A stretch of DNA of 64,000 nt, taken from positions 186,001 through 250,000 of the forward strand of contig NZ_CP084880.1 in NCBI RefSeq assembly GCF_013402815.2, given 5' to 3'. Under the pieces are notes generated by a model. The model was given only the letters and a program-made list of their open reading frames with translations, was not told the DNA's origin and did no database searches. Positions within the stretch are counted from its first letter, which is position 1. Each line of letters opens with the position of its first letter. Positions 1 through 64,000 of the stretch are shown here, in pieces. The translations under genes and the position numbers were made by a program. This stretch comes from Natrinema halophilum. Lineage in GTDB: Archaea; Halobacteriota; Halobacteria; Halobacteriales; Natrialbaceae.

Positions 1-906
1 CAGCCCTTCGACTTTCGACTCAAGTTCGTCGACGAACGATTCGGCGATCGACTCATGAACGAACAGTCTCTTGATGGCGAGGCAAGCCTGGCCATTGTTA
101 AAGAATCGCCCCACCGAAGCCGCTCGGACTGCGTCATCAAACTCAGCGTCTTCGCAGACGATCATCGGATCTGACCCGCCCAGCTCGAGGGTGACTGGCT
201 TTAACGTACTTGCTGCAGATCGCATAACGGTTCGTCCAGCGTCGGTCGACCCGGTGAATCCGACTTTCTTGATGTCATCATGCTCTACGATCGCGTTTCC
301 GACAGTACTTCCATCGCCAGTGACGATGTTGATTGCTCCGGCCGGTAGCCCAGCTGATTCCATCAGCTCCGTTACGCGGATAGTCGTGAGTGGAGTCGTC
401 GATGCTGGCTTTATTACCATTGTATTCCCGGCAGCAAGTCCCGGAGCGATCTTATTTCCAAAGAGGGATATAGGGAAGTTCCACGGAGTGATGCCACCAC
501 AGACACCGTATGGTTCTTTTACGACGATTCCTGTTTCCCCGTGGGCAAGCGAGGTCTGTTCTCCCCGAATATCACGCGCGAGCCCAGCATTGTACCGCAG
601 TGTCCGGATAAACTGCTGTAATTCAAGCTTCGATTCGCGGACTGGTTTTCCCTGCTCTTTCGTAAGGAGAACGGCCAGATCATCAATTTCAGATTCGATG
701 CGGTCGGCTGCCGCTGAGAGCGTAGCACCTCGATCGATTGCATCGGTCTCGGACCACTCTTCGAACGTATCCCACGCTGCTTCGACAGCGGTATCGACGT
801 CTTCCACCGTTCCTTTCGGGGTAGTGTCAACAATTTCTTCCGTCGCTGGATTTACTACAGAGATCGTACTGTCTCTATCACTCACTACGCTGCCATTGAT
901 CAACAT
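1..906 (-). CDS. NAD(P)-dependent aldehyde dehydrogenase, 3' end off the window
   Basis: Oxidises an aldehyde to the carboxylic acid with NAD(P)+ in the cytoplasm. The frame opens at ATG 906 and stays open for 302 codons to the left edge, so about a third of a usual 460-480 aa enzyme is missing. Visible family marks are the PWNFP segment that binds the cofactor, the general-base Glu241 in VTLELGGSDP and the nucleophile Cys275 in NGQACLA. It is the last visible gene of the minus-strand set, 99 bp after the ComA-like gene. Substrate class cannot be read from sequence. In this context a semialdehyde or a sulfo-aldehyde is plausible, but that is inference. A long plus-strand reading frame over the same bases is antisense and not a gene. 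Confidence 0.93.
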   Translation of the reverse strand, partial: MLINGSVVSDRDSTISVVNPATEEIVDTTPKGTVEDVDTAVEAAWDTFEEWSETDAIDRGATLSAAADRIESEIDDLAVLLTKEQGKPVRESKLELQQFIRTLRYNAGLARDIRGEQTSLAHGETGIVVKEPYGVCGGITPWNFPISLFGNKIAPGLAAGNTMVIKPASTTPLTTIRVTELMESAGLPAGAINIVTGDGSTVGNAIVEHDDIKKVGFTGSTDAGRTVMRSAASTLKPVTLELGGSDPMIVCEDAEFDDAVRAASVGRFFNNGQACLAIKRLFVHESIAESFVDELESKVEGL

Positions 907-1005
907 ATAGCAAGAAAAACGAACTAAGCCGTCTTATAGGTTATGGTTGGTATCGATAAAACTGATCTGTGAGATATGATGGAGGGTCCTACAGGGCGGA
1001 CTTAC

Positions 1006-1821
1006 TCACAGAGAGTGTGGGCCGATACCACGGCGCTGTTGTTCGATTAGCAAAACATGGTTCGGATTGACGTTCCCGAGATTTACATCCGTACCAATAT
1101 TCTCGACAAACCAACCGGATACCTCCATCACTTCAGCAAAACTCCCCAATGGCACTTCGAAGAGGACTTTTTCTTTTCCAACTGTGTCAAGAATTGTGTG
1201 GATCTTTTCTACGTACCCATCGTCAACCGACTCGTTCCGTCCGGAAATCGCCGATTCAACCTCTTCCATCTCGTAAATCACAATATCAGCACCGGCGTCG
1301 AGACAGGCAGTCATTTCGTCGATGACGGCATCCGATTTGAGGCTTTCACCATCCGTTTCGGAAGCCTTTTTTCCAATCTCTGCATGGACGTGAAGTCCAT
1401 TTCTTGCGGCGTCAGCGATCAAATCTGTCTTTTTCTCGATCGTCATATCGATCGCTGTCGAAGAGACTTCCACACCTGGACAGCCTGCGGCTGTAACGGC
1501 CTCGAAGAACTCCGCTTCTTGCCCATCAGCGACGGCAGCCTCGAGGAAATTGCCGCCAGTAAACGCGATGATATCGTTCTGATCGAGCAACGCAAGTTTT
1601 TCCGACATTACGTCTGGTTGTTGGAACGGAAACGATGACCAGACGATCTTGTACCAGTCGATCCACTCGCCAGCTACCTCGATTAAATCTTCCAGTCCGT
1701 TTTTTCCACCGACGTTAAACGGGCCATCCCCGATCACCATCGTCAACCCAGTTTGTCGTGGTTTCGTTTCCCGCTCGTCTATCATGAAGTCAAAACGGCT
1801 ATCTAGACTATGTTCTGCCAT
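1006..1821 (-). CDS. ComA-like phosphosulfolactate synthase family protein (paralog 1)
   Basis: A 271-aa protein of the PSL synthase family (PF02679), a TIM barrel whose characterised member in methanogens adds sulfite to phosphoenolpyruvate, the first step of coenzyme M synthesis. Family blocks visible in order are GLTMVI (about 26), the DWYK stretch (about 54), GVEVSSTAIDM, EIGKK (about 150), DAGADIVIYEMEEVE, VLFEVP, DVNLGNVNP and the C-terminal EQQRRG. Where paralog 2 and, as I recall, the methanogen enzyme have RGLT, this copy has TGLT, so a conserved basic residue is lost. A TATA box at 1844-1853 lies 27 bp from ATG 1821, giving a leaderless transcript. Haloarchaea are not known to use coenzyme M. 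The TauE exporter, CoA-ester enzymes and second paralog nearby suggest a role in organosulfur metabolism (inference). Confidence 0.88.
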   Translation of the reverse strand: MAEHSLDSRFDFMIDERETKPRQTGLTMVIGDGPFNVGGKNGLEDLIEVAGEWIDWYKIVWSSFPFQQPDVMSEKLALLDQNDIIAFTGGNFLEAAVADGQEAEFFEAVTAAGCPGVEVSSTAIDMTIEKKTDLIADAARNGLHVHAEIGKKASETDGESLKSDAVIDEMTACLDAGADIVIYEMEEVESAISGRNESVDDGYVEKIHTILDTVGKEKVLFEVPLGSFAEVMEVSGWFVENIGTDVNLGNVNPNHVLLIEQQRRGIGPHSL

Positions 1822-1843
1822 AGTAATCCATCAAACCACATTT

Positions 1844-1853
1844 ACTTATATCT
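1844..1853 (-). promoter_or_regulatory. TATA box of the ComA-like gene 1
   Basis: On the minus strand this reads AGATATAAGT, centred about 27 bp before ATG 1821. The spacing fits a haloarchaeal leaderless promoter and supports that start codon. Confidence 0.6.
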
Positions 1854-1922
1854 AACTCTAAGGTACACCTGTTCGGGTTGGCTTGCCTGGTCGTTTTCGA
1901 GTGTTGCTCATACCGCTGGCCG

Positions 1923-2909
1923 TTAGACGTGTGGCAAAACCTCGTCTCCGAGCAGTCGGAGTGACTCCATCGTTCGTTCGTGGGAGAGACCTGGCCACTG
2001 CGTTCGAAAGAGGACGTGGTCGACATCGAGGGTGTCCTGGTATCGCTCGAGTTCTGAACAGATATCGGCTGGTGTTCCAATCAGGAAGCGATCGTCTGAG
2101 AGTGCCTGAAACTGCTGACTCAGTTCTGATTCGTCTGCCATCGATTTGTTTTGGCCCCAGTCCACGTACTTTTTGTACCGTGGTGCAAGGTACTCTTTGG
2201 CTACTTGTTCAGCTTCTTCCGTCGTCGATGCTACGAACGCTTCTCGAATAATCGAGACAGAGGCATCCGCTCCATACTCTTCGCACGTCGGTTGGTACGT
2301 CGACGACACGAGCTCGGCCGTTTCAGTAAGCGTCGAGTGCGGGCCAACGATCCATGTATCTCCGATGCGTGCTGCGCGCTCGACAGCCGGTTGTGAGTGA
2401 GCGGCAACCCATATCGGTACTGGCTGTTCAGATTGTGAGTGGAGCGATACATCGTCCACCGTGATGTGCTCACCATCGAACGAGACCGATTCGTTCGTCC
2501 ACAGCTGCTTGATTACCGCTATCCCCTCCTCAAGTCGTTTCGACCGTTGTGCTTTCGGGATAGAGAAACTTTGAAATTCGACGTCGCGGTAGCCAGCGCC
2601 GACACCGAGAACGACGTCGTCGGCCAGGGCCGAGAGCGTGGCAACGTTTTCAGCGACCTGAATGGGGTGATGGAGTGGGAGCAAAAGCACAGCAGGGCCA
2701 ACCGTCATCGATCCGGCGATGCTCGTCAATCGGGAGAGCAACGGAATCGGCTGGAGATACGCGTAGTCGGCAAGGTAGTGTTGCCCGGTCGTGAGCATGT
2801 CGAAATCCATCTCCTGGGCGACACGGGTCTGATCGGCTACCTCCTGAAATAGCGTCGAGAGATTCGTGCGTGGTGGTGCGTGGTTGAGGAGGTATAGTCC
2901 AAAGCGCAT
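1923..2909 (-). CDS. LLM-class flavin/F420-dependent oxidoreductase
   Basis: A 328-aa luciferase-like monooxygenase family protein (TIM barrel, FMN or F420). Family features include the N-terminal RFGLYLLNH strand, TTGQHYLADY, GPAVLLLPLHHPIQVAENVATL, VVLGVGAGYR and the PVPIWVAAHSQPAVERAAR segment. ATG 2909 is preferred over an upstream TTG at 2918 because a TATA-like run (CTTATCTTTT) lies about 27 bp before it. It sits between tauE-like and comA-like genes on the same strand with gaps of about 100 bp. LLM enzymes include alkanesulfonate monooxygenases (SsuD) as well as F420 dehydrogenases and reductases. In a locus with a sulfite-exporter family protein a desulfonating or C-oxidising role is conceivable, but the sequence alone does not decide it. 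Confidence 0.88.
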   Translation of the reverse strand: MRFGLYLLNHAPPRTNLSTLFQEVADQTRVAQEMDFDMLTTGQHYLADYAYLQPIPLLSRLTSIAGSMTVGPAVLLLPLHHPIQVAENVATLSALADDVVLGVGAGYRDVEFQSFSIPKAQRSKRLEEGIAVIKQLWTNESVSFDGEHITVDDVSLHSQSEQPVPIWVAAHSQPAVERAARIGDTWIVGPHSTLTETAELVSSTYQPTCEEYGADASVSIIREAFVASTTEEAEQVAKEYLAPRYKKYVDWGQNKSMADESELSQQFQALSDDRFLIGTPADICSELERYQDTLDVDHVLFRTQWPGLSHERTMESLRLLGDEVLPHV

Positions 2910-3032
2910 AGGTAACAATTCACAGCAGCGAAAAGATAAGCGTTTATGTTAGGTTTCGACTTGCGGAACGATTTGAAATACGGAGGCCTGACGATACACC
3001 GGGGCCGGTACTACGCGCAATACCAATTTCTG

Positions 3033-3791
3033 TCACAATATCGCATTGGATAGCATCCGGAGAGCGATCAACGCCAAGAACACCTCGACTAATTTCTCGA
3101 ACGTTCGCTGAGGGATGTACGGTCGAACTCTTGAGCCGAGGGGGATGCCGATCGCAACTGGGACACAAAAGATCGCCCCTAGAACGACTTCTTCGAGACC
3201 GAGTTGGTTGGCGGCACGTAATGCACCGAATCGGATCGTATGCAACAGGCCGAACCACGTCACAAGGACGCCTGTGAACACTCGTTTTTCGACCTTTTGC
3301 GCGTGCATATAGGTGATCATTGGCGGGCCGGGCATATTGACGCTCGTTAGAAATCCGCTGACGCCACCAGTGAATATGCTCGCGCCTCGCGTCGTGGCGT
3401 ATCGGTCGACGTCTTTGCCGCTGTTGATGTATAGAAGATATGCAAGCACGTACAGCGAAACAATAACGTACAGGACGTCCACGTCGGAAATCGTGAAAAT
3501 GAGAACACCGACGAGCGTGCCAGCGATGAGAGAGACACCCAACCAGCGTTGCTGCCGAAGTATCTCAAACGGGATGCCTACTTCCATGATGAGGATCATA
3601 TTGCTAAGCCAGATCGGCACGATGAACGCTGTAATCGCGAGATGCGGCGGAAATATCTGGATGAGAATGGGAATCGCAACGAGCCCGATTCCGAACGAGA
3701 GAACACCCTTGACGAACGCTGCGAGCAGAATGCCCGTGAGTGCTAGCAACAGTGAGTAGGTGAGTTCAATCCCCAGAACGGACTCAATCAT
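3033..3791 (-). CDS. TauE/SafE family anion exporter
   Basis: A 252-aa integral membrane protein of the TauE/SafE (DUF81, PF01925) family, with about eight hydrophobic segments and the repeated glycine-rich half-motifs LLAAFVKGVLSFGIGLVAIP and GASIFTGGVSGFLTSVNMPG. Family members export sulfite, sulfoacetate or related anions when organosulfonates are degraded. ATG 3791 overlaps the last 8 bases of the CoA-transferase gene, showing translational coupling. An in-frame extension further upstream would run into that gene and is unlikely. Coupling to the CoA transferase is the main reason to suspect that the pathway releases sulfite. Confidence 0.87.
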   Translation of the reverse strand: MIESVLGIELTYSLLLALTGILLAAFVKGVLSFGIGLVAIPILIQIFPPHLAITAFIVPIWLSNMILIMEVGIPFEILRQQRWLGVSLIAGTLVGVLIFTISDVDVLYVIVSLYVLAYLLYINSGKDVDRYATTRGASIFTGGVSGFLTSVNMPGPPMITYMHAQKVEKRVFTGVLVTWFGLLHTIRFGALRAANQLGLEEVVLGAIFCVPVAIGIPLGSRVRPYIPQRTFEKLVEVFLALIALRMLSNAIL

Positions 3792-5037
3792 CGTTACGGA
3801 TGTCGATCGCACCGCTGTCCTGTAGTTCCGTGATATCGTTTTCGTCGAACCCCATCTCAGCCAAGACTTCTTCAGTGTGTTCTCCAAGGAATGGGGCGCG
3901 CCGAGAGACCGAACTCGGCGTCTTCGAAAAGTTGATCGGGCTTCCAGCGATCATGACTTCCTCACCTGTGTCTGCGTGTTCCACTTCGGGAAGCATGTTA
4001 TTTGCCTTGAAGTGGGGGTCGTCGACGATGTCTTCGACGGTATACACCGGCCCACACGGTACGTCGTCTCCTAACATCTCGAATAGTTCCCTCTTCGAGA
4101 ATTGTTCGGTCCACGAACTAATGATTGGACGGAGCGTATCCTTGTTTTCCAGCCGGTCTGCCTTCTCGGGATACTGCTCGGCCAAGTCAGGACGGTCCAT
4201 GTATTCGCAAAGCGAACGCCACTGGCCGTTGGTGATCGCTGTAATGACGATGTATCCGTCAGTTGTCGGGAACCGATCGTAGGGAAACAGAAGCGGATGA
4301 GAATTCCCCTGAGGGCCGGGTGTATCGCCGCCTACCGAGTATTGATGGACGATCCGTTCAGTCAGCGATAGGACTCCATCGACCATCGCAGTGTCCACGT
4401 ACTGGCCCTCGCCAGTCCGTTCACGATGATGGAGGGCCGATAGGATCCCGACGAGCGTGAGTACCGCTGGGAAGATGTCTCCGATACCAGGACCTGCCTT
4501 CAGTGGGCCGGTTTCTTCGGTACCAGTGATGCTCATGATACCACCCATGGCCTGTGCGATTAGATCGAACGCCGGTTGATCTGCATATGGGGTATCAGTA
4601 ACTCGTGGGTCACCGAACCCCCGAATGGAGGCGTATATTAGCTCTGGGTTGATTTCAGAGAGCCTCTCGTAGGAAAGTCCCAGACCGTCCATCGTTCCCA
4701 CGGTGAAGTTCTCTATCAGGATATCGGCGTCTTCGACGAGTAGTTTGAACACCTCTTTGCCTTCTTCCGTCTTCAGGTTCAGTACGACGCTGCGTTTGTT
4801 TCTGTTGACGCTATTGAAGTATCCGCCGTACGCCTCATCCGGCTGGAGGTGAGGCGCGTTGTCCCGGACGAGATCCCCATCGGGAGATTCTATTTTGATC
4901 ACGTCTGCACCGAGATCACTGAGCGTCATTGTCGCGAACGGCCCTGCCATTACGTGTGTCATATCGATCACACGAAGGCCTGCGAGAGGTCCCGCGTCAC
5001 CGTTTTCCTTCTTCGTCTGTTCTGAGTTATCTACCAT
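3784..5037 (-). CDS. Class III CoA transferase (CaiB/BaiF family)
   Basis: A 417-aa family III acyl-CoA transferase, which moves CoA from one acyl thioester to a free acid. It starts with the classic GLRVIDMTHVMAGPFATMTL block, followed by DLGADVIKIE, NRNKRSVVLNL and ADILIENF. The catalytic Asp by alignment with formyl-CoA transferase is Asp187 in GIGDIFPA. The C-terminal part has VPCGPVYTVEDIVDDPHF and RRAPFLGEHTEEVL. It follows the MaoC gene by 102 bp and overlaps the TauE-family gene by 8 bp. Its likely role is to activate the pathway substrate as a CoA ester. Class III transferases are known in carnitine, mesaconate, oxalate and 3-sulfinopropionate metabolism, and specificity cannot be assigned here. 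Confidence 0.93.
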   Translation of the reverse strand: MVDNSEQTKKENGDAGPLAGLRVIDMTHVMAGPFATMTLSDLGADVIKIESPDGDLVRDNAPHLQPDEAYGGYFNSVNRNKRSVVLNLKTEEGKEVFKLLVEDADILIENFTVGTMDGLGLSYERLSEINPELIYASIRGFGDPRVTDTPYADQPAFDLIAQAMGGIMSITGTEETGPLKAGPGIGDIFPAVLTLVGILSALHHRERTGEGQYVDTAMVDGVLSLTERIVHQYSVGGDTPGPQGNSHPLLFPYDRFPTTDGYIVITAITNGQWRSLCEYMDRPDLAEQYPEKADRLENKDTLRPIISSWTEQFSKRELFEMLGDDVPCGPVYTVEDIVDDPHFKANNMLPEVEHADTGEEVMIAGSPINFSKTPSSVSRRAPFLGEHTEEVLAEMGFDENDITELQDSGAIDIRNDD

Positions 5038-5139
5038 TGGTCATCCAGTTGCTTGTATCTCCGTCTCTTCACCGTCTCCCGTGGACCAGAGTCGCTGTAG
5101 AGAGTGTCTTTCCATATTTTTCGCTGATCCACCGTCGGA

Positions 5140-5607
5140 TTACTTATCTCTCGTTGGGAGGTCTGCAGAGACGGTTCCAGAAATTACACGTTCGCCTTCC
5201 CCGTTTTCCATGACGAGGTCACAGGTGACACTCGCGTCATCATCGTCTACCGATGCGACTTCAGCATATCCAGTTAGATCGTCGCCGGGCCATGCGATTG
5301 CGTCGAACTGCGTCCGATAGTGAGTCACGGTCGAGAGACCGAGCCACTCGACGACGACGTTACTGAGAAATGCCGTGTTCAGCATTCCCATGGCGAATAC
5401 GTCGTCATATCCCTGTGATGTCGTGAAGTCGTGATCATAGTGAAGGGGGTTGAAATCACCAGAGGCACCGGCATATCGGACGAAGTCAGAGACCTTGATG
5501 TCGCTTATCTCCAGCATTGGACTGCGATCACCGACCTCGAGATCCTCGAAATACGTTTTCCCCGGCGATTCGCCTAGTGTTACGTCAGTTGAAGGTACGT
5601 GTGTCAT
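5140..5607 (-). CDS. MaoC-like (R)-specific enoyl-CoA hydratase, catalytic half
   Basis: A 155-aa hot-dog-fold MaoC dehydratase/hydratase. The hydratase-2 motif is complete: SGDFNPLHYD gives the catalytic Asp and His, and GYDDVFAMGMLNTAFLS forms the overhanging segment. It starts 3 bases after the preceding gene ends, so the two hot-dog proteins are almost certainly co-translated and form a heteromer in which this subunit supplies the active site. It should add or remove water on an enoyl-CoA made by the acyl-CoA dehydrogenase upstream. Confidence 0.9.
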   Translation of the reverse strand: MTHVPSTDVTLGESPGKTYFEDLEVGDRSPMLEISDIKVSDFVRYAGASGDFNPLHYDHDFTTSQGYDDVFAMGMLNTAFLSNVVVEWLGLSTVTHYRTQFDAIAWPGDDLTGYAEVASVDDDDASVTCDLVMENGEGERVISGTVSADLPTRDK

Positions 5608-5610
5608 ATT

Positions 5611-6075
5611 TCACTCCGTGATTATCCGCGTTTTTCTAGTGGTAACAACGGGCTCGCCATCTGCATCTTCGTACTCCGTCTTGAAGATCCCGAAGATGAG
5701 CTCGCCGTTCGATCCCTCTTTTGTGAAGGTTTCCTCGAGGCTACGTTTGGCGGTTAGTTGATCGCCCGCTTCCGGCTGGCGATGAATGTCGTACTCCTGG
5801 GCCCCATGGAGCGCAAGCTGTTCGTCGAAGAATTCGTCAGGCTCGTACGACGGGTGACGAGACCGTTCGAATCGGTACGTCTCTACGAACGTAAGGGGTG
5901 CTGGAATCGAAGAATACCCTTCTTCGGCGGCAGCCGCTTCATCTCTGAATATCTCGTGGTTGCTGTATATCGCATCAGCGAATTCCTCGATCTTGCCTGC
6001 CTCTACCGGGAACGTAAACTCCATCGGCGGCATCTCTTCAAGTTCAGCTAACTGCTCTTCTAACGCGTCTCCCAT
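5611..6075 (-). CDS. MaoC-family N-terminal-type (FAS1_DH) hydratase subunit
   Basis: A 154-aa hot-dog protein resembling the N-terminal dehydratase domain (PF13452) of double hot-dog hydratases: FTFPVEAGKIEEFADAI, PAPLTFVETYRF and a C-terminal strand KTRIITE. The GDxNPxH catalytic motif is absent, so it is probably the structural and substrate-binding half of a heteromeric hydratase with the adjacent gene. The TATA box AAAATTATAA at 6101-6110 is about 29 bp from ATG 6075, so this gene probably heads a transcript that includes the MaoC, CoA-transferase and TauE-family genes. Split pairs like this occur in mesaconyl-CoA and sterol side-chain hydratases. Confidence 0.82.
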   Translation of the reverse strand: MGDALEEQLAELEEMPPMEFTFPVEAGKIEEFADAIYSNHEIFRDEAAAAEEGYSSIPAPLTFVETYRFERSRHPSYEPDEFFDEQLALHGAQEYDIHRQPEAGDQLTAKRSLEETFTKEGSNGELIFGIFKTEYEDADGEPVVTTRKTRIITE

Positions 6076-6100
6076 ACTGGGGGAACAATCACGTTGCTAT

Positions 6101-6110
6101 TTATAATTTT
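6101..6110 (-). promoter_or_regulatory. TATA box of the hydratase-CoA transferase-exporter transcript
   Basis: AAAATTATAA on the minus strand, centred about 29 bp before ATG 6075, is consistent with leaderless initiation. The 220 bp between 6076 and 6295 hold no gene. Confidence 0.6.
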
Positions 6111-6295
6111 CGGTGGCTTACGTCAGTGACTAGTTCGTCTCCAGCCACGTCTCAGTCTCCCTGACGATTCATAGCGGAAAATTGTGTCACAGTTATCTAC
6201 GATACCGGAAGGACGACGGTGCCAAGACGGTTATCGAAGACTAGATAGTGGGCGATTAGAGGGGTGGGTGGTCCAACGGAGGCAATTCATCGCTG

Positions 6296-7468
6296 TCACT
6301 TGACTCCCTTTTCGAAGAGGCGGTCTGCGATAATGCGTTGTTGAATCTCGCTCGTCCCGTCGACGATTTTGAGTAGACGTGCATCCCGCCAGTACCGTTC
6401 GAGCGGATAATCTGTTGTGTACCCGTTCCCACCATGGATCTGGATACCTTCGCTGGTCACCTCTTCAGCCATCTCGCTGGCGTAGTATTTCGCCATCGCA
6501 GCTTCGTGGTCACACCGCGCTTCGAGATCTAACCGACCGTCTTCCGTCTGCTTTTTTCGTGCCACGTCGTGGGTCAACTGTCTCGCAGCTTCGATTTTCG
6601 TCGCCATCGTCGCTAGTTTGAAACGGATTGCCTGGAAGTTACCGATCTCCTCACCGAATTGCTCGCGTTCTTGTGCGTACGCAAGCGAGTCCTCGAGGGC
6701 ACCCCTCGCTAGCCCGATCCCGCGTGAAGCGACGTGAATGCGAGCCGGTTCGAAGAAGTTCATGATCTGGTAGAACCCTTTCCCTTCTTCTTCCCCGATG
6801 AGCTTGTTCTCAGGAACACGGACGTTGTCGAAATTCAACTCCCACGTATTCCATCCTTTGAACCCGATCGTGTCCAATTTCTGTCCGGACAGACCGTCGA
6901 CGTCGAATTCGCCTCTAGACTTGTCTACGAGAAATCCGGAAACGCCCTTGTGACCGCGACTCTGATCCCCTGTTCTTGCGTATACACAGATGAAATCGGA
7001 CAGTTTTGCTCCGGTACACCACATCTTCTGGCCATCGATAACGTACTCGTCGCCGTCTTTTTCAGCTGTTGTGGACAGTCCAGCGACGTCACTTCCGGCA
7101 CCTGATTCGGAAATACTGACGGCCTTGAACTTATCACCTGTAGCCATCTTCGGGAGGTACTCTTCTTTCTGTTCGTCCGTCGCTCCAGGAATGTACTGCC
7201 CTCGAGCGATCAGCGTGCCGACGCTCATCCACCCGCGGCACAATTCTTCGACGACGAGGGAATATGCCAGTGGGCCCATTCCGAGTCCGCCGTACTCTTC
7301 TGGAATCATGAGGCCGAAATACCCCATATCGCCCAGCTGGTCGATCAGTTCATCACTCATTCGTTCGCCTTTTGTATCGCGCTCGTTTGCCTCGGGAATG
7401 ACCTCGTTTTCGACGAAGTTTCGAGTCTCATTCCTCAGCATTTCTAGCTCGCTGTCAAGCTGCGTCAT
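6296..7468 (-). CDS. Acyl-CoA dehydrogenase family flavoprotein
   Basis: A 390-aa FAD enzyme with the usual three-part fold: helical N-terminus (IPEANERDTKG), FAD and substrate strands (AVSISESGAGSDVAGLSTTA, YVIDGQKMWCTGA), and a C-terminal helical domain with EGIQIHGGNGYTTDYPLERYWRDA. At the position that carries the catalytic Glu in medium- and short-chain enzymes it reads IVDGTSEIQ, with Asp instead. The start was moved from an upstream ATG at 7525 to 7468 because a TATA box at 7495-7504 sits 27-32 bp before it. Electrons would pass to EtfBA, encoded at 14.6-16.3 kb. A desulfinase-like reaction, as in 3-sulfinopropionyl-CoA metabolism, is an alternative to simple dehydrogenation. Confidence 0.92.
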   Translation of the reverse strand: MTQLDSELEMLRNETRNFVENEVIPEANERDTKGERMSDELIDQLGDMGYFGLMIPEEYGGLGMGPLAYSLVVEELCRGWMSVGTLIARGQYIPGATDEQKEEYLPKMATGDKFKAVSISESGAGSDVAGLSTTAEKDGDEYVIDGQKMWCTGAKLSDFICVYARTGDQSRGHKGVSGFLVDKSRGEFDVDGLSGQKLDTIGFKGWNTWELNFDNVRVPENKLIGEEEGKGFYQIMNFFEPARIHVASRGIGLARGALEDSLAYAQEREQFGEEIGNFQAIRFKLATMATKIEAARQLTHDVARKKQTEDGRLDLEARCDHEAAMAKYYASEMAEEVTSEGIQIHGGNGYTTDYPLERYWRDARLLKIVDGTSEIQQRIIADRLFEKGVK

Positions 7469-7494
7469 GGTACGTGTGACCGAATTAGCTCGGG

Positions 7495-7504
7495 GTATAT
7501 AATG
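7495..7504 (-). promoter_or_regulatory. TATA box of the acyl-CoA dehydrogenase gene
   Basis: CATTATATAC on the minus strand ends about 27 bp before ATG 7468. It would lie inside the coding region if the upstream ATG at 7525 were used, so it decides the start. Confidence 0.6.
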
Positions 7505-7583
7505 GTTTTGTTCAGACGAATTCATTTCTCTGGCTAACCGGCCGAGAGGGAGGCCCTAACAACCATTTCCGAATATGTGGCCG

Positions 7584-7598
7584 TTCCACAATATGGAA
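7584..7598. promoter_or_regulatory. IclR-type operator, copy 1 (iclR promoter)
   Basis: The palindrome TTCCACAATATGGAA lies directly before the TATA-like run AATATAATAT of the IclR gene, 34 bp from its ATG. It is in the divergent region shared with the acyl-CoA dehydrogenase promoter. Three more copies lie downstream of the regulator gene. Its position suggests autoregulation. Confidence 0.65.
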
Positions 7599-7631
7599 AA
7601 TATAATATGGTGCCGACCTCTAACCCATACT

Positions 7632-8402
7632 ATGGAAAAAGAAAGCCAGACCATCCAAGCGGGAGAAAAACTCCTGACCGTTATCGAGGCCATTCAGGAA
7701 CTCGATGGCGCCCGTGTTTCCGAACTCGCCGACCACCTCGGATACACCAAAAGCACGGTCCACCGCTATCTAGCCACGCTTGAATCACAAGAGTACGTCG
7801 TGAAGGAGCGAGGAACCTATCATATTGGACTTCGATTCTTAGATATTGGAGAACACGCGGCTACGCGCAAAAAAGCGTATACAATGGCAGAGTCAAAGGT
7901 TGCCGAACTTGCCGAAGAAACACAGGAGAGGGCGCAATTCGTCGTCGAAGAGCACGGAAAAGCTGTGTACGTCCATCGGGAGATCGGCAACAACGCCGTC
8001 AGGACCGATCCTGGTCTCGGTAAACGGATTCCGATTCACGCTGCAGCTGCAGGAAAAGCAATCCTCGCATATACGCCAGAAGAGAAGGTGCAACACATCA
8101 TTGAAACCAGAGGATTGCCAGCAATGACCGAGCATACGATAACGGATCCCGAGGAACTGTTTGAGGACCTCGAGCTCACTCGCGACCGGGGATACACGAT
8201 CAACGAAAACGAAATCCTCGAAGGACTTTCGGCTATTGGCGTTGCGATCCAGGACGAAAATGAACGTGCTATCGGGGCGCTAAGCGTCTCTGGTCCAACT
8301 CATCGAATGAAAGGAGAGTGGTTCAAAGAAGACCTCCCGAGTCTGTTGATGGGAACAGCGAATGAACTCGAATTGAATACGTCTCATTCTCACCGGTTGT
8401 AG
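7632..8402 (+). CDS. IclR family transcriptional regulator
   Basis: A 256-aa regulator. Residues 8-70 form the winged helix-turn-helix (LLTVIEAIQELDGARVSELADHLGYTKSTVHRYLATLESQEYVV), and residues 80-250 the effector-binding domain (PIHAAAAGKAILAY, GYTINENEILEGLSAIGVAI, ALSVSGPTHR). ATG 7632 is chosen because a TATA-like run ends about 27 bp upstream; a longer frame from 7575 would start before the promoter. It is divergent from the acyl-CoA dehydrogenase gene and most likely controls the minus-strand catabolic genes and itself through the TTCCAYARTATGGAA palindrome. The effector is probably a pathway acid or CoA ester (family knowledge). Confidence 0.94.
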   Translation: MEKESQTIQAGEKLLTVIEAIQELDGARVSELADHLGYTKSTVHRYLATLESQEYVVKERGTYHIGLRFLDIGEHAATRKKAYTMAESKVAELAEETQERAQFVVEEHGKAVYVHREIGNNAVRTDPGLGKRIPIHAAAAGKAILAYTPEEKVQHIIETRGLPAMTEHTITDPEELFEDLELTRDRGYTINENEILEGLSAIGVAIQDENERAIGALSVSGPTHRMKGEWFKEDLPSLLMGTANELELNTSHSHRL

Positions 8403-8466
8403 ATGCTGTTGTGCCTGCTTTTCCCTCTCTGCGCTACAAATCGTGGCGAAGGCTTCTCCGACCGTG

Positions 8467-8481
8467 TTCCACAATATGGAA
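8467..8481. promoter_or_regulatory. IclR-type operator, copy 2
   Basis: TTCCACAATATGGAA, identical to copy 1, 65 bp after the IclR stop codon. No gene starts close by. Confidence 0.6.
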
Positions 8482-8645
8482 TTCTCCGATCTAGATCTCT
8501 CGGGATCGAGAGTGGCAGTAGGGATGGCTACTCGGCCTATTACAATTCCACGACGTAAAGGACTGAGATGCAACCGAAACGATTTCATAGCCCTACTGTT
8601 ATCTTTCTGAACCTGATCGTTGGTAGAGGTGGTCACGCAAACTCC

Positions 8646-8667
8646 ATTACAATCATATGGCTGTAAT
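8646..8667. promoter_or_regulatory. CATATG-centred palindrome, copy 1
   Basis: A 22-bp inverted repeat with arms ATTACA and TGTAAT around ATCATATGGC. A second copy lies 97 bp away, between two IclR-type sites. Probably a site for a second regulator. Confidence 0.45.
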
Positions 8668-8743
8668 TCAACGTCCGAGTCGTTTCAGGACGTATGGGGT
8701 CAATTGACATCCGCTGTCGGTTTCCCAGTGAGCGAATGCTGTG

Positions 8744-8763
8744 TTACGATCATATGAATGTAA
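8744..8763. promoter_or_regulatory. CATATG-centred palindrome, copy 2
   Basis: TTACGATCATATGAATGTAA is a near-perfect 20-bp palindrome sharing ATCATATGNNTGTAATT with copy 1. It lies 13 bp before the third IclR-type operator. Confidence 0.45.
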
Positions 8764-8776
8764 TTAGTTCTGTGGA

Positions 8777-8791
8777 TTCCATAATATGGAA
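8777..8791. promoter_or_regulatory. IclR-type operator, copy 3
   Basis: TTCCATAATATGGAA, one base different from copies 1 and 2 and more symmetrical. Confidence 0.6.
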
Positions 8792-9059
8792 CTTACAGAA
8801 GATTTCTAACTACATCGGTGAAATCCTCTCTATTGCACCTGAGAGGAACGCTGAGCGTCCTATATCGTAGTTAACTGCTACCAATTTATTCTGAGCAGGA
8901 CAAAGTGAATATATACCACGCAAATCTTCTCGACATGCTAAGTAATCACGGACTCTGGAACTGTTCTTCCGAAAGAGCGGCTATTCAGAGCCCTCTCAGT
9001 CACTGGCAGTTGCTCGCTATTCGTGCCCGTCAGTAACACGATCCGCGACACGATCAGCT

Positions 9060-9074
9060 TTCCACAGTATGGAA
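9060..9074. promoter_or_regulatory. IclR-type operator, copy 4
   Basis: TTCCACAGTATGGAA followed at once by the TATA-like CGATATATC, the same operator-TATA arrangement as at the iclR promoter. The gene it once served is not visible; DUF3604 starts 343 bp downstream. Confidence 0.6.
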
Positions 9075-9416
9075 CGCGATATATCTGACTACGATCCACT
9101 CCTCGGGCCAGGAGACTGGGCTTTGTTCGCTTCGACCGTCTTCCCGTACCAAGCATCGGCGTTATGATGCCCCGGAAACGGATTCGAGCGAGGATACGAT
9201 TGTTGGGCTGAAGAATCTGCAGTGAGATAGCCTCTGTTGATATCGGCCGACGACCGCTGCCTAGGTACTTGCCTCAGATGTTCACTCATGTCTCCAGTTA
9301 GCTCGAGTATCTGCGAGAAGGGGTACCGGACGTCCGATCCCGAGGGGAGAATCGCGCCACGTTCTATGAGACGACCCATACTAATAAATAGTAAGCCACC
9401 ACGTTTCACATAGGCT

Positions 9417-11570
9417 ATGGACGAAGAAGCAATCCGCGAAACATACGGCACAGCGACGATTACACCGCAGAATGATGTTGTCGTTGGGTCGTTTGGGACG
9501 TGGACGATTACGTACACAGCTGGTGAACTCGGTCTGGACGATGGCGCTCGGCTGAAAATTGCCGCAAACGTGGCAAGTGACTGGGGCCCGCCGCAGTTTG
9601 ACGATCCTACAGAAGATAATTACTGCTCGGTGACGACCTCGGGTGATGCGAGCGTGACAGCTGAGTATCATTCGAGGGGTTACTCCCGCCCCTGGACGGA
9701 CACGATAGACGTCGATGTGCACGATGGAGCACTCTCTCCTGGCGACACGATCACGCTTACGCTCGGTGATCGAAGTCAAGGAAGCATGGGGTTGTCCGCT
9801 CAGAGTTATCCGGAGACCGGATTTCAGTTCATCGTTCTCGTCGACGCCTTCGAAACCGAAGAGTACGTTCGGATAGCGGATGACCTGTCGTTTGATCTCG
9901 TTCCCGGTACACTCGATAGGCTCCGCGCAGTGGTCCCTTCAACGGCGTCGATTGATGAAACGGTCACTCTCTCCGTTCGGGGTGAGGACTACTGGGGGAA
10001 CCCGATTACCGACGATACGACCACAGTCCGATTCGAGGGTGATGATGGCATCAAGCTTCCAGAAACGGCCACGCTCTCGGACGGCGTGGTTCACGTTCAA
10101 GCCTCGTTTGACCAACCCGGCGTCTATCGAGTAACCGTCAGTGACGATGAAAGCGGTGCCGAGACGACGACGAATCCGGTGTGCTGTCGCGACACCGACG
10201 TCGGTACTCGCACATATTGGGGCGATATCCACGGGCAATCCGGAGAGACGGTCGGCACCGGAACGATCACTGAATACTTCGACTTTGCCAAGGAGAAAGC
10301 GTTTCTCGATTTCGTCTCTCACGCCGGCAACGACTTTCAGATCACCGACGCGTTCTGGGAAACGATCCAGGATACCGTCAAAGAATTTCACGAACCCGAT
10401 GAATTCGTGACGTTTCTCTGTTACGAGTGGTCGGCGAACACACCGAACGGAGGCGATCACAACGTCTATTTCCTCGATGACGAGGCCGAGATCAATCGGA
10501 GTTCGAGCTGGCAAGTCGAGAACGGGTACGAGCGCCACCAGGGGATCAATACCGCCGAAGAACTCTACGAAACGTACAGTGGTCGAGATGACGTCCTCAT
10601 CATCCCCCATCAAGGCGGCCGACCGGCGACGTTAGATGCATTCGATCCGGAGCTGACACCGTTTCTCGAACTGCTCTCGGTCTGGGGTGTCTTCGAGTGG
10701 TTTGGACAGGAGGCACTCGAACGTGGATACCAGGTCGGGTTCGTTGGCGGTAGTGACGACCACACCGGGAGGCCTGGTGCGAGTCGTCCAGCAAACGTAA
10801 CGGGATGGTCCTTCCCGATCAAGGGCGGATTGATGGGTATTCACGCCGATTCGCTTACCCGGGAATCGCTCTGGAACGCGTTCAAGAATCGGCGGTGCTA
10901 TGCGACGACTGGCGCTCGAATTGACCTTAACACGTCGATCGACGGCCACCCGATGGGATCTACAGTTGACGTCACCGGGTCTCCGACGATCAATGTCGAA
11001 GTGAGGGGGACTGCACCGATCTCCGAAGTAGATCTGTTCCGGGGAACCGATTGCGTCGCTACCGAGACGTTCAGAGACGGAGACGACTGGCTGGAGGTTC
11101 TGTGGACCGGCGCCCGGTCGAAGACGCGTCACAAAGTCCAAAATTGGACCGGCGGCGTGAGCCTCGACCGGGGGCGAATCGACGACGTGGAACCGTTCGG
11201 CTTCGATCATCCGAAACAGGGTATTGAGAGCGTGACCGATACGGCCGTCAAATGGGATGCGGCTACAGCAGGGAATTATCAGGGGGTCAGGCTTCAGCTC
11301 GATGCGCCTACGGACGCGATGCTTTCCATTAGCACGCCACCTGTCACCGAATCTGTCGCTCTTTCCTCGGTCGAGGACAGCGTCGTTTTCGACGCGGGCC
11401 GCATAGAACGGAGACTCGAACTCAATAGGGTGGGTCAATCTTCTACAGTAGACACCAAGATCGCGTTCGAAGACGATCCGGACCCCGACACCTATCCCTA
11501 CTATGTACGGGTTCGCCAGACTGACGGAGAAATGGCGTGGAGTTCCCCTATCTTCGCCACCATCGAGTGA
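9417..11570 (+). CDS. DUF3604 protein, PHP-like predicted metal-dependent hydrolase
   Basis: A 717-aa protein. Residues 1-255 are beta-rich (two Ig-like stretches including PSTASIDETVTLSVRGEDYWGNPITD). The DUF3604 core starts near residue 262 with TYWGDIHGQSGETVGTGTI, then FVSHAGNDFQITDAFW, FLCYEWSANTPNGGDHNVYF, LIIPHQGGRP and FVGGSDDHTGRPG. These His and Asp residues look like a PHP-type metal site. Residues after about 500 are again beta-rich. There is no signal peptide, so it is probably cytoplasmic. A TATA-like ACTAATAAATAG lies about 27-35 bp before ATG 9417. The enzymatic activity of this family is, to my knowledge, not established. It sits downstream of the operator-rich spacer and may belong to the IclR regulon. 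Confidence 0.85.
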   Translation: MDEEAIRETYGTATITPQNDVVVGSFGTWTITYTAGELGLDDGARLKIAANVASDWGPPQFDDPTEDNYCSVTTSGDASVTAEYHSRGYSRPWTDTIDVDVHDGALSPGDTITLTLGDRSQGSMGLSAQSYPETGFQFIVLVDAFETEEYVRIADDLSFDLVPGTLDRLRAVVPSTASIDETVTLSVRGEDYWGNPITDDTTTVRFEGDDGIKLPETATLSDGVVHVQASFDQPGVYRVTVSDDESGAETTTNPVCCRDTDVGTRTYWGDIHGQSGETVGTGTITEYFDFAKEKAFLDFVSHAGNDFQITDAFWETIQDTVKEFHEPDEFVTFLCYEWSANTPNGGDHNVYFLDDEAEINRSSSWQVENGYERHQGINTAEELYETYSGRDDVLIIPHQGGRPATLDAFDPELTPFLELLSVWGVFEWFGQEALERGYQVGFVGGSDDHTGRPGASRPANVTGWSFPIKGGLMGIHADSLTRESLWNAFKNRRCYATTGARIDLNTSIDGHPMGSTVDVTGSPTINVEVRGTAPISEVDLFRGTDCVATETFRDGDDWLEVLWTGARSKTRHKVQNWTGGVSLDRGRIDDVEPFGFDHPKQGIESVTDTAVKWDAATAGNYQGVRLQLDAPTDAMLSISTPPVTESVALSSVEDSVVFDAGRIERRLELNRVGQSSTVDTKIAFEDDPDPDTYPYYVRVRQTDGEMAWSSPIFATIE

Positions 11571-11670
11571 AAGCGAGGATCAACTCGAAACGAGAGCACT
11601 CTGATTTTCCCCAGCGGATCCCATACGGAACCGCAACACGTTGTTTGACGATTTAGCCAGAGAGTGGGAC

Positions 11671-12903
11671 CTACGACGACGGTGATGAGAGGAACAACGA
11701 CGTGACACTGGCAACGAGTGCGATCCCGGCAAGCAACAGAAATGCACGGTCGAAGCTTCCAGCCTCGGCTATGATTCCGACGGCGATCGGACCGGTCGCC
11801 CCGAATAGAAGGTAGGCGAAACGGGTTGTGCCGACTATTGCGCCCTTGTTACTCTCCCCTGGCACGACAGAGACAACGTACGAGTTGGTAATCGGCCAGA
11901 CAGCGAGTAAGAGGGCCGCAGGAACTGTGATCAAGACGAGAGTCCAGAGTCCACTTACGAACGGAAGCACCGCCAACACAGCCACTGTGCCGCCAAAGAC
12001 ACCAGCGAGTGTAACCCGAGTTCCAAGCCGGTCGCTAACGATGCCAGCTACCGGCTGGATCACGATCCCCGATGCAAAGAACAGCCCTAAAAGCGTTGCT
12101 GCGGTCCCCGAATGAAGACCTTTCCGGACGACGAGATAGGTTGGATAAAAGCTGGTAAATGACTGATAAACGAACGCATTCAACGCCATCGAAATATTGA
12201 CGATTATCAGGGGACGATGGCGGAGGCTATTCAGGAAGGGACGCAAATCATCCCAAGACCGCTCACTGTCCCCTCTGGTCGTTGTAGCAGTAGTCTGGGG
12301 GAGCGTAATCCAGAGACTGGTAAGTGCCAGGATGAAAAACGGCAATATACTTCCGAGGCCCCATCGCCATCCGACCGCGACGGCGAGTAATCCGGCCAAC
12401 GTTGGCAGGAGTGTCGTTCCAACGTTACCAGCGGCCTGAGTAAGACCCATCGCAACGCCACCTCGGTCCTGAAACACAGTACCTACTACCGTTACGCGCG
12501 TCGTTCCGTAGAGACCTGTTCCTACACCGACCAGCACTATTGCAAGAAAGAGCACTTCGATCGAAGGCGCGAGTATGACGAATATAATTCCTGCTATCGA
12601 AACTGAGCAACTTAAAACAAGTGCGGTTCGTTCCCCCATTCGATCTGCAATGATCCCACCAGGGAGTTGCATCAATGCATAGGCGGCCCACAGCATCGAC
12701 AGGAGAAGCCCCGCAGTCGAGAGACTCATCCCGAACTCACTCCGAATATTGGAGAGGAGGGTTGGGAAGACGAGTCGGACGCCAAGACTGACGAGCCATC
12801 CAAGCGAGACCGCCATCAGCATCCACCCGCGGCCATCCTTCTGAAGATCACCGACTACCGCCCTCGCATGTTCGTAGAAAGTCTGGATGTGCGAGTTCGC
12901 CAT
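11671..12903 (-). CDS. MFS transporter
   Basis: A 410-aa major facilitator protein with about 12 membrane segments and the loop 2-3 motif GGIIADRMGERTALV, repeated in degenerate form in the second half (VAGIVSDRLGTRVTL). A 40-residue hydrophilic N-terminus precedes the first segment. It converges on the DUF3604 gene, with stops 100 bp apart. It is a likely uptake carrier for the substrate of the surrounding catabolic genes, by position only. Confidence 0.92.
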   Translation of the reverse strand: MANSHIQTFYEHARAVVGDLQKDGRGWMLMAVSLGWLVSLGVRLVFPTLLSNIRSEFGMSLSTAGLLLSMLWAAYALMQLPGGIIADRMGERTALVLSCSVSIAGIIFVILAPSIEVLFLAIVLVGVGTGLYGTTRVTVVGTVFQDRGGVAMGLTQAAGNVGTTLLPTLAGLLAVAVGWRWGLGSILPFFILALTSLWITLPQTTATTTRGDSERSWDDLRPFLNSLRHRPLIIVNISMALNAFVYQSFTSFYPTYLVVRKGLHSGTAATLLGLFFASGIVIQPVAGIVSDRLGTRVTLAGVFGGTVAVLAVLPFVSGLWTLVLITVPAALLLAVWPITNSYVVSVVPGESNKGAIVGTTRFAYLLFGATGPIAVGIIAEAGSFDRAFLLLAGIALVASVTSLFLSSPSS

Positions 12904-13343
12904 TATGCTGAAATCACCGTACCGAGAACTCGAGTCGCTCGAGTCAATTTGTGATAGGTTCGTTCGCTGGCGGCTTGGATGACTGGGCAGCGGTTCATCT
13001 TTCGGATATGGTAGTTTCTATTTTGATATCATAATAGCGTTTTGCAACCAGAGATCCCGTCCGCAGTCGACTACCAACTGGTGTTCTTGTTCTCACCGAC
13101 GGCTAATCTTTGAGGAACAACCCGCTTTCAGCGGCAAGTTTGGATGACAATACGAAGTGGTTACAGAAATACAAGCAGAGCGGTAATTTAGGATGGATTT
13201 GGCTCTGGGAGACGAACGCCCAGCACTCTGTCCCACGTACGAACCATCAGTATAAAGTCGCCACCGGCGTCGGGATCGGTCACCCATCCAAAAAAGCGTT
13301 AGTCTAATATAGCTGTGGAATATTCGGTTTCGTATTGGACCCT
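12904..13343. other. Intergenic region, no gene seen
   Basis: About 440 bp, AT-rich near 13015-13040. Short frames here lack protein-like composition. TCTAATATAG near 13304 is the likely promoter for the small membrane gene that follows. Confidence 0.4.
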
Positions 13344-13469
13344 ATGAGCAGTATTGACCTCGCCTTTATTTCGCGATTCAGGAGTCTGGATACCGACTGG
13401 CAAAGTATTATTATTGGACTGCTATTGCTAGGAGCGGTGGTATTCTTTGAAATCCAGATTCCATGGTAA
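13344..13469 (+). CDS. 41-aa single-span membrane protein upstream of the YeiH-type exporter
   Basis: ATG 13344 to TAA 13469 encodes a 20-residue polar N-terminus and one hydrophobic span (SIIIGLLLLGAVVFFEIQIPW). It ends one base before the ATG of the YeiH-family gene, so the two are co-transcribed. The frames differ by one, so this is either a separate small subunit or an N-terminal membrane segment split off by a frameshift. A TATA-like TCTAATATAG lies 31-40 bp upstream. Confidence 0.6.
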   Translation: MSSIDLAFISRFRSLDTDWQSIIIGLLLLGAVVFFEIQIPW

Positions 13470-13470
13470 G

Positions 13471-14472
13471 ATGAATCGGACGCTCTTTTTTGAACTGATA
13501 CTTGGAGTATCGTTGCTAGGAGTTTGTGCAATCCTCGCGAAAGTATCCGCCCCGTTCATTCCCGGAGCCAATAACCTATTAATCGCGGTTATTATCGGTA
13601 TCACCATCGCGAATACCACGGGAGTTCCATCAGTAGCCCGCCCAGGCGTTCAAACACACAAACTCTGGCTTGCGACGGGGATCGTGTTGATGGGTGCTTC
13701 GTTGACGGTAGAATCGATACTTGCAAGAGGCATCCTTGTACTGGCGATAGTACTATCCGTGACAACCTTCACGATCTTTTATGTTGAGTTCTTATCTCGA
13801 GTCGTTTTCGGCTTCTCGGAGAAACTAAGTTCGTTGTTGGCGGTAGGCTCGAGCATTTGTGGTGTCTCTGCAGTTGTAGCAGTTGCAGGGAGTATTCGTG
13901 CTTCTGAGGAAGATATCGCCTACGCTGCGGCGACGGTGTTGTTATTCGACGCAGTTACGCTATTCATATATCCAATTGTTGGAAATATATTTGCAATACC
14001 ATCAAAAATATTCGGGATGTGGGCAGGTGTGAGCATGTTCAGTACGGGGCCAGTGATCGCGGTCGGATTCATGCACTCGGCAAAAGCAGGGGAATGGGCA
14101 ACGATAACGAAACTCGCACGGAATGCCCTGATCGGTGTAGTCGCAGTCGCATACGCCGCGTATTATACACGAAAACGGACAAATGCAAGCCAGTCACAAA
14201 TCAGGATACTCTGGGCAGAATTCCCGAAATTCATACTGGGATTCATTGCGTTCATGTTTATTGCGAGTGCTGGTTTCCTATCGACGAATCAAATATCGTC
14301 ACTGGTAAATGTGTATAATTGGTTGTTTTTACTCGCGTTCGTTGGTCTAGGGACAGAAATTCGCTTTTCGGAGTTGCGCTCTACGGGGATCTCTCCCGCA
14401 CTGGTCGTATTAATCGGATTGTCTACTGTGAGTGTCTTTTCATTATTACTGTTATTTTTCTTATTCGGCTGA
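13471..14472 (+). CDS. YeiH/UPF0324 family putative sulfate exporter
   Basis: A 333-aa membrane protein of the PF03601/TIGR00698 family (Cons_hypoth698), commonly annotated as a putative sulfate exporter. It has about 9-10 hydrophobic segments. Family stretches include LWLATGIVLMGASLTVESIL, LLAVGSSICGVSAVVAVAGS and FSTGPVIAVGFMHSA. ATG 13471 is preferred because the upstream in-frame ATG 13447 lies inside the 41-aa gene. A sulfate-type exporter next to a sulfite-type exporter, ComA-like enzymes and CoA-ester enzymes supports an organosulfur theme. Transport by this family is weakly documented experimentally. Confidence 0.87.
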   Translation: MNRTLFFELILGVSLLGVCAILAKVSAPFIPGANNLLIAVIIGITIANTTGVPSVARPGVQTHKLWLATGIVLMGASLTVESILARGILVLAIVLSVTTFTIFYVEFLSRVVFGFSEKLSSLLAVGSSICGVSAVVAVAGSIRASEEDIAYAAATVLLFDAVTLFIYPIVGNIFAIPSKIFGMWAGVSMFSTGPVIAVGFMHSAKAGEWATITKLARNALIGVVAVAYAAYYTRKRTNASQSQIRILWAEFPKFILGFIAFMFIASAGFLSTNQISSLVNVYNWLFLLAFVGLGTEIRFSELRSTGISPALVVLIGLSTVSVFSLLLLFFLFG

Positions 14473-14539
14473 ATGGAGATACTGGAAGATTTCGGAAAGT
14501 AGCAGTTAAATCGACATGTGACACTTGATACGTAAGGAT

Positions 14540-14547
14540 TTTATATG
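14540..14547 (+). promoter_or_regulatory. TATA box of the etfBA-oxidoreductase operon
   Basis: TTTATATG about 27 bp before ATG 14573. It rules out the longer frame starting at 14525 and indicates a leaderless transcript. Confidence 0.55.
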
Positions 14548-14572
14548 TATAGTCCCAATCGTCCGCAGCGTA

Positions 14573-15364
14573 ATGAAAATTCTCGTAACGGTCAAAGAAG
14601 TGGCGACCGTCGAAGACGAGTTCGAAATCGACGGCACCGAGATTGCAGATCAGTACCTCGGTGCTGATCTCAACGAGTGGGACGACTACGCGATCGAAGA
14701 AGCCGTCCAGCTCCAGGAAGCCGGGATCGCCGACGAAGTCGTAACCGTCACCATCGGGCCGGAAGACTGTGAACAGACCATCCGCCAGGCGCTTGCCAAA
14801 GGCGCCGACCGCGCCGTCCGCGTCTGGGACGACTCCCTCGAGGGCGTCGACCTGCTCGACGTCAACGCGAAGACGGAGATCTTGAGCGCCGTCGTCGAGG
14901 AAGAAGAGCCCGATCTCGTCTTGAGCGGCGTCCAGGCCGGGGACGACAGTTTCGCCGCGACCGGCGTGTCCGTCGCCGAAAACGTCGGCTTCCAGTGGGG
15001 CGCCGTCGTCAATCACCTCGAGCACGACTTCAGCGGCGACACCGTATCGGTGCGCCGCGAACTCGAGGGCGGCGTCGAAGAACTGAACGAAATCGAGCTG
15101 CCGGCCGTGCTGACGATCCAGACCGGGATCAACGAGCCCCGCTACGCCAGCCTCCGCGGTATCCGCCAGGCCCAGCGCAAGGAACTCGACGTCCAGAACC
15201 TGGCCGACCTCGGCGTCGACGAGAGCGCCATCGATGCCGACCTCGAACTGACGGACATGTACGAACCCGAAAGCGAAAGCGACGTCACCGTCTGGGAGGG
15301 CGGCCCGGACGATACCGCCGCAGAACTCGGTGAACTGCTCCGCGACAAGGGGGTGGCACAATGA
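14573..15364 (+). CDS. etfB: Electron transfer flavoprotein, beta subunit
   Basis: A 263-aa EtfB/FixA. Family blocks include MKILVTVKEV, LNEWDDYAIEEAVQL, the AMP-site region RVWDDSLEGVDLL, VLSGVQAGDDSFAATGVSVAE and PAVLTIQTGINEPRYASLRG. It overlaps etfA by 4 bases (ATGA). The gene is clearly richer in G+C, especially at third positions, than the preceding yeiH-like gene, so this operon may be a core-genome-like block beside foreign neighbours. It takes electrons from acyl-CoA dehydrogenases such as the one at 6.3-7.5 kb. Confidence 0.96.
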   Translation: MKILVTVKEVATVEDEFEIDGTEIADQYLGADLNEWDDYAIEEAVQLQEAGIADEVVTVTIGPEDCEQTIRQALAKGADRAVRVWDDSLEGVDLLDVNAKTEILSAVVEEEEPDLVLSGVQAGDDSFAATGVSVAENVGFQWGAVVNHLEHDFSGDTVSVRRELEGGVEELNEIELPAVLTIQTGINEPRYASLRGIRQAQRKELDVQNLADLGVDESAIDADLELTDMYEPESESDVTVWEGGPDDTAAELGELLRDKGVAQ

Positions 15365-16314
15365 CCGACGTGCTCGCGGTCACCGACCACCGCCGCGGCG
15401 AACTCCGCGACGTCAGCTACGAACTCATCACCGCCGGCCGCAGCCTCGCCGACGAAACCGGCGGCGACCTCCACCTCGCGGTCATCAGCGGCACCGTCGA
15501 CGACTTCGCCGACAAACTCAACCGCGAGGGCGTCGACGCCATCCACACCGTCCCCTACGGCGAAGAGTTCAACCACGACGTCTACACGCAGGCGATCACG
15601 CAACTCTACGACGAACTCGCCCCCCAGTACGTCCTTACGCCCAACAGCGTCAACGGACTCGACTACGCCCCCGCCGTCGCCAACGCACTCGACCTCCCGG
15701 TCGTCACCGACACCATCGGCCTCGAAACCGACGGCGAAACCCTGATCGCAACCCGTGAAATGTACGGCAGCAAAGTCGAGACGACGAACGAACTCGAAAA
15801 TAACGCCGTCGTCACGATCCGCAGCGCAGAGTGGCCGGCCGCCGAAGGGACCGGCGACGCCACGATCGACGCCTTCGACGCCGACATCGACGAAGCCGCC
15901 ATCGGCTCGACCGTCAGCGGCTTCGAGGAAGTCGGCGGCGGCGACGTCGACATCAGCGAGGCCGAACTGCTGGTCTCGATCGGGCGCGGAATCGAAGAAG
16001 AGGAGAACCTCGACCTGATCCGGGATCTGGCCGACGCCCTCGGCGCGACGCTGTCATCCTCGCGTCCGATCGTCGACAACGGCTGGCTGCCCAAAAACCG
16101 CCAGGTCGGCCAGTCCGGCAAAGTCGTCACGCCCGACGTCTACATCGCGATCGGCATCTCCGGTGCCGTCCAGCACGTCGCCGGCATGAAGGGGTCGGAT
16201 ACGATCGTTGCGATCAACACCGATCCCAACGCACCGATCATGGACATCGCCGATTACGCGATCCACGACGACCTCTTCGACGTCGTCCCGGCGCTTATCG
16301 ACGAGTTCCAGTGA
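15361..16314 (+). CDS. etfA: Electron transfer flavoprotein, alpha subunit
   Basis: A 317-aa EtfA/FixB. The N-terminal domain begins [20 protein letters not shown], and the FAD-binding C-terminal domain carries [36 protein letters not shown] and [19 protein letters not shown]. It starts within the end of etfB, and the Fe-S oxidoreductase gene follows 21 bp later. It forms the EtfAB heterodimer. Confidence 0.96.
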
Positions 16315-16335
16315 ACATACTGCCCCATATCTGAT

Positions 16336-18522
16336 ATGAACGCCTTAGCACAGTCGGACGTGGCGAGGGAGACGTACTGGGGGATCACCAGCGTCGAGTA
16401 CGCGGTGTTCTATCTCCTCGCCTTTACCGCCGTCGCCGTCTTCGCGTACGGCGTCTACCGGCGATTCGCCCGCTATTCCGACGGGGACGACGACTCGTTC
16501 TCCCGACTCGACGATCTGTCGAACCGGATCAGAAGCGCGGCCAAGATCGTGCTTTCCAACGAAAAACAGTTCAACAGGGACCTCTATGGCGGCCTGATGC
16601 ACTCCTTTATCCTCTGGGGATTTCTCTCGCTGTTCATCGCGACGTCCATTCTGATGGTCGAAGAGTACGGCGCAAAGAAGATTTTGCACATGTCGTTCTG
16701 GGACGGCGACTTCTATCTCGCCTACCAGTTCATGGTCGACGCCATGGGACTGCTGTTCGTCGTCGGCATCGGAATGGCGATGTACCGGCGCTACTGGGTG
16801 CGCAATCACCGCCTCTGGGATCGACACACCTCCGTCGAGGACGACCTCTTCATCTGGACGCTGTTCGCGCTGGGCGCCGGCGGCTTCCTGCTCGAGGGAC
16901 TGCGCGTCTACAGCGCCGGCATCCCCGACCACGAAGTCGTCAGCTTCGTCGCCTACGGGATGGCACTCAGCTTCGATGCGATCGGACTCTCGACGCTCGG
17001 CGCACAACAGGCCGGGCTCAACGGCGCCGGATTCAACGTCGAGAACCTCCACTGGCTCGCCTGGTGGACCCACTCGCTGATCGCCTTTTTCTTCATCGCC
17101 TGGATTCCGTACGCCAAGCCGTTCCACATGATCTCCTCATTCGCGAACGTCGTCACGCGTGACGAGAAAGCCGGCCGGCGCCTGCCGAACGTCCCCTCGG
17201 ATCTCGACGCGACCAACGCCGAATCCATCGACGACTTCACCTGGAAGGAAATCCTCGACCAGGACGCCTGTACCAAGTGCGGTCGGTGTTCGTCGGTCTG
17301 TCCCGCCAAGGCCTCAGACCGCCCACTTGATCCCCGCAACGTCATCCTCGACCTGAAATCCTACCGCGAAGACCTCGAGGCCGGCGGCGATGACCAACCC
17401 ATCATCGCCGACGGCGGAACGTCCGTCATCAACACGGAGACGATGGAGTCCTGCATGGCCTGCATGGCCTGCATGGACGCCTGCCCCGTCGAAATCGAGC
17501 ACCTCAAGAGCTTCACGCGGCTCAACCGCCAGATGACCGACCAGGGCGACGTTCCCCCCAGCATGCAGGATGTCTTCCAGAACGTCATGCAAAACGGCAA
17601 CACCTTCGGCGAATCACCCCGAAACCGCGGCGACTGGACCGACGAACTCGAGTTCGACGTCACCGACGCCCGCGAGGAGGAAGTCGACTACCTCTGGTAC
17701 GTCGGCGACTTCCCGAGCTACGACGAGCGCAACAAGCAGGTCGCCCGCTCGCTGGCGACCATCCTGAAGGAAGCCGACGTCAGCTTCGGCATCCTCTTCG
17801 ACGACGAGAAGTTCGACGGCAACGACATCCGCCGCGTCGGCGAGGAACTGCTCTACGTCGAACTGGCCGGCCACCACGTCGAAACCTGGGAGGACTGCGA
17901 GTTCGACACGATCGTCTGTACCGACCCGCACTCGTACAACACCTTCAAAAACGAATACCCCGAACTCAACTTCGACGAGTTCTCGGACGACCCGATGATG
18001 CCGTTCGACTACGACGACCAGTGGAACGACGACGGCGACATCGACGTCCTCCACTGGACCCAGGCCGTCGAAGAACTCGTCACCGAGGGCAGACTCGACC
18101 TTACCGGCACCGAACTCGATTATACGGTCACCTACCACGACCCGTGTCACCTCGGCCGCTACAACGACGAGTACGAGGCCCCACGCGAACTCATCACGGC
18201 GACGGGCTGTACGCTCGACGAAATGCCGCGCAACCGCAGCAATTCGTTCTGCTGTGGTGGCGGCGGCGGCGGCCTCTGGATGGACTTCGAAGAAGAACCC
18301 AAACCCAGCGAAGAACGCATTCGCGAGGCCTTAGAGGACACCGACGCCGGCAGTGGCGTCGAAAAATTCGTCGTCGCCTGTCCGATGTGCATGACGATGT
18401 ACGAAGACGGCCGCAAAACCGGCGGCTACGAAGACGAAATCGAAATCGTCGACGTCGCCGAACTCATCGTCGAAGCGATCGATGCAAGAGAACAGTCAGA
18501 TGGCAGAACCTCAATTCAATAG
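16336..18522 (+). CDS. Membrane Fe-S oxidoreductase (NarI-like, ferredoxin and CCG domains), ETF:quinone type
   Basis: A 728-aa fused protein. Residues 1-275 have about six membrane spans resembling the cytochrome b-like NarI/HdrE domain. Residues 305-400 hold two 4Fe-4S clusters, in DACTKCGRCSSVCPAK and ESCMACMACMDACPVE. Residues 430-715 hold two CCG-type domains ending in DPCHLGRYNDEY, SFCCGGGGGG and VACPMCMTMYED. The fusion fits the proposed membrane oxidoreductases that pass electrons from EtfBA to menaquinone in organisms lacking classical ETF:QO. It is third in the etfBA operon and GC-rich like the etf genes. The repeated CMACMA is a small in-frame duplication within a cluster motif. 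Confidence 0.92.
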   Translation: MNALAQSDVARETYWGITSVEYAVFYLLAFTAVAVFAYGVYRRFARYSDGDDDSFSRLDDLSNRIRSAAKIVLSNEKQFNRDLYGGLMHSFILWGFLSLFIATSILMVEEYGAKKILHMSFWDGDFYLAYQFMVDAMGLLFVVGIGMAMYRRYWVRNHRLWDRHTSVEDDLFIWTLFALGAGGFLLEGLRVYSAGIPDHEVVSFVAYGMALSFDAIGLSTLGAQQAGLNGAGFNVENLHWLAWWTHSLIAFFFIAWIPYAKPFHMISSFANVVTRDEKAGRRLPNVPSDLDATNAESIDDFTWKEILDQDACTKCGRCSSVCPAKASDRPLDPRNVILDLKSYREDLEAGGDDQPIIADGGTSVINTETMESCMACMACMDACPVEIEHLKSFTRLNRQMTDQGDVPPSMQDVFQNVMQNGNTFGESPRNRGDWTDELEFDVTDAREEEVDYLWYVGDFPSYDERNKQVARSLATILKEADVSFGILFDDEKFDGNDIRRVGEELLYVELAGHHVETWEDCEFDTIVCTDPHSYNTFKNEYPELNFDEFSDDPMMPFDYDDQWNDDGDIDVLHWTQAVEELVTEGRLDLTGTELDYTVTYHDPCHLGRYNDEYEAPRELITATGCTLDEMPRNRSNSFCCGGGGGGLWMDFEEEPKPSEERIREALEDTDAGSGVEKFVVACPMCMTMYEDGRKTGGYEDEIEIVDVAELIVEAIDAREQSDGRTSIQ

Positions 18523-20081
18523 AATTGATTGGAATTTGACTGTTAAGAGATAAAGATACATACAGTTCAGAAATCCTTTCGCTCGAACGTGGTCGGTTAT
18601 GAGAGACGGGGAACGGTACTCCTTATTCAGTATTTAGCACGATACTGAGAGGGATAGATCGAAGGATAAGGCTGAGGTAGCTAGTCACGTGCGGCTAGCA
18701 CGCGACGTTTTGATTATATATGTGCATCATTATCAATCTCATGGTAGAAGTTGTATATGGATTTCCTAAATAAAGAGCATCTGTTGCCGAAGTTATGGAG
18801 CGATGATGGATTACGGAAACGGTAGTGTAGGCTGATCGATGGCTATCTGAGGCTGCGCTCGGGGTGCCCGATACAAATTCGAGGCATCGATTGATTGAAA
18901 GTTTGTAAGGGACCGTAAACCAACAGGTCGACGGCTGCGATGATACTGATCCCGAATTCTTCAGTTGAATGTGAGAGGACCTACTGGTTCGATCGGATGA
19001 AATTTCGAATATTCGTGTACAAAAGGACCGAGTGATTCAGATCCATGATGAGAGTTGCATCTCTCTGCAAACCCAACTCGAAAGGCAAGGGGTTGATGGA
19101 CCGTCCGTATTGCTTCCAGACAAGCTCGGCGAGTACAACGTACTAGACTGTGACGGATATTGGAAGCAGAAACGGGCGTCGATCCCATCAGGTGTTCACG
19201 TCCAAGTACAGGCTGATTCTTTCATCGACCTCCCCCTCGATTGACCTAACATGAAATTATAAACTGGCAGACGATAGGACAAGAAGCTGACAACTTCGCT
19301 GTCGTATGGCGTTTTAACTGATAGTATTGATAGCGTTGACGTCGCTTTGAATTGTATATTTCCCACAATAATGTCAGAGTCGGAGGTGGCTCTCGATACC
19401 ACAGATCAGGGTCGATGTAGTATCAATCACTATATCTCACCGCAGGTTGATCGAATATTCGGTCAGATGTAGCGAAAAGTTTCCTTCGTTAGAATTGGGC
19501 GTACAGCCCCACATACAGGACTATGGAAGGATTAGTTCTGTTTCTCCAGTCGATGTAGTAAGTAATTTTACCCCGAAATTTGGATTTTTAGACGAGTGGT
19601 TCGCTGACCGGGATGTGTCCGTCGGCATCTTCTATACTGCAATGGGTCACTTCGTAGAAATTGAGATCCTTTCGCGAGCAGAATTAGTCGAGTTGGTACT
19701 CCAAGAAGGGGTTACATGAGTACGTTTAGCATTTCTAGACCGGAAGTTGCGGAGAAATGGGTTTATTTCGTCCAAAAGCTATGCTGGCATTCTTCGATCT
19801 CCATGATACCCATCGAAAGTACGGCTCGCCAATCCACAGGATGGGAGGCATCATCGCCTGGTGATGGCGCATTTAGACCGGGATGGATGTGGTCACGCGG
19901 CCTTGTTGAAACCCTCACGCAGTGACACGTTTCGGCGGGTGTGCTGGCTAGAGCGTGCGTATCTCGCGCCCTTGCACCCATCAGTGGAGTCCTCCCGCAT
20001 TCTATCTGCTACGAAAGGGGACCCCGTCGCTGTTACACTTAGAAGGAACACATCTTAGTGGACGCGTCTGTTCTTAGAAGT
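18523..20081. other. 1.5-kb AT-rich decayed region
   Basis: No recognisable gene. Two short plus-strand frames (19447-19719, 90 codons; 19716-19925, overlapping by ATGA) are the longest with reasonable composition, but resemble no family I know and may be relics. Codon use is poor and A/T runs are frequent compared with the operon upstream. Confidence 0.4.
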
Positions 20082-20459
20082 ATGTGTCCCAGCGATAGAG
20101 TCACTGTCAAAGATGTGATGTCCACACCCCTGGAGACGATCTCGGAGGAGGCGACGGTCATGGAAGCCGCACAGCAGATGAGAGAGAAGGACATCAACGC
20201 ACTAGTTGTCAGAACCACGCCGCGAGCTATCATCAGCAGTACTGATGTACTCGACGCCGTTGCTGGCGGACGAAACGTCGCGGAGTTACAGGTAACTGAC
20301 GTAATGATCACCAATGTCGAGACCGCTTCCCCGGACCTTTATATGGAGGAAGTCGCCGCGATGATGACCACTTACGGTATCAAACACCTCCCGGTCGTCG
20401 ACAACGATTACGTCGGAATGGTCTCCTCAACCGATATCACTGCCCACCTGTCGAAATAA
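20082..20459 (+). CDS. CBS-domain pair protein
   Basis: A 125-aa stand-alone Bateman module of two CBS repeats: VKDVMSTPLETISEEATVME to DVLDAVAGG, then VTDVMITNVETASPDLYMEE to KHLPVVDNDYVGMVSSTDI. These modules bind adenosine nucleotides or similar ligands and act as energy or redox sensors. ATG 20082 is preferred over GTG 20058. The neighbours are decayed, so its partner is unknown. A second CBS pair occurs at 37.5 kb. Confidence 0.88.
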   Translation: MCPSDRVTVKDVMSTPLETISEEATVMEAAQQMREKDINALVVRTTPRAIISSTDVLDAVAGGRNVAELQVTDVMITNVETASPDLYMEEVAAMMTTYGIKHLPVVDNDYVGMVSSTDITAHLSK

Positions 20460-20582
20460 GGACCACGGACAAGCGAAATGATATCGACAGATACACTCTC
20501 TATGCAGCACACGCTCTATATCAACCTTCGAGGGTTTCAACAAAGCCAGTCACGCGTATTGTGACCTGTCTCCCGCCATGGC

Positions 20583-21823
20583 TCAGTCGTCAAAACCGGC
20601 AACCTGAAACTGAGTATCCGACTCTTGCAGGAGGCGCTCGGCCCTATCGTGGGCAGACAGGTCGCCTTCATCGAGAGATTCATGGACGTTTTCGATGGTT
20701 TCTGGTGTCACTTTTTCAGTTACTTCGACGGTTTCCACGGGCCGAATCAGTCCCCATAATGCACCAATCGAGTGAACCAGGACCGCAACCGGTGTGAGCG
20801 GAACGAACACCAGACATAATACCGGGCGCTTCCGATATGCCCAGAGACCGGCGAGCAGATATACGAACAACATGCCTGCCAGCGCCAGTGAAATTACTTG
20901 ATAGCGTGATAGAATCGGAACAGTCCCTGGCAGCAAAAATCCTGCAACCAACAACAGGGGGCACAAACGGTGAAAATGCCCACGCGATGATACGTGTGTA
21001 GTAGAGCGGTCGATACCACAGCGGGAGCATGTTTCCATCCCTCACTGTCCCCGAAATCCACCGACGTCGTTGCTTGACCATCGCATAAAGTGAGGGGGCG
21101 CTTGATTCCGAAACCGCACGTCTAGCACACGGAAGGAGACATCCAGCGCTTGTGCTGCCCGCCAGATGAAGTTCGTATCCTCGGTAATCGTCGAAACGTC
21201 CCATGTGATTTGATCTTCGAGCGAGGTGCGGACAGCCACACCACCACCCCACATACAACGGATATTGGAGCCGATGGAAACCGAGCTGTTCGAATTGGTA
21301 CCCGACACGGAATACCTCGGAGAGATATGTTAGCTTCGAGCCAGTGTATAGCGGCTTTTCAGTGAACTGAATAACGTCTTCGTCAGACACTCCCCCGAAC
21401 CCAGCCATGAGGGTGTCCTCATCCAAGTAGAGAACGTACTTTTTGTCGCAGGGGACGTGTCGCCGCGCCCGCTCGACGGCTCGACCTTTGTTAGTCGCGT
21501 GCCAGTCAAACTCGTCGGGGACGACATGAACGGACACCCCCCTCGATCGAGATATCCACTTCTACAATGACATGCACATCAGTAATCTCGTCTTGGATAG
21601 CACCGACTGTCGCTTGGATGACTGCCTCTGCACCAATTGTCAAGGTGCTTATTTGAATGTCATTAAATTCCCCGTCGATTTCGTCATCGTCGACTTATCA
21701 ACCGCGGGCAAACACGGTCGTTTCGTACCACCACCAGAACACCGAGAGGCCGTACAACAAAGCAAACCACTGTATACAGACAATTATCCACAGGGTAGAT
21801 GCCGTGCCGACACTTGGAAACAT
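20583..21823 (-). pseudogene. Glycosyltransferase family 2 (processive, NodC/cellulose-synthase-like), multiply frameshifted
   Basis: Conceptual translation from ATG 21823 starts with a membrane segment (TLWIIVCIQWFALLYGLSVF). It continues in other frames through EAVIQATVGAIQDEITDVHV, GRAVERARRHV, the metal-site KYVLYLDEDTLM, DVSTITEDTNFIWRAA, the acceptor-site KQRRRWISGT and C-terminal membrane helices, to a stop at 20583. Joining these needs at least four frame changes, near 21710, 21540, 21250, 21060 and 20960. The order and spacing match a processive GT2 enzyme that makes an extracellular polysaccharide. It cannot be expressed as one protein. Confidence 0.82.
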
Positions 21824-22154
21824 CTACACACTCACGTGTCTCCTACAGATAGTTGCTCCCTTGGTGACGTGTTCGATCGCAGTCCATCCTTTTTAGGCCA
21901 CCATACAAACATTATCGCGGTATGGCTCACATCTAGCTGGTTAATATACCCTCTGTATCGGTCACGGCGATCCTGACAGAATCTATGGTATTCGAGGCGA
22001 CTGTGCGAGATAGGGAACGAGTCTCGCATGGCAGTAGCCCACAAGCGTGAGCGGTGGAGTCGTTCGATACAGAGGTCCGCTGTCACAGACTGTAAAGTAT
22101 GTGTCAAGTATGTGTGATCGGTATAGTTAACAAACCATAGTCGGAATCTTCATC

Positions 22155-23321
22155 ATGGTCTCTCGGTTTTGGCGGATCGTATTTGCCGTGACTGGCTGGC
22201 ACATCGCCGCAAGTGTCTGTTACTATGCGATCTATGCCGGAACGCCACTCTTTCAAGACGCGTTCGGTTTGTCCGGCTTCAGGGTCGGCCTCGTGATCAG
22301 TGCACTTACACTCGGCTACGCGATCTTCTTGTTGCCCTTCGGCGTTGCGACCGATCGGTTCGGTGAACGTCGGACACTAACCGTCGGCTTAGCCGGACTC
22401 GCCTTGGGCATGCTCCTGGTCGCCGTCGCACCCACCTACTGGCTATTTCTGGCTGCCGTTTTTTTACTCGGGTCGATGTACGGCAGCGCCACGCCGGGAA
22501 CGAACAAGGCGATTTTCGACCAGATCAACGCGGAACGTCATCACCGTGCAATCGGGATCAAGCAGATCGGGCCAACCGTCGGAAGCGCCATCGGCGCTGT
22601 TATTATCACTGGGCTCGCCGGTCGGTTCTTCTGGCAATTCGGGTTCCTCGTCGCTGGAGGGGCCGGATTAGTGACCACTGGCGTATTCTTCGTCGTGTAC
22701 CGCAGGGCATCCCAGGGCGATACGACAGCGCCTGATTTTCGAGGGTTACTATCAAATCACGCGTACGTCGTCCTGTTACTGGTAGGCGTGTGTATCGGCG
22801 CCGCATTCTACACGACGGTCGGATATACCGTCCTCTTTATCGACAAATCGATCGGAGCGACCGTCGCAACGGGCGGGCTTGTCCTCGCGTCGGTGCAGGT
22901 CGTCAACAGCGCTAGCAAAATCGGCGTCGGCATGTTGGCGGACATTCTTCCGGGGACGCCGCGAGCCCGAACGAGCGCGATGTTGGTCGTCCAGGCGGCG
23001 GGTGGTGGCGTATTGTTTCTGGTGCTTCCGGTGACCGAGACGCCGCTCACGGCGGGTTTGGTGTTTGCCGGCCTTGGCGTGTTCGTCCTCGGGTCGTCCG
23101 GATTATACTATTCCTGCATTTCGACGCTCGTCGGCGACGAAAAACTCGGTGCCGCTTCGGCCGCGGGACAGTTAGCCATGACCGTCAGCGGGTTGTTCGC
23201 GCCGCCGACATTCGGATACCTCATCGATGCAAGCGGGTTCGGGGCTGCCTGGTCGTTCTTGGCCGGTCTGTCGTTCGTCGCCGCTGGACTTGGCCTGGCA
23301 GTGGTTTTTGAAATCGTGTAG
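22155..23321 (+). CDS. MFS transporter
   Basis: A 388-aa major facilitator protein with 12 predicted spans. It has the A-motif LPFGVATDRFGERRTL, the GTNKAIFDQINAERHHRAIGI segment typical of nitrate/nitrite- or glycerol-3-phosphate-like carriers, and GMLADILPGTPRARTS in the second half. A TATA-like GTATAGTTAAC precedes ATG 22155. GC content is higher than in the surrounding decayed DNA. Substrate unknown. Confidence 0.92.
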   Translation: MVSRFWRIVFAVTGWHIAASVCYYAIYAGTPLFQDAFGLSGFRVGLVISALTLGYAIFLLPFGVATDRFGERRTLTVGLAGLALGMLLVAVAPTYWLFLAAVFLLGSMYGSATPGTNKAIFDQINAERHHRAIGIKQIGPTVGSAIGAVIITGLAGRFFWQFGFLVAGGAGLVTTGVFFVVYRRASQGDTTAPDFRGLLSNHAYVVLLLVGVCIGAAFYTTVGYTVLFIDKSIGATVATGGLVLASVQVVNSASKIGVGMLADILPGTPRARTSAMLVVQAAGGGVLFLVLPVTETPLTAGLVFAGLGVFVLGSSGLYYSCISTLVGDEKLGAASAAGQLAMTVSGLFAPPTFGYLIDASGFGAAWSFLAGLSFVAAGLGLAVVFEIV

Positions 23322-23509
23322 CGTTTTCACCTGTTCAGGACGCAGTTCTACTGAGCGGCCGATTCAAAACACTCTGCAACCAGTGCCACCTGAAGAGATT
23401 ATCCCGCTCGACCACCGAGGACCGATATGCAGTGGTGCGACCAGCCAACGATATCATCCGGGAACGAAGGTAGGAGGGCCCGAAACCGAAGCCTGAAGGG
23501 GCGAGTGAC

Positions 23510-24163
23510 ATGACCGACGACCCGCTTCCGGCCGAACACCTCTCGCCGCTCGCCACGCTCGCCGACGAGGTACTCGCGGAAGTCGGCTACGAGGTGGCGG
23601 CCGCCGCCGACGCCATCGACGACGCTGTCCCCGGCTACGGCGGTCTATTCGACCCCGCGACCACCCCGGCCGAGTTGCGTCGCGCGCTCGAAAGCCTACT
23701 GGCGTCGGAGGTCACCCGGCCACCCGTTCCCGAGTCAACGAGCGACACATTCGTTCTCTACGTCGACGGCAGTTCGCGCGGCAACCCCGGCCCCGCAGGT
23801 GCGGGCGCTGTGATCATGGACGCTGCGGAGGACCAGCTCGCTCGTCTCGGTCGACCTGTCGGCTCCCGAACGGGGAACAACACTGCCGAGTACGTCGCCC
23901 TCCAACTCGGGCTTTCCGAACTGGTAGCTCGCTACGAGCCACAGAGGGTGGAAGTGCGCATCGACTCGATGACGGTTATCCGAGACGTCTGGGGTGGCGA
24001 TGGTCCGACTGAATCGGGCGTTGAGACGTATAGCGAGGCCATCACAGCGGCACTGTCGAGCATCCCGGAACACCAATACACGCATCTGAGCGATAGCGAC
24101 CCAAACCCCGCCGACGCACTGGCGACAGTGGGAGCCGATATCGCGGCCTTCGGACCTGGATAG
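23510..24163 (+). CDS. rnhA: Ribonuclease H-like protein (type 1, RnhA family)
   Basis: A 217-aa protein. Residues 1-78 are an acidic N-terminal extension, and residues 80-215 the RNase H fold. The catalytic carboxylates are visible in LYVDGSSRGNPGPAGAGA (Asp), RTGNNTAEYVALQLGL (Glu), VRIDSMTVIRDVWG (Asp) and DPNPADALATVGAD (Asp). It degrades the RNA strand of RNA:DNA hybrids, with roles in primer or R-loop removal. It is a single-gene unit between an MFS gene and ComA paralog 2. Confidence 0.92.
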   Translation: MTDDPLPAEHLSPLATLADEVLAEVGYEVAAAADAIDDAVPGYGGLFDPATTPAELRRALESLLASEVTRPPVPESTSDTFVLYVDGSSRGNPGPAGAGAVIMDAAEDQLARLGRPVGSRTGNNTAEYVALQLGLSELVARYEPQRVEVRIDSMTVIRDVWGGDGPTESGVETYSEAITAALSSIPEHQYTHLSDSDPNPADALATVGADIAAFGPG

Positions 24164-24566
24164 TAGTGGTTTGTCGCTTTCAATCCGACATTCGAGCTCC
24201 GTTGAAATCCTCAGAAGCTATCGTAACTGTTAGAATATTCTACTCGAAGATCGTTGCTAGGCGGTGCCTCAACACCAAATATTTCGGGCGCTCGAACAGT
24301 ATTCGAACGCGAGAGCCAAGCAAGATGGAGCGGAATACTGAGCTTCATCAACAGCCACATTCGTCGGACTCGGAGCCGAGATTCGCCTCGGGGAACTCGA
24401 GCGTGCTGGATTGGTCCCAGTGATCGTCGTGCCCATGGCGTTGATGGGCAATAGTATCACGTCGCTGGTGCTGATTACGTGGCTCGTACCGGAGGAATCG
24501 ATCGAAGCGGATTCCCTCGTCGATGGTCCTCCGGAGGCGACACCGAGAGCGACTCGTTCGGCGGTG
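24164..24566. other. Intergenic region, no gene seen
   Basis: About 400 bp between the rnhA stop and the end of ComA paralog 2. Short frames show no protein-like pattern. A long plus-strand frame from 24411 runs antisense through the ComA gene and is an artefact of its codon bias. Confidence 0.4.
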
Positions 24567-25397
24567 TCAGGAAACTCGGTTCGAGAAGGAGAACGTGCCC
24601 ATCTTCCGGCGCTGTTGTTCGAGTGGCATGATGTATTCCGGATTCACATTTCCAAGATTTACCTCCTTCCCGACGGTGTCGATGAACCACCACGTCGTTC
24701 CGAGAACGTCGTAGTAATCACCGAAGGGGACTTCGAAGATGACGTTCTCAATTCCCACGTTATCGACGATCGCATCGACCACCTCGACGGCCTTGTCACT
24801 CGATTCCTCGTCCCGAATTTGGCTCTCGACCTCCTGCATCTCGAAGATCGTCATGTCCGCTCCGGCATCCAGACTCTGTTGGAGTTCGTCGACAGCGTCC
24901 CCGATGTCTATCCCTTCGTCGACGTTTTCTCGAACGGCCTTCTTGCCGATCTCCGAGATGACGTAGAAGCCGAGCTCGTCGGCTCGCTCGATCAGTTCCA
25001 TCTTCTCTTCGGGCGCCATATCGACGACGGTCGAGGAGATCTCGATGCCCGGGATCCCGACGTCGCGAAGGTGTTCCATGTACCGGGTCGTGCATCCCTC
25101 ATGGAAGGCGGCCTCGACTGTAATTCCACCGGGGAACGCGGTGATATCGTGCTCGTCGAACATCATCAATTTCGACTGGAGCAGTTCCGGTGGCTCAAGT
25201 GCGAAGGCGCCGTAGGCAAACTTGTACAGATCGATGTAGGGCCCGATGTACTGGCAGAGGTCCTCTACGTAGTGTTCTCCCTCGATCTGAAACATCGCCC
25301 CTTCCGCCATCGTAAGTCCTCGTTGTCGTGGCTTCTTGGTGCGATCTTCGTGCATGAAGGAGTAGTCCTCGCCCATGTACGTGAATTGGCTATCCAT
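24567..25397 (-). CDS. ComA-like phosphosulfolactate synthase family protein (paralog 2)
   Basis: About 276 aa, same family and block order as the 1.0-1.8 kb gene: RGLTMAEGAMF, IDLYKFAYGAFAL, AFPGGITVEAAF, GIEISSTVVDMAPEEKMEL, EIGKK, DAGADMTIFEMQEVE, VIFEVPFGDYYD, EVNLGNVNPEYIMPLEQQRR. It keeps the Arg of RGLT that paralog 1 lacks. ATG 25397 is preferred over GTG 25427, because the TATA-like AGATATATAC at 25429-25438 lies directly before the GTG and about 30 bp before the ATG. An IS630-type remnant sits upstream. Both proteins probably share a fold and an anionic or sulfite chemistry, but their substrates may not be phosphoenolpyruvate. Confidence 0.88.
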   Translation of the reverse strand: MDSQFTYMGEDYSFMHEDRTKKPRQRGLTMAEGAMFQIEGEHYVEDLCQYIGPYIDLYKFAYGAFALEPPELLQSKLMMFDEHDITAFPGGITVEAAFHEGCTTRYMEHLRDVGIPGIEISSTVVDMAPEEKMELIERADELGFYVISEIGKKAVRENVDEGIDIGDAVDELQQSLDAGADMTIFEMQEVESQIRDEESSDKAVEVVDAIVDNVGIENVIFEVPFGDYYDVLGTTWWFIDTVGKEVNLGNVNPEYIMPLEQQRRKMGTFSFSNRVS

Positions 25398-25520
25398 ATC
25401 TGACACACTATGTTTACTTTCATCCACTGTATATATCTATTCACTGGATGTGCACTTCTCGGGCGGGGAAACCGTCGGACGGCTCGTTGCTGATCCGCGC
25501 CATCCGGGCTAAAGTAGACG

Positions 25521-26517
25521 TTAGAAATAGTTGCTCGTTTCAGGGATAGAGAATTTATCAAAAGCGGTATCGATCGTTGTTGTGAGCTCAGAAAGAGGGC
25601 CGAAGGATCGGTTGCTACGGGCTGATTGCAGCTGTCTCCAGCACTCTTCGACTGGGTTGAATTCCGGTGAATACGCTGGTAACGTGACGAAGGCGAAGTC
25701 GTCACGGCCGCCAGGTCCGTGACGGCCGACGCCAGGAAATACGGTGCTCCCTCTAACACAATGATCAAATCATCTCTGAACTCTTTTCATGACACTAGGA
25801 TTAGATGTTCCGCATGTTCGGCGGTCGCGTACTCTTCAAATTGAGAGAAAAAGCGATCACCGTTCTCGGTGATCGTGCCCAACAGACACGTCTCATCGCG
25901 GTGTCTGGAGAGTTCGACCGTCGGCCGCGTGCCGCGCGGAAACCATTCGGCACGCGGCTCAACTTGCACAGATTGCTTCGTTCGATCGATACAGACTACT
26001 GTGGCGTCCATCGCCCGCCACTTTTTGAGTTCTTCGTGGAACATTTCTTGTTCGTCAGTCTCAGCTTCAGCGGCTGTGCGGCGTGGTTTTTGATAGCTCA
26101 ATCTCGCCTCTTTGAGCAACCGCCGGCAACTCGGGACTGAGTAATCAACATCGTCGATCTCATCGAAATACTGCTGGACGAGCGCCGGCGTCCACGCCGG
26201 CGCGTCAACCCCAACTTCTTCGGGTGAGTCGTGGATAGCTTCTCTGAATTCTTTTACTCTTTTCCTGAGAATTTTCGCTTTCTCTCAGACTGATGATCAT
26301 CAGTCACAGCCTGCTCAAGTGACTCGTCCGTGTCGAATCGCTTGAGCCAGCTATAGATCGTGCGTCGCTGACTGTCGTACCACTCGGCTAGTTCAGTCTG
26401 TGTAATACTATTTTTGTACGCAATTGCCACTAAGAGCCGTTGTATCGGCTTCTTTTCCACCACGTTGTCGAGAGCATCTTGCAATTCCTCGACAGAGACC
26501 TCGTCGAGATGATCCAC
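25521..26517 (-). pseudogene. IS630-type transposase remnant
   Basis: The N-terminal helix-turn-helix is open from ATG 26517 (VAIAYKNSITQTELAEWYDS, RRTIYSWLKRF). The frame shifts near 26260 to FREAIHDSPEEVGVDAPAWT, which runs through RRLLKEARLSYQKPRR, the DDE-type MDATVVCIDRTKQSVQVEPR and CLLGTITENGDRFFSQF. It meets an in-frame TGA near 25785 (LILVS, stop, KEFRDDLIIVLEGAPYF), then shifts again near 25700 to FVTLPAYSPEFNPVEECWRQ and the usual C-terminus ending NYF. It therefore has two frameshifts and one stop. I could not find convincing terminal inverted repeats. Confidence 0.85.
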
Positions 26518-26520
26518 CAG

Positions 26521-27104
26521 CCTCAGAAACCATCTATGAGTAGAAAGTTCTAACAGTTGCTATAGCAACCCCGTTCGAACACCTTCCTCGAGAGCCACTG
26601 GACGGTCTGGATGAAGTGCTGGATTGGTTCCATCCATTCTTGCTGAAAGGCGACTTGCGAGAGGTGGAGATTCTACGGTGGGACCAGAGTATACGCACTC
26701 GAGAGCGAACCCGATCCGCGACTGACTCGTGACGACGGATCGAATCGTGGCTACTACAGCCGGGTTAGTTTACTTCATCTCGTTACCTTGCTTGATCCTA
26801 TACAGGAAACTATAAGTAACTACCGATGATCAGCGAAATTAGTGGCGCAGTACCGCCAATTTGCGTAAAATTGGCCGGGTGGTAGGACACCCGACCTGCG
26901 TCCCAACCGTTCAGGGACAATGTATATTCGAACACCAACCTACGAAACCGTTTCGGTAGTACCGACTGAACAAACCAGCATCGAATACCCGAATTCGAGT
27001 GCCGACGCAGGCATCTATTTTCGGGGCTGACGGCCGCTCGAGTGGGCGATTCCGCCGGCAACCGACCTCTCACTCAACGACGGGAGTCAGAAGGGTGGTC
27101 GCGA
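26521..27104. other. Intergenic region with no clear gene
   Basis: Contains the perfect 14-bp palindrome GTTGCTATAGCAAC near 26557 and a short plus-strand open stretch near 26580-26740 of sensible composition (PLDGLDEVLDWFHPFLLKGD) without a start, probably a relic. Confidence 0.35.
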
Positions 27105-27296
27105 ATGACTCCCCGCGACCGTGACCGAACGCGGGTTCGCCTCGAGGAAGTGCTCGCAGAGATGGAAACGCTCGATCGGCACTTGCTCGAGCCGCTGACC
27201 CTCGAACCGGCGATTACGCACATCGAGATGACGATCGGCGTATACGAGGGACTCGAGACCGACGTCGAGGATCTCACGAGGGTGGCCGATGATTGA
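27105..27296 (+). CDS. Small acidic hypothetical protein
   Basis: 63 aa from ATG 27105: a charged helix (VRLEEVLAEMETLDRHLLEP) followed by an acidic tail (YEGLETDVEDLTRVADD). Composition is that of a real haloarchaeal protein. A second frame overlaps its end (27289-27540, 83 codons, ATGATTG) but has weaker composition. Function unknown. Confidence 0.4.
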   Translation: MTPRDRDRTRVRLEEVLAEMETLDRHLLEPLTLEPAITHIEMTIGVYEGLETDVEDLTRVADD

Positions 27297-27980
27297 CGCC
27301 ACCGTCGGCCTCGCACTCCCCGTTAGTGACGAGCCATTCTGCGGGATCGGCGTCCGCCCGTCTGATGGCGCTGGCTCGGTTGCTCCACCGCAGTTAGAGC
27401 GCGAGACGGCGGACGACCGCCCCGAGGATGGTCGCGAGTTCGCGAGAACCAGCCGCGCTTGCAGGACTACGGTAGCCACCTCGAGCGTCACGGTCGTCGT
27501 CGGTCCGTGCTCGAGACGCGATTGGAAGTGGTCCCAGTGACACCATATGTCTCTCAAACGGAGTAGTTACAGAGCGGAGTGGTGTGGGTGGTTCTGTGAG
27601 AGCTTTAATCACGAGGTTCACAACGGCGAGAACGGAATTAATCGGGTCGTCGCCGGGAATTAGTCTCGAGCGTTCATGACTCGCGTTCAGAAAAAGTACG
27701 TGGATATCAGTAACACCACAATGCCAAACCTCGGATCGAGCTTCGAGGAACTGCAGACGGAGATGAGGTTTCAGGTAACCAATTGACAGTAATCGAGATG
27801 CGGACCACACCACATCCAGTGAGGGTGAAAAGAAGAGATGCGAATGTTTCATATTGATATTCCCTCTTCGATATAATTCTAGTCTGTTTTCATCCGGGAC
27901 AGAAATAACGTTGGGGAATAATCACCAAAAGCCAAACAATTCCAACACAGTTATCACCACGTTCGGAATGTGTTCCGATA
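27297..27980. other. Gene-poor stretch before the histidine kinase
   Basis: Apart from the doubtful 83-codon frame at 27289-27540, nothing recognisable. AT-rich from 27840 to 27980, where the kinase promoter should lie. Confidence 0.35.
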
Positions 27981-30900
27981 GTGAATTTACCAATCCGGGT
28001 TCTCTACGTGAATAGCCGATCGGAGGTGGAGGGAGATCCGGTAGGAAGACTCGGTACCTGGGACGGTCGACTTCGTATCGACGTGGTATCCACTGCGGCC
28101 GAAGCGATCGACCACCTCTTTGGAACATCCTACAAGGGTCTCGTGTATGAGGCTGGCCTTCCCGACGACGAATGGGCCGAGCTATTCGGCACGGTCACTG
28201 ACCACGGACTCGACATCCCGATCATCCGACTCGGTGAGGAGGCAGACGGCGTGAACAGTAGTATGGGAGAGACAGTGGACGAAGACGTTCCAGCGCCAGT
28301 CACGGACTGCATACAGGTGCCGGCGGACCAGCGTCAGTCGCGTGAATTTCGTGACCGACTGCTGGAAACCGTTCAGCCAGCCGATACCAGGTATTCCAAC
28401 GAGAGAGCAGGACGCTTACTGTCAGCCATCGCAGGACAGGCGAGCGACGTTTTCTTCGTCTACTCTGGAGACTGGAGCGAGCTCTACTTCGTAAACGAAG
28501 CATACGAAGATATCTGGGGAGTACCGGTGTCCGAACTGCGTAACGACCCCGAATCGTTTCTCGACTACATTCACCCGGAAGACAGGGAGAAGGCCATAGA
28601 ATCGATGAAACGGCTCGAATCCGGCGAGCCGGACCAGGTCGAGTATCGCGTCCAACGACCGGACGGTGAACTCCGGTGGATTCGCGGAAAAACGGAACCG
28701 GTCGTCGAAGACGGCACCGTTCTCCAGATCGTTGGATACGTGCGTGACATCACCCAGGAAAAAGAGCGCAAAGAGGAGTTGCAGGCGCTCAAGGACCGGT
28801 ACGAGGCACTCGTCGAGCACGGACAGGACGTGATGGCCGTCATCGATCGATCCGGTTGTATCTCCTACGTCAGTTCCTCCGTCGAGAACATCCTCGGCTA
28901 CGAGCCTGCTGAACTACGGGGAGAGAACGCGTTCGGGTACATGCATCCAGCAGACCGACACAACGCCTGGTCGACGTTCTCGAGTTTGATTAACTCCGAT
29001 CGGCTTCGAACTGATCGGGTACAACACCGGTTCGAGACTGCGGATGGTTCGTGGGTCTGGCTCGAGTCGATCGGTAGCAACATGACCGACTCGTCGCTTG
29101 ACGGGTACGTCATGACCGGTCGCGACATTTCCTCCCAGAAAGAACGCGAACGCGAGCTCGACCGAACGAACGCGATACTCAGTACGCTGATCGAATCGAT
29201 GCCGATCGGGATACTGGTAGAGGACGCCTCTCGATCGGTGCTGACGATGAACCGGCGAATGGTGGAATTACTCGACTGGGAGGGCGAGCCAGAAGATGCC
29301 CTTGGCAGAGATTGTGAGCGCCTCGCTGAAACAGTCAGCGAGCAGTTTTCGGACCCAGAGGGGTTCGTCGATCGGATCGACGAACTAGTAAGCGCCCGTG
29401 AGCCGGTTCGACGGGAAGAACTCTCGCTCGAAGGCGGTCGAACGTTCGAACGGAGTTACCTTCCGATCGACCTCCCTGGTGATAGCGGCCACCTGTGGCT
29501 CTATCGTGATGTAACTGACGAGAAAGAACGGGAGAAAACCATTCGAGATGCGAAGACGAAACTCGAAGCCGCGATCGAAGCTGGTTCCGTCGGTACCTGG
29601 GAATGGGACGTAGAAAACGATGCAATCGTCACGAACCCTAGCTTTGCGAGACAGTTCGACGTCGCCAAGGCAGAACCAGTCGATGCGATTTCCATCGACG
29701 AGTTCCTCGATGCCATCCACGAAGACGACACGCCCCGTGTCAGTTGGGCGGTCGAACAAGCCCTCGACGAGTGCGGTGACTACTACGAAGAGTATCGCGT
29801 CCGAAACGACGACGACGAACTCCGGTGGATATCGGCACGCGGCACAGTCGAGTGTGATGAAGATGGAAATCCGAACCGATTCACCGGCGCAGCGGTCGAT
29901 ATCACCGATCGGAAGCGACACGAACGTCAACTCGAAGAATTGAGTCGAACGACACAAGAGTTGGTAGCAGCGAGTAGCCGCGAATCTGTCGTCGATACCG
30001 GTGTACGAGCCGCTCGAGATATTCTCGGACTCGACGCAACGGCGATACACCTCCGAACTGAGGAGCAGACAGCACTCACACCCGTTGCTGCGACGGACGT
30101 GTTACGCGAGTTAATCGGAGACCCGCCGACGTTTACTGGTGGCGAAAGCATCGCGTGGCGGGTCTACAAGGAGGGTGAGCCGCTCGTCTACGACGACATC
30201 AGGGATGATTCGGACGTCTACAACCCGGGCACACCGATGCGAAGCGAGATGTTCCTCCCCCTCGGGGACTACGGCATCATGATTGCCGGTTCTCCGACGA
30301 GCAACACGTTCGATAGACAGGACAAGGTTCTCGCGAAAATACTGGCGAACAACGTCACCGCTGCGCTCCAGCAAGTCGATCGAACGAACGAGCTTCGCGA
30401 ACGGGAACGTGAACTGGCGAAACAGAACGAACGGCTCGACCAGTTCGCAAGTATCATCTCACACGATCTCAGGAATCCATTGAACGTTGCGTCGGGAGAA
30501 CTCGATCAGCTAACGCGAGAGGTCGATTCCGAACACATCGCTAACATCGAATGGGCCCACGATCGAATGGATGAGCTGATCGAAGACATGCTGACCCTCG
30601 CCTGCGAAGGGGTCGATGTAGGCGAGACCGAACGCATCGACCTGCGCAGACTCGTCGAAGACTGTAAGCGGAATATCGCCACAGAAACCGCCACGATTCG
30701 ATGTATCGACAGCAAGACGCTTACGGCAGACGAGAGCAGAGTCGCTCAGGTGCTCGAGAATCTCTTCCGGAACGCGGTTGAACACGGGGGCGACTCAGTT
30801 ACGGTAACAGTCGGGACGATGGAAACTGGATTCTACGTCGAGGACGACGGTCCCGGTATTCCACCGGACGATCGAGATCGGATATTCGAAACTGGGTACT

Positions 30901-31040
30901 CACCGGGAGTCGAGGGCACTGGTCTCGGCCTCGCTATCGTAAAAAACGTCGCAGACGCACACGGCTGGAGACTCGCTGTCACGGACGGAACTGACGGAGG
31001 CGCTCGCTTCGAGTTTTCGGACGTCACGTTCGTCGACTAG
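27981..31040 (+). CDS. Multi-PAS/GAF sensor histidine kinase with pseudo-receiver N-terminus
   Basis: 1019 aa from GTG 27981. Residues 1-120 resemble a response-regulator receiver, but the phosphoacceptor strand reads GLVYEAGLP, without the Asp. PAS/PAC units follow at about 150-262 (VFFVYSGDWSELYFVNEAYE, ending VGYVRDITQEKER), 275-388 (DVMAVIDRSGCISYVSSSVE), 395-512 and 515-640 (VGTWEWDVENDAIVTNP). A GAF domain is at 650-805 (ILGLDATAIHLRTEEQ, EMFLPLGDYGIMIAGSP). The kinase core has the H-box QFASIISHDLRNPLN, N-box LFRNAVEHG and G-boxes DDGPGIPPDDRDRIFETG and GTGLGLAIVK. No membrane spans, so it is a cytoplasmic sensor. No response regulator gene is adjacent. The ligand or cofactor is unknown. 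Confidence 0.93.
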   Translation: MNLPIRVLYVNSRSEVEGDPVGRLGTWDGRLRIDVVSTAAEAIDHLFGTSYKGLVYEAGLPDDEWAELFGTVTDHGLDIPIIRLGEEADGVNSSMGETVDEDVPAPVTDCIQVPADQRQSREFRDRLLETVQPADTRYSNERAGRLLSAIAGQASDVFFVYSGDWSELYFVNEAYEDIWGVPVSELRNDPESFLDYIHPEDREKAIESMKRLESGEPDQVEYRVQRPDGELRWIRGKTEPVVEDGTVLQIVGYVRDITQEKERKEELQALKDRYEALVEHGQDVMAVIDRSGCISYVSSSVENILGYEPAELRGENAFGYMHPADRHNAWSTFSSLINSDRLRTDRVQHRFETADGSWVWLESIGSNMTDSSLDGYVMTGRDISSQKERERELDRTNAILSTLIESMPIGILVEDASRSVLTMNRRMVELLDWEGEPEDALGRDCERLAETVSEQFSDPEGFVDRIDELVSAREPVRREELSLEGGRTFERSYLPIDLPGDSGHLWLYRDVTDEKEREKTIRDAKTKLEAAIEAGSVGTWEWDVENDAIVTNPSFARQFDVAKAEPVDAISIDEFLDAIHEDDTPRVSWAVEQALDECGDYYEEYRVRNDDDELRWISARGTVECDEDGNPNRFTGAAVDITDRKRHERQLEELSRTTQELVAASSRESVVDTGVRAARDILGLDATAIHLRTEEQTALTPVAATDVLRELIGDPPTFTGGESIAWRVYKEGEPLVYDDIRDDSDVYNPGTPMRSEMFLPLGDYGIMIAGSPTSNTFDRQDKVLAKILANNVTAALQQVDRTNELRERERELAKQNERLDQFASIISHDLRNPLNVASGELDQLTREVDSEHIANIEWAHDRMDELIEDMLTLACEGVDVGETERIDLRRLVEDCKRNIATETATIRCIDSKTLTADESRVAQVLENLFRNAVEHGGDSVTVTVGTMETGFYVEDDGPGIPPDDRDRIFETGYSPGVEGTGLGLAIVKNVADAHGWRLAVTDGTDGGARFEFSDVTFVD

Positions 31041-31189
31041 CGCATTAGCAGGTGAATTTGATCCAGGAGTCGTCGAAAGCAGTCCGCTCTATATGAAACG
31101 GCATCGCCCTGTATACGACGCCGTGTTCACCGTAGTAGAGTACTATCTCCCACCCCCAACCGGATCAACGGGAGAAAATGATATCCGAG

Positions 31190-31423
31190 TCACTGTTCTC
31201 CGTCCGTAATCTCGAGAGGGGCCGCGTTGCCGGCTTCGAGTTCGTCGAGAACTCTGAGCGCATCGATGGCTTCGTACGGATGGATATCATACTTTGATGT
31301 GTATCCGGTAGCAATAGTCCATGCTCTTTCGGCGATATCGGGATTCGTTTCCTCGTGACGATATGAAAACTCGGCTAACGCAACGGCAATCAAGAGATCA
31401 TCGCGGGGTTGTTGGACTGACAT
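31190..31423 (-). CDS. Small conserved-looking hypothetical protein
   Basis: 77 aa, mostly helical and acidic (DDLLIAVALAEFSYRHEETN, YEAIDALRVLDELEAG). It converges on the histidine kinase gene with a 150-bp gap. I do not recognise the family. Composition and a clean ATG support a real gene. Confidence 0.55.
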   Translation of the reverse strand: MSVQQPRDDLLIAVALAEFSYRHEETNPDIAERAWTIATGYTSKYDIHPYEAIDALRVLDELEAGNAAPLEITDGEQ

Positions 31424-33501
31424 AGGTGGTAATTCACGTATTGTATCACATCAACTGGTAGCAAAAACGCCGATCGCGTCGGCGTTTCGAACCGCCCATT
31501 CCCGTCGGTAATCTACCAATGGGCGGGTTTGGGACCGAGTTACGGTATGTCGGTGCTATGACGTTGAAGTGCTCCCAGGGAGGCGAGGTTTGAATGTCTC
31601 GGAGATGATCGAGAGTGGATCTACGATCGTTTCCTTCCCCCGGCCAGCCGAACTATTGAATGGATAGCCTATTAACTTATTTAATGATTGGAGATACCTC
31701 TTCCGATTAGTGAATATAAAGAGGCCAATATCGGATCGAATCCCTCCATTTGTTTGATGGTATTAGCCTGTTTGCTACAAATATTGGTCAGATTCAATAT
31801 ATTTTCAAAGGGCTTGAAGTAGCGCAGTCATCGCTGACAGGAGCGGGTACCTGTAACTGAGAGTTCCGATCTACGACAACGCAACCCTCGGCGAATCTGG
31901 ACTGTTGTCATCCGTCCGTTGGTTCCGCTTCAGAAGTGGATACAAGTGCGTTCGACGCCGGTCGAGCGAAGAATGCCTCTGTACCTCAGAGCGACTGTCC
32001 GAGTGCGTACAGTCGAGCGACAACTATCCGAACGGCTGTCGCCGTCTGTTCTCATACGTGCGATTCTTGTCCCCGCTGCGTGGCACTCACGGAACTGAAC
32101 TACGAACAGCGCCTCCAAACTAACTTACCGGCCGGCACGTCTCTCAAACATGTCTACCCAAATACCACAGTACATAGTTACTTCTGTTTTCGCGGCTACT
32201 TCAGTAACACGCTATAAATCCACAGTATATGACCTGTAGATGTATTACACATAATAGTAATGTTATACTTTTGCAATACAACTTCGCCACTCACCAGGTA
32301 GATCGGTGAGTCGTGAATCTGCGTATCGTATGGACTCGGTCTGAGGCCACTTGCGGAGTACATTCCGTCTGGTAGAGTTACAATGATTAGATATATAAAG
32401 CAAGCCATTGAATAATTCGTCAAATTATCGGCGATGATTAGTATTATCGTGATTTTTCGCCACACGTATTTTACGACGAAATGATACGTCACGATCTTCG
32501 TCCTGGCATCCAGCGACAGTAGCAAAAAGATTTCTTGTGGAGCCACTATATATTGTATAGTATCTACACTACTATCTACTCATATGTGTTTCTATAAATC
32601 TGACTATTGGAACCGCTTTACCCGCGTACTCGAGTCGGGCCCCGTATCAGCTAGTCGATATACTCGTCGTACGTTTCGTGTTGGGAACACTTCTAGCGAC
32701 GCACAACGTATTTTGATCTACAATAGTGAATGGGCGATAGGCGAGTGGCTGGGGTCAAAACCCGCTCCAGACGGTTTAGCGATTGAAAGTGGAGTACTCT
32801 TGCAACGACGAGAGTACTCGAAGTGCGACTATGAGCGCGCTGACGGGAATCCTCGAATTGCGGCCAGCCAGTCGCCAATGCGCCTCGACGTTCTGGTGAG
32901 GGAAATAACAATCCTATTCCTGTTATAGCTCGAGAGTCGGTTGCCTGCGCGGCCCTAATCGCACCAACTTAGACAATTCGACGTCACGATGGAGGGGTCA
33001 TATACGTACACCATCATCGACCTAAATGGGAAAGGTAGAACCGGCGATCGAACAAATCCGTCTGTCGTAACTGCGTACGGTCGTTCCGACCGCCCTCGTC
33101 GACTTTCGATCGAAGGCGCTGAACGGTTTCGACGTCGTTGCTCGCCCACGTTACGATGTTCCCTCTCTGATCGCATCGGGGTTCGATCTTGCATACGGTA
33201 TAGACGGTTTGCCCGAAGAGACGGGATTATGCTAAAGTTGCTGGACTTCGACGCCGATATTTTCCAGCAGCATTACTGTTCTTGAGCCAGTTTGTACGTC
33301 AATGGGTGGATTTCGGTCTCAAGAATCAGACGTTGGTCGCATTCCCAGGCTCTGTTGAACAGGAAGATGTTCCCATAGAGCACCAACAGAAAGGCGTTTA
33401 ATCGGAACGCCAGTGTGTGATAATAACTCATGAAATTTGTTATCACACCATATAAGAAGGTAGATGATTGCTGACTCGCCGGTCGTAGCGACACGGCTTG
33501 C
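31424..33501. other. 2-kb AT-rich region without recognisable genes
   Basis: Both strands hold only short frames rich in Ser, Arg and Tyr with no family resemblance (for example 32584-32928). A/T content is visibly higher than in flanking genes, notably 31660-31810 and 32210-32600. It is probably decayed DNA. Confidence 0.45.
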
Positions 33502-33908
33502 AAGGACAAACTCGTCGGTGAATGTCACTACCTCGACGAGGACCTCGAGGAAGAAGAGATCTCGGAGGCACAGTCGCAGTGGGGCTCCTCAGCAGAGTCC
33601 TTCGACGGCACTGACAGTGACACGACTGTCGAGGAAATGACCGTCGAAGTAGACGGGCAGCGGTTCGAAGTGGTACTCGGGACCCAGGATTAGCTGTCAA
33701 TAATTCCGCACAAGAAGCCTCGAGTGGATCGAGTGCCAATACGGGCTCCGCTTCCAGTTCGAGTTCGAACGGCGATACGGCGGTCGCCATGAACGGCCAG
33801 CAGATTACCGCAGAGATGCAAGGTTCCATCCTCGAAGTCAACGTCGCTGAGGGAGACGATGTCAGTGCTGGAGACGTAATCTGCGTCCTCGAAGCGATGA
33901 AAATCTCA
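33502..33908 (+). pseudogene. Remnant of an acyl-CoA/pyruvate carboxylase biotin-carrier region
   Basis: One frame (33502-33693) reads KDKLVGECHYLDEDLEEEE, then ISEAQSQWGSS and MTVEVDGQRFEVVLGTQD to a stop. A different frame continues with a Ser/Ala-rich linker, ITAEMQGSILEVNVAEGDDV and VICVLEAMK, whose EAMK is the biotinylation motif. Shortly after that motif the frame is lost. This is the C-terminal biotin carboxyl carrier domain of a biotin-dependent carboxylase alpha subunit, frameshifted and cut off at both ends. Confidence 0.75.
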
Positions 33909-34009
33909 TCACGATGGCCTGCGAGACCGCAGAGACGGCCATAGAGCGCGCTGACACCGATATCGACGACGTGTCGGCGATATACAGCGCGAGCATCATC
34001 GGTATTTGA
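33909..34009 (+). pseudogene. Short thiolase/ketosynthase-like N-terminal fragment
   Basis: In the frame after the biotin motif the text reads CETAETAIERADTDIDDVSA, then IYSASI and a stop at 34009. It resembles the early helix-strand of thiolase-fold proteins such as HMG-CoA synthase (AxxALERADIDPxDIDAIYVGS). Directly joined to the carboxylase relic, it marks a deletion junction. It is short, so moderate confidence only. Confidence 0.45.
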
Positions 34010-34051
34010 GGACCGTTTGCGTCTGATCCGTCCGTCGTTTCTCGACCGGGG

Positions 34052-34687
34052 CTACTCCGACTGACACTCACAGCTACCTTCTCTGAGCAATTCAACGAGG
34101 CCGTACTGAGTGTTGCAGTCTTCACAGAGGACGGTGATATCGATGAACAAATGGAACTCTCCGAGCGAAATTTGGTTCGTCTCTTTGAGCTGGGTAAGAC
34201 TTTTTTCAGTTACAGAGCGAATCCGAGATTGCAGTCGTTGACTCGTCTCGATAACTTTGTCTACTCGAGTCGTCTCACTGTCACGCTCGTATTCAGCTCC
34301 GTAGACCTTTTTGAGATACGAACGAATGGCCTGGTATGTGACAAAGTCGTGTTCCAGTTGGTCGACGTCTACACCATTCTTCTCGAGTCGTGCTCGTGCT
34401 TCGGTTCGGTTTCCACTGCTGACGTCGTCGCTCGTCAACAGCCGGTATAGATTGTCGATTTCGCCATCAACTGTCGACACCCCAGCGGCTGCCACCGCCG
34501 TTTCGAGCAACGCTTTGTTGAATCGATCGGCAAGGTCTCGCAAGCTTTCTCGTCTGTCTCCGTCTGCTGTCCAGAGTTCTTCAAGGCGATCACCAGTATC
34601 CGCATCTAAGTTATACGACTTAATTAGACGTGCTACTTTGGTATCGGACTCCCCGTATGAGTTTTGATTTTCGCCGTTGGTTGGCAT
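34052..34687 (-). CDS. RdfA-like haloarchaeal protein (rod-determining-factor family)
   Basis: A 211-aa protein with the layout I associate with the haloarchaeal RdfA family: KVARLIKSYNLD, RLEELWTADGDRRESLRDLA, RFNKALLETAVAAAG, IDNLYRLLTSDDVSSGNRTE and ARLEKNGVDVDQLEHDFVTYQAI. A C-terminal domain contains a CxxC (VLCEDCNTQYGLVELL) and a late Cys pair that may bind zinc. RdfA of Haloferax is needed for rod shape; many haloarchaea carry several paralogs, often on plasmids, so this copy may not act in shape control. Start at ATG 34687 rather than 34717, by comparison with the family N-terminus. Confidence 0.78.
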   Translation of the reverse strand: MPTNGENQNSYGESDTKVARLIKSYNLDADTGDRLEELWTADGDRRESLRDLADRFNKALLETAVAAAGVSTVDGEIDNLYRLLTSDDVSSGNRTEARARLEKNGVDVDQLEHDFVTYQAIRSYLKKVYGAEYERDSETTRVDKVIETSQRLQSRIRSVTEKSLTQLKETNQISLGEFHLFIDITVLCEDCNTQYGLVELLREGSCECQSE

Positions 34688-35084
34688 CTGATATTTTGAA
34701 TGGGGAGGAACACGCATTAAGTCTGAGGATACACACCTGCAACGGCGGGTGAGATCAGGACGCCTCGGAAAATTGCACCTGGGATCTCGTCTGTCCGTTC
34801 TCTAGTCCGACGATGCGGTTCTGTGATTCGGGCAAGGGGACATCGTTCAGCTTTGCTGGTTCCAGAATATGTAGAGGTCTGCAACGATGGTTCGGCGGTT
34901 TTTGAATCGGCGTTTCTGAAATACCTTCCAGGCTGCGGACTACGCCGTCTGCTCTCTTGACAGAGGCGTTCGGCAGCGTTTCGATTTCCAAATTTTTTAT
35001 ATCGAGATCGGGGCCCGAGACGATGTAAACGAGACGTCGAACTCGACAACGAGGAGGGAACGCTCGGTTCATCCGGGGTTTTCC
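34688..35084. other. Spacer upstream of the RdfA-like gene
   Basis: No recognisable gene on either strand. Decayed sequence between the RdfA-like gene and the ABC ATPase relic. Confidence 0.35.
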
Positions 35085-35440
35085 GTGCCGCTGATGGATT
35101 CGATCGCAACCGGTATAGATTCCACAGACCTCGTCATCGAAATCCGACCGGAACACGTTTCGCTCGCAGAATCGCCGGGCTCGCATGCGGAACTGGAACG
35201 GCTTATCGAAACAGAAGTCGCCGTCACCGAGCCGATGGGAAATAGTACGATCATATATTTACCCGTTGGCGAAGTATCGGTGAGGGTCACCGCCGAAGAG
35301 AACGTCAGTGCTATACCCCGGCGAGCGTCTGGACATGCACATTCCATCGTCGAAGACGCACCTCTTCGACGCCGATTCCGGCCGATCCATCCAGCACAGC
35401 GACGAACCGATCGAATCGACTACCAACTCCATAAGCGGCA
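35085..35440 (+). pseudogene. C-terminal (TOBE) remnant of a sugar ABC transporter ATPase
   Basis: The frame from 35085 reads VIEIRPEHVSLAES, IETEVAVTEPMGNSTIIYLP and VRVTAEENV, the TOBE/OB region of MalK/UgpC-type ATPases (IRPEH is the hallmark). It shifts near 35310 to PGERLDMHIPSSKTHLFDAD, then SGRSIQ, the usual C-terminus of the family. The ATP-binding domain is absent. It is therefore a frameshifted 3' fragment. Confidence 0.78.
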
Positions 35441-36353
35441 ATCCTATCGAAACAGCCCGACTGGCGGCGACAGAATCGGTGGTCGACCCGTGGACGAACA
35501 CGTATCCGTGGTCGCGGTCTCCGATGACGCCATCGTGTTCGGAGTCGGTATTCAACGCAAACGGACGAATCACCGATCGACAGTCCCACGTGTCTCCCAA
35601 GACCTCCATTCAAACAAGTACGTTTGACGACCTTTCCCGACGAATTTATTTTCATCAGTGACGGCGATGGACCACTTGCTTGTGAAACGATACGTCGTGC
35701 CGTCCCGTGATTCGTCACGTTTGACGTGAAACCGGTATTGTGCCAAAAGCGGATGTTTTCGGGGTATCAGTCGCTCTCGGCGAAGACGAGGGAAACGATG
35801 CCGTGTTCCTCGCGGAAATTCGGATTGATGAACGAGCTGCCGGTTACAGGCGTCTCACTGACGAGCGCGAAGTTTTCATAAACTCGGATCGAGAGCATGA
35901 AACGCGGGAACCGAACGAGATTACGGGCGACTGCAGGACGGCTGGCATTCTCTTGAACAGTCCATCTCCGCATCTATCTGCCCAAATGTAAATTTCTTTA
36001 ATATTAGTCAGAATCGGTTATCGGGAGGCTGTCGTCATCGTTCACCACCGTGCCGTCGGGTACTGGCCGAACATCGGGTACGGCGAGTGGGGCGACCGTA
36101 CCCCTGACAGAATAGCCCGCGGTACCCCACGGCTACGATCCGAATCACTCGTTCTTCAGCGTGTGGTTTCCGTTTCGCTATTGAAAGCGTGGACCCGCTG
36201 CGATATGGATCGCCTGAGGGCGACTTGATGAGAGTCGCATCGAATACTGTGTTACGGTTCGTCACGAGACAGGGTCTCAGTATTTCGAGAGAAAAAGTCG
36301 CTCCTTCGTGATAGAGGTTTTATGTCGATGATTATCGTCCGAAGAGTGAGAGC
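35441..36353. other. Decayed spacer
   Basis: No intact gene. A minus-strand stretch ending at 35767 (ENFALVSETPVTGSSF, then INPNFREEHGIVSL) has protein-like composition without a usable start and may be a 3' relic. GAGGTTTTATG near 36320 is the likely promoter of the DUF2267 gene. Confidence 0.35.
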
Positions 36354-36800
36354 ATGAACTTCGACGAATTCACAGGCCAGGTTCAGCACCGTCTCGAACT
36401 TCCGGGCACCGGGGAGACCGTGCGGGCAATTCGGGCGACGCTCATGACGCTCGGGCAGCGAATCCCGGCGGGCGCGACCGAGGATCTCGCTAGCTCCCTG
36501 CCGATGGAGATTCGCTGGTATATGACTGGGGCCGTCTCCGATCACGGCCAGCGGTTCGACTGGCACGAGTTCGTCTCCCGAGTCAGTGAAATCGAACAGG
36601 TCGATCAGTCCACGGCAGCCTATCACGCTCGCGTCATCATCGATCTCGTGAGCACACAAGTGGCGTCGTCGGATTTTCAACAACTACGCGATCAACTTCC
36701 GGAGAGCCAGGAAGACGAAAACTGGGGCAAACTATTCGAAGTCGTCGACGCTGGCGGATGGCAGGAGCACGAACAGTCACCGACTGAAGAGACGAAGTGA
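36354..36800 (+). CDS. DUF2267 domain protein
   Basis: A 148-aa protein. It opens MNFDEFTGQVQHRLELPG, followed by VRAIRATLMTLGQRIPAGAT, LASSLPMEIRWYM and FDWHEFVSRVSEIEQVD, the DUF2267 signature, with an acidic C-terminal tail. Family function is unknown; in bacteria it is often encoded beside universal stress, CBS and Hsp20 proteins, as here. A TATA-like TTTTATG lies about 27 bp before ATG 36354. Confidence 0.88.
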   Translation: MNFDEFTGQVQHRLELPGTGETVRAIRATLMTLGQRIPAGATEDLASSLPMEIRWYMTGAVSDHGQRFDWHEFVSRVSEIEQVDQSTAAYHARVIIDLVSTQVASSDFQQLRDQLPESQEDENWGKLFEVVDAGGWQEHEQSPTEETK

Positions 36801-37149
36801 GAAGAAAGAATCCCCCGAGAGTATCAGCGAATCCGCTCCGCCGTCTACGAGAGCCGTACAGGACGGTCATCGGACGGACGTTCTCAGAACAGGTGGGGTG
36901 AGTACCGACGCGCGGTTTCGACGTCGTCGAACTGTCGATCGATCACGTCATCTCCGGGTGTTCTTCGTACCATCGCGTCGTCGTTCTTGGCGCGGGCAAC
37001 GATTACCCGTGATGGATGGCCGAAGCCAGTGGAAGTACCGGCCTCCGTCTCACACTTCGTCGATGCTGTTCAAAGTTCCCCAGACCGAAGAGAGACCTAT
37101 GAGACCGAATTACCCACCTGACACGACCGGCGCTGCTATCGGAACTGCC
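36801..37149. other. Spacer, no gene seen
   Basis: The plus frame from 36898 is Arg- and Ser-rich and shows no family resemblance until it reaches the PhaC-like segment. Confidence 0.35.
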
Positions 37150-37401
37150 ATCACGACGTCTTCTATGTTTCGAACGAGGATGGCAGCACGGTCGTTCGAA
37201 TCGATCGCTCGGGACGACGGTCGGACCCCTCACGACGAAGTCGACGCGGAAAACGGACTCAGACTGATACACTACGAGCCGCTTGCCGATCAGATACAAG
37301 ACGTACCCATCGTACTCGTTTCCCCCTTTATCAACAAACCGTATATCCTCGATCTCCATCCGGATCGAAGCGTCGTTCGTGTCCACCTCGAGGCAGGGTA
37401 G
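37150..37401 (+). pseudogene. phaC: PHA synthase (PhaC) N-terminal fragment
   Basis: From about 37150 the frame reads RTPHDEVDAENGLRLIHYEP and PIVLVSPFINKPYILDLHPD, then RSVVRVHLEAG and a stop. It matches the beginning of the PhaC catalytic domain, whose next residues are normally HDVYLIDWG. The nucleophile Cys region and the remaining 250 or so residues are missing, so this is a 5' fragment cut at the TAG near 37400. No PhaE or phasin gene is nearby. Confidence 0.78.
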
Positions 37402-37512
37402 ATACGATCAGTTGAATCGACGAGCGGCATCTGGTCATACAATTTGACTCTCACCGAGACGGCCCTCTACTAATTATGGTGCTGGTTGTAGAAAAGACAA
37501 CGGAGGGAACAA

Positions 37513-37935
37513 ATGCCCATTGAAAACCTCGCACGAAGCGACGTCGTTACAGCTTCGACAGACGATGCAATCCACGAACTCGCAGCAACCATGCAGGAGG
37601 AGGATGTCGGGAGCATCGTCATCACCGATGGTGATGCACCGGCCGGCATCGTCACTGACCGCGACCTGACGATGCACGTACTCGCTGAGGGAACCGACCC
37701 TGACGAAGTCGTTGCCGAAGACGTGATGTCGGAGGAGCTGCAGACGGTCGATCACGACGCTGGCTTTTCTGAAGCCGCCGGTCTGATGAGTGAACACGGC
37801 GTCCGACGACTTCCCGTTATGGATGCCGAAAGCAACCTGGCCGGTATCATCACGGTCGACGATTTAAACGAGTTACTCGCCGACGAACAGCAGGAACTAG
37901 CGGAAGTCATTCGGGCCCAACGACCTCCGTACTGA
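37513..37935 (+). CDS. CBS-domain pair protein
   Basis: A 140-aa Bateman module: repeat 1 at about 5-60 (IVITDGDAPAGIVTDRDLTM), repeat 2 at about 70-125 (VMSEELQTVDHDAGFSEAAG, VRRLPVMDAESNLAGIITVD), then a helical tail. GGAGG 9 bp before ATG 37513 is a Shine-Dalgarno match, unusual beside the mainly leaderless genes here. In this family the ligand is usually an adenine nucleotide. It sits in a run of stress-type genes; mycobacterial Hrp1 is a comparable hypoxia-induced CBS protein. Confidence 0.92.
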   Translation: MPIENLARSDVVTASTDDAIHELAATMQEEDVGSIVITDGDAPAGIVTDRDLTMHVLAEGTDPDEVVAEDVMSEELQTVDHDAGFSEAAGLMSEHGVRRLPVMDAESNLAGIITVDDLNELLADEQQELAEVIRAQRPPY

Positions 37936-38388
37936 TCGAAGGTCCTGTCCGAAAACCGACTCACCGTCATTCAATCCGGGCCTGCGAATGGCCAGGACTC
38001 TCGCTTTTGGGACGTGCCACCCCGTCCCAGGTGATTGTTCGCCGAATTTACGTGCCGATCTCCGAGGCCACACCCACCGGCTTCGCCCCTGGAAACCAGT
38101 CGACCACTCACCCGGCAGCACTGACGGCGTTCGGCCGTACCAGCCAAATATCCAACTAGATGTGCCAATCGAGTACCCTGCTACGTTAGTCCGATCAGTT
38201 ATGCTAATCAGTTATGCCGATCAGCACAGTAACCGTTACGCACTCGAAAGATCCGACCGCTGTCGGCTGAACGCCGCAGGGTCGTGACGACTGCTCGACG
38301 AAGGAGACCGTCGTAGTATACGGGGTGTCGTATCCAGCAAACGTTCAACTGGGCCTGGGTGAGGCGTACCGGTCACCGCCTCGCATCG
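37936..38388. other. Intergenic region, no gene seen
   Basis: 450 bp between a plus-strand and a minus-strand gene 3' end. No terminator-like hairpin or recognisable frame was found. Confidence 0.35.
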
Positions 38389-38880
38389 TCACTCCGACCG
38401 GTCATCGGTTGAATCCGTTTCGAACTCGGGCGGAAGTCCCATTTGTCTGATTCCGACCTGGTCTTCGATCCGGAACTGGTAGAGTTTGACGTTCTCCGAC
38501 GAGCTCGCCTGTTCGAACACGTCTGGTCGCCACCGCATCTCTATGGCGTCCTCGACGGCATCCCGTTCGCTCTCGGGAACGTTCTCGATCGGACCCGTAA
38601 GAAGAACGCTCGTCCAGTTGAACGGCGTATCCTGTCGGTACACGAGGAATCGAGCGGTATCCGCTCGGTCACTTAGTTCTTCTTTCCGGTTCTCGGTACT
38701 CCGAACGTACACAAAGTAAACTCGTGACTCTCCATCGTACCAAAAGGACAGCGGGCGCATACTCGGGGCACCTTCGGCCGGGAGCCCCAGGACTCCGACA
38801 CTCTGACTGGACAGAAACCCGTGGATCTGGTCGTCATCCATCCGATCTATACCGTAGTCACTGAGTTTATCGACCGGCAT
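38389..38880 (-). CDS. Pyridoxamine 5'-phosphate oxidase-like FMN-binding split-barrel protein
   Basis: A 163-aa protein from ATG 38880 (38883 is also possible). Split-barrel features are SVGVLGLPAEGAPSMRPLSF, WYDGESRVYFVYVRST, ARFLVYRQDTPFNWTSVLLT and a C-terminal YQFRIEDQVGIRQM. It probably binds FMN or F420 and reduces a small molecule; the exact substrate is open. A 13-bp palindrome lies 45 bp upstream. Confidence 0.85.
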   Translation of the reverse strand: MPVDKLSDYGIDRMDDDQIHGFLSSQSVGVLGLPAEGAPSMRPLSFWYDGESRVYFVYVRSTENRKEELSDRADTARFLVYRQDTPFNWTSVLLTGPIENVPESERDAVEDAIEMRWRPDVFEQASSSENVKLYQFRIEDQVGIRQMGLPPEFETDSTDDRSE

Positions 38881-38924
38881 CATCACCCAAGAGAACGGGG
38901 TCCACCTAAAGTGTTTGTCAATTG

Positions 38925-38937
38925 CCACACAATGTGG
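38925..38937. promoter_or_regulatory. Short palindrome upstream of the FMN-binding gene
   Basis: CCACACAATGTGG, perfect 5-bp arms around CAA, about 45 bp before the start codon on the minus strand. A possible operator; only one copy was noticed. Confidence 0.3.
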
Positions 38938-39081
38938 AACGTGCAGCACTGCTTCAGATTCTTCTGACAGACGGGGCGCGTCGGAGCGCTATCTGAAATA
39001 TCTGCCTACCCCAACTGGGAGGTTCTCATTCCACGTCCGACATCGGGCGATGAGTGGCCCGTCGGTTACCGTCAGGAGGTG

Positions 39082-39225
39082 TTATGCACCTTCCTGGAGG
39101 AACCTCCCTTCCTGTTCGTATATCGTGACCAGTTCCTCGACGAACTCTTCGATGGTCTCGTCGTCCTCGAGGTGGGCTTCCATTCGTTTCGCGAGGTCGT
39201 CATCGAGCTCTATCGTTCGGCCCAT
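39082..39225 (-). CDS. 47-aa DUF7557-type small protein
   Basis: ATG 39225 to TAA 39082 reads MGRTIELDDDLAKRMEAHLE, then DDETIEEFVEELVTIYEQEG and RFLQEGA. It is the compact strand-helix-helix pattern of a small haloarchaeal family resembling the ribbon-helix-helix antitoxin fold. It lies between the YjbQ and FMN-binding genes, same strand. Possibly DNA-binding, or the antitoxin half of a lost pair; no toxin gene is adjacent. Confidence 0.75.
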   Translation of the reverse strand: MGRTIELDDDLAKRMEAHLEDDETIEEFVEELVTIYEQEGRFLQEGA

Positions 39226-39256
39226 GAGAGACCATACCACTCGCAAGCGGCATAAA

Positions 39257-39661
39257 TTACTCCCCTACGCAGCCCTCGACCACGGTAACTTGGAGCCGAC
39301 GAGTTCTGGGACCATCACAATCGACGAACAGAATCGACTGCCACGTCCCGAGTGCGAGTTCTCCGCTACGGACCGGAATCGTGACGCTCTCACCGAGAAG
39401 CGTTGCGCGCAAATGAGCGTCCGCATTATCGTCGATTGAATCGTGTCCGTACCCCTCGTCTCGAGGAACGAGTCGCTCGAGGGCGTTCTTGATGTCCGAA
39501 CAAAGCCGTTCCTCGCGTTCGTTGACGATCACCCCGGCCGTTGTATGCGGGACGTACACGGTGCAGATACCGCGTTGCATCTCGCCGGCAACGATGTCCG
39601 CGACGTCCGACGTAACGTCGACGATGTCGACTCGGTCGTTGGACCGTACTTCGATAGCCAT
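39257..39661 (-). CDS. YjbQ/UPF0047 family protein (secondary thiamine-phosphate synthase type)
   Basis: A 134-aa protein, the usual family length. It has DVADIVAGEMQRGICTVYVP, the HTTAGVIVNE motif, GHDSIDDNADAHLRATLLG and LGTWQSILFVDCDGPR. Conserved His and Asp residues form the family's presumed metal site. ATG 39661 is chosen over a far-upstream start because it gives the family N-terminus. Some members show weak thiamine-phosphate synthase activity; the physiological role is unclear. Confidence 0.9.
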   Translation of the reverse strand: MAIEVRSNDRVDIVDVTSDVADIVAGEMQRGICTVYVPHTTAGVIVNEREERLCSDIKNALERLVPRDEGYGHDSIDDNADAHLRATLLGESVTIPVRSGELALGTWQSILFVDCDGPRTRRLQVTVVEGCVGE

Positions 39662-39926
39662 GTGAGCGGGTACGTGCGAATCACTAAAGATCCTATCCAC
39701 CGTCACGGCCGCACACCAGCGGAAAGCTTCGTGGTGGACAGCAGTCTCAGTCGTGATCATCGCTACCCGCCATCCGCCGAAAGGTTCACCGGGTGAGAGT
39801 CGGATACTGGATATCGGGGGAGTTGGGCCCATCGGCTGTTGGTCCCAGAACCGGCGGATACCAGTAGCGGTACATCACTCGGCTGAATTCCCGGCGAAAG
39901 GGAGCACGCGAGTCAGTCAGCGACCA

Positions 39927-40586
39927 TTAATGGCCGTTTTCGTGACTATGCCCGCCGTCGCCATCGTTTCGAACCATTTCGTTCAGTTCGTGAATCTTCT
40001 CCTGTGCTGTGTCAGACAGTTCGGATTGTGGTTCGGCCATGCCCGGATGGGAACCGAGGTCGGGATCGCCGACGACGACGCTTCCGATCATCCCCGAACG
40101 TTCGTGCGGACTGCAGTAATAGTCGTAGATACCTTCGGTTTCGAACGTGTGTTCGAAGGTCGTTTCCTGTTCAGATATCGTTCCGCTGTCCCAGGCCTCG
40201 GCATCGTCGGGAATCCGCTGGGGCCTATCGTTCGCGGACGCGTACGCGGTCGTCGTGTGACTTCCGCTCTCGAGGGTCCACGTAACCGACTCCCCGGGTT
40301 CGATTCGGACGACGTGGGGATCAAAATGGGTGCCCGAATCGTTCGTCAGCATCGTGACGTTGGCACCACCGGACGCGCCATCAGTTTCGTCAGTATCGCT
40401 TTCGTTTCCAGACTGATTGCCGTCCTCGTCCTCCTGGCCGTCATTTCCATCGGTTGGGGTGTCAGAATCCCCATCACTGCTGTCATCGTCCGCTGGGTCG
40501 TCGCTGCCGCCCAGACAACCAGCAAGACCGGCTACGGTCACACCGCCAACTATACCAAGTATACTCCGTCGAGATCGATCATTCAT
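39927..40586 (-). CDS. Halocyanin-like blue copper lipoprotein
   Basis: A 219-aa exported lipoprotein. A Tat-like N-terminus (NDRSRRSILGIVGG) ends in the lipobox LAGC. A Ser/Asp/Gly-rich linker of about 50 residues then leads to a plastocyanin domain with copper ligands in ESGSHTTTAY (His) and YYCSPHERSGM (Cys, His, Met). A His-rich tail (GGHSHENGH) follows. It carries electrons at the outer face of the membrane. Start at ATG 40586 keeps the Arg-Arg pair near the N-terminus. Confidence 0.9.
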   Translation of the reverse strand: MNDRSRRSILGIVGGVTVAGLAGCLGGSDDPADDDSSDGDSDTPTDGNDGQEDEDGNQSGNESDTDETDGASGGANVTMLTNDSGTHFDPHVVRIEPGESVTWTLESGSHTTTAYASANDRPQRIPDDAEAWDSGTISEQETTFEHTFETEGIYDYYCSPHERSGMIGSVVVGDPDLGSHPGMAEPQSELSDTAQEKIHELNEMVRNDGDGGHSHENGH

Positions 40587-40790
40587 TTTGATCGGCAACA
40601 TAGCGGTGTGGCCAGTATGACTTCCTTATTCGGAGTATAAGACGATATCCGTATTTCCACCGGTGACCACACGGTTGTGTAGCGGCCTCTCCGCCGGGAA
40701 TACGTTCGCCCGTGTCGATAATAGTCATCATTGTTTAACACTTCGATGCCGAAAGGGGGCACTCGAACTGTTGGACTGTCGTCGGTCACG

Positions 40791-42014
40791 TCACGGTCCG
40801 TTCTCTGTGCTGTATTCCCACGAATCGGTATAGGATTCGTACAGTCGCCGAATCATCCCGATTTCAGAGACGAGTTTGACCGCGGTCATCGGCCGACTCG
40901 TGACGCGGCGAATGACGACCGCAGGTCGACGGGTTATATTGTCGATAGTCAGCCCGTCGAGCGTCTCTGCAACCGCGGCCAACAGTTCGGGATTCTCGTG
41001 TTCGACCCACACACCGCGCATCAGATGAGCCAGTCTGTATTCCGATTGCATCAGTTCGTACAGTGCTCGCGGATACAGAGACTCGTTCCCGTCCGCGATT
41101 AGGTCGGTGAGGAGATATGCCGATCTGATCCCCTGACAGATGCCTTCCCCCTGATATCGATTGGCAATCCCGGCCGCGTCACCGACGAGAAAGACGTTCT
41201 GTTCGGGGTAATACGCAGTTTCGGGGTCGAGGCTCGGTCCTTTCGGGATGGTGGCGATGTTTACTCGCTCTCGCTCCGGTATCGGAACCACGTTCCGCTC
41301 GGCCGCGGATTCGAAAGCGGCAAAATAATCATCCGGTCGCCTGTTACCCGCCCACCCAATCCCGACGTTCGCATGGCGATCTGACTTCGGGAACGACCAC
41401 GAGTAGCCGACGTATCCCTCGAAAAAGATCCGCGGCTGGTTCACGTACGACGAGAAGTCGCCTTCGACTGTTGCGTTGAGAGCAACCATGTCACCCGTGT
41501 ATTCCCGCGTTTTCCCCTTCGATTTGAGAGTCAGAGAGGGTTGTCCCGATGCATCGACGACGTAGTCGTGTAACGCGACGATGTCCTCGTACTCATCCGG
41601 AGAAATGGATCGACCGGTACGGAATTCGACGCCCTGCGATGCAAGCCATTCCGCCCATCGACGTTCGACGACGTCTCGTTCACAGATGTATCCAGAATCG
41701 CATCGCAGATTCGATGTCGTCAATGGGTTCGTCTCAGGAGGGCGATCAGTATCGGCGTAGACGCGGAGTTGGAACCCGTCTATATCGTTGACAAATCCGT
41801 TCTCAGGCGTCTTCTCGAGCGGTATCAGCGCCGCGTTATTTATCGCCTCGCCACAATCGACCCGCTTCTCCTCGTATCCTTGACGCTCGTAGACTATCAC
41901 TCGGGAGATCGACGGTACGTCGTTTAATCCCGTCGCCGCAGCGAGACCGGAAACGGAACCGCCGATAACTGCTGCTGTAGACTGACTCCCTGTCATCGGT
42001 TCGTTTTCCCTCAT
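40791..42014 (-). CDS. Geranylgeranyl-reductase-family FAD-dependent oxidoreductase
   Basis: About 407 aa. The N-terminal FAD site AAVIGGSVSGLAAATGL is a variant GxGxxG, followed by VDCGEAINNAALIP in place of the usual substrate loop. A second FAD motif is NVFLVGDAAGIANRYQGEGI. The family includes archaeal lipid (digeranylgeranyl) reductases and halogenase-like enzymes. ATG 42014 fits a CTATTAC TATA-like box at about -27; 41996 and 42032 are alternatives. It is likely a prenyl-chain or small-lipid reductase. Confidence 0.85.
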   Translation of the reverse strand: MRENEPMTGSQSTAAVIGGSVSGLAAATGLNDVPSISRVIVYERQGYEEKRVDCGEAINNAALIPLEKTPENGFVNDIDGFQLRVYADTDRPPETNPLTTSNLRCDSGYICERDVVERRWAEWLASQGVEFRTGRSISPDEYEDIVALHDYVVDASGQPSLTLKSKGKTREYTGDMVALNATVEGDFSSYVNQPRIFFEGYVGYSWSFPKSDRHANVGIGWAGNRRPDDYFAAFESAAERNVVPIPERERVNIATIPKGPSLDPETAYYPEQNVFLVGDAAGIANRYQGEGICQGIRSAYLLTDLIADGNESLYPRALYELMQSEYRLAHLMRGVWVEHENPELLAAVAETLDGLTIDNITRRPAVVIRRVTSRPMTAVKLVSEIGMIRRLYESYTDSWEYSTENGP

Positions 42015-43258
42015 CGGTACAAAGCATCCCAACAGTAATAGAGATACCAGATACCGACTTCGACCGTATCACCCGGTTCTCCAACTCGACACGGTAGTTC
42101 GGTGGACCGAAATCGCCAGCGGCTAACCAGTGTTCTCTCACGGGGCTCGAGCGAACCGATATCACAGTTGTACGGAAAAACTAAATAGATCGGTACCGCT
42201 CACTCCCTCACCGTCAACACCAGTCGGCCCTGAGAGAAGTTTCACGCCATTTCGTCGCCGTCTGACGGAGTCTGACACGGTATGACGGAAAGATCACATG
42301 TCACCAGCGATCCTTGCAGAAGGTAATCCGGTTGCTTCATCCCCGTTTTAAAAGAGTCAGAGTCTCTATAGACCGTTACAGTGACATAACAGCTTTCGCG
42401 ACCGCGCGAACCGGGCTCGCCTCGAGTAACTGATAGAGACGTCGATTTGACGATCGGAGAGGGTATCCACGCGATCTTGTCGACAGACGCCGCCGACGGT
42501 GTATGACGTCCTCATCAGGTCTCGATGCCACGATGTCTTCGTCGTCCACAGCTCTTCACGAACGCTCCGCAACCGCGACCGCACTCGACATCCAACCGAA
42601 TTCGACGAACGCGACACAGCGGCGACTGCTACTCTCCTCGAGACGGAGCGATAGTGATTCCAGATCCCTTCGATACTCCCAATCGGGTACGGCTTCCGGC
42701 TACTGAACGCGATCGAGACGGACAGCCTCGTCGATCACCACGCTCATCGTACCGGTTCGTGGCGCCCGTACCGTCCCTGAGGAACCCGACGAAACGGTGG
42801 AGATCCCCCCGAAACTCGCCTAAGAGAAGCGGCGAAGAGTCCACGGAAACTCGCCCAGGAGTGGACGTTCGATACGGGAAGTGACTGTCCGGTGCGGGCG
42901 GAACAGTAGCGTCTCACGATCGGACCCACGTCGGCCGGCCAGCGCTCGAATACCGAGCCACCGTCATTGCGCTCACCGAACGGGTCCAGGCGACGCCACA
43001 ATCACCAGCCGCGAAGCAATCGACCGTATGGGGAGAGGCATCGGACGACGACTCCTCTGTGCTCATATCGGCTACTCGATCGAACCGAGGCGAGCGCATA
43101 CCTATCGTCTCCAGCTGAGGCAAGCCCAATTTCTAGTAATCAATATTCGTACACGTATATCGTTTTCAGTCTGAGCCGCCATGCTATACGGCCGATATCT
43201 ACTGTTTTCTAACCGTTCCGGCACAACGGGTTTAACGACGAACGGAGACACGTCATAC
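42015..43258. other. 1.2-kb region without recognisable genes
   Basis: Frames on both strands are Arg- and Ser-rich and overlap each other without a coding pattern. GC content is high, unlike the AT-rich decayed stretches elsewhere, so it may be an older relic. GTTTAA near 43230 is the likely gapA promoter. Confidence 0.4.
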
Positions 43259-44332
43259 ATGGGGACCCATTCACACAGCAATGTCACAGGATCGGGCGAA
43301 ACGCTCCGAATCGGGCTCAACGGATTCGGGCGGATCGGTCGGACAGTCTTACGTGCGTCGCTGTCCGACGACGACATCCAAATCGTCGCCGTCAACGACG
43401 TTATGGACGACGACGATATGGAGTATCTACTCCGATACGACTCGGTTCACGGACGGCTCGACGACGTTACCCGTCGGGGAGACACCCTCTTCGTCGGCTC
43501 TCGAGAGATCCGATTGCTTTCCGAGCACGACCCGTCGAGACTTCCGTGGGACGACCTCGAAGTCGACATCGTCTTCGAGGCGACCGGCCTGTTCCAGACG
43601 TACGACGAGGCAGCCCAGCATCTGGAAGCCGGTGCCGATACGGTCATCATCTCGGCCCCGCCGAAAGGCGAGACGGAAATACCGATGTTCGTCTACGGAG
43701 TCAATCACGAGGAGTACGACGGCGCAGACGTCATCTCGAACGCTTCCTGTACGACGAACTCCGTCGCGCCGGTCGTAAAGGTACTCGACGAGGCGTTCGG
43801 CATCGACTCCGGCCTGCTCATGACCGTTCACGCCTATACCGGGAGCCAGGGTTTGGTCGACGGCCCGCTCGACAAACGCCGCCGTGGCCGCGCGGCCGCC
43901 GAAAACATCGTTCCAACGACGACCGGTGCTGCGATAGCCGCCACCGAAGTCGTACCCGAACTCGAGGGCAAACTCGACGGAATGGCGATGCGCGTCCCGG
44001 TTCCAGACGGATCGATTACCGACCTCACCATCAATCTCGAAACCGACGTCACGAAAGACGAGCTGGCTGATGCCATTCGCAACGCCGCCGACGGCGAACT
44101 CGCGGGTGTTCTCGGGTATACGGACGAAGAGATCGTCTCACGGGACGTCATCGGACTACCCTTCCCCTCGTACGTCGACCTCGAATCCGTGATGGTCGTC
44201 GCCGACGACCTCGTGAAGGTCCTGACGTGGTACGACAACGAGTACGGCTTCTCGGTGCAGATGATGAAACTCGCGAAGTACGTCGCAACCCGAAGCGAAA
44301 CTATCGATACCGGAGAAGCGATCGCGCACTGA
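43259..44332 (+). CDS. gapA: Type I glyceraldehyde-3-phosphate dehydrogenase
   Basis: 357 aa. It has the NAD-binding RIGLNGFGRIGRTVLRAS, catalytic Cys in SNASCTTNSVAPVVKVLDE, the phosphate site TVHAYTGSQGLVDGP, RRGRAAAENIVPTTTGAA and the C-terminal WYDNEYGFS. ATG 43259 is preferred since GTTTAA lies about 27 bp before it. This is the bacterial-type phosphorylating enzyme found in haloarchaea. pgk follows 42 bp later, so the pair forms a two-gene operon for the lower glycolytic or gluconeogenic triose steps. Confidence 0.96.
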   Translation: MGTHSHSNVTGSGETLRIGLNGFGRIGRTVLRASLSDDDIQIVAVNDVMDDDDMEYLLRYDSVHGRLDDVTRRGDTLFVGSREIRLLSEHDPSRLPWDDLEVDIVFEATGLFQTYDEAAQHLEAGADTVIISAPPKGETEIPMFVYGVNHEEYDGADVISNASCTTNSVAPVVKVLDEAFGIDSGLLMTVHAYTGSQGLVDGPLDKRRRGRAAAENIVPTTTGAAIAATEVVPELEGKLDGMAMRVPVPDGSITDLTINLETDVTKDELADAIRNAADGELAGVLGYTDEEIVSRDVIGLPFPSYVDLESVMVVADDLVKVLTWYDNEYGFSVQMMKLAKYVATRSETIDTGEAIAH

Positions 44333-44374
44333 CGACGTCCGTGGACGACGGCGGCTCCCTCGCATCTCCATCCC

Positions 44375-45607
44375 ATGACCACGTTTCGAACTATCGACGA
44401 CCTCGACTCGAATCAGCGGCTACTGGCACGTATCGACGTCAACGCGCCCGTCGAGGACGGAATCGTACAGGCCAATCGTCGGTTCGCCCGCCACGCCAAG
44501 ACGATCCTGGAACTGCTTGACGACGATCACGCGATCGCTCTCCTCGCCCATCAGGGGAGACCGGGCCGTAACACGTTCGTCTCTCTCGAGCAACACGCCG
44601 GAATCCTCGGCGATTACGTCGATCAGACTGTCGATTTCGTCGCCGACACCTACGGAACGGACGCTCTCGTGGCGATCGAGGAGCTCGAATCGGATGACGT
44701 ACTCCTTCTCGAGAACGTGCGTATGTGCGACGGCGAACTGCCCGAGGAAGAGCCGTCGGTCAAAGCAGAAACCGAGTTCGTTCGGACGCTCGCACCGATG
44801 TTCGACGCGTACGTCGGCGACGCATACTCGACCGCCCACCGCTCTCACGCCTCGATCGTCGGTTTCCCGCACGTTATGGATGCCTATGCGGGTCGCGTGA
44901 TGGAACACGAATACTCGGCAAACTCCGCCATCCGGGAACGATCATTCGACGGCACTGTGACGATGATCCTCGGCGGCAGGAAAGCCGAAGACGCTATCCC
45001 GATCATCGAACGGGTCGCCGACACCGTCGACCAGTTCTGTCTCGGTGGCATCGTCGGGGAACTCTTCTTGCGGGCCAGCGGCTCCGACGTCGGATACGAC
45101 GTCGAGGGAACGACGCTCTTCGATCATCAGTGGGAAGACCACCACGAGACGATCGAACGCGTGCTCGCGGCGTACGGTCACCGTCTGTTCCTTCCGATCG
45201 ACCTCGCCTTCGAGGACGAAAACGGAACGCGCACGGAAACGCCCGTCGAAGGCATCACGAAGAAAACATCCTTTCTCGACATCGGCTCCGAAACGGCCGA
45301 ACGCTACGCCGATCTCGTCTCCGACTCCGCTGCAGTCTTCGTCAAAGGAGCACTCGGCGTCTTCGAGGACGAACGATTCGCCGACGGTACCGTCGATGTT
45401 CTCTCAGCTATCGCCGACACGGACTGCTTCTCGGTCGTCGGTGGTGGAGACACCTCTCGTTCGATCGAACTGTACGAACTAGACGAGAACGACTTCTCCC
45501 GAGTCTCGATCGCTGGCGGGGCATACACACGCGCGCTTACTGGAGACCCACTCATCGGTATCGAGGTACTCGATCCAAATCGGAACGGGGAGGTGACGAA
45601 TCACTAA
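44375..45607 (+). CDS. pgk: Phosphoglycerate kinase
   Basis: A 410-aa haloarchaeal-type enzyme. The N-domain has LLARIDVNAPVEDG, ALLAHQGRPGR and LLLENVRMCDGELP. The C-domain has MILGGRKAEDAIPIIE, VFVKGALGVFEDERF and the nucleotide loop VVGGGDTSRSIEL. It transfers phosphate between 1,3-bisphosphoglycerate and ADP, directly after gapA. Whether this pair is the organism's only one or an accessory copy cannot be told from the window. Confidence 0.96.
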   Translation: MTTFRTIDDLDSNQRLLARIDVNAPVEDGIVQANRRFARHAKTILELLDDDHAIALLAHQGRPGRNTFVSLEQHAGILGDYVDQTVDFVADTYGTDALVAIEELESDDVLLLENVRMCDGELPEEEPSVKAETEFVRTLAPMFDAYVGDAYSTAHRSHASIVGFPHVMDAYAGRVMEHEYSANSAIRERSFDGTVTMILGGRKAEDAIPIIERVADTVDQFCLGGIVGELFLRASGSDVGYDVEGTTLFDHQWEDHHETIERVLAAYGHRLFLPIDLAFEDENGTRTETPVEGITKKTSFLDIGSETAERYADLVSDSAAVFVKGALGVFEDERFADGTVDVLSAIADTDCFSVVGGGDTSRSIELYELDENDFSRVSIAGGAYTRALTGDPLIGIEVLDPNRNGEVTNH

Positions 45608-45992
45608 CGTCGGGACGTCGGGGGGATCAAATCAGCGGATGCGGAGCGACGTTGTTCCGCGCGAGGATGTCCACAAGCCGTTTTGGACGACGGATCGGCT
45701 CAAAAACGGTGACGCCAACGGGAACGAGGAACGGACGAAAATCGCCTACCGGACGGCCCCACCATCGGTGCTTGCGACCCGAAAGGCCGCGAAAATAGCG
45801 AGCGTGCTGGGTTCGGACCATGTCGATCGATGAACCGGGGTGAGTCTGTGCGGCACACAACTGGATCAGAGCCGGGGTGATTCGCATGCGGGGGTTCTCG
45901 AACCAGCCCCCAGTACGGTCCCACAGACGACAATCGGACCGTCCCGATGCTCCATCACGAATTACGACTTCGACACAGGGAGGATGAAATGG
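45608..45992. other. Intergenic region, no gene seen
   Basis: 385 bp between the 3' ends of pgk and the convergent hsp20 gene. No clear frame or hairpin. Confidence 0.35.
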
Positions 45993-46442
45993 CTATTCGA
46001 CCTCGATCCTGTGGCTGCCGATATCACTCGGCTGTCTTTTCGGGAGCGTAAGCGTGAGCACACCGTTGTTGTACGCCGCACTCACGTTCTCCTCGTCGAC
46101 TGGTTCCGGAAGTCGAACGGAGCGACTGATCGACCTGTGCGCGCGTTCGCTTTTGATGTACAGTTCCTCCTGTTCTTCGGTCGTCTCGTCGCGTTCTGCC
46201 GTGACGTGTAGCGTGTTATTCGAGAGACGAACGTCGATGTCGTCGCTTTCGAAGCCCGGAACGTCCGCTGTAAGCACGAATTCGTCCCCATGATCGACCA
46301 GATCTATCCCCATCGTTGTCATTTCCGACTCGGAGAGCCCGAATCGCTCACGGTCCCACATTCTCGTAATGTTCTCGAACTGTTGCTGTAACCGGTGGAG
46401 TTGCTTTTCAAACCCGTCGAACGGGTCACTTTCATCAGTCAT
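45993..46442 (-). CDS. Small heat shock protein Hsp20
   Basis: A 149-aa alpha-crystallin chaperone: an N-terminal helical segment (FEKQLHRLQQQFENI), then the crystallin domain (DEFVLTADVPGFESDDIDVR to SISRSVRLPEPVDEENVSAA) with NNGVLTLTLPK near the end. ATG 46442 gives the usual haloarchaeal length; longer frames upstream have no family resemblance. It binds unfolding proteins under stress and belongs with the neighbouring UspA, CBS and DUF2267 genes. Confidence 0.93.
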   Translation of the reverse strand: MTDESDPFDGFEKQLHRLQQQFENITRMWDRERFGLSESEMTTMGIDLVDHGDEFVLTADVPGFESDDIDVRLSNNTLHVTAERDETTEEQEELYIKSERAHRSISRSVRLPEPVDEENVSAAYNNGVLTLTLPKRQPSDIGSHRIEVE

Positions 46443-46970
46443 AACACTTCTCACGGGCGCTCTAGTGCCCATTGAGTGGGCCATTCGTGGTGGGTTAAAA
46501 CTTCCCCGTGAAGGAGAGCTACCCGTCTTCAATCCAGGGAACGCCGACGACCTCTCGCCAGTACTGAACCGCCTCGGATCATGTCGGTCAAACGGCCTTC
46601 GTCCCGTTGTCATCGCGGAAGATCGAAAACTTGCCGAACGACTCCGAGGCACTCGGCCTGCCCTGCCTGTAGATCACCATACAGTCGACTCGTGTAGCCG
46701 ATCGACCCCGGTTTGCATTCAGAATTTGGTCCAGTTGGACGAAACAGCCGATTTTCTGACTCGGTGATATTAATATGGTGTTTCCAGATTCGTTCAGCCA
46801 TTTTACAGGGGAGGGATAGAACGAATAATGGGGATAGTACATTTCCAATGACCGAGTTCAGCTTCGTGTCGGTGCGATGGGTATACTTCCGTTCACGAAC
46901 TCTTTTCAGCGACGGGTAGGATTCCATCACCGAACCACAGGAATTTAGCCCACGATGGAATACGGGCCGT
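46443..46970. other. Divergent promoter region, no gene seen
   Basis: 530 bp between the divergent hsp20 and dph6-like genes. Several T/A-rich patches occur, but no coding pattern on either strand. Confidence 0.35.
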
Positions 46971-47756
46971 ATGTCCGAACATGACGGCGGATGGGTCGCG
47001 CTCTTCTCCGGGGGGAAAGAGTCCTCGTGGGCACTCTGCACGGCCCAGGACGCTGGTCGTGAGGTTCACAGACTGATTATCGTCCATCCCCTGGCGGGCT
47101 CACACGTCTACCACGCGCCCGCAATGTCGGTGATCCGGTTGGCTGCGAAGAGCACCGGAATCCCCATCGTCGACGTCACGATCCCTCCCGTCGACGTCGA
47201 GCCACCGGATATTGGCAGACGCAGTGACCAGCGCTCGAAAACGCGAGACGGCGACGCGATCGAAACCCTCGAGTCCGGTCTTCGAACGCTGGATTCGGAA
47301 CTCGACGGTGGCTTGAGGGGGGTCATCGCGGGAATCGTCGAGAGCGACTACCGGGCCGATCGACTCCGGTCGATGTGCGACCGCATCGGGTGTGACTTCG
47401 TCGCGCCGCTGTGGCATGCGGACCCGCACAGGCTTCTCGAGACGATGATCGATAGCGGGTTGGAGATCGTTTTCGCCGAGGTAGCGGCACCAGGGTTCGA
47501 CGAATCATGGCTCGGCCGGCGACTGGATAGGACTGCATTGGATGATCTGGAATCACTCCACCAGGAGTACGGTGTCCACCTCCTGGGAGAAGGAGGAGAG
47601 TTCGAAACGATCGTTACCGACGGTCCACATATGTCACAACCCATCGCCCTCGAGTTCGAGCGGGAGTGGGACGGCGCCTGGGGCCGATTGCGAATTACCG
47701 ACACCCGATTCGAAGCACCGACATCGGGTGAAGACCACCGCGACACGACGACGTAG
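46971..47756 (+). CDS. Dph6-like ATP pyrophosphatase (diphthine-ammonia ligase family)
   Basis: A 261-aa PP-loop protein: VALFSGGKESSWALCTAQDA (SGGKDS-type loop), ESDYRADRLRSMCDRIGCDF, APLWHADPHRLLETMIDSGL and HLLGEGGEFETIVTDGP. Family members amidate diphthine on elongation factor 2, and others act on different substrates. As a single gene beside hsp20, assignment to diphthamide synthesis is likely but not certain. Confidence 0.88.
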   Translation: MSEHDGGWVALFSGGKESSWALCTAQDAGREVHRLIIVHPLAGSHVYHAPAMSVIRLAAKSTGIPIVDVTIPPVDVEPPDIGRRSDQRSKTRDGDAIETLESGLRTLDSELDGGLRGVIAGIVESDYRADRLRSMCDRIGCDFVAPLWHADPHRLLETMIDSGLEIVFAEVAAPGFDESWLGRRLDRTALDDLESLHQEYGVHLLGEGGEFETIVTDGPHMSQPIALEFEREWDGAWGRLRITDTRFEAPTSGEDHRDTTT

Positions 47757-47839
47757 CCTGTGTCACGAAGGAAGAGCGATACGAGACGATGGGGCCTGCG
47801 CTGAAACCACGGTGACCGTTCGGCTCACGGATCGGTCCG

Positions 47840-48253
47840 TTATTTGTCACTTTCCTCGTAAACGAAAACCAGATTCCACAGATTGAACCCGTCACCGTAC
47901 GTCTGTTCGATTCTGCGATCGTACAGCGGGAAGAGGTCCGTGTTCGGTTCAGCGAACGCAGGTTCGACGGTCCACTCGAGAAACCATTCGTGACCGTGAA
48001 ACCGGAGCTGATCGCCGATCGACTCGAACACGCTTCGTAGCATCTCACGGACAGCCCCGGATTCACATCCGTATGCGGACTCGCCGGGAGTTGCTGCGAA
48101 GGTTGCGGTGATGGGAATCACACCGTCACGAAAGGCGTCGTTTCGTGAGAGATAAACCCCTGATGCACCCGCCTCTCGTAGATGGACGACGAGTTCGTCG
48201 GGCGTCGGAACGAGTCGTGCTTCCGTCGGTCGGTATCCGAATTCCCGGGCCAT
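47840..48253 (-). CDS. Haloarchaeal hypothetical protein
   Basis: A 137-aa acidic, mixed alpha/beta protein (TPDELVVHLREAGASGVYLS, GVIPITATFAATPGESAYGC, FHGHEWFLEWTVEPAF). It is convergent with the dph6-like gene and divergent from the TIM-barrel gene. I do not recognise the family. Confidence 0.6.
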   Translation of the reverse strand: MAREFGYRPTEARLVPTPDELVVHLREAGASGVYLSRNDAFRDGVIPITATFAATPGESAYGCESGAVREMLRSVFESIGDQLRFHGHEWFLEWTVEPAFAEPNTDLFPLYDRRIEQTYGDGFNLWNLVFVYEESDK

Positions 48254-48458
48254 GACAGGAGTTTCTCTGCGGAGGGAGAAGAATTATTCTGTGACCGTTC
48301 TTTCTCCGTTTCCGCGACGAATACGTGCCATCGAAGCACAAGGCCCGTATCCTGTAAATATTCGTCGTCAGTCGGTGTACTGTAAGGTAGACGCTCCTTA
48401 CGGCAGTATCGATACCAGTCTCCAGCGCCATTAAGTCGGTAGCAATAGATATGTCAGT

Positions 48459-49211
48459 ATGGACGTCGGCCTCACTGTCGGTGACTCACTCGAGCGAACA
48501 GACCGAACGATCGAGGGATTCGAATTCGCGGAGTTGTCGATCGGTGATAGTGTCGATACCGACGACATCGACGTGAACCGTCTCGAAGCGATACTCGCCG
48601 ATGCGCACGCGGATCTCTGCGTCCACCTGCCGTTCAAACAGGTTCTCGTGACACCGGTTCCCGAAATCAACGACGCGATCGTCGAATATCTCACGAGACT
48701 GCTCGAGTGGGCAGGATCAGTCGGTGCACAAAAAGCGGTCCTTCACGGAACCGCCAGAGATCCACACGATACGGATCTCCGGCCTCTCTTCGCCGATCAG
48801 TTGACGAGGATCGCGACGGCTGCTGACGATGCCGGCGTCGAACTCGTCGTCGAGAACGTCGGTCATCAGAAACGAGGGGTCCCGCTGACGGTGCTCGGTG
48901 ACCTCGCACGCGAAACGGAAACGGCCGTATGCTTCGACGTCGGCCACGCGTTTATGGAAGACGGAGACGACGGCGTCGAACGATTCTGTTCGCGGTACGG
49001 CGACCTCGTCTCGCACCTCCACGTCCACGACGTTCGAAGCCGTGGCGACACCCATCTCCCGATCGGCGCTGGCGAGGTAGATTACGACATCGTCTCCGAG
49101 CACCTCGCGGGATTCGACGGGACCGTCGCAGTTGAAGTGTTTACCGACGACGTCGCGTTGTTGCGAGACACCGCCCGACGGACGAAATCCGCACTCGATC
49201 TCGACTCGTAA
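48459..49211 (+). CDS. Xylose-isomerase-like TIM-barrel protein (sugar phosphate isomerase/epimerase family)
   Basis: A 250-aa AP-endonuclease-2/TIM-barrel protein with metal-site strands DLCVHLPFKQ, KAVLHGTARDPHDTD, VELVVENVGHQKRGVP, AVCFDVGHAFM, HLHVHDVRSRGDTHLPIG and VAVEVFTDD. It probably binds a divalent metal and isomerises or epimerises a sugar or related polyol. The substrate is not evident. Single gene. Confidence 0.88.
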   Translation: MDVGLTVGDSLERTDRTIEGFEFAELSIGDSVDTDDIDVNRLEAILADAHADLCVHLPFKQVLVTPVPEINDAIVEYLTRLLEWAGSVGAQKAVLHGTARDPHDTDLRPLFADQLTRIATAADDAGVELVVENVGHQKRGVPLTVLGDLARETETAVCFDVGHAFMEDGDDGVERFCSRYGDLVSHLHVHDVRSRGDTHLPIGAGEVDYDIVSEHLAGFDGTVAVEVFTDDVALLRDTARRTKSALDLDS

Positions 49212-49610
49212 TCGCACGACGGTATCGTGACTCGGCTGATCTGTGGATAACGACCCGAACGATGCTAGATCCCGTGTAGCGACCGAGGTCCCGTGCAGCG
49301 AACCATCAGTAGAACCTGATTCGCTCGACGGCAGCGCGGGTACCGAAGCACCACACTCACGCTACCGAGTTGATTCGGACGGTGCGTTCGTGCATCCCCA
49401 TTTCACCCCGTTCCAACTCCGTATGGCCTCGAGAACACTCGAAAGCATCGTCGATATCGGAACGCGACTCGGGAGTCGCAACCTCGAATTGCCGAGACGG
49501 CGCCAATCGAAGACGAGTGGTAGGGTGAGGACACCCCGATTTTATTCGATTGGGCGTCGTCGATGGCACCATCTCGCATCGCAAACGGACGATGCGATCA
49601 CCCAGTACCC
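49212..49610. other. Intergenic region, no convincing gene
   Basis: A GTG-started frame (49243-49614) with some protein-like stretches (FTPFQLRMASRTLESIVDIG) ends in the uspA start region. It may be a short gene or a relic; I do not call it. Confidence 0.35.
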
Positions 49611-50501
49611 ATGACCACAACCGTTCTCGTACCGGTCGATAGGTCGTCACAATCGATCGCCGGTCTCGTGTATGCGCTCGTATCGTTTCCGGATGCGACC
49701 GTCACTGCACTGCACGTTCTCGATAGCCAATACGACGCGTACGCAGAGGTCGGGTCCCCCGAATCGCACGACGAACAGGTCCAGCGGGCGGGGGAACGGA
49801 TCCTCGACCGGGCAGCTGAGGTCGCTACAGACCACGGACGGTCGATCGAGACGGTACTCGAGTCGGGAATCCCACACCGGACTATCGTCGAGTATACCGT
49901 CGAACACGACATTAATCACGTCGTGATGGGGAGCCATGGGGAGTCGCCGATCGTGCGACCGTTCCTCGGACACGTAAGTGAGGCTGTCGTTCGGCGGACA
50001 CCCGTTTCCACGACGATCGTTCCGGAGTCACGAACGGAACTTCAAAAGAGGGATCTACCCGGTCGGGTCTTGGTTCCGGTCGACGGCTCCGAGCAGTCAC
50101 TCGCCGCACTCGAGTACGCCACCAGCCGGTTTTCCGATGCGCGGATAACGATCTTCCACGCGGTGGCGCTCCCGTTCGAGTACGAGAGAGACACCGTCGA
50201 CGGAACCTATCTCGACCAGGTTGTCGACAATCTGTCCAGCCGAGGTGATGCGATTCTCGATGCAGCCGAGCAATCGGTCGACGATGATGACGTCGTCGTC
50301 GAGACGAATCTCGAATTCGGTGACCCCTCACGCTGCATCGTCGACTACGCCGGAGACAACGAATTCGATCAGATAATCATGGGTAGCCACGGCCGATCAC
50401 TCCCAACCCGAATCATCACCGGAAGCGTCGCCGAGACCGTATCACGCCGATCCACGATACCCACGACACTGGTACGGGGACGAGCAAACGGATCGTCCTA
50501 A
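49611..50501 (+). CDS. Tandem universal stress protein (two UspA domains)
   Basis: 296 aa. Domain 1 (4-140) has VLVPVDRSSQSIAGLVYALV and the ATP loop MGSHGESPIVRPFLGHVSEA. Domain 2 (150-296) has VLVPVDGSEQSLAALEYAT and IIMGSHGRSLPTRIITGSVA. Each carries a Gx2Gx9G(S/T)-type nucleotide loop. Tandem UspA proteins are typical of anoxia and dormancy responses. ATG 49611 starts the first beta strand directly and is preferred over 49563. Confidence 0.93.
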   Translation: MTTTVLVPVDRSSQSIAGLVYALVSFPDATVTALHVLDSQYDAYAEVGSPESHDEQVQRAGERILDRAAEVATDHGRSIETVLESGIPHRTIVEYTVEHDINHVVMGSHGESPIVRPFLGHVSEAVVRRTPVSTTIVPESRTELQKRDLPGRVLVPVDGSEQSLAALEYATSRFSDARITIFHAVALPFEYERDTVDGTYLDQVVDNLSSRGDAILDAAEQSVDDDDVVVETNLEFGDPSRCIVDYAGDNEFDQIIMGSHGRSLPTRIITGSVAETVSRRSTIPTTLVRGRANGSS

Positions 50502-51182
50502 CACGATGACGAGACGATCAGTGGATAGCGAGGCACGCGTGAACCTCGATCAAACAGTACCGACACAGTGGGTCTCGGTTCTGAGACGTGGCAGTGGGTC
50601 TCGGTTCTGAGACGTGGCTGACGTGACACGTACGCGTACAATACGGGTGTGGTGACTCGCGAGCGTATAATTCGGACGACAGCGGCAGGACGAACAACGA
50701 AACGGAGCCCTGAGCGGTCAGTATGCGCAGCATCGAAAATGAAAGAACCCTTAGCCGAACAGTTCTCCGATCCCCTCCCCCGTCGGATCCTCGAACGCGC
50801 CGCTGTCTCGGAAACCGGTGCGTATGCGTCGAATGCTGTGAACTCTGTGGTGTCGATATCTGCTATGTCTATGGACGTGGACGTACACCGGTTCGCAGTA
50901 CCACGAATGCTGGTTTATGTATATACCTGCTGGATGATAGTCTCTCCGCCCTAGAACGCGAGAGTCACAGCACACGAGAGTCACAGAACACGAGAATTAC
51001 TTGGCGATTGGAGATAGAGGAACTCTCGTGACAGCAATCGGTTGGGTCAGCCCGTCTTCGAGCTACGAGTAGATAGTTTGCCTAGATCGTATCGTCTACT
51101 AATCGTCCACATTTTCGATTACTCTGTCCATACATATGCAACTCTTTAGTGAGACTGGCGCATATGCGTCGAGAGGTGAAGC
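50502..51182. other. Gene-free region with short direct repeats
   Basis: No convincing gene. It contains a 26-bp tandem duplication at 50566-50617 and a degenerate repeat of GAGAGTCACAGMACAC near 50960-50995. Confidence 0.4.
50566..50617. repeat. 26-bp tandem duplication
   Basis: Two exact head-to-tail copies, each starting CAGTGGGTCTCGG and ending GAGACGTGG. GGTCTCG and GAGAC within each unit make a small inverted repeat. Confidence 0.7.
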
Positions 51183-52293
51183 GTGGTATCGACCCGGTCG
51201 AGGCTGTTGCTTTCGTTTCAAGCGATTATAACAGTCGTCCTGTTCCTGGTCGCGATACGATTGTTGTTGGGTTCGGCAGTCGAGTCGCTGGCCCCGTTCC
51301 TCAGGCGCTCTCTCAACCGAATCATCGTCGGCGACCGTTCAGCGCTCGGTGTTAGTTGGTTCGCTTCGTACGCGTTGGCAAATGGGTCAATCGTCGCTGC
51401 CCTTTCGCTATCCCTGTTAAGTTCGGATCTCATCGTTCCATCGCAGTTGTTCCTCATGGTCGTTGGGTCCCGGCTCGGCGGCGCAGCGGTCATCATCTTC
51501 ATCGGAGCGTTCGATTATTTGAACGAAGAACTTGAATCACTCAGCGATTCAGTGAGCCTCGGCCTTCTTACTTTTTTGCTGACGCATTCGATTTACGTAC
51601 CCGTGCTGATTGTCGGGTACGTTTTGGTACCAGTATTTGAACGCACGTTACTGGAAACGGACAGGGTGATGACCCTATCTATGGATTCTGGCGGCAGAAC
51701 AGTGATACTCGATCACAACGTGGTAGAAGTCAAGGCGGCCATTCCCGACGTTCTCTCCGCAGTCACCGACGGATTCAGTAGCTGGTCTGGAGGAGCGATC
51801 GCGTTTTTCGTAGCGATTGGGATGATCTTTTTGAGTATGCAACTGTTCGATAGAACGCTCGACGCTATTGATAAGCAGCGATTGCGGAATCGGTACGTGA
51901 CCAAACTCAATAACAAGTGGACGTCCTTTGGAATCGGTCTCGTGTTCACCGGCCTGACGACGAGCGTTGCGTTTTCCCTCGGCGTCATCGTTCCGCTCTA
52001 CAACCGTGGTCACGTCAAACGGAACGAAATAATCCCGTACGTATTGGGTGCAAACATCGGAACCCTGGTCGACACCCTCATCGTCGCAATCGCTCTCAAT
52101 ACACCCGTCGGTGTCATGACCGTGGCTCTCTTGCTCGGCATCAGTTTCGTCGTCTCTAATCCCGATGGTGTTCTACAAAAAATATACGAAGGTGATCAGC
52201 TCGGCTCAGTCGGAACTGCTCAACGATACAGGGTATTTCGTCGGATTTCTCATCACCCTTCTGATCGCCCCAGTACTGCTCATTGTTCTTTGA
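51183..52293 (+). pseudogene. Na+/phosphate symporter-like protein, frameshifted near the 3' end
   Basis: From GTG 51183 a hydrophobic protein with about eight spans: SLNRIIVGDRSALGVSWFAS, GSRLGGAAVIIFIGAF, FTGLTTSVAFSLGVIVPLYN and the family motif VLGANIGTLVDTLIVAIAL. Near 52155-52170 the frame is lost. In the next frame the text continues IPMVFYKKYTKVISSAQSEL, then GYFVGFLITLLIAPVLLIVL and a stop at 52293, the natural C-terminus. One base insertion (or a two-base deletion) explains it. Only the last span is affected, so partial function or a sequencing error are both possible. Confidence 0.75.
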
Positions 52294-52388
52294 GATACCC
52301 GGTGTCCAGTCCGATGCACCAGTTCTATTCGACCCGGACGTCAGAAAACGCAAGCGAAACTACCGTGTACCTGTTGGAGGATACGAAC

Positions 52389-52693
52389 ATGATTGCAATA
52401 ACCCGACTCGAGATCATTCCAGTTCGAGAGAGACACATGTCGGACCAGATCGCCGACGCGATCGAGACGCTCGTTGGGTTCGACGTTACGTACGAACTGA
52501 CGCCGATGGACACGGTCATCGAAGCCGACGACGTAAGTGAAATCTTCGATGCCGCCGCGGCTGCACACGAGGCTATCGACGAAAACCGTGTGATCACCTC
52601 GTGGAAATCGATCAGCAACCAGATCGGGACCAGCACACGTCGGATCGAGTGGCGACAGTCGAACACCAGCTTGGACGGTCTGCAAGCAACTAA
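52389..52693 (+). pseudogene. MTH1187/YkoF-type thiamine-binding family protein, frameshifted
   Basis: From ATG 52389 the frame reads MIAITRLEIIPVRERHMSDQ, VGFDVTYELTPMDTVIEADD and FDAAAAAHEAIDENRVITS, the family pattern (PF01910, about 100 aa). It then loses register near 52600. The other frame gives VEIDQQPDRDQHTSDRVATV and EHQLGRSASN with a stop at 52693, the expected ending. A single frame change thus splits an otherwise complete gene, 96 bp after the symporter. Confidence 0.75.
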
Positions 52694-52739
52694 CGACGGC
52701 GCGCCCGATCGGAGAATCGACGCTCTGTCTCGGTGACAC

Positions 52740-53268
52740 ACGGATTCTTTCTCGATGGTGACGAGGTTGTAGAAATTCGCATCGTCGAATTCCGCATCGA
52801 TCATCGGTGTCTCGACAAAGCCCGGACAGATGCTGTTTGCGCGAACACCGCAATCGGCGTAATCGACGGCAACCTCTCGAGTTAGGTTCACGACACGGCC
52901 TTTCGAGGCAGCGTACGCCGCCATGTCTGGTCCACCGACGAGTCTGCGAATCGACGCGATATTGAGGATACAGCCCCCTGGTTCCTCGAAATGCGGCAGT
53001 CTTGCCAGTGATCCGTGCGTGACGGCGTCTAGATTCGTCTGCATGACGTCGTGCCAGTCCTCGAGCGACATTTGCTCGAGCGTTTCGACGCGAGAAATGC
53101 CAGCGTTGTTCACCATGACGTCGAGTCGGTCGTATTCGTCGACGACGTCCTCTACGAGGGCCGTTACCTGGTCGTACTGGCATCGTTCTCGAGGAATCTG
53201 GCTGCGGTCGCATTGCCGATCCCCGACGAGCCGCCAGTGACGATCGCTATCTTGTCATCGAGAGCCAT
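52740..53268 (-). pseudogene. Short-chain dehydrogenase (SDR), frameshifted and truncated
   Basis: ATG 53268 opens MALDDKIAIVTGGSSGIGNA, then TAARFLENDA. After a shift near 53165 the next frame gives DVMVNNAGISRVETLEQMSL, CILNIASIRRLVGGPDMAAY, AASKGRVVNLTREVAVDYAD and ANSICPGFVETPM. The C-terminal third (normally ending VTGQxLPVDGG) is missing. The catalytic YxxxK is AAYAASKG, with the Ser of the triad in NIASIRR. It converges on the thiamine-binding pseudogene. Confidence 0.82.
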
Positions 53269-54091
53269 ATCACTCCTCTCGACGGCGAATATCAAAAATG
53301 CCGAGACACACTCGTCTCGGTCGACCGTATCTGGGAGGGAGCGACATCCTTGCCGGAGTGTCCCAACAGATCCTGCTATTCCAGAGGAAGTCGGAGTTCG
53401 TTCGCGGGATCTTCCGCGACAACCCATCAGTGGACACCGACTTTAGATCGAGGTACTCGACGTGGTAACGAAGATCCCCACTGATACCGTGGTTCTTCCC
53501 GCAGAGATCGCAGCGGTGGTGACGTCGACAACACACTGAGAACACGCCAAATCGTGCTGACACCGAAGAATTCGAGCAGGGGTTTGACCTGTCCGAACCC
53601 CGCATAGTTCTCTCCGCTTCACGCTCCATACAGCGGTGACGTTTCTGAATTGTCGCTACAGTGGGCTCGAGCCATCACTATCAGCCTCGAAGTAACAGAG
53701 TGCACAGAACAATCGGCAGGAGACGATCGTCGGAAATAGCCGTGAACCAGCAATGAAGTCAGGTGAGACTGTATTGAAGTCGAGTGGGACTATATCGAAG
53801 GCAGAGGGAAACCAGGGTCCGGTGTCGTATCGTTGTGCCAGCCGATAGTATCGGCGCGATTAGAGTACAGAGCCAGAGATAATTCCACCAGTTTGCACAA
53901 TGGTATTATACCCTCGCCGATGGTCGCCAGCATACCGGTGGTGATCCGAAATCAGGAGTTGAAAGCCACGAGGGAAAACGGGCGATGTACCGTCGATGAA
54001 CGATCCGATATTTGAGCGCTCGAATAGACCGTGTTGATAGACGATTACCATCGTACGGATCTAGTTCGGGTACACGAACAAACGAAACACC
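53269..54091. other. Decayed region, no recognisable gene
   Basis: A minus frame 53270-53629 contains a CDLCGKNHG zinc-like pair and may be a transposase or other relic, but I cannot assign it. Imperfect repeats of TGAAGTCRRGTGRGACTRTAT occur near 53753-53800. Confidence 0.35.
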
Positions 54092-54730
54092 ATGAATCAA
54101 CACCAGTCACAGCCACGACAAAGCCGATATCAGCGACAGGAACCACTGCAAACGGGACAGCATCAACAGGAACAGCCACAGCAAACCAGACAGCATCAAC
54201 AGGAACAGCCACAGCAAACCAGACAGCATCAACAGGAACAGCCACAGCAAACCAGACAGTATCAACAGGAACAGCCACAGCGAACTGGTCGACTCAGTCA
54301 GCCGTCCCAGCAGGGGGAACAGCGGGGGCCCCAACAGGCACCGTTCGGCCAGCAGTTTGCCCAATCGGCTCCGGAACAGATCCTGTCAGCCGTCGAAAGC
54401 CTCGATAGACTCGAGACGGTCGCGGAGTTTGCGGACGCACAGGCCATGCAGCAAGGGAACCGTCAGGTCGCAAAGATTGCAGACGCGATGAAAGACATCG
54501 CCCACATCCAGAAGGAACACATCGTCGAGGAAAACCCCCTTGCCCAGGAATTCGGTCAGTGTAGTCAACAGGTTATCCAGAGCGGGATACAACAACTCCA
54601 GCAATACCAGCAACAGCCGGAGATTCAGGAACTCGTCGAAACGGCACAGCAGACGCTCGACTCGGTTAGCAGTGGCCTCCAGACGCAGCCGACTGGCGGG
54701 CAGCAATCTAGTCGCCAGTGGCGCCGCTGA
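54092..54730 (+). CDS. Glutamine-rich repeat protein
   Basis: 212 aa from ATG 54092. Residues 1-85 are low complexity, with an 11-residue unit (HQQEQPQQTRQ) repeated four times and then Q/P/G-rich text. Residues 90-212 form a predicted helical domain (ILSAVESLDRLETVAEFADA, QVAKIADAMKDIAHIQKEHI) ending in another Gln-rich tail. Gln and Arg dominate, giving a near-neutral or basic protein in an otherwise acidic proteome. No signal peptide or membrane span. It is open through all repeats on this strand, and repeat changes keep the frame (unit 33 bp). Function unknown; a surface or aggregation-prone assembly protein is conceivable. Confidence 0.75.
   Translation: MNQHQSQPRQSRYQRQEPLQTGQHQQEQPQQTRQHQQEQPQQTRQHQQEQPQQTRQYQQEQPQRTGRLSQPSQQGEQRGPQQAPFGQQFAQSAPEQILSAVESLDRLETVAEFADAQAMQQGNRQVAKIADAMKDIAHIQKEHIVEENPLAQEFGQCSQQVIQSGIQQLQQYQQQPEIQELVETAQQTLDSVSSGLQTQPTGGQQSSRQWRR
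54157..54288 (+). repeat. 33-bp tandem repeat, four units, in frame
   Basis: Units of ACAGCATCAACAGGAACAGC plus CACAGCAAACCAG, nearly identical at nucleotide level (the fourth has TAT for CAT and GCGAAC for GCAAAC). Identity at silent positions suggests recent expansion. Confidence 0.85.
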
Positions 54731-54758
54731 AGCGGATTTCGCGTCTCACGGACGACAG

Positions 54759-54944
54759 ATGTTTTTTCGAACCGGACACGGTGAATGGGTCCGGAACGAT
54801 TTCAGAACGATCGGGTCTGAGCTCGTACTGCGAGAAGTCGTTTCGGAACCGGACGATTCCCACCGGGAACTGATAGCAATCCCGCTCGTCGCGGGGTCGG
54901 TACTACCGTTACGTATCGCGATCCGTGCACAGAACAGTTCGTGA
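54759..54944 (+). CDS. Doubtful small protein
   Basis: 61 codons from ATG 54759 (MFFRTGHGEWVRNDFRTIGS, ending LPLRIAIRAQNSS). Composition is reasonable, but a minus-strand frame (54746-55036) over the same bases is equally open. Unrecognised. Confidence 0.28.
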   Translation: MFFRTGHGEWVRNDFRTIGSELVLREVVSEPDDSHRELIAIPLVAGSVLPLRIAIRAQNSS

Positions 54945-55144
54945 TTAGACTCGGTTTCGAGCCAGTCGAGCGCAACACACTTCGACATCGTCGGCGAACG
55001 AATCGCTCGCCGCTCGTCAGTATCAGTATCACTCATCGGTAGACGGACACGACGGCGAATAGCGAACCGGTCGACGGGTTCGATCGTCGTATTTTCCCGG
55101 GCCCACTATCCCGACCGCGCAAGTGAATACCGCTCGAAACCAGG

Positions 55145-55435
55145 ATGAAGTGGAGTGACGGACGAGGGATACCACGGCGCGTCCGCTCGAAATGGACCTG
55201 GGTGGTACTTGGCTGTGCGTTCGTGGTTTTCGCGGCCGTTGGTGTCCGGAATGGAACCGGTGGAGCGATCCATCCAATTCCAAATGCATTCCTCCCAATC
55301 GTATTGACAGTCACAGTCGCGGGTCTCGTGAAAGGGAGTAATACGAGGAACGCTATCAACCGTCATCTCCGGCTCGGGCAGCGACGACTCCTCGACCAGC
55401 TGTTTGGAACCGACGAACCCGAGTTCGGCGAATAG
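55145..55435 (+). CDS. Small membrane protein, two predicted spans
   Basis: 96 aa: a basic N-terminus (MKWSDGRGIPRRVRSKW), spans WVVLGCAFVVFAAVGV and NAFLPIVLTVTVAGLV, and a polar C-terminus. It is convergent with the nicotinate phosphoribosyltransferase gene. Family unknown. Confidence 0.5.
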   Translation: MKWSDGRGIPRRVRSKWTWVVLGCAFVVFAAVGVRNGTGGAIHPIPNAFLPIVLTVTVAGLVKGSNTRNAINRHLRLGQRRLLDQLFGTDEPEFGE

Positions 55436-55476
55436 CGCCGACTGATTCGAGACAGGTGTCCGCCCCATGTTCGCTG

Positions 55477-56850
55477 TTACATCTCTCTGTCTCGGGTCGA
55501 CCGTTCTGTCTCCACCGTTGTCGTTTCGAGTTCATTACTGATTCGGACCTCGTACGTGTCGGGGTTTCGAATACGTCTGTATCGTTCGGGAAGCGCCTCG
55601 AGTTCTCGTCGAGCCCGTTCCTGAATCGATTCCAAATCTGGCGGCGTGTAGACGATCGAGCCGTCCTCAAAAATCGTCTCGAGGCAAGGTTCGCCTGCTC
55701 CTTCGAGTGACTCGTCGTGGCGCGCGAGTACGTCGTACTGATACGACCCATCTCGTTCGACGCGATGGATCTCCTTTCGGCCGGGATAGGTCACTTTGCC
55801 GGGCGAGAGTTTCATGCTCGGGGAAAGTACGCCATCGCGCTCGACTGCAGTTAGTTTGTAGACGACGCCGCTGTCCGGTGCGTCCTTGCTCGTCGTCACG
55901 GCCGTTCCGGGGCCGAACGCTGATGCGACGCCGCCTTCCTCGAAGAACTCCACGAGAAAATACTCGTCTACGCCCGAAGACACGACGATGCCAGCGTCGC
56001 CGACGATCTCGTTCACTTCGTTCGAGAGGTCGATCAGATCGCCCGAGTCCAATCGAACACCACCCAGGCTGACGTCGCGCTCTTCGGTCACGGAGACCGC
56101 GCGTTCGGCACCACCGATCGTATCGTACGTGTCGACGAGATAGATCGCGTCGTCGCCGTAGCAATCGGCAAACGCCTCGAAGGACTCGCGTTCGCTGTCG
56201 AAACTCTGCACCCACGAGTGTGCCATCGTCCCGTAGGTCGGCACACCGAATCGGTTGCCAGCCAGCACGTTCGATGTCCCGTCGAATCCGCCGATATATG
56301 CCGCTCGCGCGGCCTTGAGTCCCGCATCAGTTCCGTGAGCACGACGCGATCCGAAATCGACGAGGTCCTGGCCATCACCCTGTCTGCGAATGACGTCGAC
56401 CATCCGAGCCCCCTTCGTCGCGACCAGCGTCTGGTACCCGATCTGATTGAGGATGAGCGTCTCGAACAACTGCGCCTCGTGGATCGGCGCAGTCACCTCG
56501 AGCATGGGCTCATTTGGGAAGACGAGCGATCCTTCGGGAAGGGCACGAATCGCCCCGGTAAATTCGAACGACTCGAGAAACGACAGGAAGTCATCTCTGA
56601 ATCCCTCCTCAGCGAGGAAATCAATCGTCTGATCGCCGAACTCGAGCGTCTCGACGTACTCGATTACCTGCTCGAGTCCGGCTGCGATTGCGTATCCCCG
56701 ATCTGGCGGGAGACGCCGGAAGTACATCGAGAAGGTCGCCGTTGGAGTGTGGTCCGATTCGATATACCCTTGCATCATTGAAAGTTCGTATCGATCGGTG
56801 AACACGGAAAGGTCGTGCGAATCGATGTGGCCGAGCGTCGGCTGAGTCAT
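55477..56850 (-). CDS. pncB: Nicotinate phosphoribosyltransferase
   Basis: 457 aa, NAPRTase family. It makes nicotinate mononucleotide from nicotinate and PRPP in NAD salvage. Visible blocks are FTDRYELSMMQGYIESD, ATFSMYFRRLPPDRGYAIAA, ILNQIGYQTLVATKGARM, DFGSRRAHGTDAGLKAARAA, GTMAHSWVQSF, YLVDTYDTIGG and GGVRLDSGDLIDLS. ATG 56850 begins at the usual N-terminus. The dienelactone-hydrolase-like gene lies divergently 280 bp away, the same pair of families (PncB2 and Rv0571c-like) that sits together in the mycobacterial dormancy regulon. Confidence 0.95.
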   Translation of the reverse strand: MTQPTLGHIDSHDLSVFTDRYELSMMQGYIESDHTPTATFSMYFRRLPPDRGYAIAAGLEQVIEYVETLEFGDQTIDFLAEEGFRDDFLSFLESFEFTGAIRALPEGSLVFPNEPMLEVTAPIHEAQLFETLILNQIGYQTLVATKGARMVDVIRRQGDGQDLVDFGSRRAHGTDAGLKAARAAYIGGFDGTSNVLAGNRFGVPTYGTMAHSWVQSFDSERESFEAFADCYGDDAIYLVDTYDTIGGAERAVSVTEERDVSLGGVRLDSGDLIDLSNEVNEIVGDAGIVVSSGVDEYFLVEFFEEGGVASAFGPGTAVTTSKDAPDSGVVYKLTAVERDGVLSPSMKLSPGKVTYPGRKEIHRVERDGSYQYDVLARHDESLEGAGEPCLETIFEDGSIVYTPPDLESIQERARRELEALPERYRRIRNPDTYEVRISNELETTTVETERSTRDREM

Positions 56851-56934
56851 ATGCTACACGAATGCTGACGACGACCGGAACGAAATAACTTAGACGAGCA
56901 AACGAGTCGAGACCTCCCTTTCGATCCTGATTGG

Positions 56935-57120
56935 CTACCGCTTCCGATCGTCTATCATGCGGCCGCCCGCTTCGTCTTGCATGCCGTTGGGAATGGAGGT
57001 GAAATAAAGCGAAATCAATACGTCGTGTTCGGTGAGAAGTTCGAGCAGGCTGTCGAGGTTCGCCAGTCCCCTGTTTGGATGCTGCTGCCCTGAGGGAACG
57101 ACTAGCACAGCCCTCCACAT
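56935..57120 (-). CDS. Possible 61-aa protein upstream of pncB
   Basis: ATG 57120 reads MWRAVLVVPSGQQHPNRGLA, then NLDSLLELLTEHDVLISLYF and a short tail. It has sensible composition and the same strand as pncB, 84 bp before it. It starts 9 bp from the divergent hydrolase start, so the two promoters would overlap. Unrecognised; may be a relic. Confidence 0.35.
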   Translation of the reverse strand: MWRAVLVVPSGQQHPNRGLANLDSLLELLTEHDVLISLYFTSIPNGMQDEAGGRMIDDRKR

Positions 57121-57128
57121 TCAATAGC

Positions 57129-57791
57129 ATGGCCGGTGGACGAACGACGGTGGGAATGATTGATAATTCGATCGTCACGGTCACCGTCGGCGACGTCGAT
57201 CTCGAGGGGGAGTTGCTCGTCCCAGAAGACGCAACTGGCCTCGTCCTGTTCGCCCACGGGAGCGGCAGCAGCAGACACAGCCCGCGAAACAATTTCGTCG
57301 CCGAGCGGGTTCGTGAGCGCGGGGTCGGGACGTTACTGTTCGACCTGCTCACCGAGAAAGAGGATCAAACGTATGAAACGCGATTCGATATCGCATTACT
57401 GACCGATCGTCTCGTCGGCGCAACGGAGTGGGTCCGCCGACTTGACGATACTGCCGGTCTCCGGATCGGATACTTCGGATCGAGTACCGGTTCTGCGGCG
57501 GCACTCCGTGGCGCAGCACGACCTGAAACGGACATCGCAGCCGTCGTCTCGCGAGGAGGACGAGTCGACATGGCTGAAGACGTCCTCGATCAAGTAACGG
57601 CACCGACGCTGTTCATCGTCGGTGGTGATGACCAACCGGTTCTTGAATGGAACAAAGAAGCATACAAACTACTGGCGGGGGAGAAGTCTCTCGAGGTCAT
57701 CGACGGTGCAACACACCTATTCGAAGAACCAGGGGCGCTCGAGGCGGTCGCCGATCACGCAGGCGAGTGGTTCGCTGAGAAACTCCAGTGA
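57129..57791 (+). CDS. Dienelactone-hydrolase-like alpha/beta hydrolase
   Basis: 220 aa. Oxyanion-side strand LVLFAHGSGSSRHSPRN, nucleophile elbow YFGSSTGSAAAL (GxSxG with the second Ser), acid-side VGGDDQPVLEWN and the catalytic His in GATHLFEEPG. In bacteria the same domain is often fused to a phosphoribosyltransferase; here it stands alone. ATG 57129 gives the family N-terminus. The substrate is unknown. Confidence 0.88.
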   Translation: MAGGRTTVGMIDNSIVTVTVGDVDLEGELLVPEDATGLVLFAHGSGSSRHSPRNNFVAERVRERGVGTLLFDLLTEKEDQTYETRFDIALLTDRLVGATEWVRRLDDTAGLRIGYFGSSTGSAAALRGAARPETDIAAVVSRGGRVDMAEDVLDQVTAPTLFIVGGDDQPVLEWNKEAYKLLAGEKSLEVIDGATHLFEEPGALEAVADHAGEWFAEKLQ

Positions 57792-57867
57792 ACGAACGTC
57801 GTGGCGACCAGACGGAATCACCCGCAACGTCTTTCTGGTCGAACGCGCAGTTCACACACGAAGGTAG

Positions 57868-57891
57868 AAAATACAGCGGACGCTGTATTTT
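57868..57891. terminator. Perfect 10-bp hairpin downstream of the hydrolase gene
   Basis: AAAATACAGC and GCTGTATTTT around a GGAC loop, 77 bp after the hydrolase stop. The A/T-flanked stem could be a terminator or mark the boundary of the origin region. Confidence 0.45.
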
Positions 57892-58320
57892 GTCCGTAAT
57901 AGGTGTGATCGCCGCTTCCAAAATCGCACTCGAGCCACGAGTGTGAAAGGGAATGCCGATGTCATACGTGTATGTCTTTATCACGAAGACGGCGTCGACT
58001 TCATCTCCTCGGTTAGCGATTGCCGCCGCGAGTTGGATTCTGATATCGGTTTAGACGTCAAATAGACCGATGCGCTGAGTAAAGGTAGTAATGGAACGCG
58101 AATTCGTCCGCTTGGCTGCAGTAGTGTTTTAGTTCGATGTGGGTTCCGAGCTTCTGAAACCAACCCCGCATCACTCGCCTGACAAACTACGAATTCGTAC
58201 TGAAACATCACACGTAGGACTGGTTGAAAATAAAATAGTTGAATGATAGCCAAAGAAGCGTGTTTCCTATTTGTGGATACTCTATTGTCCTTTTCCGTCT
58301 CGACCGAGGGTTATGCACGG

Positions 58321-58340
58321 ACACACCTCTATCGATGTGT
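58321..58340 (+). repeat. Origin element 1 (variant)
   Basis: ACACACCTCTATCGATGTGT; the CCCC run is shortened to ACC, with GATGTGT end. Confidence 0.75.
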
Positions 58341-58409
58341 TTCTGCCGGTTCCGAGATTAACTCACATATTATCATGAATGTTCAGATATACGGCTGGGT
58401 TGGAATAAC

Positions 58410-58450
58410 TAACGACATGACCTCCATCCCATAACGACATGACCTCCATC
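58410..58450 (+). repeat. 19-bp direct duplication in the origin region
   Basis: TAACGACATGACCTCCATC at 58410-58428 and again at 58432-58450, separated by CCA. Confidence 0.75.
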
Positions 58451-58648
58451 TCAGCATGAGAACTAACTCCTGCCCATGCGACGTTCAGGTGCTTTCGCTA
58501 CTATGTGATGACGATCAGTATGCAGATTGTCGCTTTTTACACCAGTATTAGAGGAGCCTATCGAGATCGTGACTATCCACCGGTTGCCCGTTCATTTCCC
58601 AGAGTAAGTATCGATGGTTGTTATATTATTAGTCGGTCGAACGTTCAG

Positions 58649-58668
58649 ACACCCCTCTATCGAAGTGT
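58649..58668 (+). repeat. Origin element 2
   Basis: ACACCCCTCTATCGAAGTGT, GAAGTGT type. Confidence 0.85.
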
Positions 58669-58738
58669 ACAGTGAGTGAATCCCACACAACTCCAGCGAG
58701 CATCCGACGGTTTTGTCAAAACAGCACTCGACAAATTA

Positions 58739-58797
58739 CTCAAAACCCTATAATAATATTTTCATACTCAAAACCCTATAATAATAATATTTTCACT
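58739..58797 (+). repeat. AT-rich direct duplication in the origin region
   Basis: ACTCAAAACCCTATAATAAT followed by ATTTTCA occurs twice, the second with an extra AAT. A candidate second unwinding element. Confidence 0.65.
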
Positions 58798-58993
58798 CAT
58801 GTCGGAATAACAATATACTTACTCAGTTTCGAATAATATGCCATCTCCATATAATCCAAGAGCTGGAAGGAAGAAATAGAGCGAGAATTGTGGAATCGAG
58901 ACTGATCTATCCGTCAGTTAAAAGGTCCCTATAATTCCGGCTAACGGTGAAGTTCGTTCTCAAGCGAACGTCCTGACGTCAGTAATCGCATAG

Positions 58994-59013
58994 ACACCCC
59001 TCTATCGATGTGT
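58994..59013 (+). repeat. Origin element 3
   Basis: ACACCCCTCTATCGATGTGT, GATGTGT type. Confidence 0.85.
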
Positions 59014-59180
59014 ATAAGACCGGCTGAGGTGGATGGTTTCCTCGACTGAAGTAGACGATCTACCGGGAGCATTCGTTGTTAGTGTCCTTGGAGCTGGCCG
59101 TTGATTTCAGTAATAATAGTCTTATCGCTGACCGGTGACACAAGAAAACTTGAAAGACCTTCTTTATTTTTCGAACACCC

Positions 59181-59200
59181 ACACCCCTCTATCGATGTGT
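59181..59200 (+). repeat. Origin element 4
   Basis: ACACCCCTCTATCGATGTGT, identical to element 3, 187 bp away. Confidence 0.85.
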
Positions 59201-59379
59201 TCAACTACTCAACAGAGGGGTGGGGCAGACGATATTAAGTACTTTGTGCCAATCCACCGGATGTTCTACCGATCATATGGCCGAAATCAGTAGTATTATG
59301 TTCCGATCCTAAAACAAGATTGGCATACAGATGGACAAAAGAGAGTATTTACGCCTTTTTCATTCTTACCCTCTATTAA

Positions 59380-59404
59380 CTAGACTAGACTAGACTAGTC
59401 TAGA
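59380..59404. repeat. TAGAC tandem repeat ending in a palindrome
   Basis: Three or more TAGAC units run into CTAGACTAGTCTAG, a perfect 14-bp palindrome, 10 bp before origin element 5. Confidence 0.6.
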
Positions 59405-59414
59405 ATGAACCCCC

Positions 59415-59434
59415 ACACCCCTCTATCGATGTGT
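59415..59434 (+). repeat. Origin element 5
   Basis: ACACCCCTCTATCGATGTGT, directly followed by a duplicated half-site TCGATGTGT (59435-59443). It is the left border of the putative unwinding element. Confidence 0.88.
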
Positions 59435-59443
59435 TCGATGTGT

Positions 59444-59683
59444 TCACTCACTCTTTTATTCTGTTGTTCCCCTAACCACAGAGTGGGGTCATCTACTCAT
59501 CTACTCAAAATATGTTCATTCCAATAATAGCCTATATCTAATCTATTTCACGGATAATATCCACGAAATACCTAACTAATGTGTATTCTAGAACTCATAG
59601 CACCTCAAATTTGCACATCTAAATTTCGATACGCTGTTTTTCGTCGTGTACCCATCAGATAGTTCTTCTCACTGAGAGAGAAA
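59444..59683. other. Candidate DNA unwinding element
   Basis: A 240-bp AT-rich segment with TATATCTAATCTATTTC and ATAATATCC runs. It is flanked by element 5 (plus) and element 6 (minus) pointing toward it, the standard position for a duplex-opening site between Orc1-bound repeats. Confidence 0.65.
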
Positions 59684-59703
59684 ACACTTCGATAGAGGGG
59701 TGT
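59684..59703 (-). repeat. Origin element 6, inverted
   Basis: Plus-strand text ACACTTCGATAGAGGGGTGT is the exact reverse complement of elements 2, 9 and 10. Confidence 0.88.
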
Positions 59704-59834
59704 CTGTTACTCGGATCGTGTCTCTTCGAACTTCAAGAGTTTTCATCAGACGCTCCCTCAGTTTCTCGATGGGTTGATGGTGAGCTAAGTGAGAGTCTTC
59801 TTCCCGGCCTTTCTGCCGCCTCATTCGGAAGAAC

Positions 59835-59854
59835 ACACATCGATAGAGGTGGGT
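59835..59854 (-). repeat. Origin element 7, inverted, in the orc1 promoter
   Basis: ACACATCGATAGAGGTGGGT, the reverse complement of a GATGTGT-type element with ACCCACC in place of ACACCCC. It ends 22 bp before the orc1 ATG, so Orc1 binding here could repress its own gene. Confidence 0.78.
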
Positions 59855-59876
59855 AACACTTTTGGTTGCGCCCTGT

Positions 59877-61322
59877 ATGGACCTCCGTATGGGAACAGAT
59901 GATTTCGAGGATCCTCGAGACACGACGGGGAGACCGAATGAGGAGACAACAGAGGGGGATGTTTCTTCATCGGATTCTTCCGAGGCGTCGGAATCTCTAT
60001 CCTCGAGTGATCCGACGAATGCGGGTGAGTCACAATCGATCGAGGATATGCTACTAGAGTTCGACCAGCAAGAGGGTCTTATCCGCGACCGGTCGCTACT
60101 CGATCCAAATCATATCGTCGAAGAAGATCGGATCGTTGGCCGCGACAGACAACTACAGGAAGTTACAAAAATGCTTCGTGTTGCTCTTGGTGATAATCGA
60201 CCGCCGAATCTTTTTCTTTACGGGCCGTCTGGGACTGGAAAATCATTAATCACAAAGGCTGTTTGTAAGAATATCAGTGGTATCTGCGAAACACGAGATA
60301 TCCGTTTTGGAACTATCGAAGTCAATTGTCAGGATCTAGACACTCTAGGCGTTGCTGTATACGAACTAGTAAACTGCGCTGCTGAGGAAGCAGATGTCGA
60401 GGTTGAGGTTCCCAAGCACGGAGTCGCAACGAAGGAAAAATGGGACGAACTCTATCGAATTGTCAATGAAAACTTCGATTCAGCTGTGTTCGTTTTAGAC
60501 GAACTAGATATGCTCGTCGGACGTCGAGACAAACAGGAGCCGGCATTCTCTCGTCTCCTCTATCAACTTTCGAGGGCCGGCGCGAACAACGAACTCACCG
60601 CACACATATCCGTTGTTGCTATCTCCAACGATACGAAAATGATGGAATCCGTTGGAAGTCGAGCGTTGAGTTCATTTACACCTGAAGATGTTCACTTCGA
60701 CGACTACGACGCGAACCAGCTGCAGTCGATTCTTCGTCGGCGCCAGGATGCGTTCTACGAAGCCGTTCTCGATAAGGACGTAATTCCATTAGCGGCGGCT
60801 TTCGCAGCCCAGACTCATGGTGATGCGCGCAAAGCAATCGATCTGATGCGCGTTGCCGGCGAACTCGCCGAACGGGAAGGCGATACTAACGTTCGCGAAG
60901 AACACGTTCGGCAAGCACAGGACAAAGTCGAGAAGAATCGAGTCCTCGAAGTCGTTCGCGGTATCAGCACTCAGAAGAAACTCTGCCTCTATGCGACGGC
61001 GGCGGTTGCTGCTGAAACGAACAACGAGGCTGCTCGGAGCACCACCGGGTACCGTGTGTACCAGTTCCTCACGGAGGCAATCGACGCCGAGCAATATCAT
61101 CAGGAAACGTATGTGAATAAAATGAAGGAAATGACGACGTATTCGCTGGTCAATTTCGAGCGACGAAGTCATGGACCAAGTTCAGGGATGTTCTTGGAGT
61201 TCCAGTTCGGCGAGCGTCCCGAAACAATTCTCGAAACACTCCGTGAGGATTCGCGTATCGATATGGTTTCGCCGAGCGAGGTCTCGAGTGTAGTCAAAGC
61301 CCAAATCATGAACGAGACGTAA
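59877..61322 (+). CDS. orc1: Orc1/Cdc6 replication initiator
   Basis: 481 aa. The first 60 residues are a Ser/Glu-rich tail. The AAA+ domain spans about 65-330: GRDRQLQEVTKMLRVAL, Walker A LYGPSGTGKSLI, Walker B FVLDELDML, sensor 1 VVAISNDTKMM, and sensor 2 in THGDARKAIDLMRVAGELAE. The C-terminal winged helix spans about 370-480 (YATAAVAAETNNEAARSTTG, YSLVNFERRS). It should bind the ten 20-bp elements around it and load MCM. ATG 59877 is used; ATG 59889 is an alternative, and a TTG at 59862 is unlikely. Confidence 0.95.
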   Translation: MDLRMGTDDFEDPRDTTGRPNEETTEGDVSSSDSSEASESLSSSDPTNAGESQSIEDMLLEFDQQEGLIRDRSLLDPNHIVEEDRIVGRDRQLQEVTKMLRVALGDNRPPNLFLYGPSGTGKSLITKAVCKNISGICETRDIRFGTIEVNCQDLDTLGVAVYELVNCAAEEADVEVEVPKHGVATKEKWDELYRIVNENFDSAVFVLDELDMLVGRRDKQEPAFSRLLYQLSRAGANNELTAHISVVAISNDTKMMESVGSRALSSFTPEDVHFDDYDANQLQSILRRRQDAFYEAVLDKDVIPLAAAFAAQTHGDARKAIDLMRVAGELAEREGDTNVREEHVRQAQDKVEKNRVLEVVRGISTQKKLCLYATAAVAAETNNEAARSTTGYRVYQFLTEAIDAEQYHQETYVNKMKEMTTYSLVNFERRSHGPSSGMFLEFQFGERPETILETLREDSRIDMVSPSEVSSVVKAQIMNET

Positions 61323-61342
61323 GCTGACGAAGCGACAGCAAA

Positions 61343-61387
61343 CGAGGATAACCCACCCGAGGATAACCCACCCGAGGATTACCCACC
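61343..61387 (+). repeat. 15-bp tandem repeat after orc1
   Basis: Three units of CGAGGATAACCCACC (the last with TT for TA). The final unit runs into origin element 8, so the ACCCACC variant of that element may have arisen from the repeat. Confidence 0.7.
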
Positions 61388-61400
61388 TCTATCGAAGTGT
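61381..61400 (+). repeat. Origin element 8 (variant)
   Basis: ACCCACCTCTATCGAAGTGT. It shares the ACCCACC left arm of element 7. Confidence 0.75.
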
Positions 61401-61597
61401 ACCCACTACATTTTTAAATTAGTAGTTCATCTGTATGTCAGCTGTATATGTATTCGAATACGACCTCGTACACTCATGCCGATATACTGCCATATCATTT
61501 GCTCTCGCGCCTGAATTCGGTATTCGGTTTCAGTATCCGATCACACGTCGATACTCTACCCGGACACACGTAGTGGGTTCGAACGACGAGCAGTACC

Positions 61598-61617
61598 ACA
61601 CCCCTCTATCGAAGTGT
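61598..61617 (+). repeat. Origin element 9
   Basis: ACACCCCTCTATCGAAGTGT. Confidence 0.85.
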
Positions 61618-61788
61618 ACCTAGAACGAATAACTATGGACAATTCGTTTTGTACAAGAGGCTATTTCTCTCGTATAACCAGATCTAATTCTGTTCATTGA
61701 GAACGGCCGTACTCTTAGGACGGGTATTCGCGTAACTGTCGCTCCGAACTCATTCTTCGATGTGTAATTTCAGATTCTGAGAAATCAG

Positions 61789-61808
61789 ACACCCCTCTAT
61801 CGAAGTGT
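61789..61808 (+). repeat. Origin element 10
   Basis: ACACCCCTCTATCGAAGTGT, 191 bp after element 9. A half-site TTCGATGTGT is at 61756-61765. The rest of 61323-61894 holds no gene. Confidence 0.85.
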
Positions 61809-61894
61809 ATTCATTCTCAGCAGCAGTACCTAAACGGTTCGGTATTATTTCTTTTGAAATGTAATTCAGATCGATGCTCAGTTCGCAGTGACAC

Positions 61895-62662
61895 TTACTG
61901 GGCTGCTATCCCTCCGTCAGCAACGTGAACTTCACCTGTGACGTACCCAGCAGCATCGCTTGCAAGGTATACGGCGCTCGCAGCAACTTCGTCGGGATCT
62001 GCAAATCGGTTCTGCGGGATTGACTCGAGGATGTCTTCGCGAATGTTCTCGTTTTCACGGACGCCCTTCGTGAATTCGGTTTTTACGTATCCCGGTGCCA
62101 GGGCGTTTACACGGATCTCTGGAGTCCACTCGACAGCTAGTGATTTCGTCATTCCGACCAGAGCATGTTTTGAGGCTGTATACGGCGTTTGGTATGGGAG
62201 TGCGACGACACCGCCGACGCTGGCGACGTTCACAATAGAACCTGTTCCGTCCCGATCATCGATTCGACGGCCGAACTCACGCGAACAACGAAACGCGCCT
62301 GTAACGTTAACTCCAAGAATTTTGTTCCATGTCTCCATGTCCAGGTTCCGGGCGTCTCCGAAGAATGGGTTGACTCCAGCATTGTTTACGAGCACGTCGA
62401 CGCAACCAAGCGACGCCTCGACGTCGTCGAACATCGCCTCAACGGATGCCCCGTCAGTCACGTCGAGCGTACACGGGTGGGCAGTCCCGCCGGCATCTTC
62501 GATACGGTCCGCCGTTGCCTCGAGAGCGTCTTCGGACCGAGCGACTGGGGCGACGTCTGCTCCTGACTTGGCCATGGCGACCGCGATTTCTTCGCCAATA
62601 CCGCGACTACCTCCCGTCACTACCGCTACATTGCCTTTCAGCGAGAAGGCACTGAGTCCCAT
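61895..62662 (-). CDS. Short-chain dehydrogenase/reductase (SDR, FabG-like)
   Basis: 255 aa from ATG 62662. Cofactor motif VVTGGSRGIGEEIA, DVLVNNAGVNPFFGDARNLD, catalytic Ser in VNVASVGGVVALPYQ, YTASK with Tyr and Lys, and the C-terminal YVTGEVHVADGG. The aspartate-free beta-2 end (VAPVARSEDAL) favours NADP(H). Single gene beside the origin. Its substrate is unknown; many such enzymes act on 3-hydroxyacyl-CoA or sugars. Confidence 0.92.
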   Translation of the reverse strand: MGLSAFSLKGNVAVVTGGSRGIGEEIAVAMAKSGADVAPVARSEDALEATADRIEDAGGTAHPCTLDVTDGASVEAMFDDVEASLGCVDVLVNNAGVNPFFGDARNLDMETWNKILGVNVTGAFRCSREFGRRIDDRDGTGSIVNVASVGGVVALPYQTPYTASKHALVGMTKSLAVEWTPEIRVNALAPGYVKTEFTKGVRENENIREDILESIPQNRFADPDEVAASAVYLASDAAGYVTGEVHVADGGIAAQ

Positions 62663-62751
62663 GAGAATCGATTCACAAATCACGGATATGAACGTTGTGT
62701 TATCACCGTATTAGGCCAGATCTCCGTGTTTGAACGGTTTAGATCCAAATC

Positions 62752-62807
62752 GGGTTAGGACTGAATTTGGTCACTGAAAGGGTTAGGACCGAATTTGGTC
62801 ACCGAAG
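62752..62807 (+). repeat. 28-bp tandem duplication
   Basis: Two copies starting GGGTTAGGACYGAATTTGG and continuing TCACYGAA, differing at two or three positions, between the SDR gene and the SMC-like gene. Confidence 0.7.
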
Positions 62808-62865
62808 AGAAGAACGTACGAGACATAAGGTATCTGTGATCAGATATTACTGCCGGCTGACTGCG

Positions 62866-64000
62866 TTAACTCAGTTGATCTGCCGTTATCTGTGTATATT
62901 GATCCGTAATACGAGACGCATCTTCGGGGAGGAGTGCGACGATAAGGTACGACGAATACGCAGAAAAGTATTCGACCAGGTCTGCGATACGTTCAGAATC
63001 GATCGCCTCTAACGAATCCAACAACACGAACGGTACTTCTTGGTATACCTCGTGAACAAGATAGCCTGCGAGTGCAACTACCAAGCCGATCACCTCGCGT
63101 TCGCTTTCGCTTAGGTTTGCTACTATGTCTTCGTAAACGGATCCGGTTCCCGATTCTCGTACGAGGTGCAGGTCGAACGTCGTTTCATCCCCACTTCTCG
63201 CCTGCGATTCTTTTCGTTCAATCCAGACACGTGATATGTTTCGATAATTGAGGATATTTAGTACTTCGTCCATGTGCTTGTTGAACTTTGAAACGGATTC
63301 GGATTCGATTTCAGCCACTCGACCGCGCTCGCGATTGAGTTCTTGGCGGATTTCGTCGAGTTGATCCTGCAGCGTCGATTTATCTGGTAGCGATTCGATC
63401 TCGTCGATCTCTTCTTCGACTGATGCTAGCTCCTGTTGCTTCTGGCCCTGTTCGTACTGTAAATCGCTTATTTGCTCGTATGTTTCTAATAGATCGCTGT
63501 CGCGAAGTTCCTCAGTGTCGGCGACATCGGATTCGAGTTCGCTAATCGTTTTGCCCACTTCTTTTACTTCCGCTTCGAGGTCTGCCTTGCGCTCTTTTTT
63601 TGCCTCGAGTTTGCGTTCGACATCGTTTATTTCACTGCTAAGGCGTTCTCGCTCCTCGATCGCGTCTCGAATCTCCATTTGTTCGTTCTCTAGTTCGTTA
63701 ATTCGCGACTCGAGATCGGAGATCTCGTTTCGTTTTTCAGTGACGACATTTCGAAGATTCTCAAGGCGATCTGCTATCGCTCCTCTATCGGCTCGATTTC
63801 CGCAGGTCCAACAGGTGACTTCCTGGTCCGATTCGGGGGCGAGTTCCGTAACAGGTCCATCGGTGGATGGTTCATCGGGCAAATTGGATATACTCTCGGA
63901 GAGTATATCTTCGTTGAATTCGACGATCGAAGCGAGATCTGATACCGTATTCTCGAGTTTTCGCTTTCGGTTCCGGTTGGATCGGAGTTCCCCCTGTATT
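62866..64000 (-). CDS. Archaea-specific SMC-related (Rad50-like) coiled-coil ATPase, N-terminus off the window
   Basis: The frame is open from the right edge (about 377 codons) to a stop at 62866. A CxxC hinge/hook (EVTCWTCGNRADRGA) is followed by about 180 residues of coiled coil (heptads such as ISDLESRINELENEQMEIRD). The C-terminal ATPase half has the ABC-signature-like LSESEREVIGLVVALAGYL and Walker B VPFVLLDSLEAIDSERI. The Walker A half is outside the window. Such proteins are widespread in haloarchaea, often on plasmids, and are thought to act in chromosome organisation or DNA repair. It lies beside the orc1 origin, as SMC-type genes often do on secondary replicons. Confidence 0.88.
   Translation of the reverse strand, partial: IQGELRSNRNRKRKLENTVSDLASIVEFNEDILSESISNLPDEPSTDGPVTELAPESDQEVTCWTCGNRADRGAIADRLENLRNVVTEKRNEISDLESRINELENEQMEIRDAIEERERLSSEINDVERKLEAKKERKADLEAEVKEVGKTISELESDVADTEELRDSDLLETYEQISDLQYEQGQKQQELASVEEEIDEIESLPDKSTLQDQLDEIRQELNRERGRVAEIESESVSKFNKHMDEVLNILNYRNISRVWIERKESQARSGDETTFDLHLVRESGTGSVYEDIVANLSESEREVIGLVVALAGYLVHEVYQEVPFVLLDSLEAIDSERIADLVEYFSAYSSYLIVALLPEDASRITDQYTQITADQLS

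Follow-up and report, generated by a model that had tools for sequence, protein, structure and literature searches.

The closest described relatives of the proteins reported here are the phosphosulfolactate synthases ComA, as representatives of which we take the enzymes of Methanocaldococcus jannaschii (PDB 1qwg), Bacillus subtilis (YitD, PDB 1u83) and Xanthobacter Py2 (Xaut_5052). The chemistry of the family is reported to be the addition of sulfite next to a carboxylate (Graham 2002). The phosphatase ComB belongs to the methanogen and B. subtilis pathways, and in bacterial coenzyme M pathways other enzymes follow ComA. The yitCD operon of B. subtilis is inferred to be responsible for phosphosulfolactate synthesis, about 5% of the dry weight of the spores being sulfolactate (PMC517825).

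Three ComA-family genes were found in Natrinema halophilum (genome of 4.84 Mb in three contigs, 99.98% complete), two of them (P1 and P2) within the analysed stretch of 64,000 nucleotides, hereafter the window, and the third (P3) about 21 kb to its left (Table 1). P1 belongs to Pfam family ComA (PF02679) with 194.3 bits at a gathering cut-off of 25.2, and its AlphaFold2 model is a single-domain (beta/alpha)8 barrel (mean pLDDT 87) that matched 1qwg in Foldseek (E 2.8e-18, TM 0.75/0.81). P1 and P2 are 44% identical. The motifs read exactly as given in the preliminary description, KPRQTGLTMVI in P1 and KPRQRGLTMAE in P2; EIGKK and DAGAD (within LDAGAD) are kept in both, and the differences it had noted at WYK/LYK and in the GG regions were confirmed. 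P2 is apparently a lone gene without a catabolic cluster like that of P1. Directly upstream of it lie transposase-type gene fragments (DDE_3, HTH_33, HTH_23), suggesting mobility.

Table 1. Coordinates of the features described in the text (window positions unless a contig or locus is given).
Feature	Position	Strand	Basis or remark
Divergent IclR-family regulator, probable cluster regulator	7575..8402	+	PF01614/PF09339
Acyl-CoA dehydrogenase, first cluster gene	6296..7525	-	Pfam; NCBIfam matches all far below cut-off
MaoC2, FAS1-like/HadA-type hydratase subunit	5611..6075	-	PF13452, 84 bits
MaoC1, MaoC/HadB-type hydratase subunit	5140..5607	-	PF01575, 53 bits
Class III CoA-transferase	3784..5037	-	nearest named model succinyl-CoA:mesaconate CoA-transferase, 531 of 700 bits
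TauE/SafE-family membrane protein, putative sulfite or anion exporter	3033..3791	-	PF01925, 78.6 bits
LLM1, luciferase-like flavin/F420 oxidoreductase	1923..2918	-	PF00296
P1, ComA-family TIM-barrel protein, 271 aa	1006..1821	-	PF02679; ATG start
T24 codon of P1 (ACT; R13 of M. jannaschii ComA)	1752-1750	-	
Aldehyde dehydrogenase, 469 aa	1..906, on to C2:185497 left of window	-	PF00171, 556 bits
DUF3604 protein, 717 aa	9417-11570	+	
P2, second paralogue	24567..25403	-	
Transposase-type gene fragments	25787-26517	-	
P3, third ComA-family gene	C2:164239-165072 (L004:14239-15072)	-	
Molybdopterin oxidoreductase	C2:176462-177718		nearest SorT sulfite dehydrogenase, 212 of 570 bits
Proteobacterial ComA branch adjoining sulfatase genes	L114:8477-10759; L120:9902-12189; L097:8437-10768		
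Frame-broken ComA-like gene, haloarchaeon	L175:8122-8916 (G186:C48)		
ComA-like fragment, second haloarchaeon	L199:9155-9475 (G633:C4)		

The preliminary description had proposed that P1, unlike P2, lost a conserved anion-binding arginine and thereby changed its substrate, T24 of P1 standing where P2 has R. It was right about an arginine in methanogen ComA, as M. jannaschii ComA reads QRGLT, but the column is anything but conserved. A scan of genome contigs with patterns derived from P1 and P2 matched nothing related, and a second scan based on P1, P2 and a Chelativorans sequence (pattern KPR[QR][TRQ]GLTM) gave 78 loci; since this pattern biases the T24 column, the column statistics were redone without them. 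In 57 homologues collected free of motif bias the column had an entropy of 2.98 bits and was more variable than 99% of all columns; overall the figure was 98-99%. The 23 of these that carry the synthase signature (see below) showed T5 V5 I4 K3 R2 A2 E1 D1, so that Arg at position 13 occurred in only two of them and does not define the group; P1 has T.

The proteins encoded next to comB are, by virtue of this linkage, probable true phosphosulfolactate synthases, and among them too the column varied: 31 comB-linked sequences showed T7 R7 V5 I4 Q3 A2 K1 E1 D1, 13 of them stemming from the scan that was biased towards T, R or Q. In methanogens with comA directly adjoining comB the residue is A, T, V, I or K, and YitD of B. 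subtilis has T, the same as P1. On a tree of 42 tips, 23 changes were needed at the T24 column and one at D20. An alignment with this arginine variable among proven ComA enzymes was what the preliminary description had named as refuting its proposal, and on this ground the proposal is refuted. Structure prediction, one of its suggested checks, pointed in the same direction. Strand 1 of the P1 model comprises residues 27-31 and T24 lies three residues earlier, at the N-terminal end of this strand and of the barrel, and is therefore predicted opposite the catalytic face, which in such barrels is the strand C-terminal side; the family-invariant residues K58, E118, S120, E148, E184, E222 and N250 of P1 were modelled at strand C-termini. 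The position of T24 alone is not decisive, because ComA active sites reportedly lie at trimer interfaces according to the 1qwg structure paper; it is the variability that decides. As judged from the sequences, the T/R difference between P1 and P2 is uninformative about substrate, because the column is among the most freely changing of the ComA family, and the specific claim should not be carried further.

Evidence for a changed function came from other positions and from the phylogeny. P1 and P2 grouped together (100/98). Their clade fell outside that of the synthases (81/96) and adjoined a type found in haloarchaea and Salinibacter that includes P3 (93/94), the bootstrap values of this tree being not fully settled. 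Nine residues (D20, T76, G107, R170, G173, Q212, R244, D246 and T247) were all present in 31 of 31 comB-linked homologues, D246 being E in some other members of the synthase group. None of the nine was found in P1, which has G, N, T, E, E, S, G, H and S at these positions in order, or in P2, which has G, I, T, Q, E, T, G, F and S. Against the curated equivalog model TIGR03849 (arch_ComA, cut-off 280 bits) P1, P2 and P3 scored 155.6, 152.1 and 99.9 bits, all below the cut-off. In addition, no comB phosphatase gene (PF04029) was detected in the 99.98% complete genome by a search that was positive for methanogens and two haloarchaea. Because the nine residues are lost, arch_ComA was failed, the clade lies outside the synthases and comB is absent, neither P1 nor P2 is probably a phosphosulfolactate synthase. 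This agrees with the part of the preliminary description that assigned P1 another, perhaps non-phosphorylated substrate; signature, arch_ComA score and clade support it, while its basis in T24 and its restriction to P1 fall away, as the changed substrate is likely for both proteins. The proposal that T24 altered the substrate choice of P1 as an otherwise ordinary relative of phosphosulfolactate synthase fits its family membership and fold. It has next to no probability given the hypervariable column, where T or another residue than Arg occurs in comB-linked enzymes and in YitD, the loss of the nine synthase residues, the lack of comB and the arch_ComA score below cut-off.

P1 and P2 have both retained K43, E103, S105, E133, K137, E168, E205, N224, N227, E237 and R240, and the core residues of P1 lie at strand C-termini in the model. 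This pattern suggests that the metal/enolate core was retained in both proteins and that the anion-binding loops were rebuilt, the roles of individual active-site residues being putative ones suggested by conservation. A retained core including K137 would also be expected if P1 and P2 were phosphosulfolactate synthases with a rebuilt pocket that make sulfolactate as an osmolyte with the help of an unrelated phosphatase. Haloarchaea with comB adjoining a synthase-type ComA do exist. However, the comB-linked haloarchaeal proteins keep Arg170, Gln212 and Arg244, all of which are replaced in P1 and P2, and P1 lies within a catabolic cluster, making this explanation quite improbable. Synthase-type ComA with comB close by was seen in the haloarchaeal loci L007 (G226) and L011/L171 (G256), and some haloarchaea may therefore make sulfolactate.

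P1 is part of a cluster of 12 co-directional genes on the minus strand with intergenic gaps of -8 to 220 nt. Reading leftwards, genes for an acyl-CoA dehydrogenase, two MaoC-type hydratase subunits, a class III CoA-transferase, a TauE-family protein and an LLM oxidoreductase precede P1, which is followed by genes for an aldehyde dehydrogenase, a second LLM protein, a TAXI receptor, a fused TRAP permease and a type II haloacid dehalogenase. Since gaps of about 100 nt separate several of the genes, more than one transcript is possible. A DUF3604 gene lies beside the cluster. The acyl-CoA dehydrogenase was considered as a 3-sulfinopropanoyl-CoA desulfinase and rejected, as it reached 264 of 600 bits, below its score to acryloyl-CoA reductase. 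A plasmid of Halomarina carries the cluster CoA-transferase (68%), a match to the acyl-CoA dehydrogenase and more distant LLM and IclR genes; no ComA gene was found on it, and ComA was absent from haloarchaeal loci with TRAP/CoA-transferase/MaoC gene groups. Apart from those of N. halophilum itself, no P1/P2-type protein was detected among 125 genomes of its family or among sampled genomes of the order (392) and the class (292). As no orthologue was found elsewhere, the link between P1 and its cluster is seen in a single genome, with no second locus for a synteny comparison.

The separate branch and the neighbouring genes for carboxylic acid breakdown indicate that the job of P1 probably differs from that of the coenzyme M enzyme. 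In our preferred explanation, to which we assign a probability of roughly two in three, P1, which forms a divergent ComA clade with P2, takes part in the catabolism of carboxylates by an addition/elimination step of the enolate type. P1 would most likely keep the enolate chemistry of the family at the C-terminal barrel face, with rebuilt substrate-binding loops, and would probably catalyse one step beside a carboxylate, be it an addition, elimination or lyase reaction. The surrounding pathway, presumably IclR-controlled, may import a carboxylic acid by TAXI-TRAP and process it by CoA transfer, dehydrogenation, hydration and aldehyde oxidation. Retained enolate chemistry, the catabolic role and the membership of one pathway are what we infer from core and neighbourhood.

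A parallel for the catabolic reading is that other non-synthase branches lie beside MmgE/PrpD, TctC, PrpF, TcuA, sulfatase or CoA-transferase genes; these neighbourhoods are examples that were inspected, outside any controlled enrichment test. A proteobacterial branch adjoins sulfatase genes at three loci, together with TctC receptors at L114 and L120 and alone at L097, and possibly has a separate catabolic role. Another branch adjoins MmgE/PrpD with PrpF, tricarboxylate transporters or TcuA. In two haloarchaea, a frame-broken ComA-like gene (L175, near which there are also HMGL-like and lyase genes) and a related fragment (L199) were found upstream of a CoA-transferase gene, directly so and of class III in the former. 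None of the fragments checked was of the P1 type: the one in G628 is a degenerate gene of the P3 type, and those of G186 and G633 resemble a protein of G498 (L055) more than P1.

A more specific version of the catabolic explanation is that P1 runs a ComA-type Michael addition backwards and releases sulfite from a sulfonated carboxylate by beta-elimination, whereupon sulfite would be exported by TauE or oxidised by a sulfite dehydrogenase and the carbon skeleton degraded by the CoA enzymes. The TauE-family gene within the cluster, the SorT-like molybdopterin oxidoreductase a few kb beyond it, the family chemistry of sulfite addition beside a carboxylate and the catalytic-face core kept in P1 are consistent with this. 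On the other hand, PF01925 covers anion permeases broadly, the SorT-like gene scores far below the cut-off and lies outside the cluster, known desulfonation genes are absent from the cluster and TauE was not found adjoining other ComA homologues. Sulfite release is thus possible, though unlikely. Somewhat more doubtful still is the wider proposal that P1 and P2 represent a new catabolic ComA subfamily, in which an enolate-type lyase takes sulfite off a sulfonated acid in a CoA-linked haloarchaeal pathway, an apparently undescribed desulfonation route; a literature search for ComA homologues in sulfonate catabolism turned up no paper.

The name "phosphosulfolactate synthase" is often given in database records to any protein of PF02679. 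Among the sequences examined, the nine-residue signature together with comB linkage sets the probable synthases apart from five further branches, the majority of them with carboxylate-catabolism neighbourhoods. If these branches do apply ComA chemistry to other acids, they would be a group of wrongly annotated enzymes open to testing, among them perhaps a haloarchaeal sulfonate degrader.

Compared with phosphosulfolactate synthase ComA, P1 is alike in fold, Pfam family and catalytic-face core residues, but differs in the nine signature residues, the arch_ComA score, the missing comB and the catabolic neighbourhood. The P3 type is likely the sister clade of P1 and P2 (93/94) and like P1 has G in place of D20. 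P1 keeps K137 and N227 and has CoA-enzyme neighbours, whereas the P3 type has Q and F at these positions in 30 of 30 sequences and pairs with MmgE/PrpD, genes of which lie near it in Halorussus and Salinibacter; in N. halophilum P3 adjoins an ORF with the MmgE/PrpD C-terminal domain only. With the bacterial non-synthase branches, linked either to sulfatase and TctC or to MmgE/PrpD and PrpF, P1 has in common the loss of R170, Q212 and R244 and a catabolic neighbourhood, but these branches form separate clades with residues of their own at the same positions.
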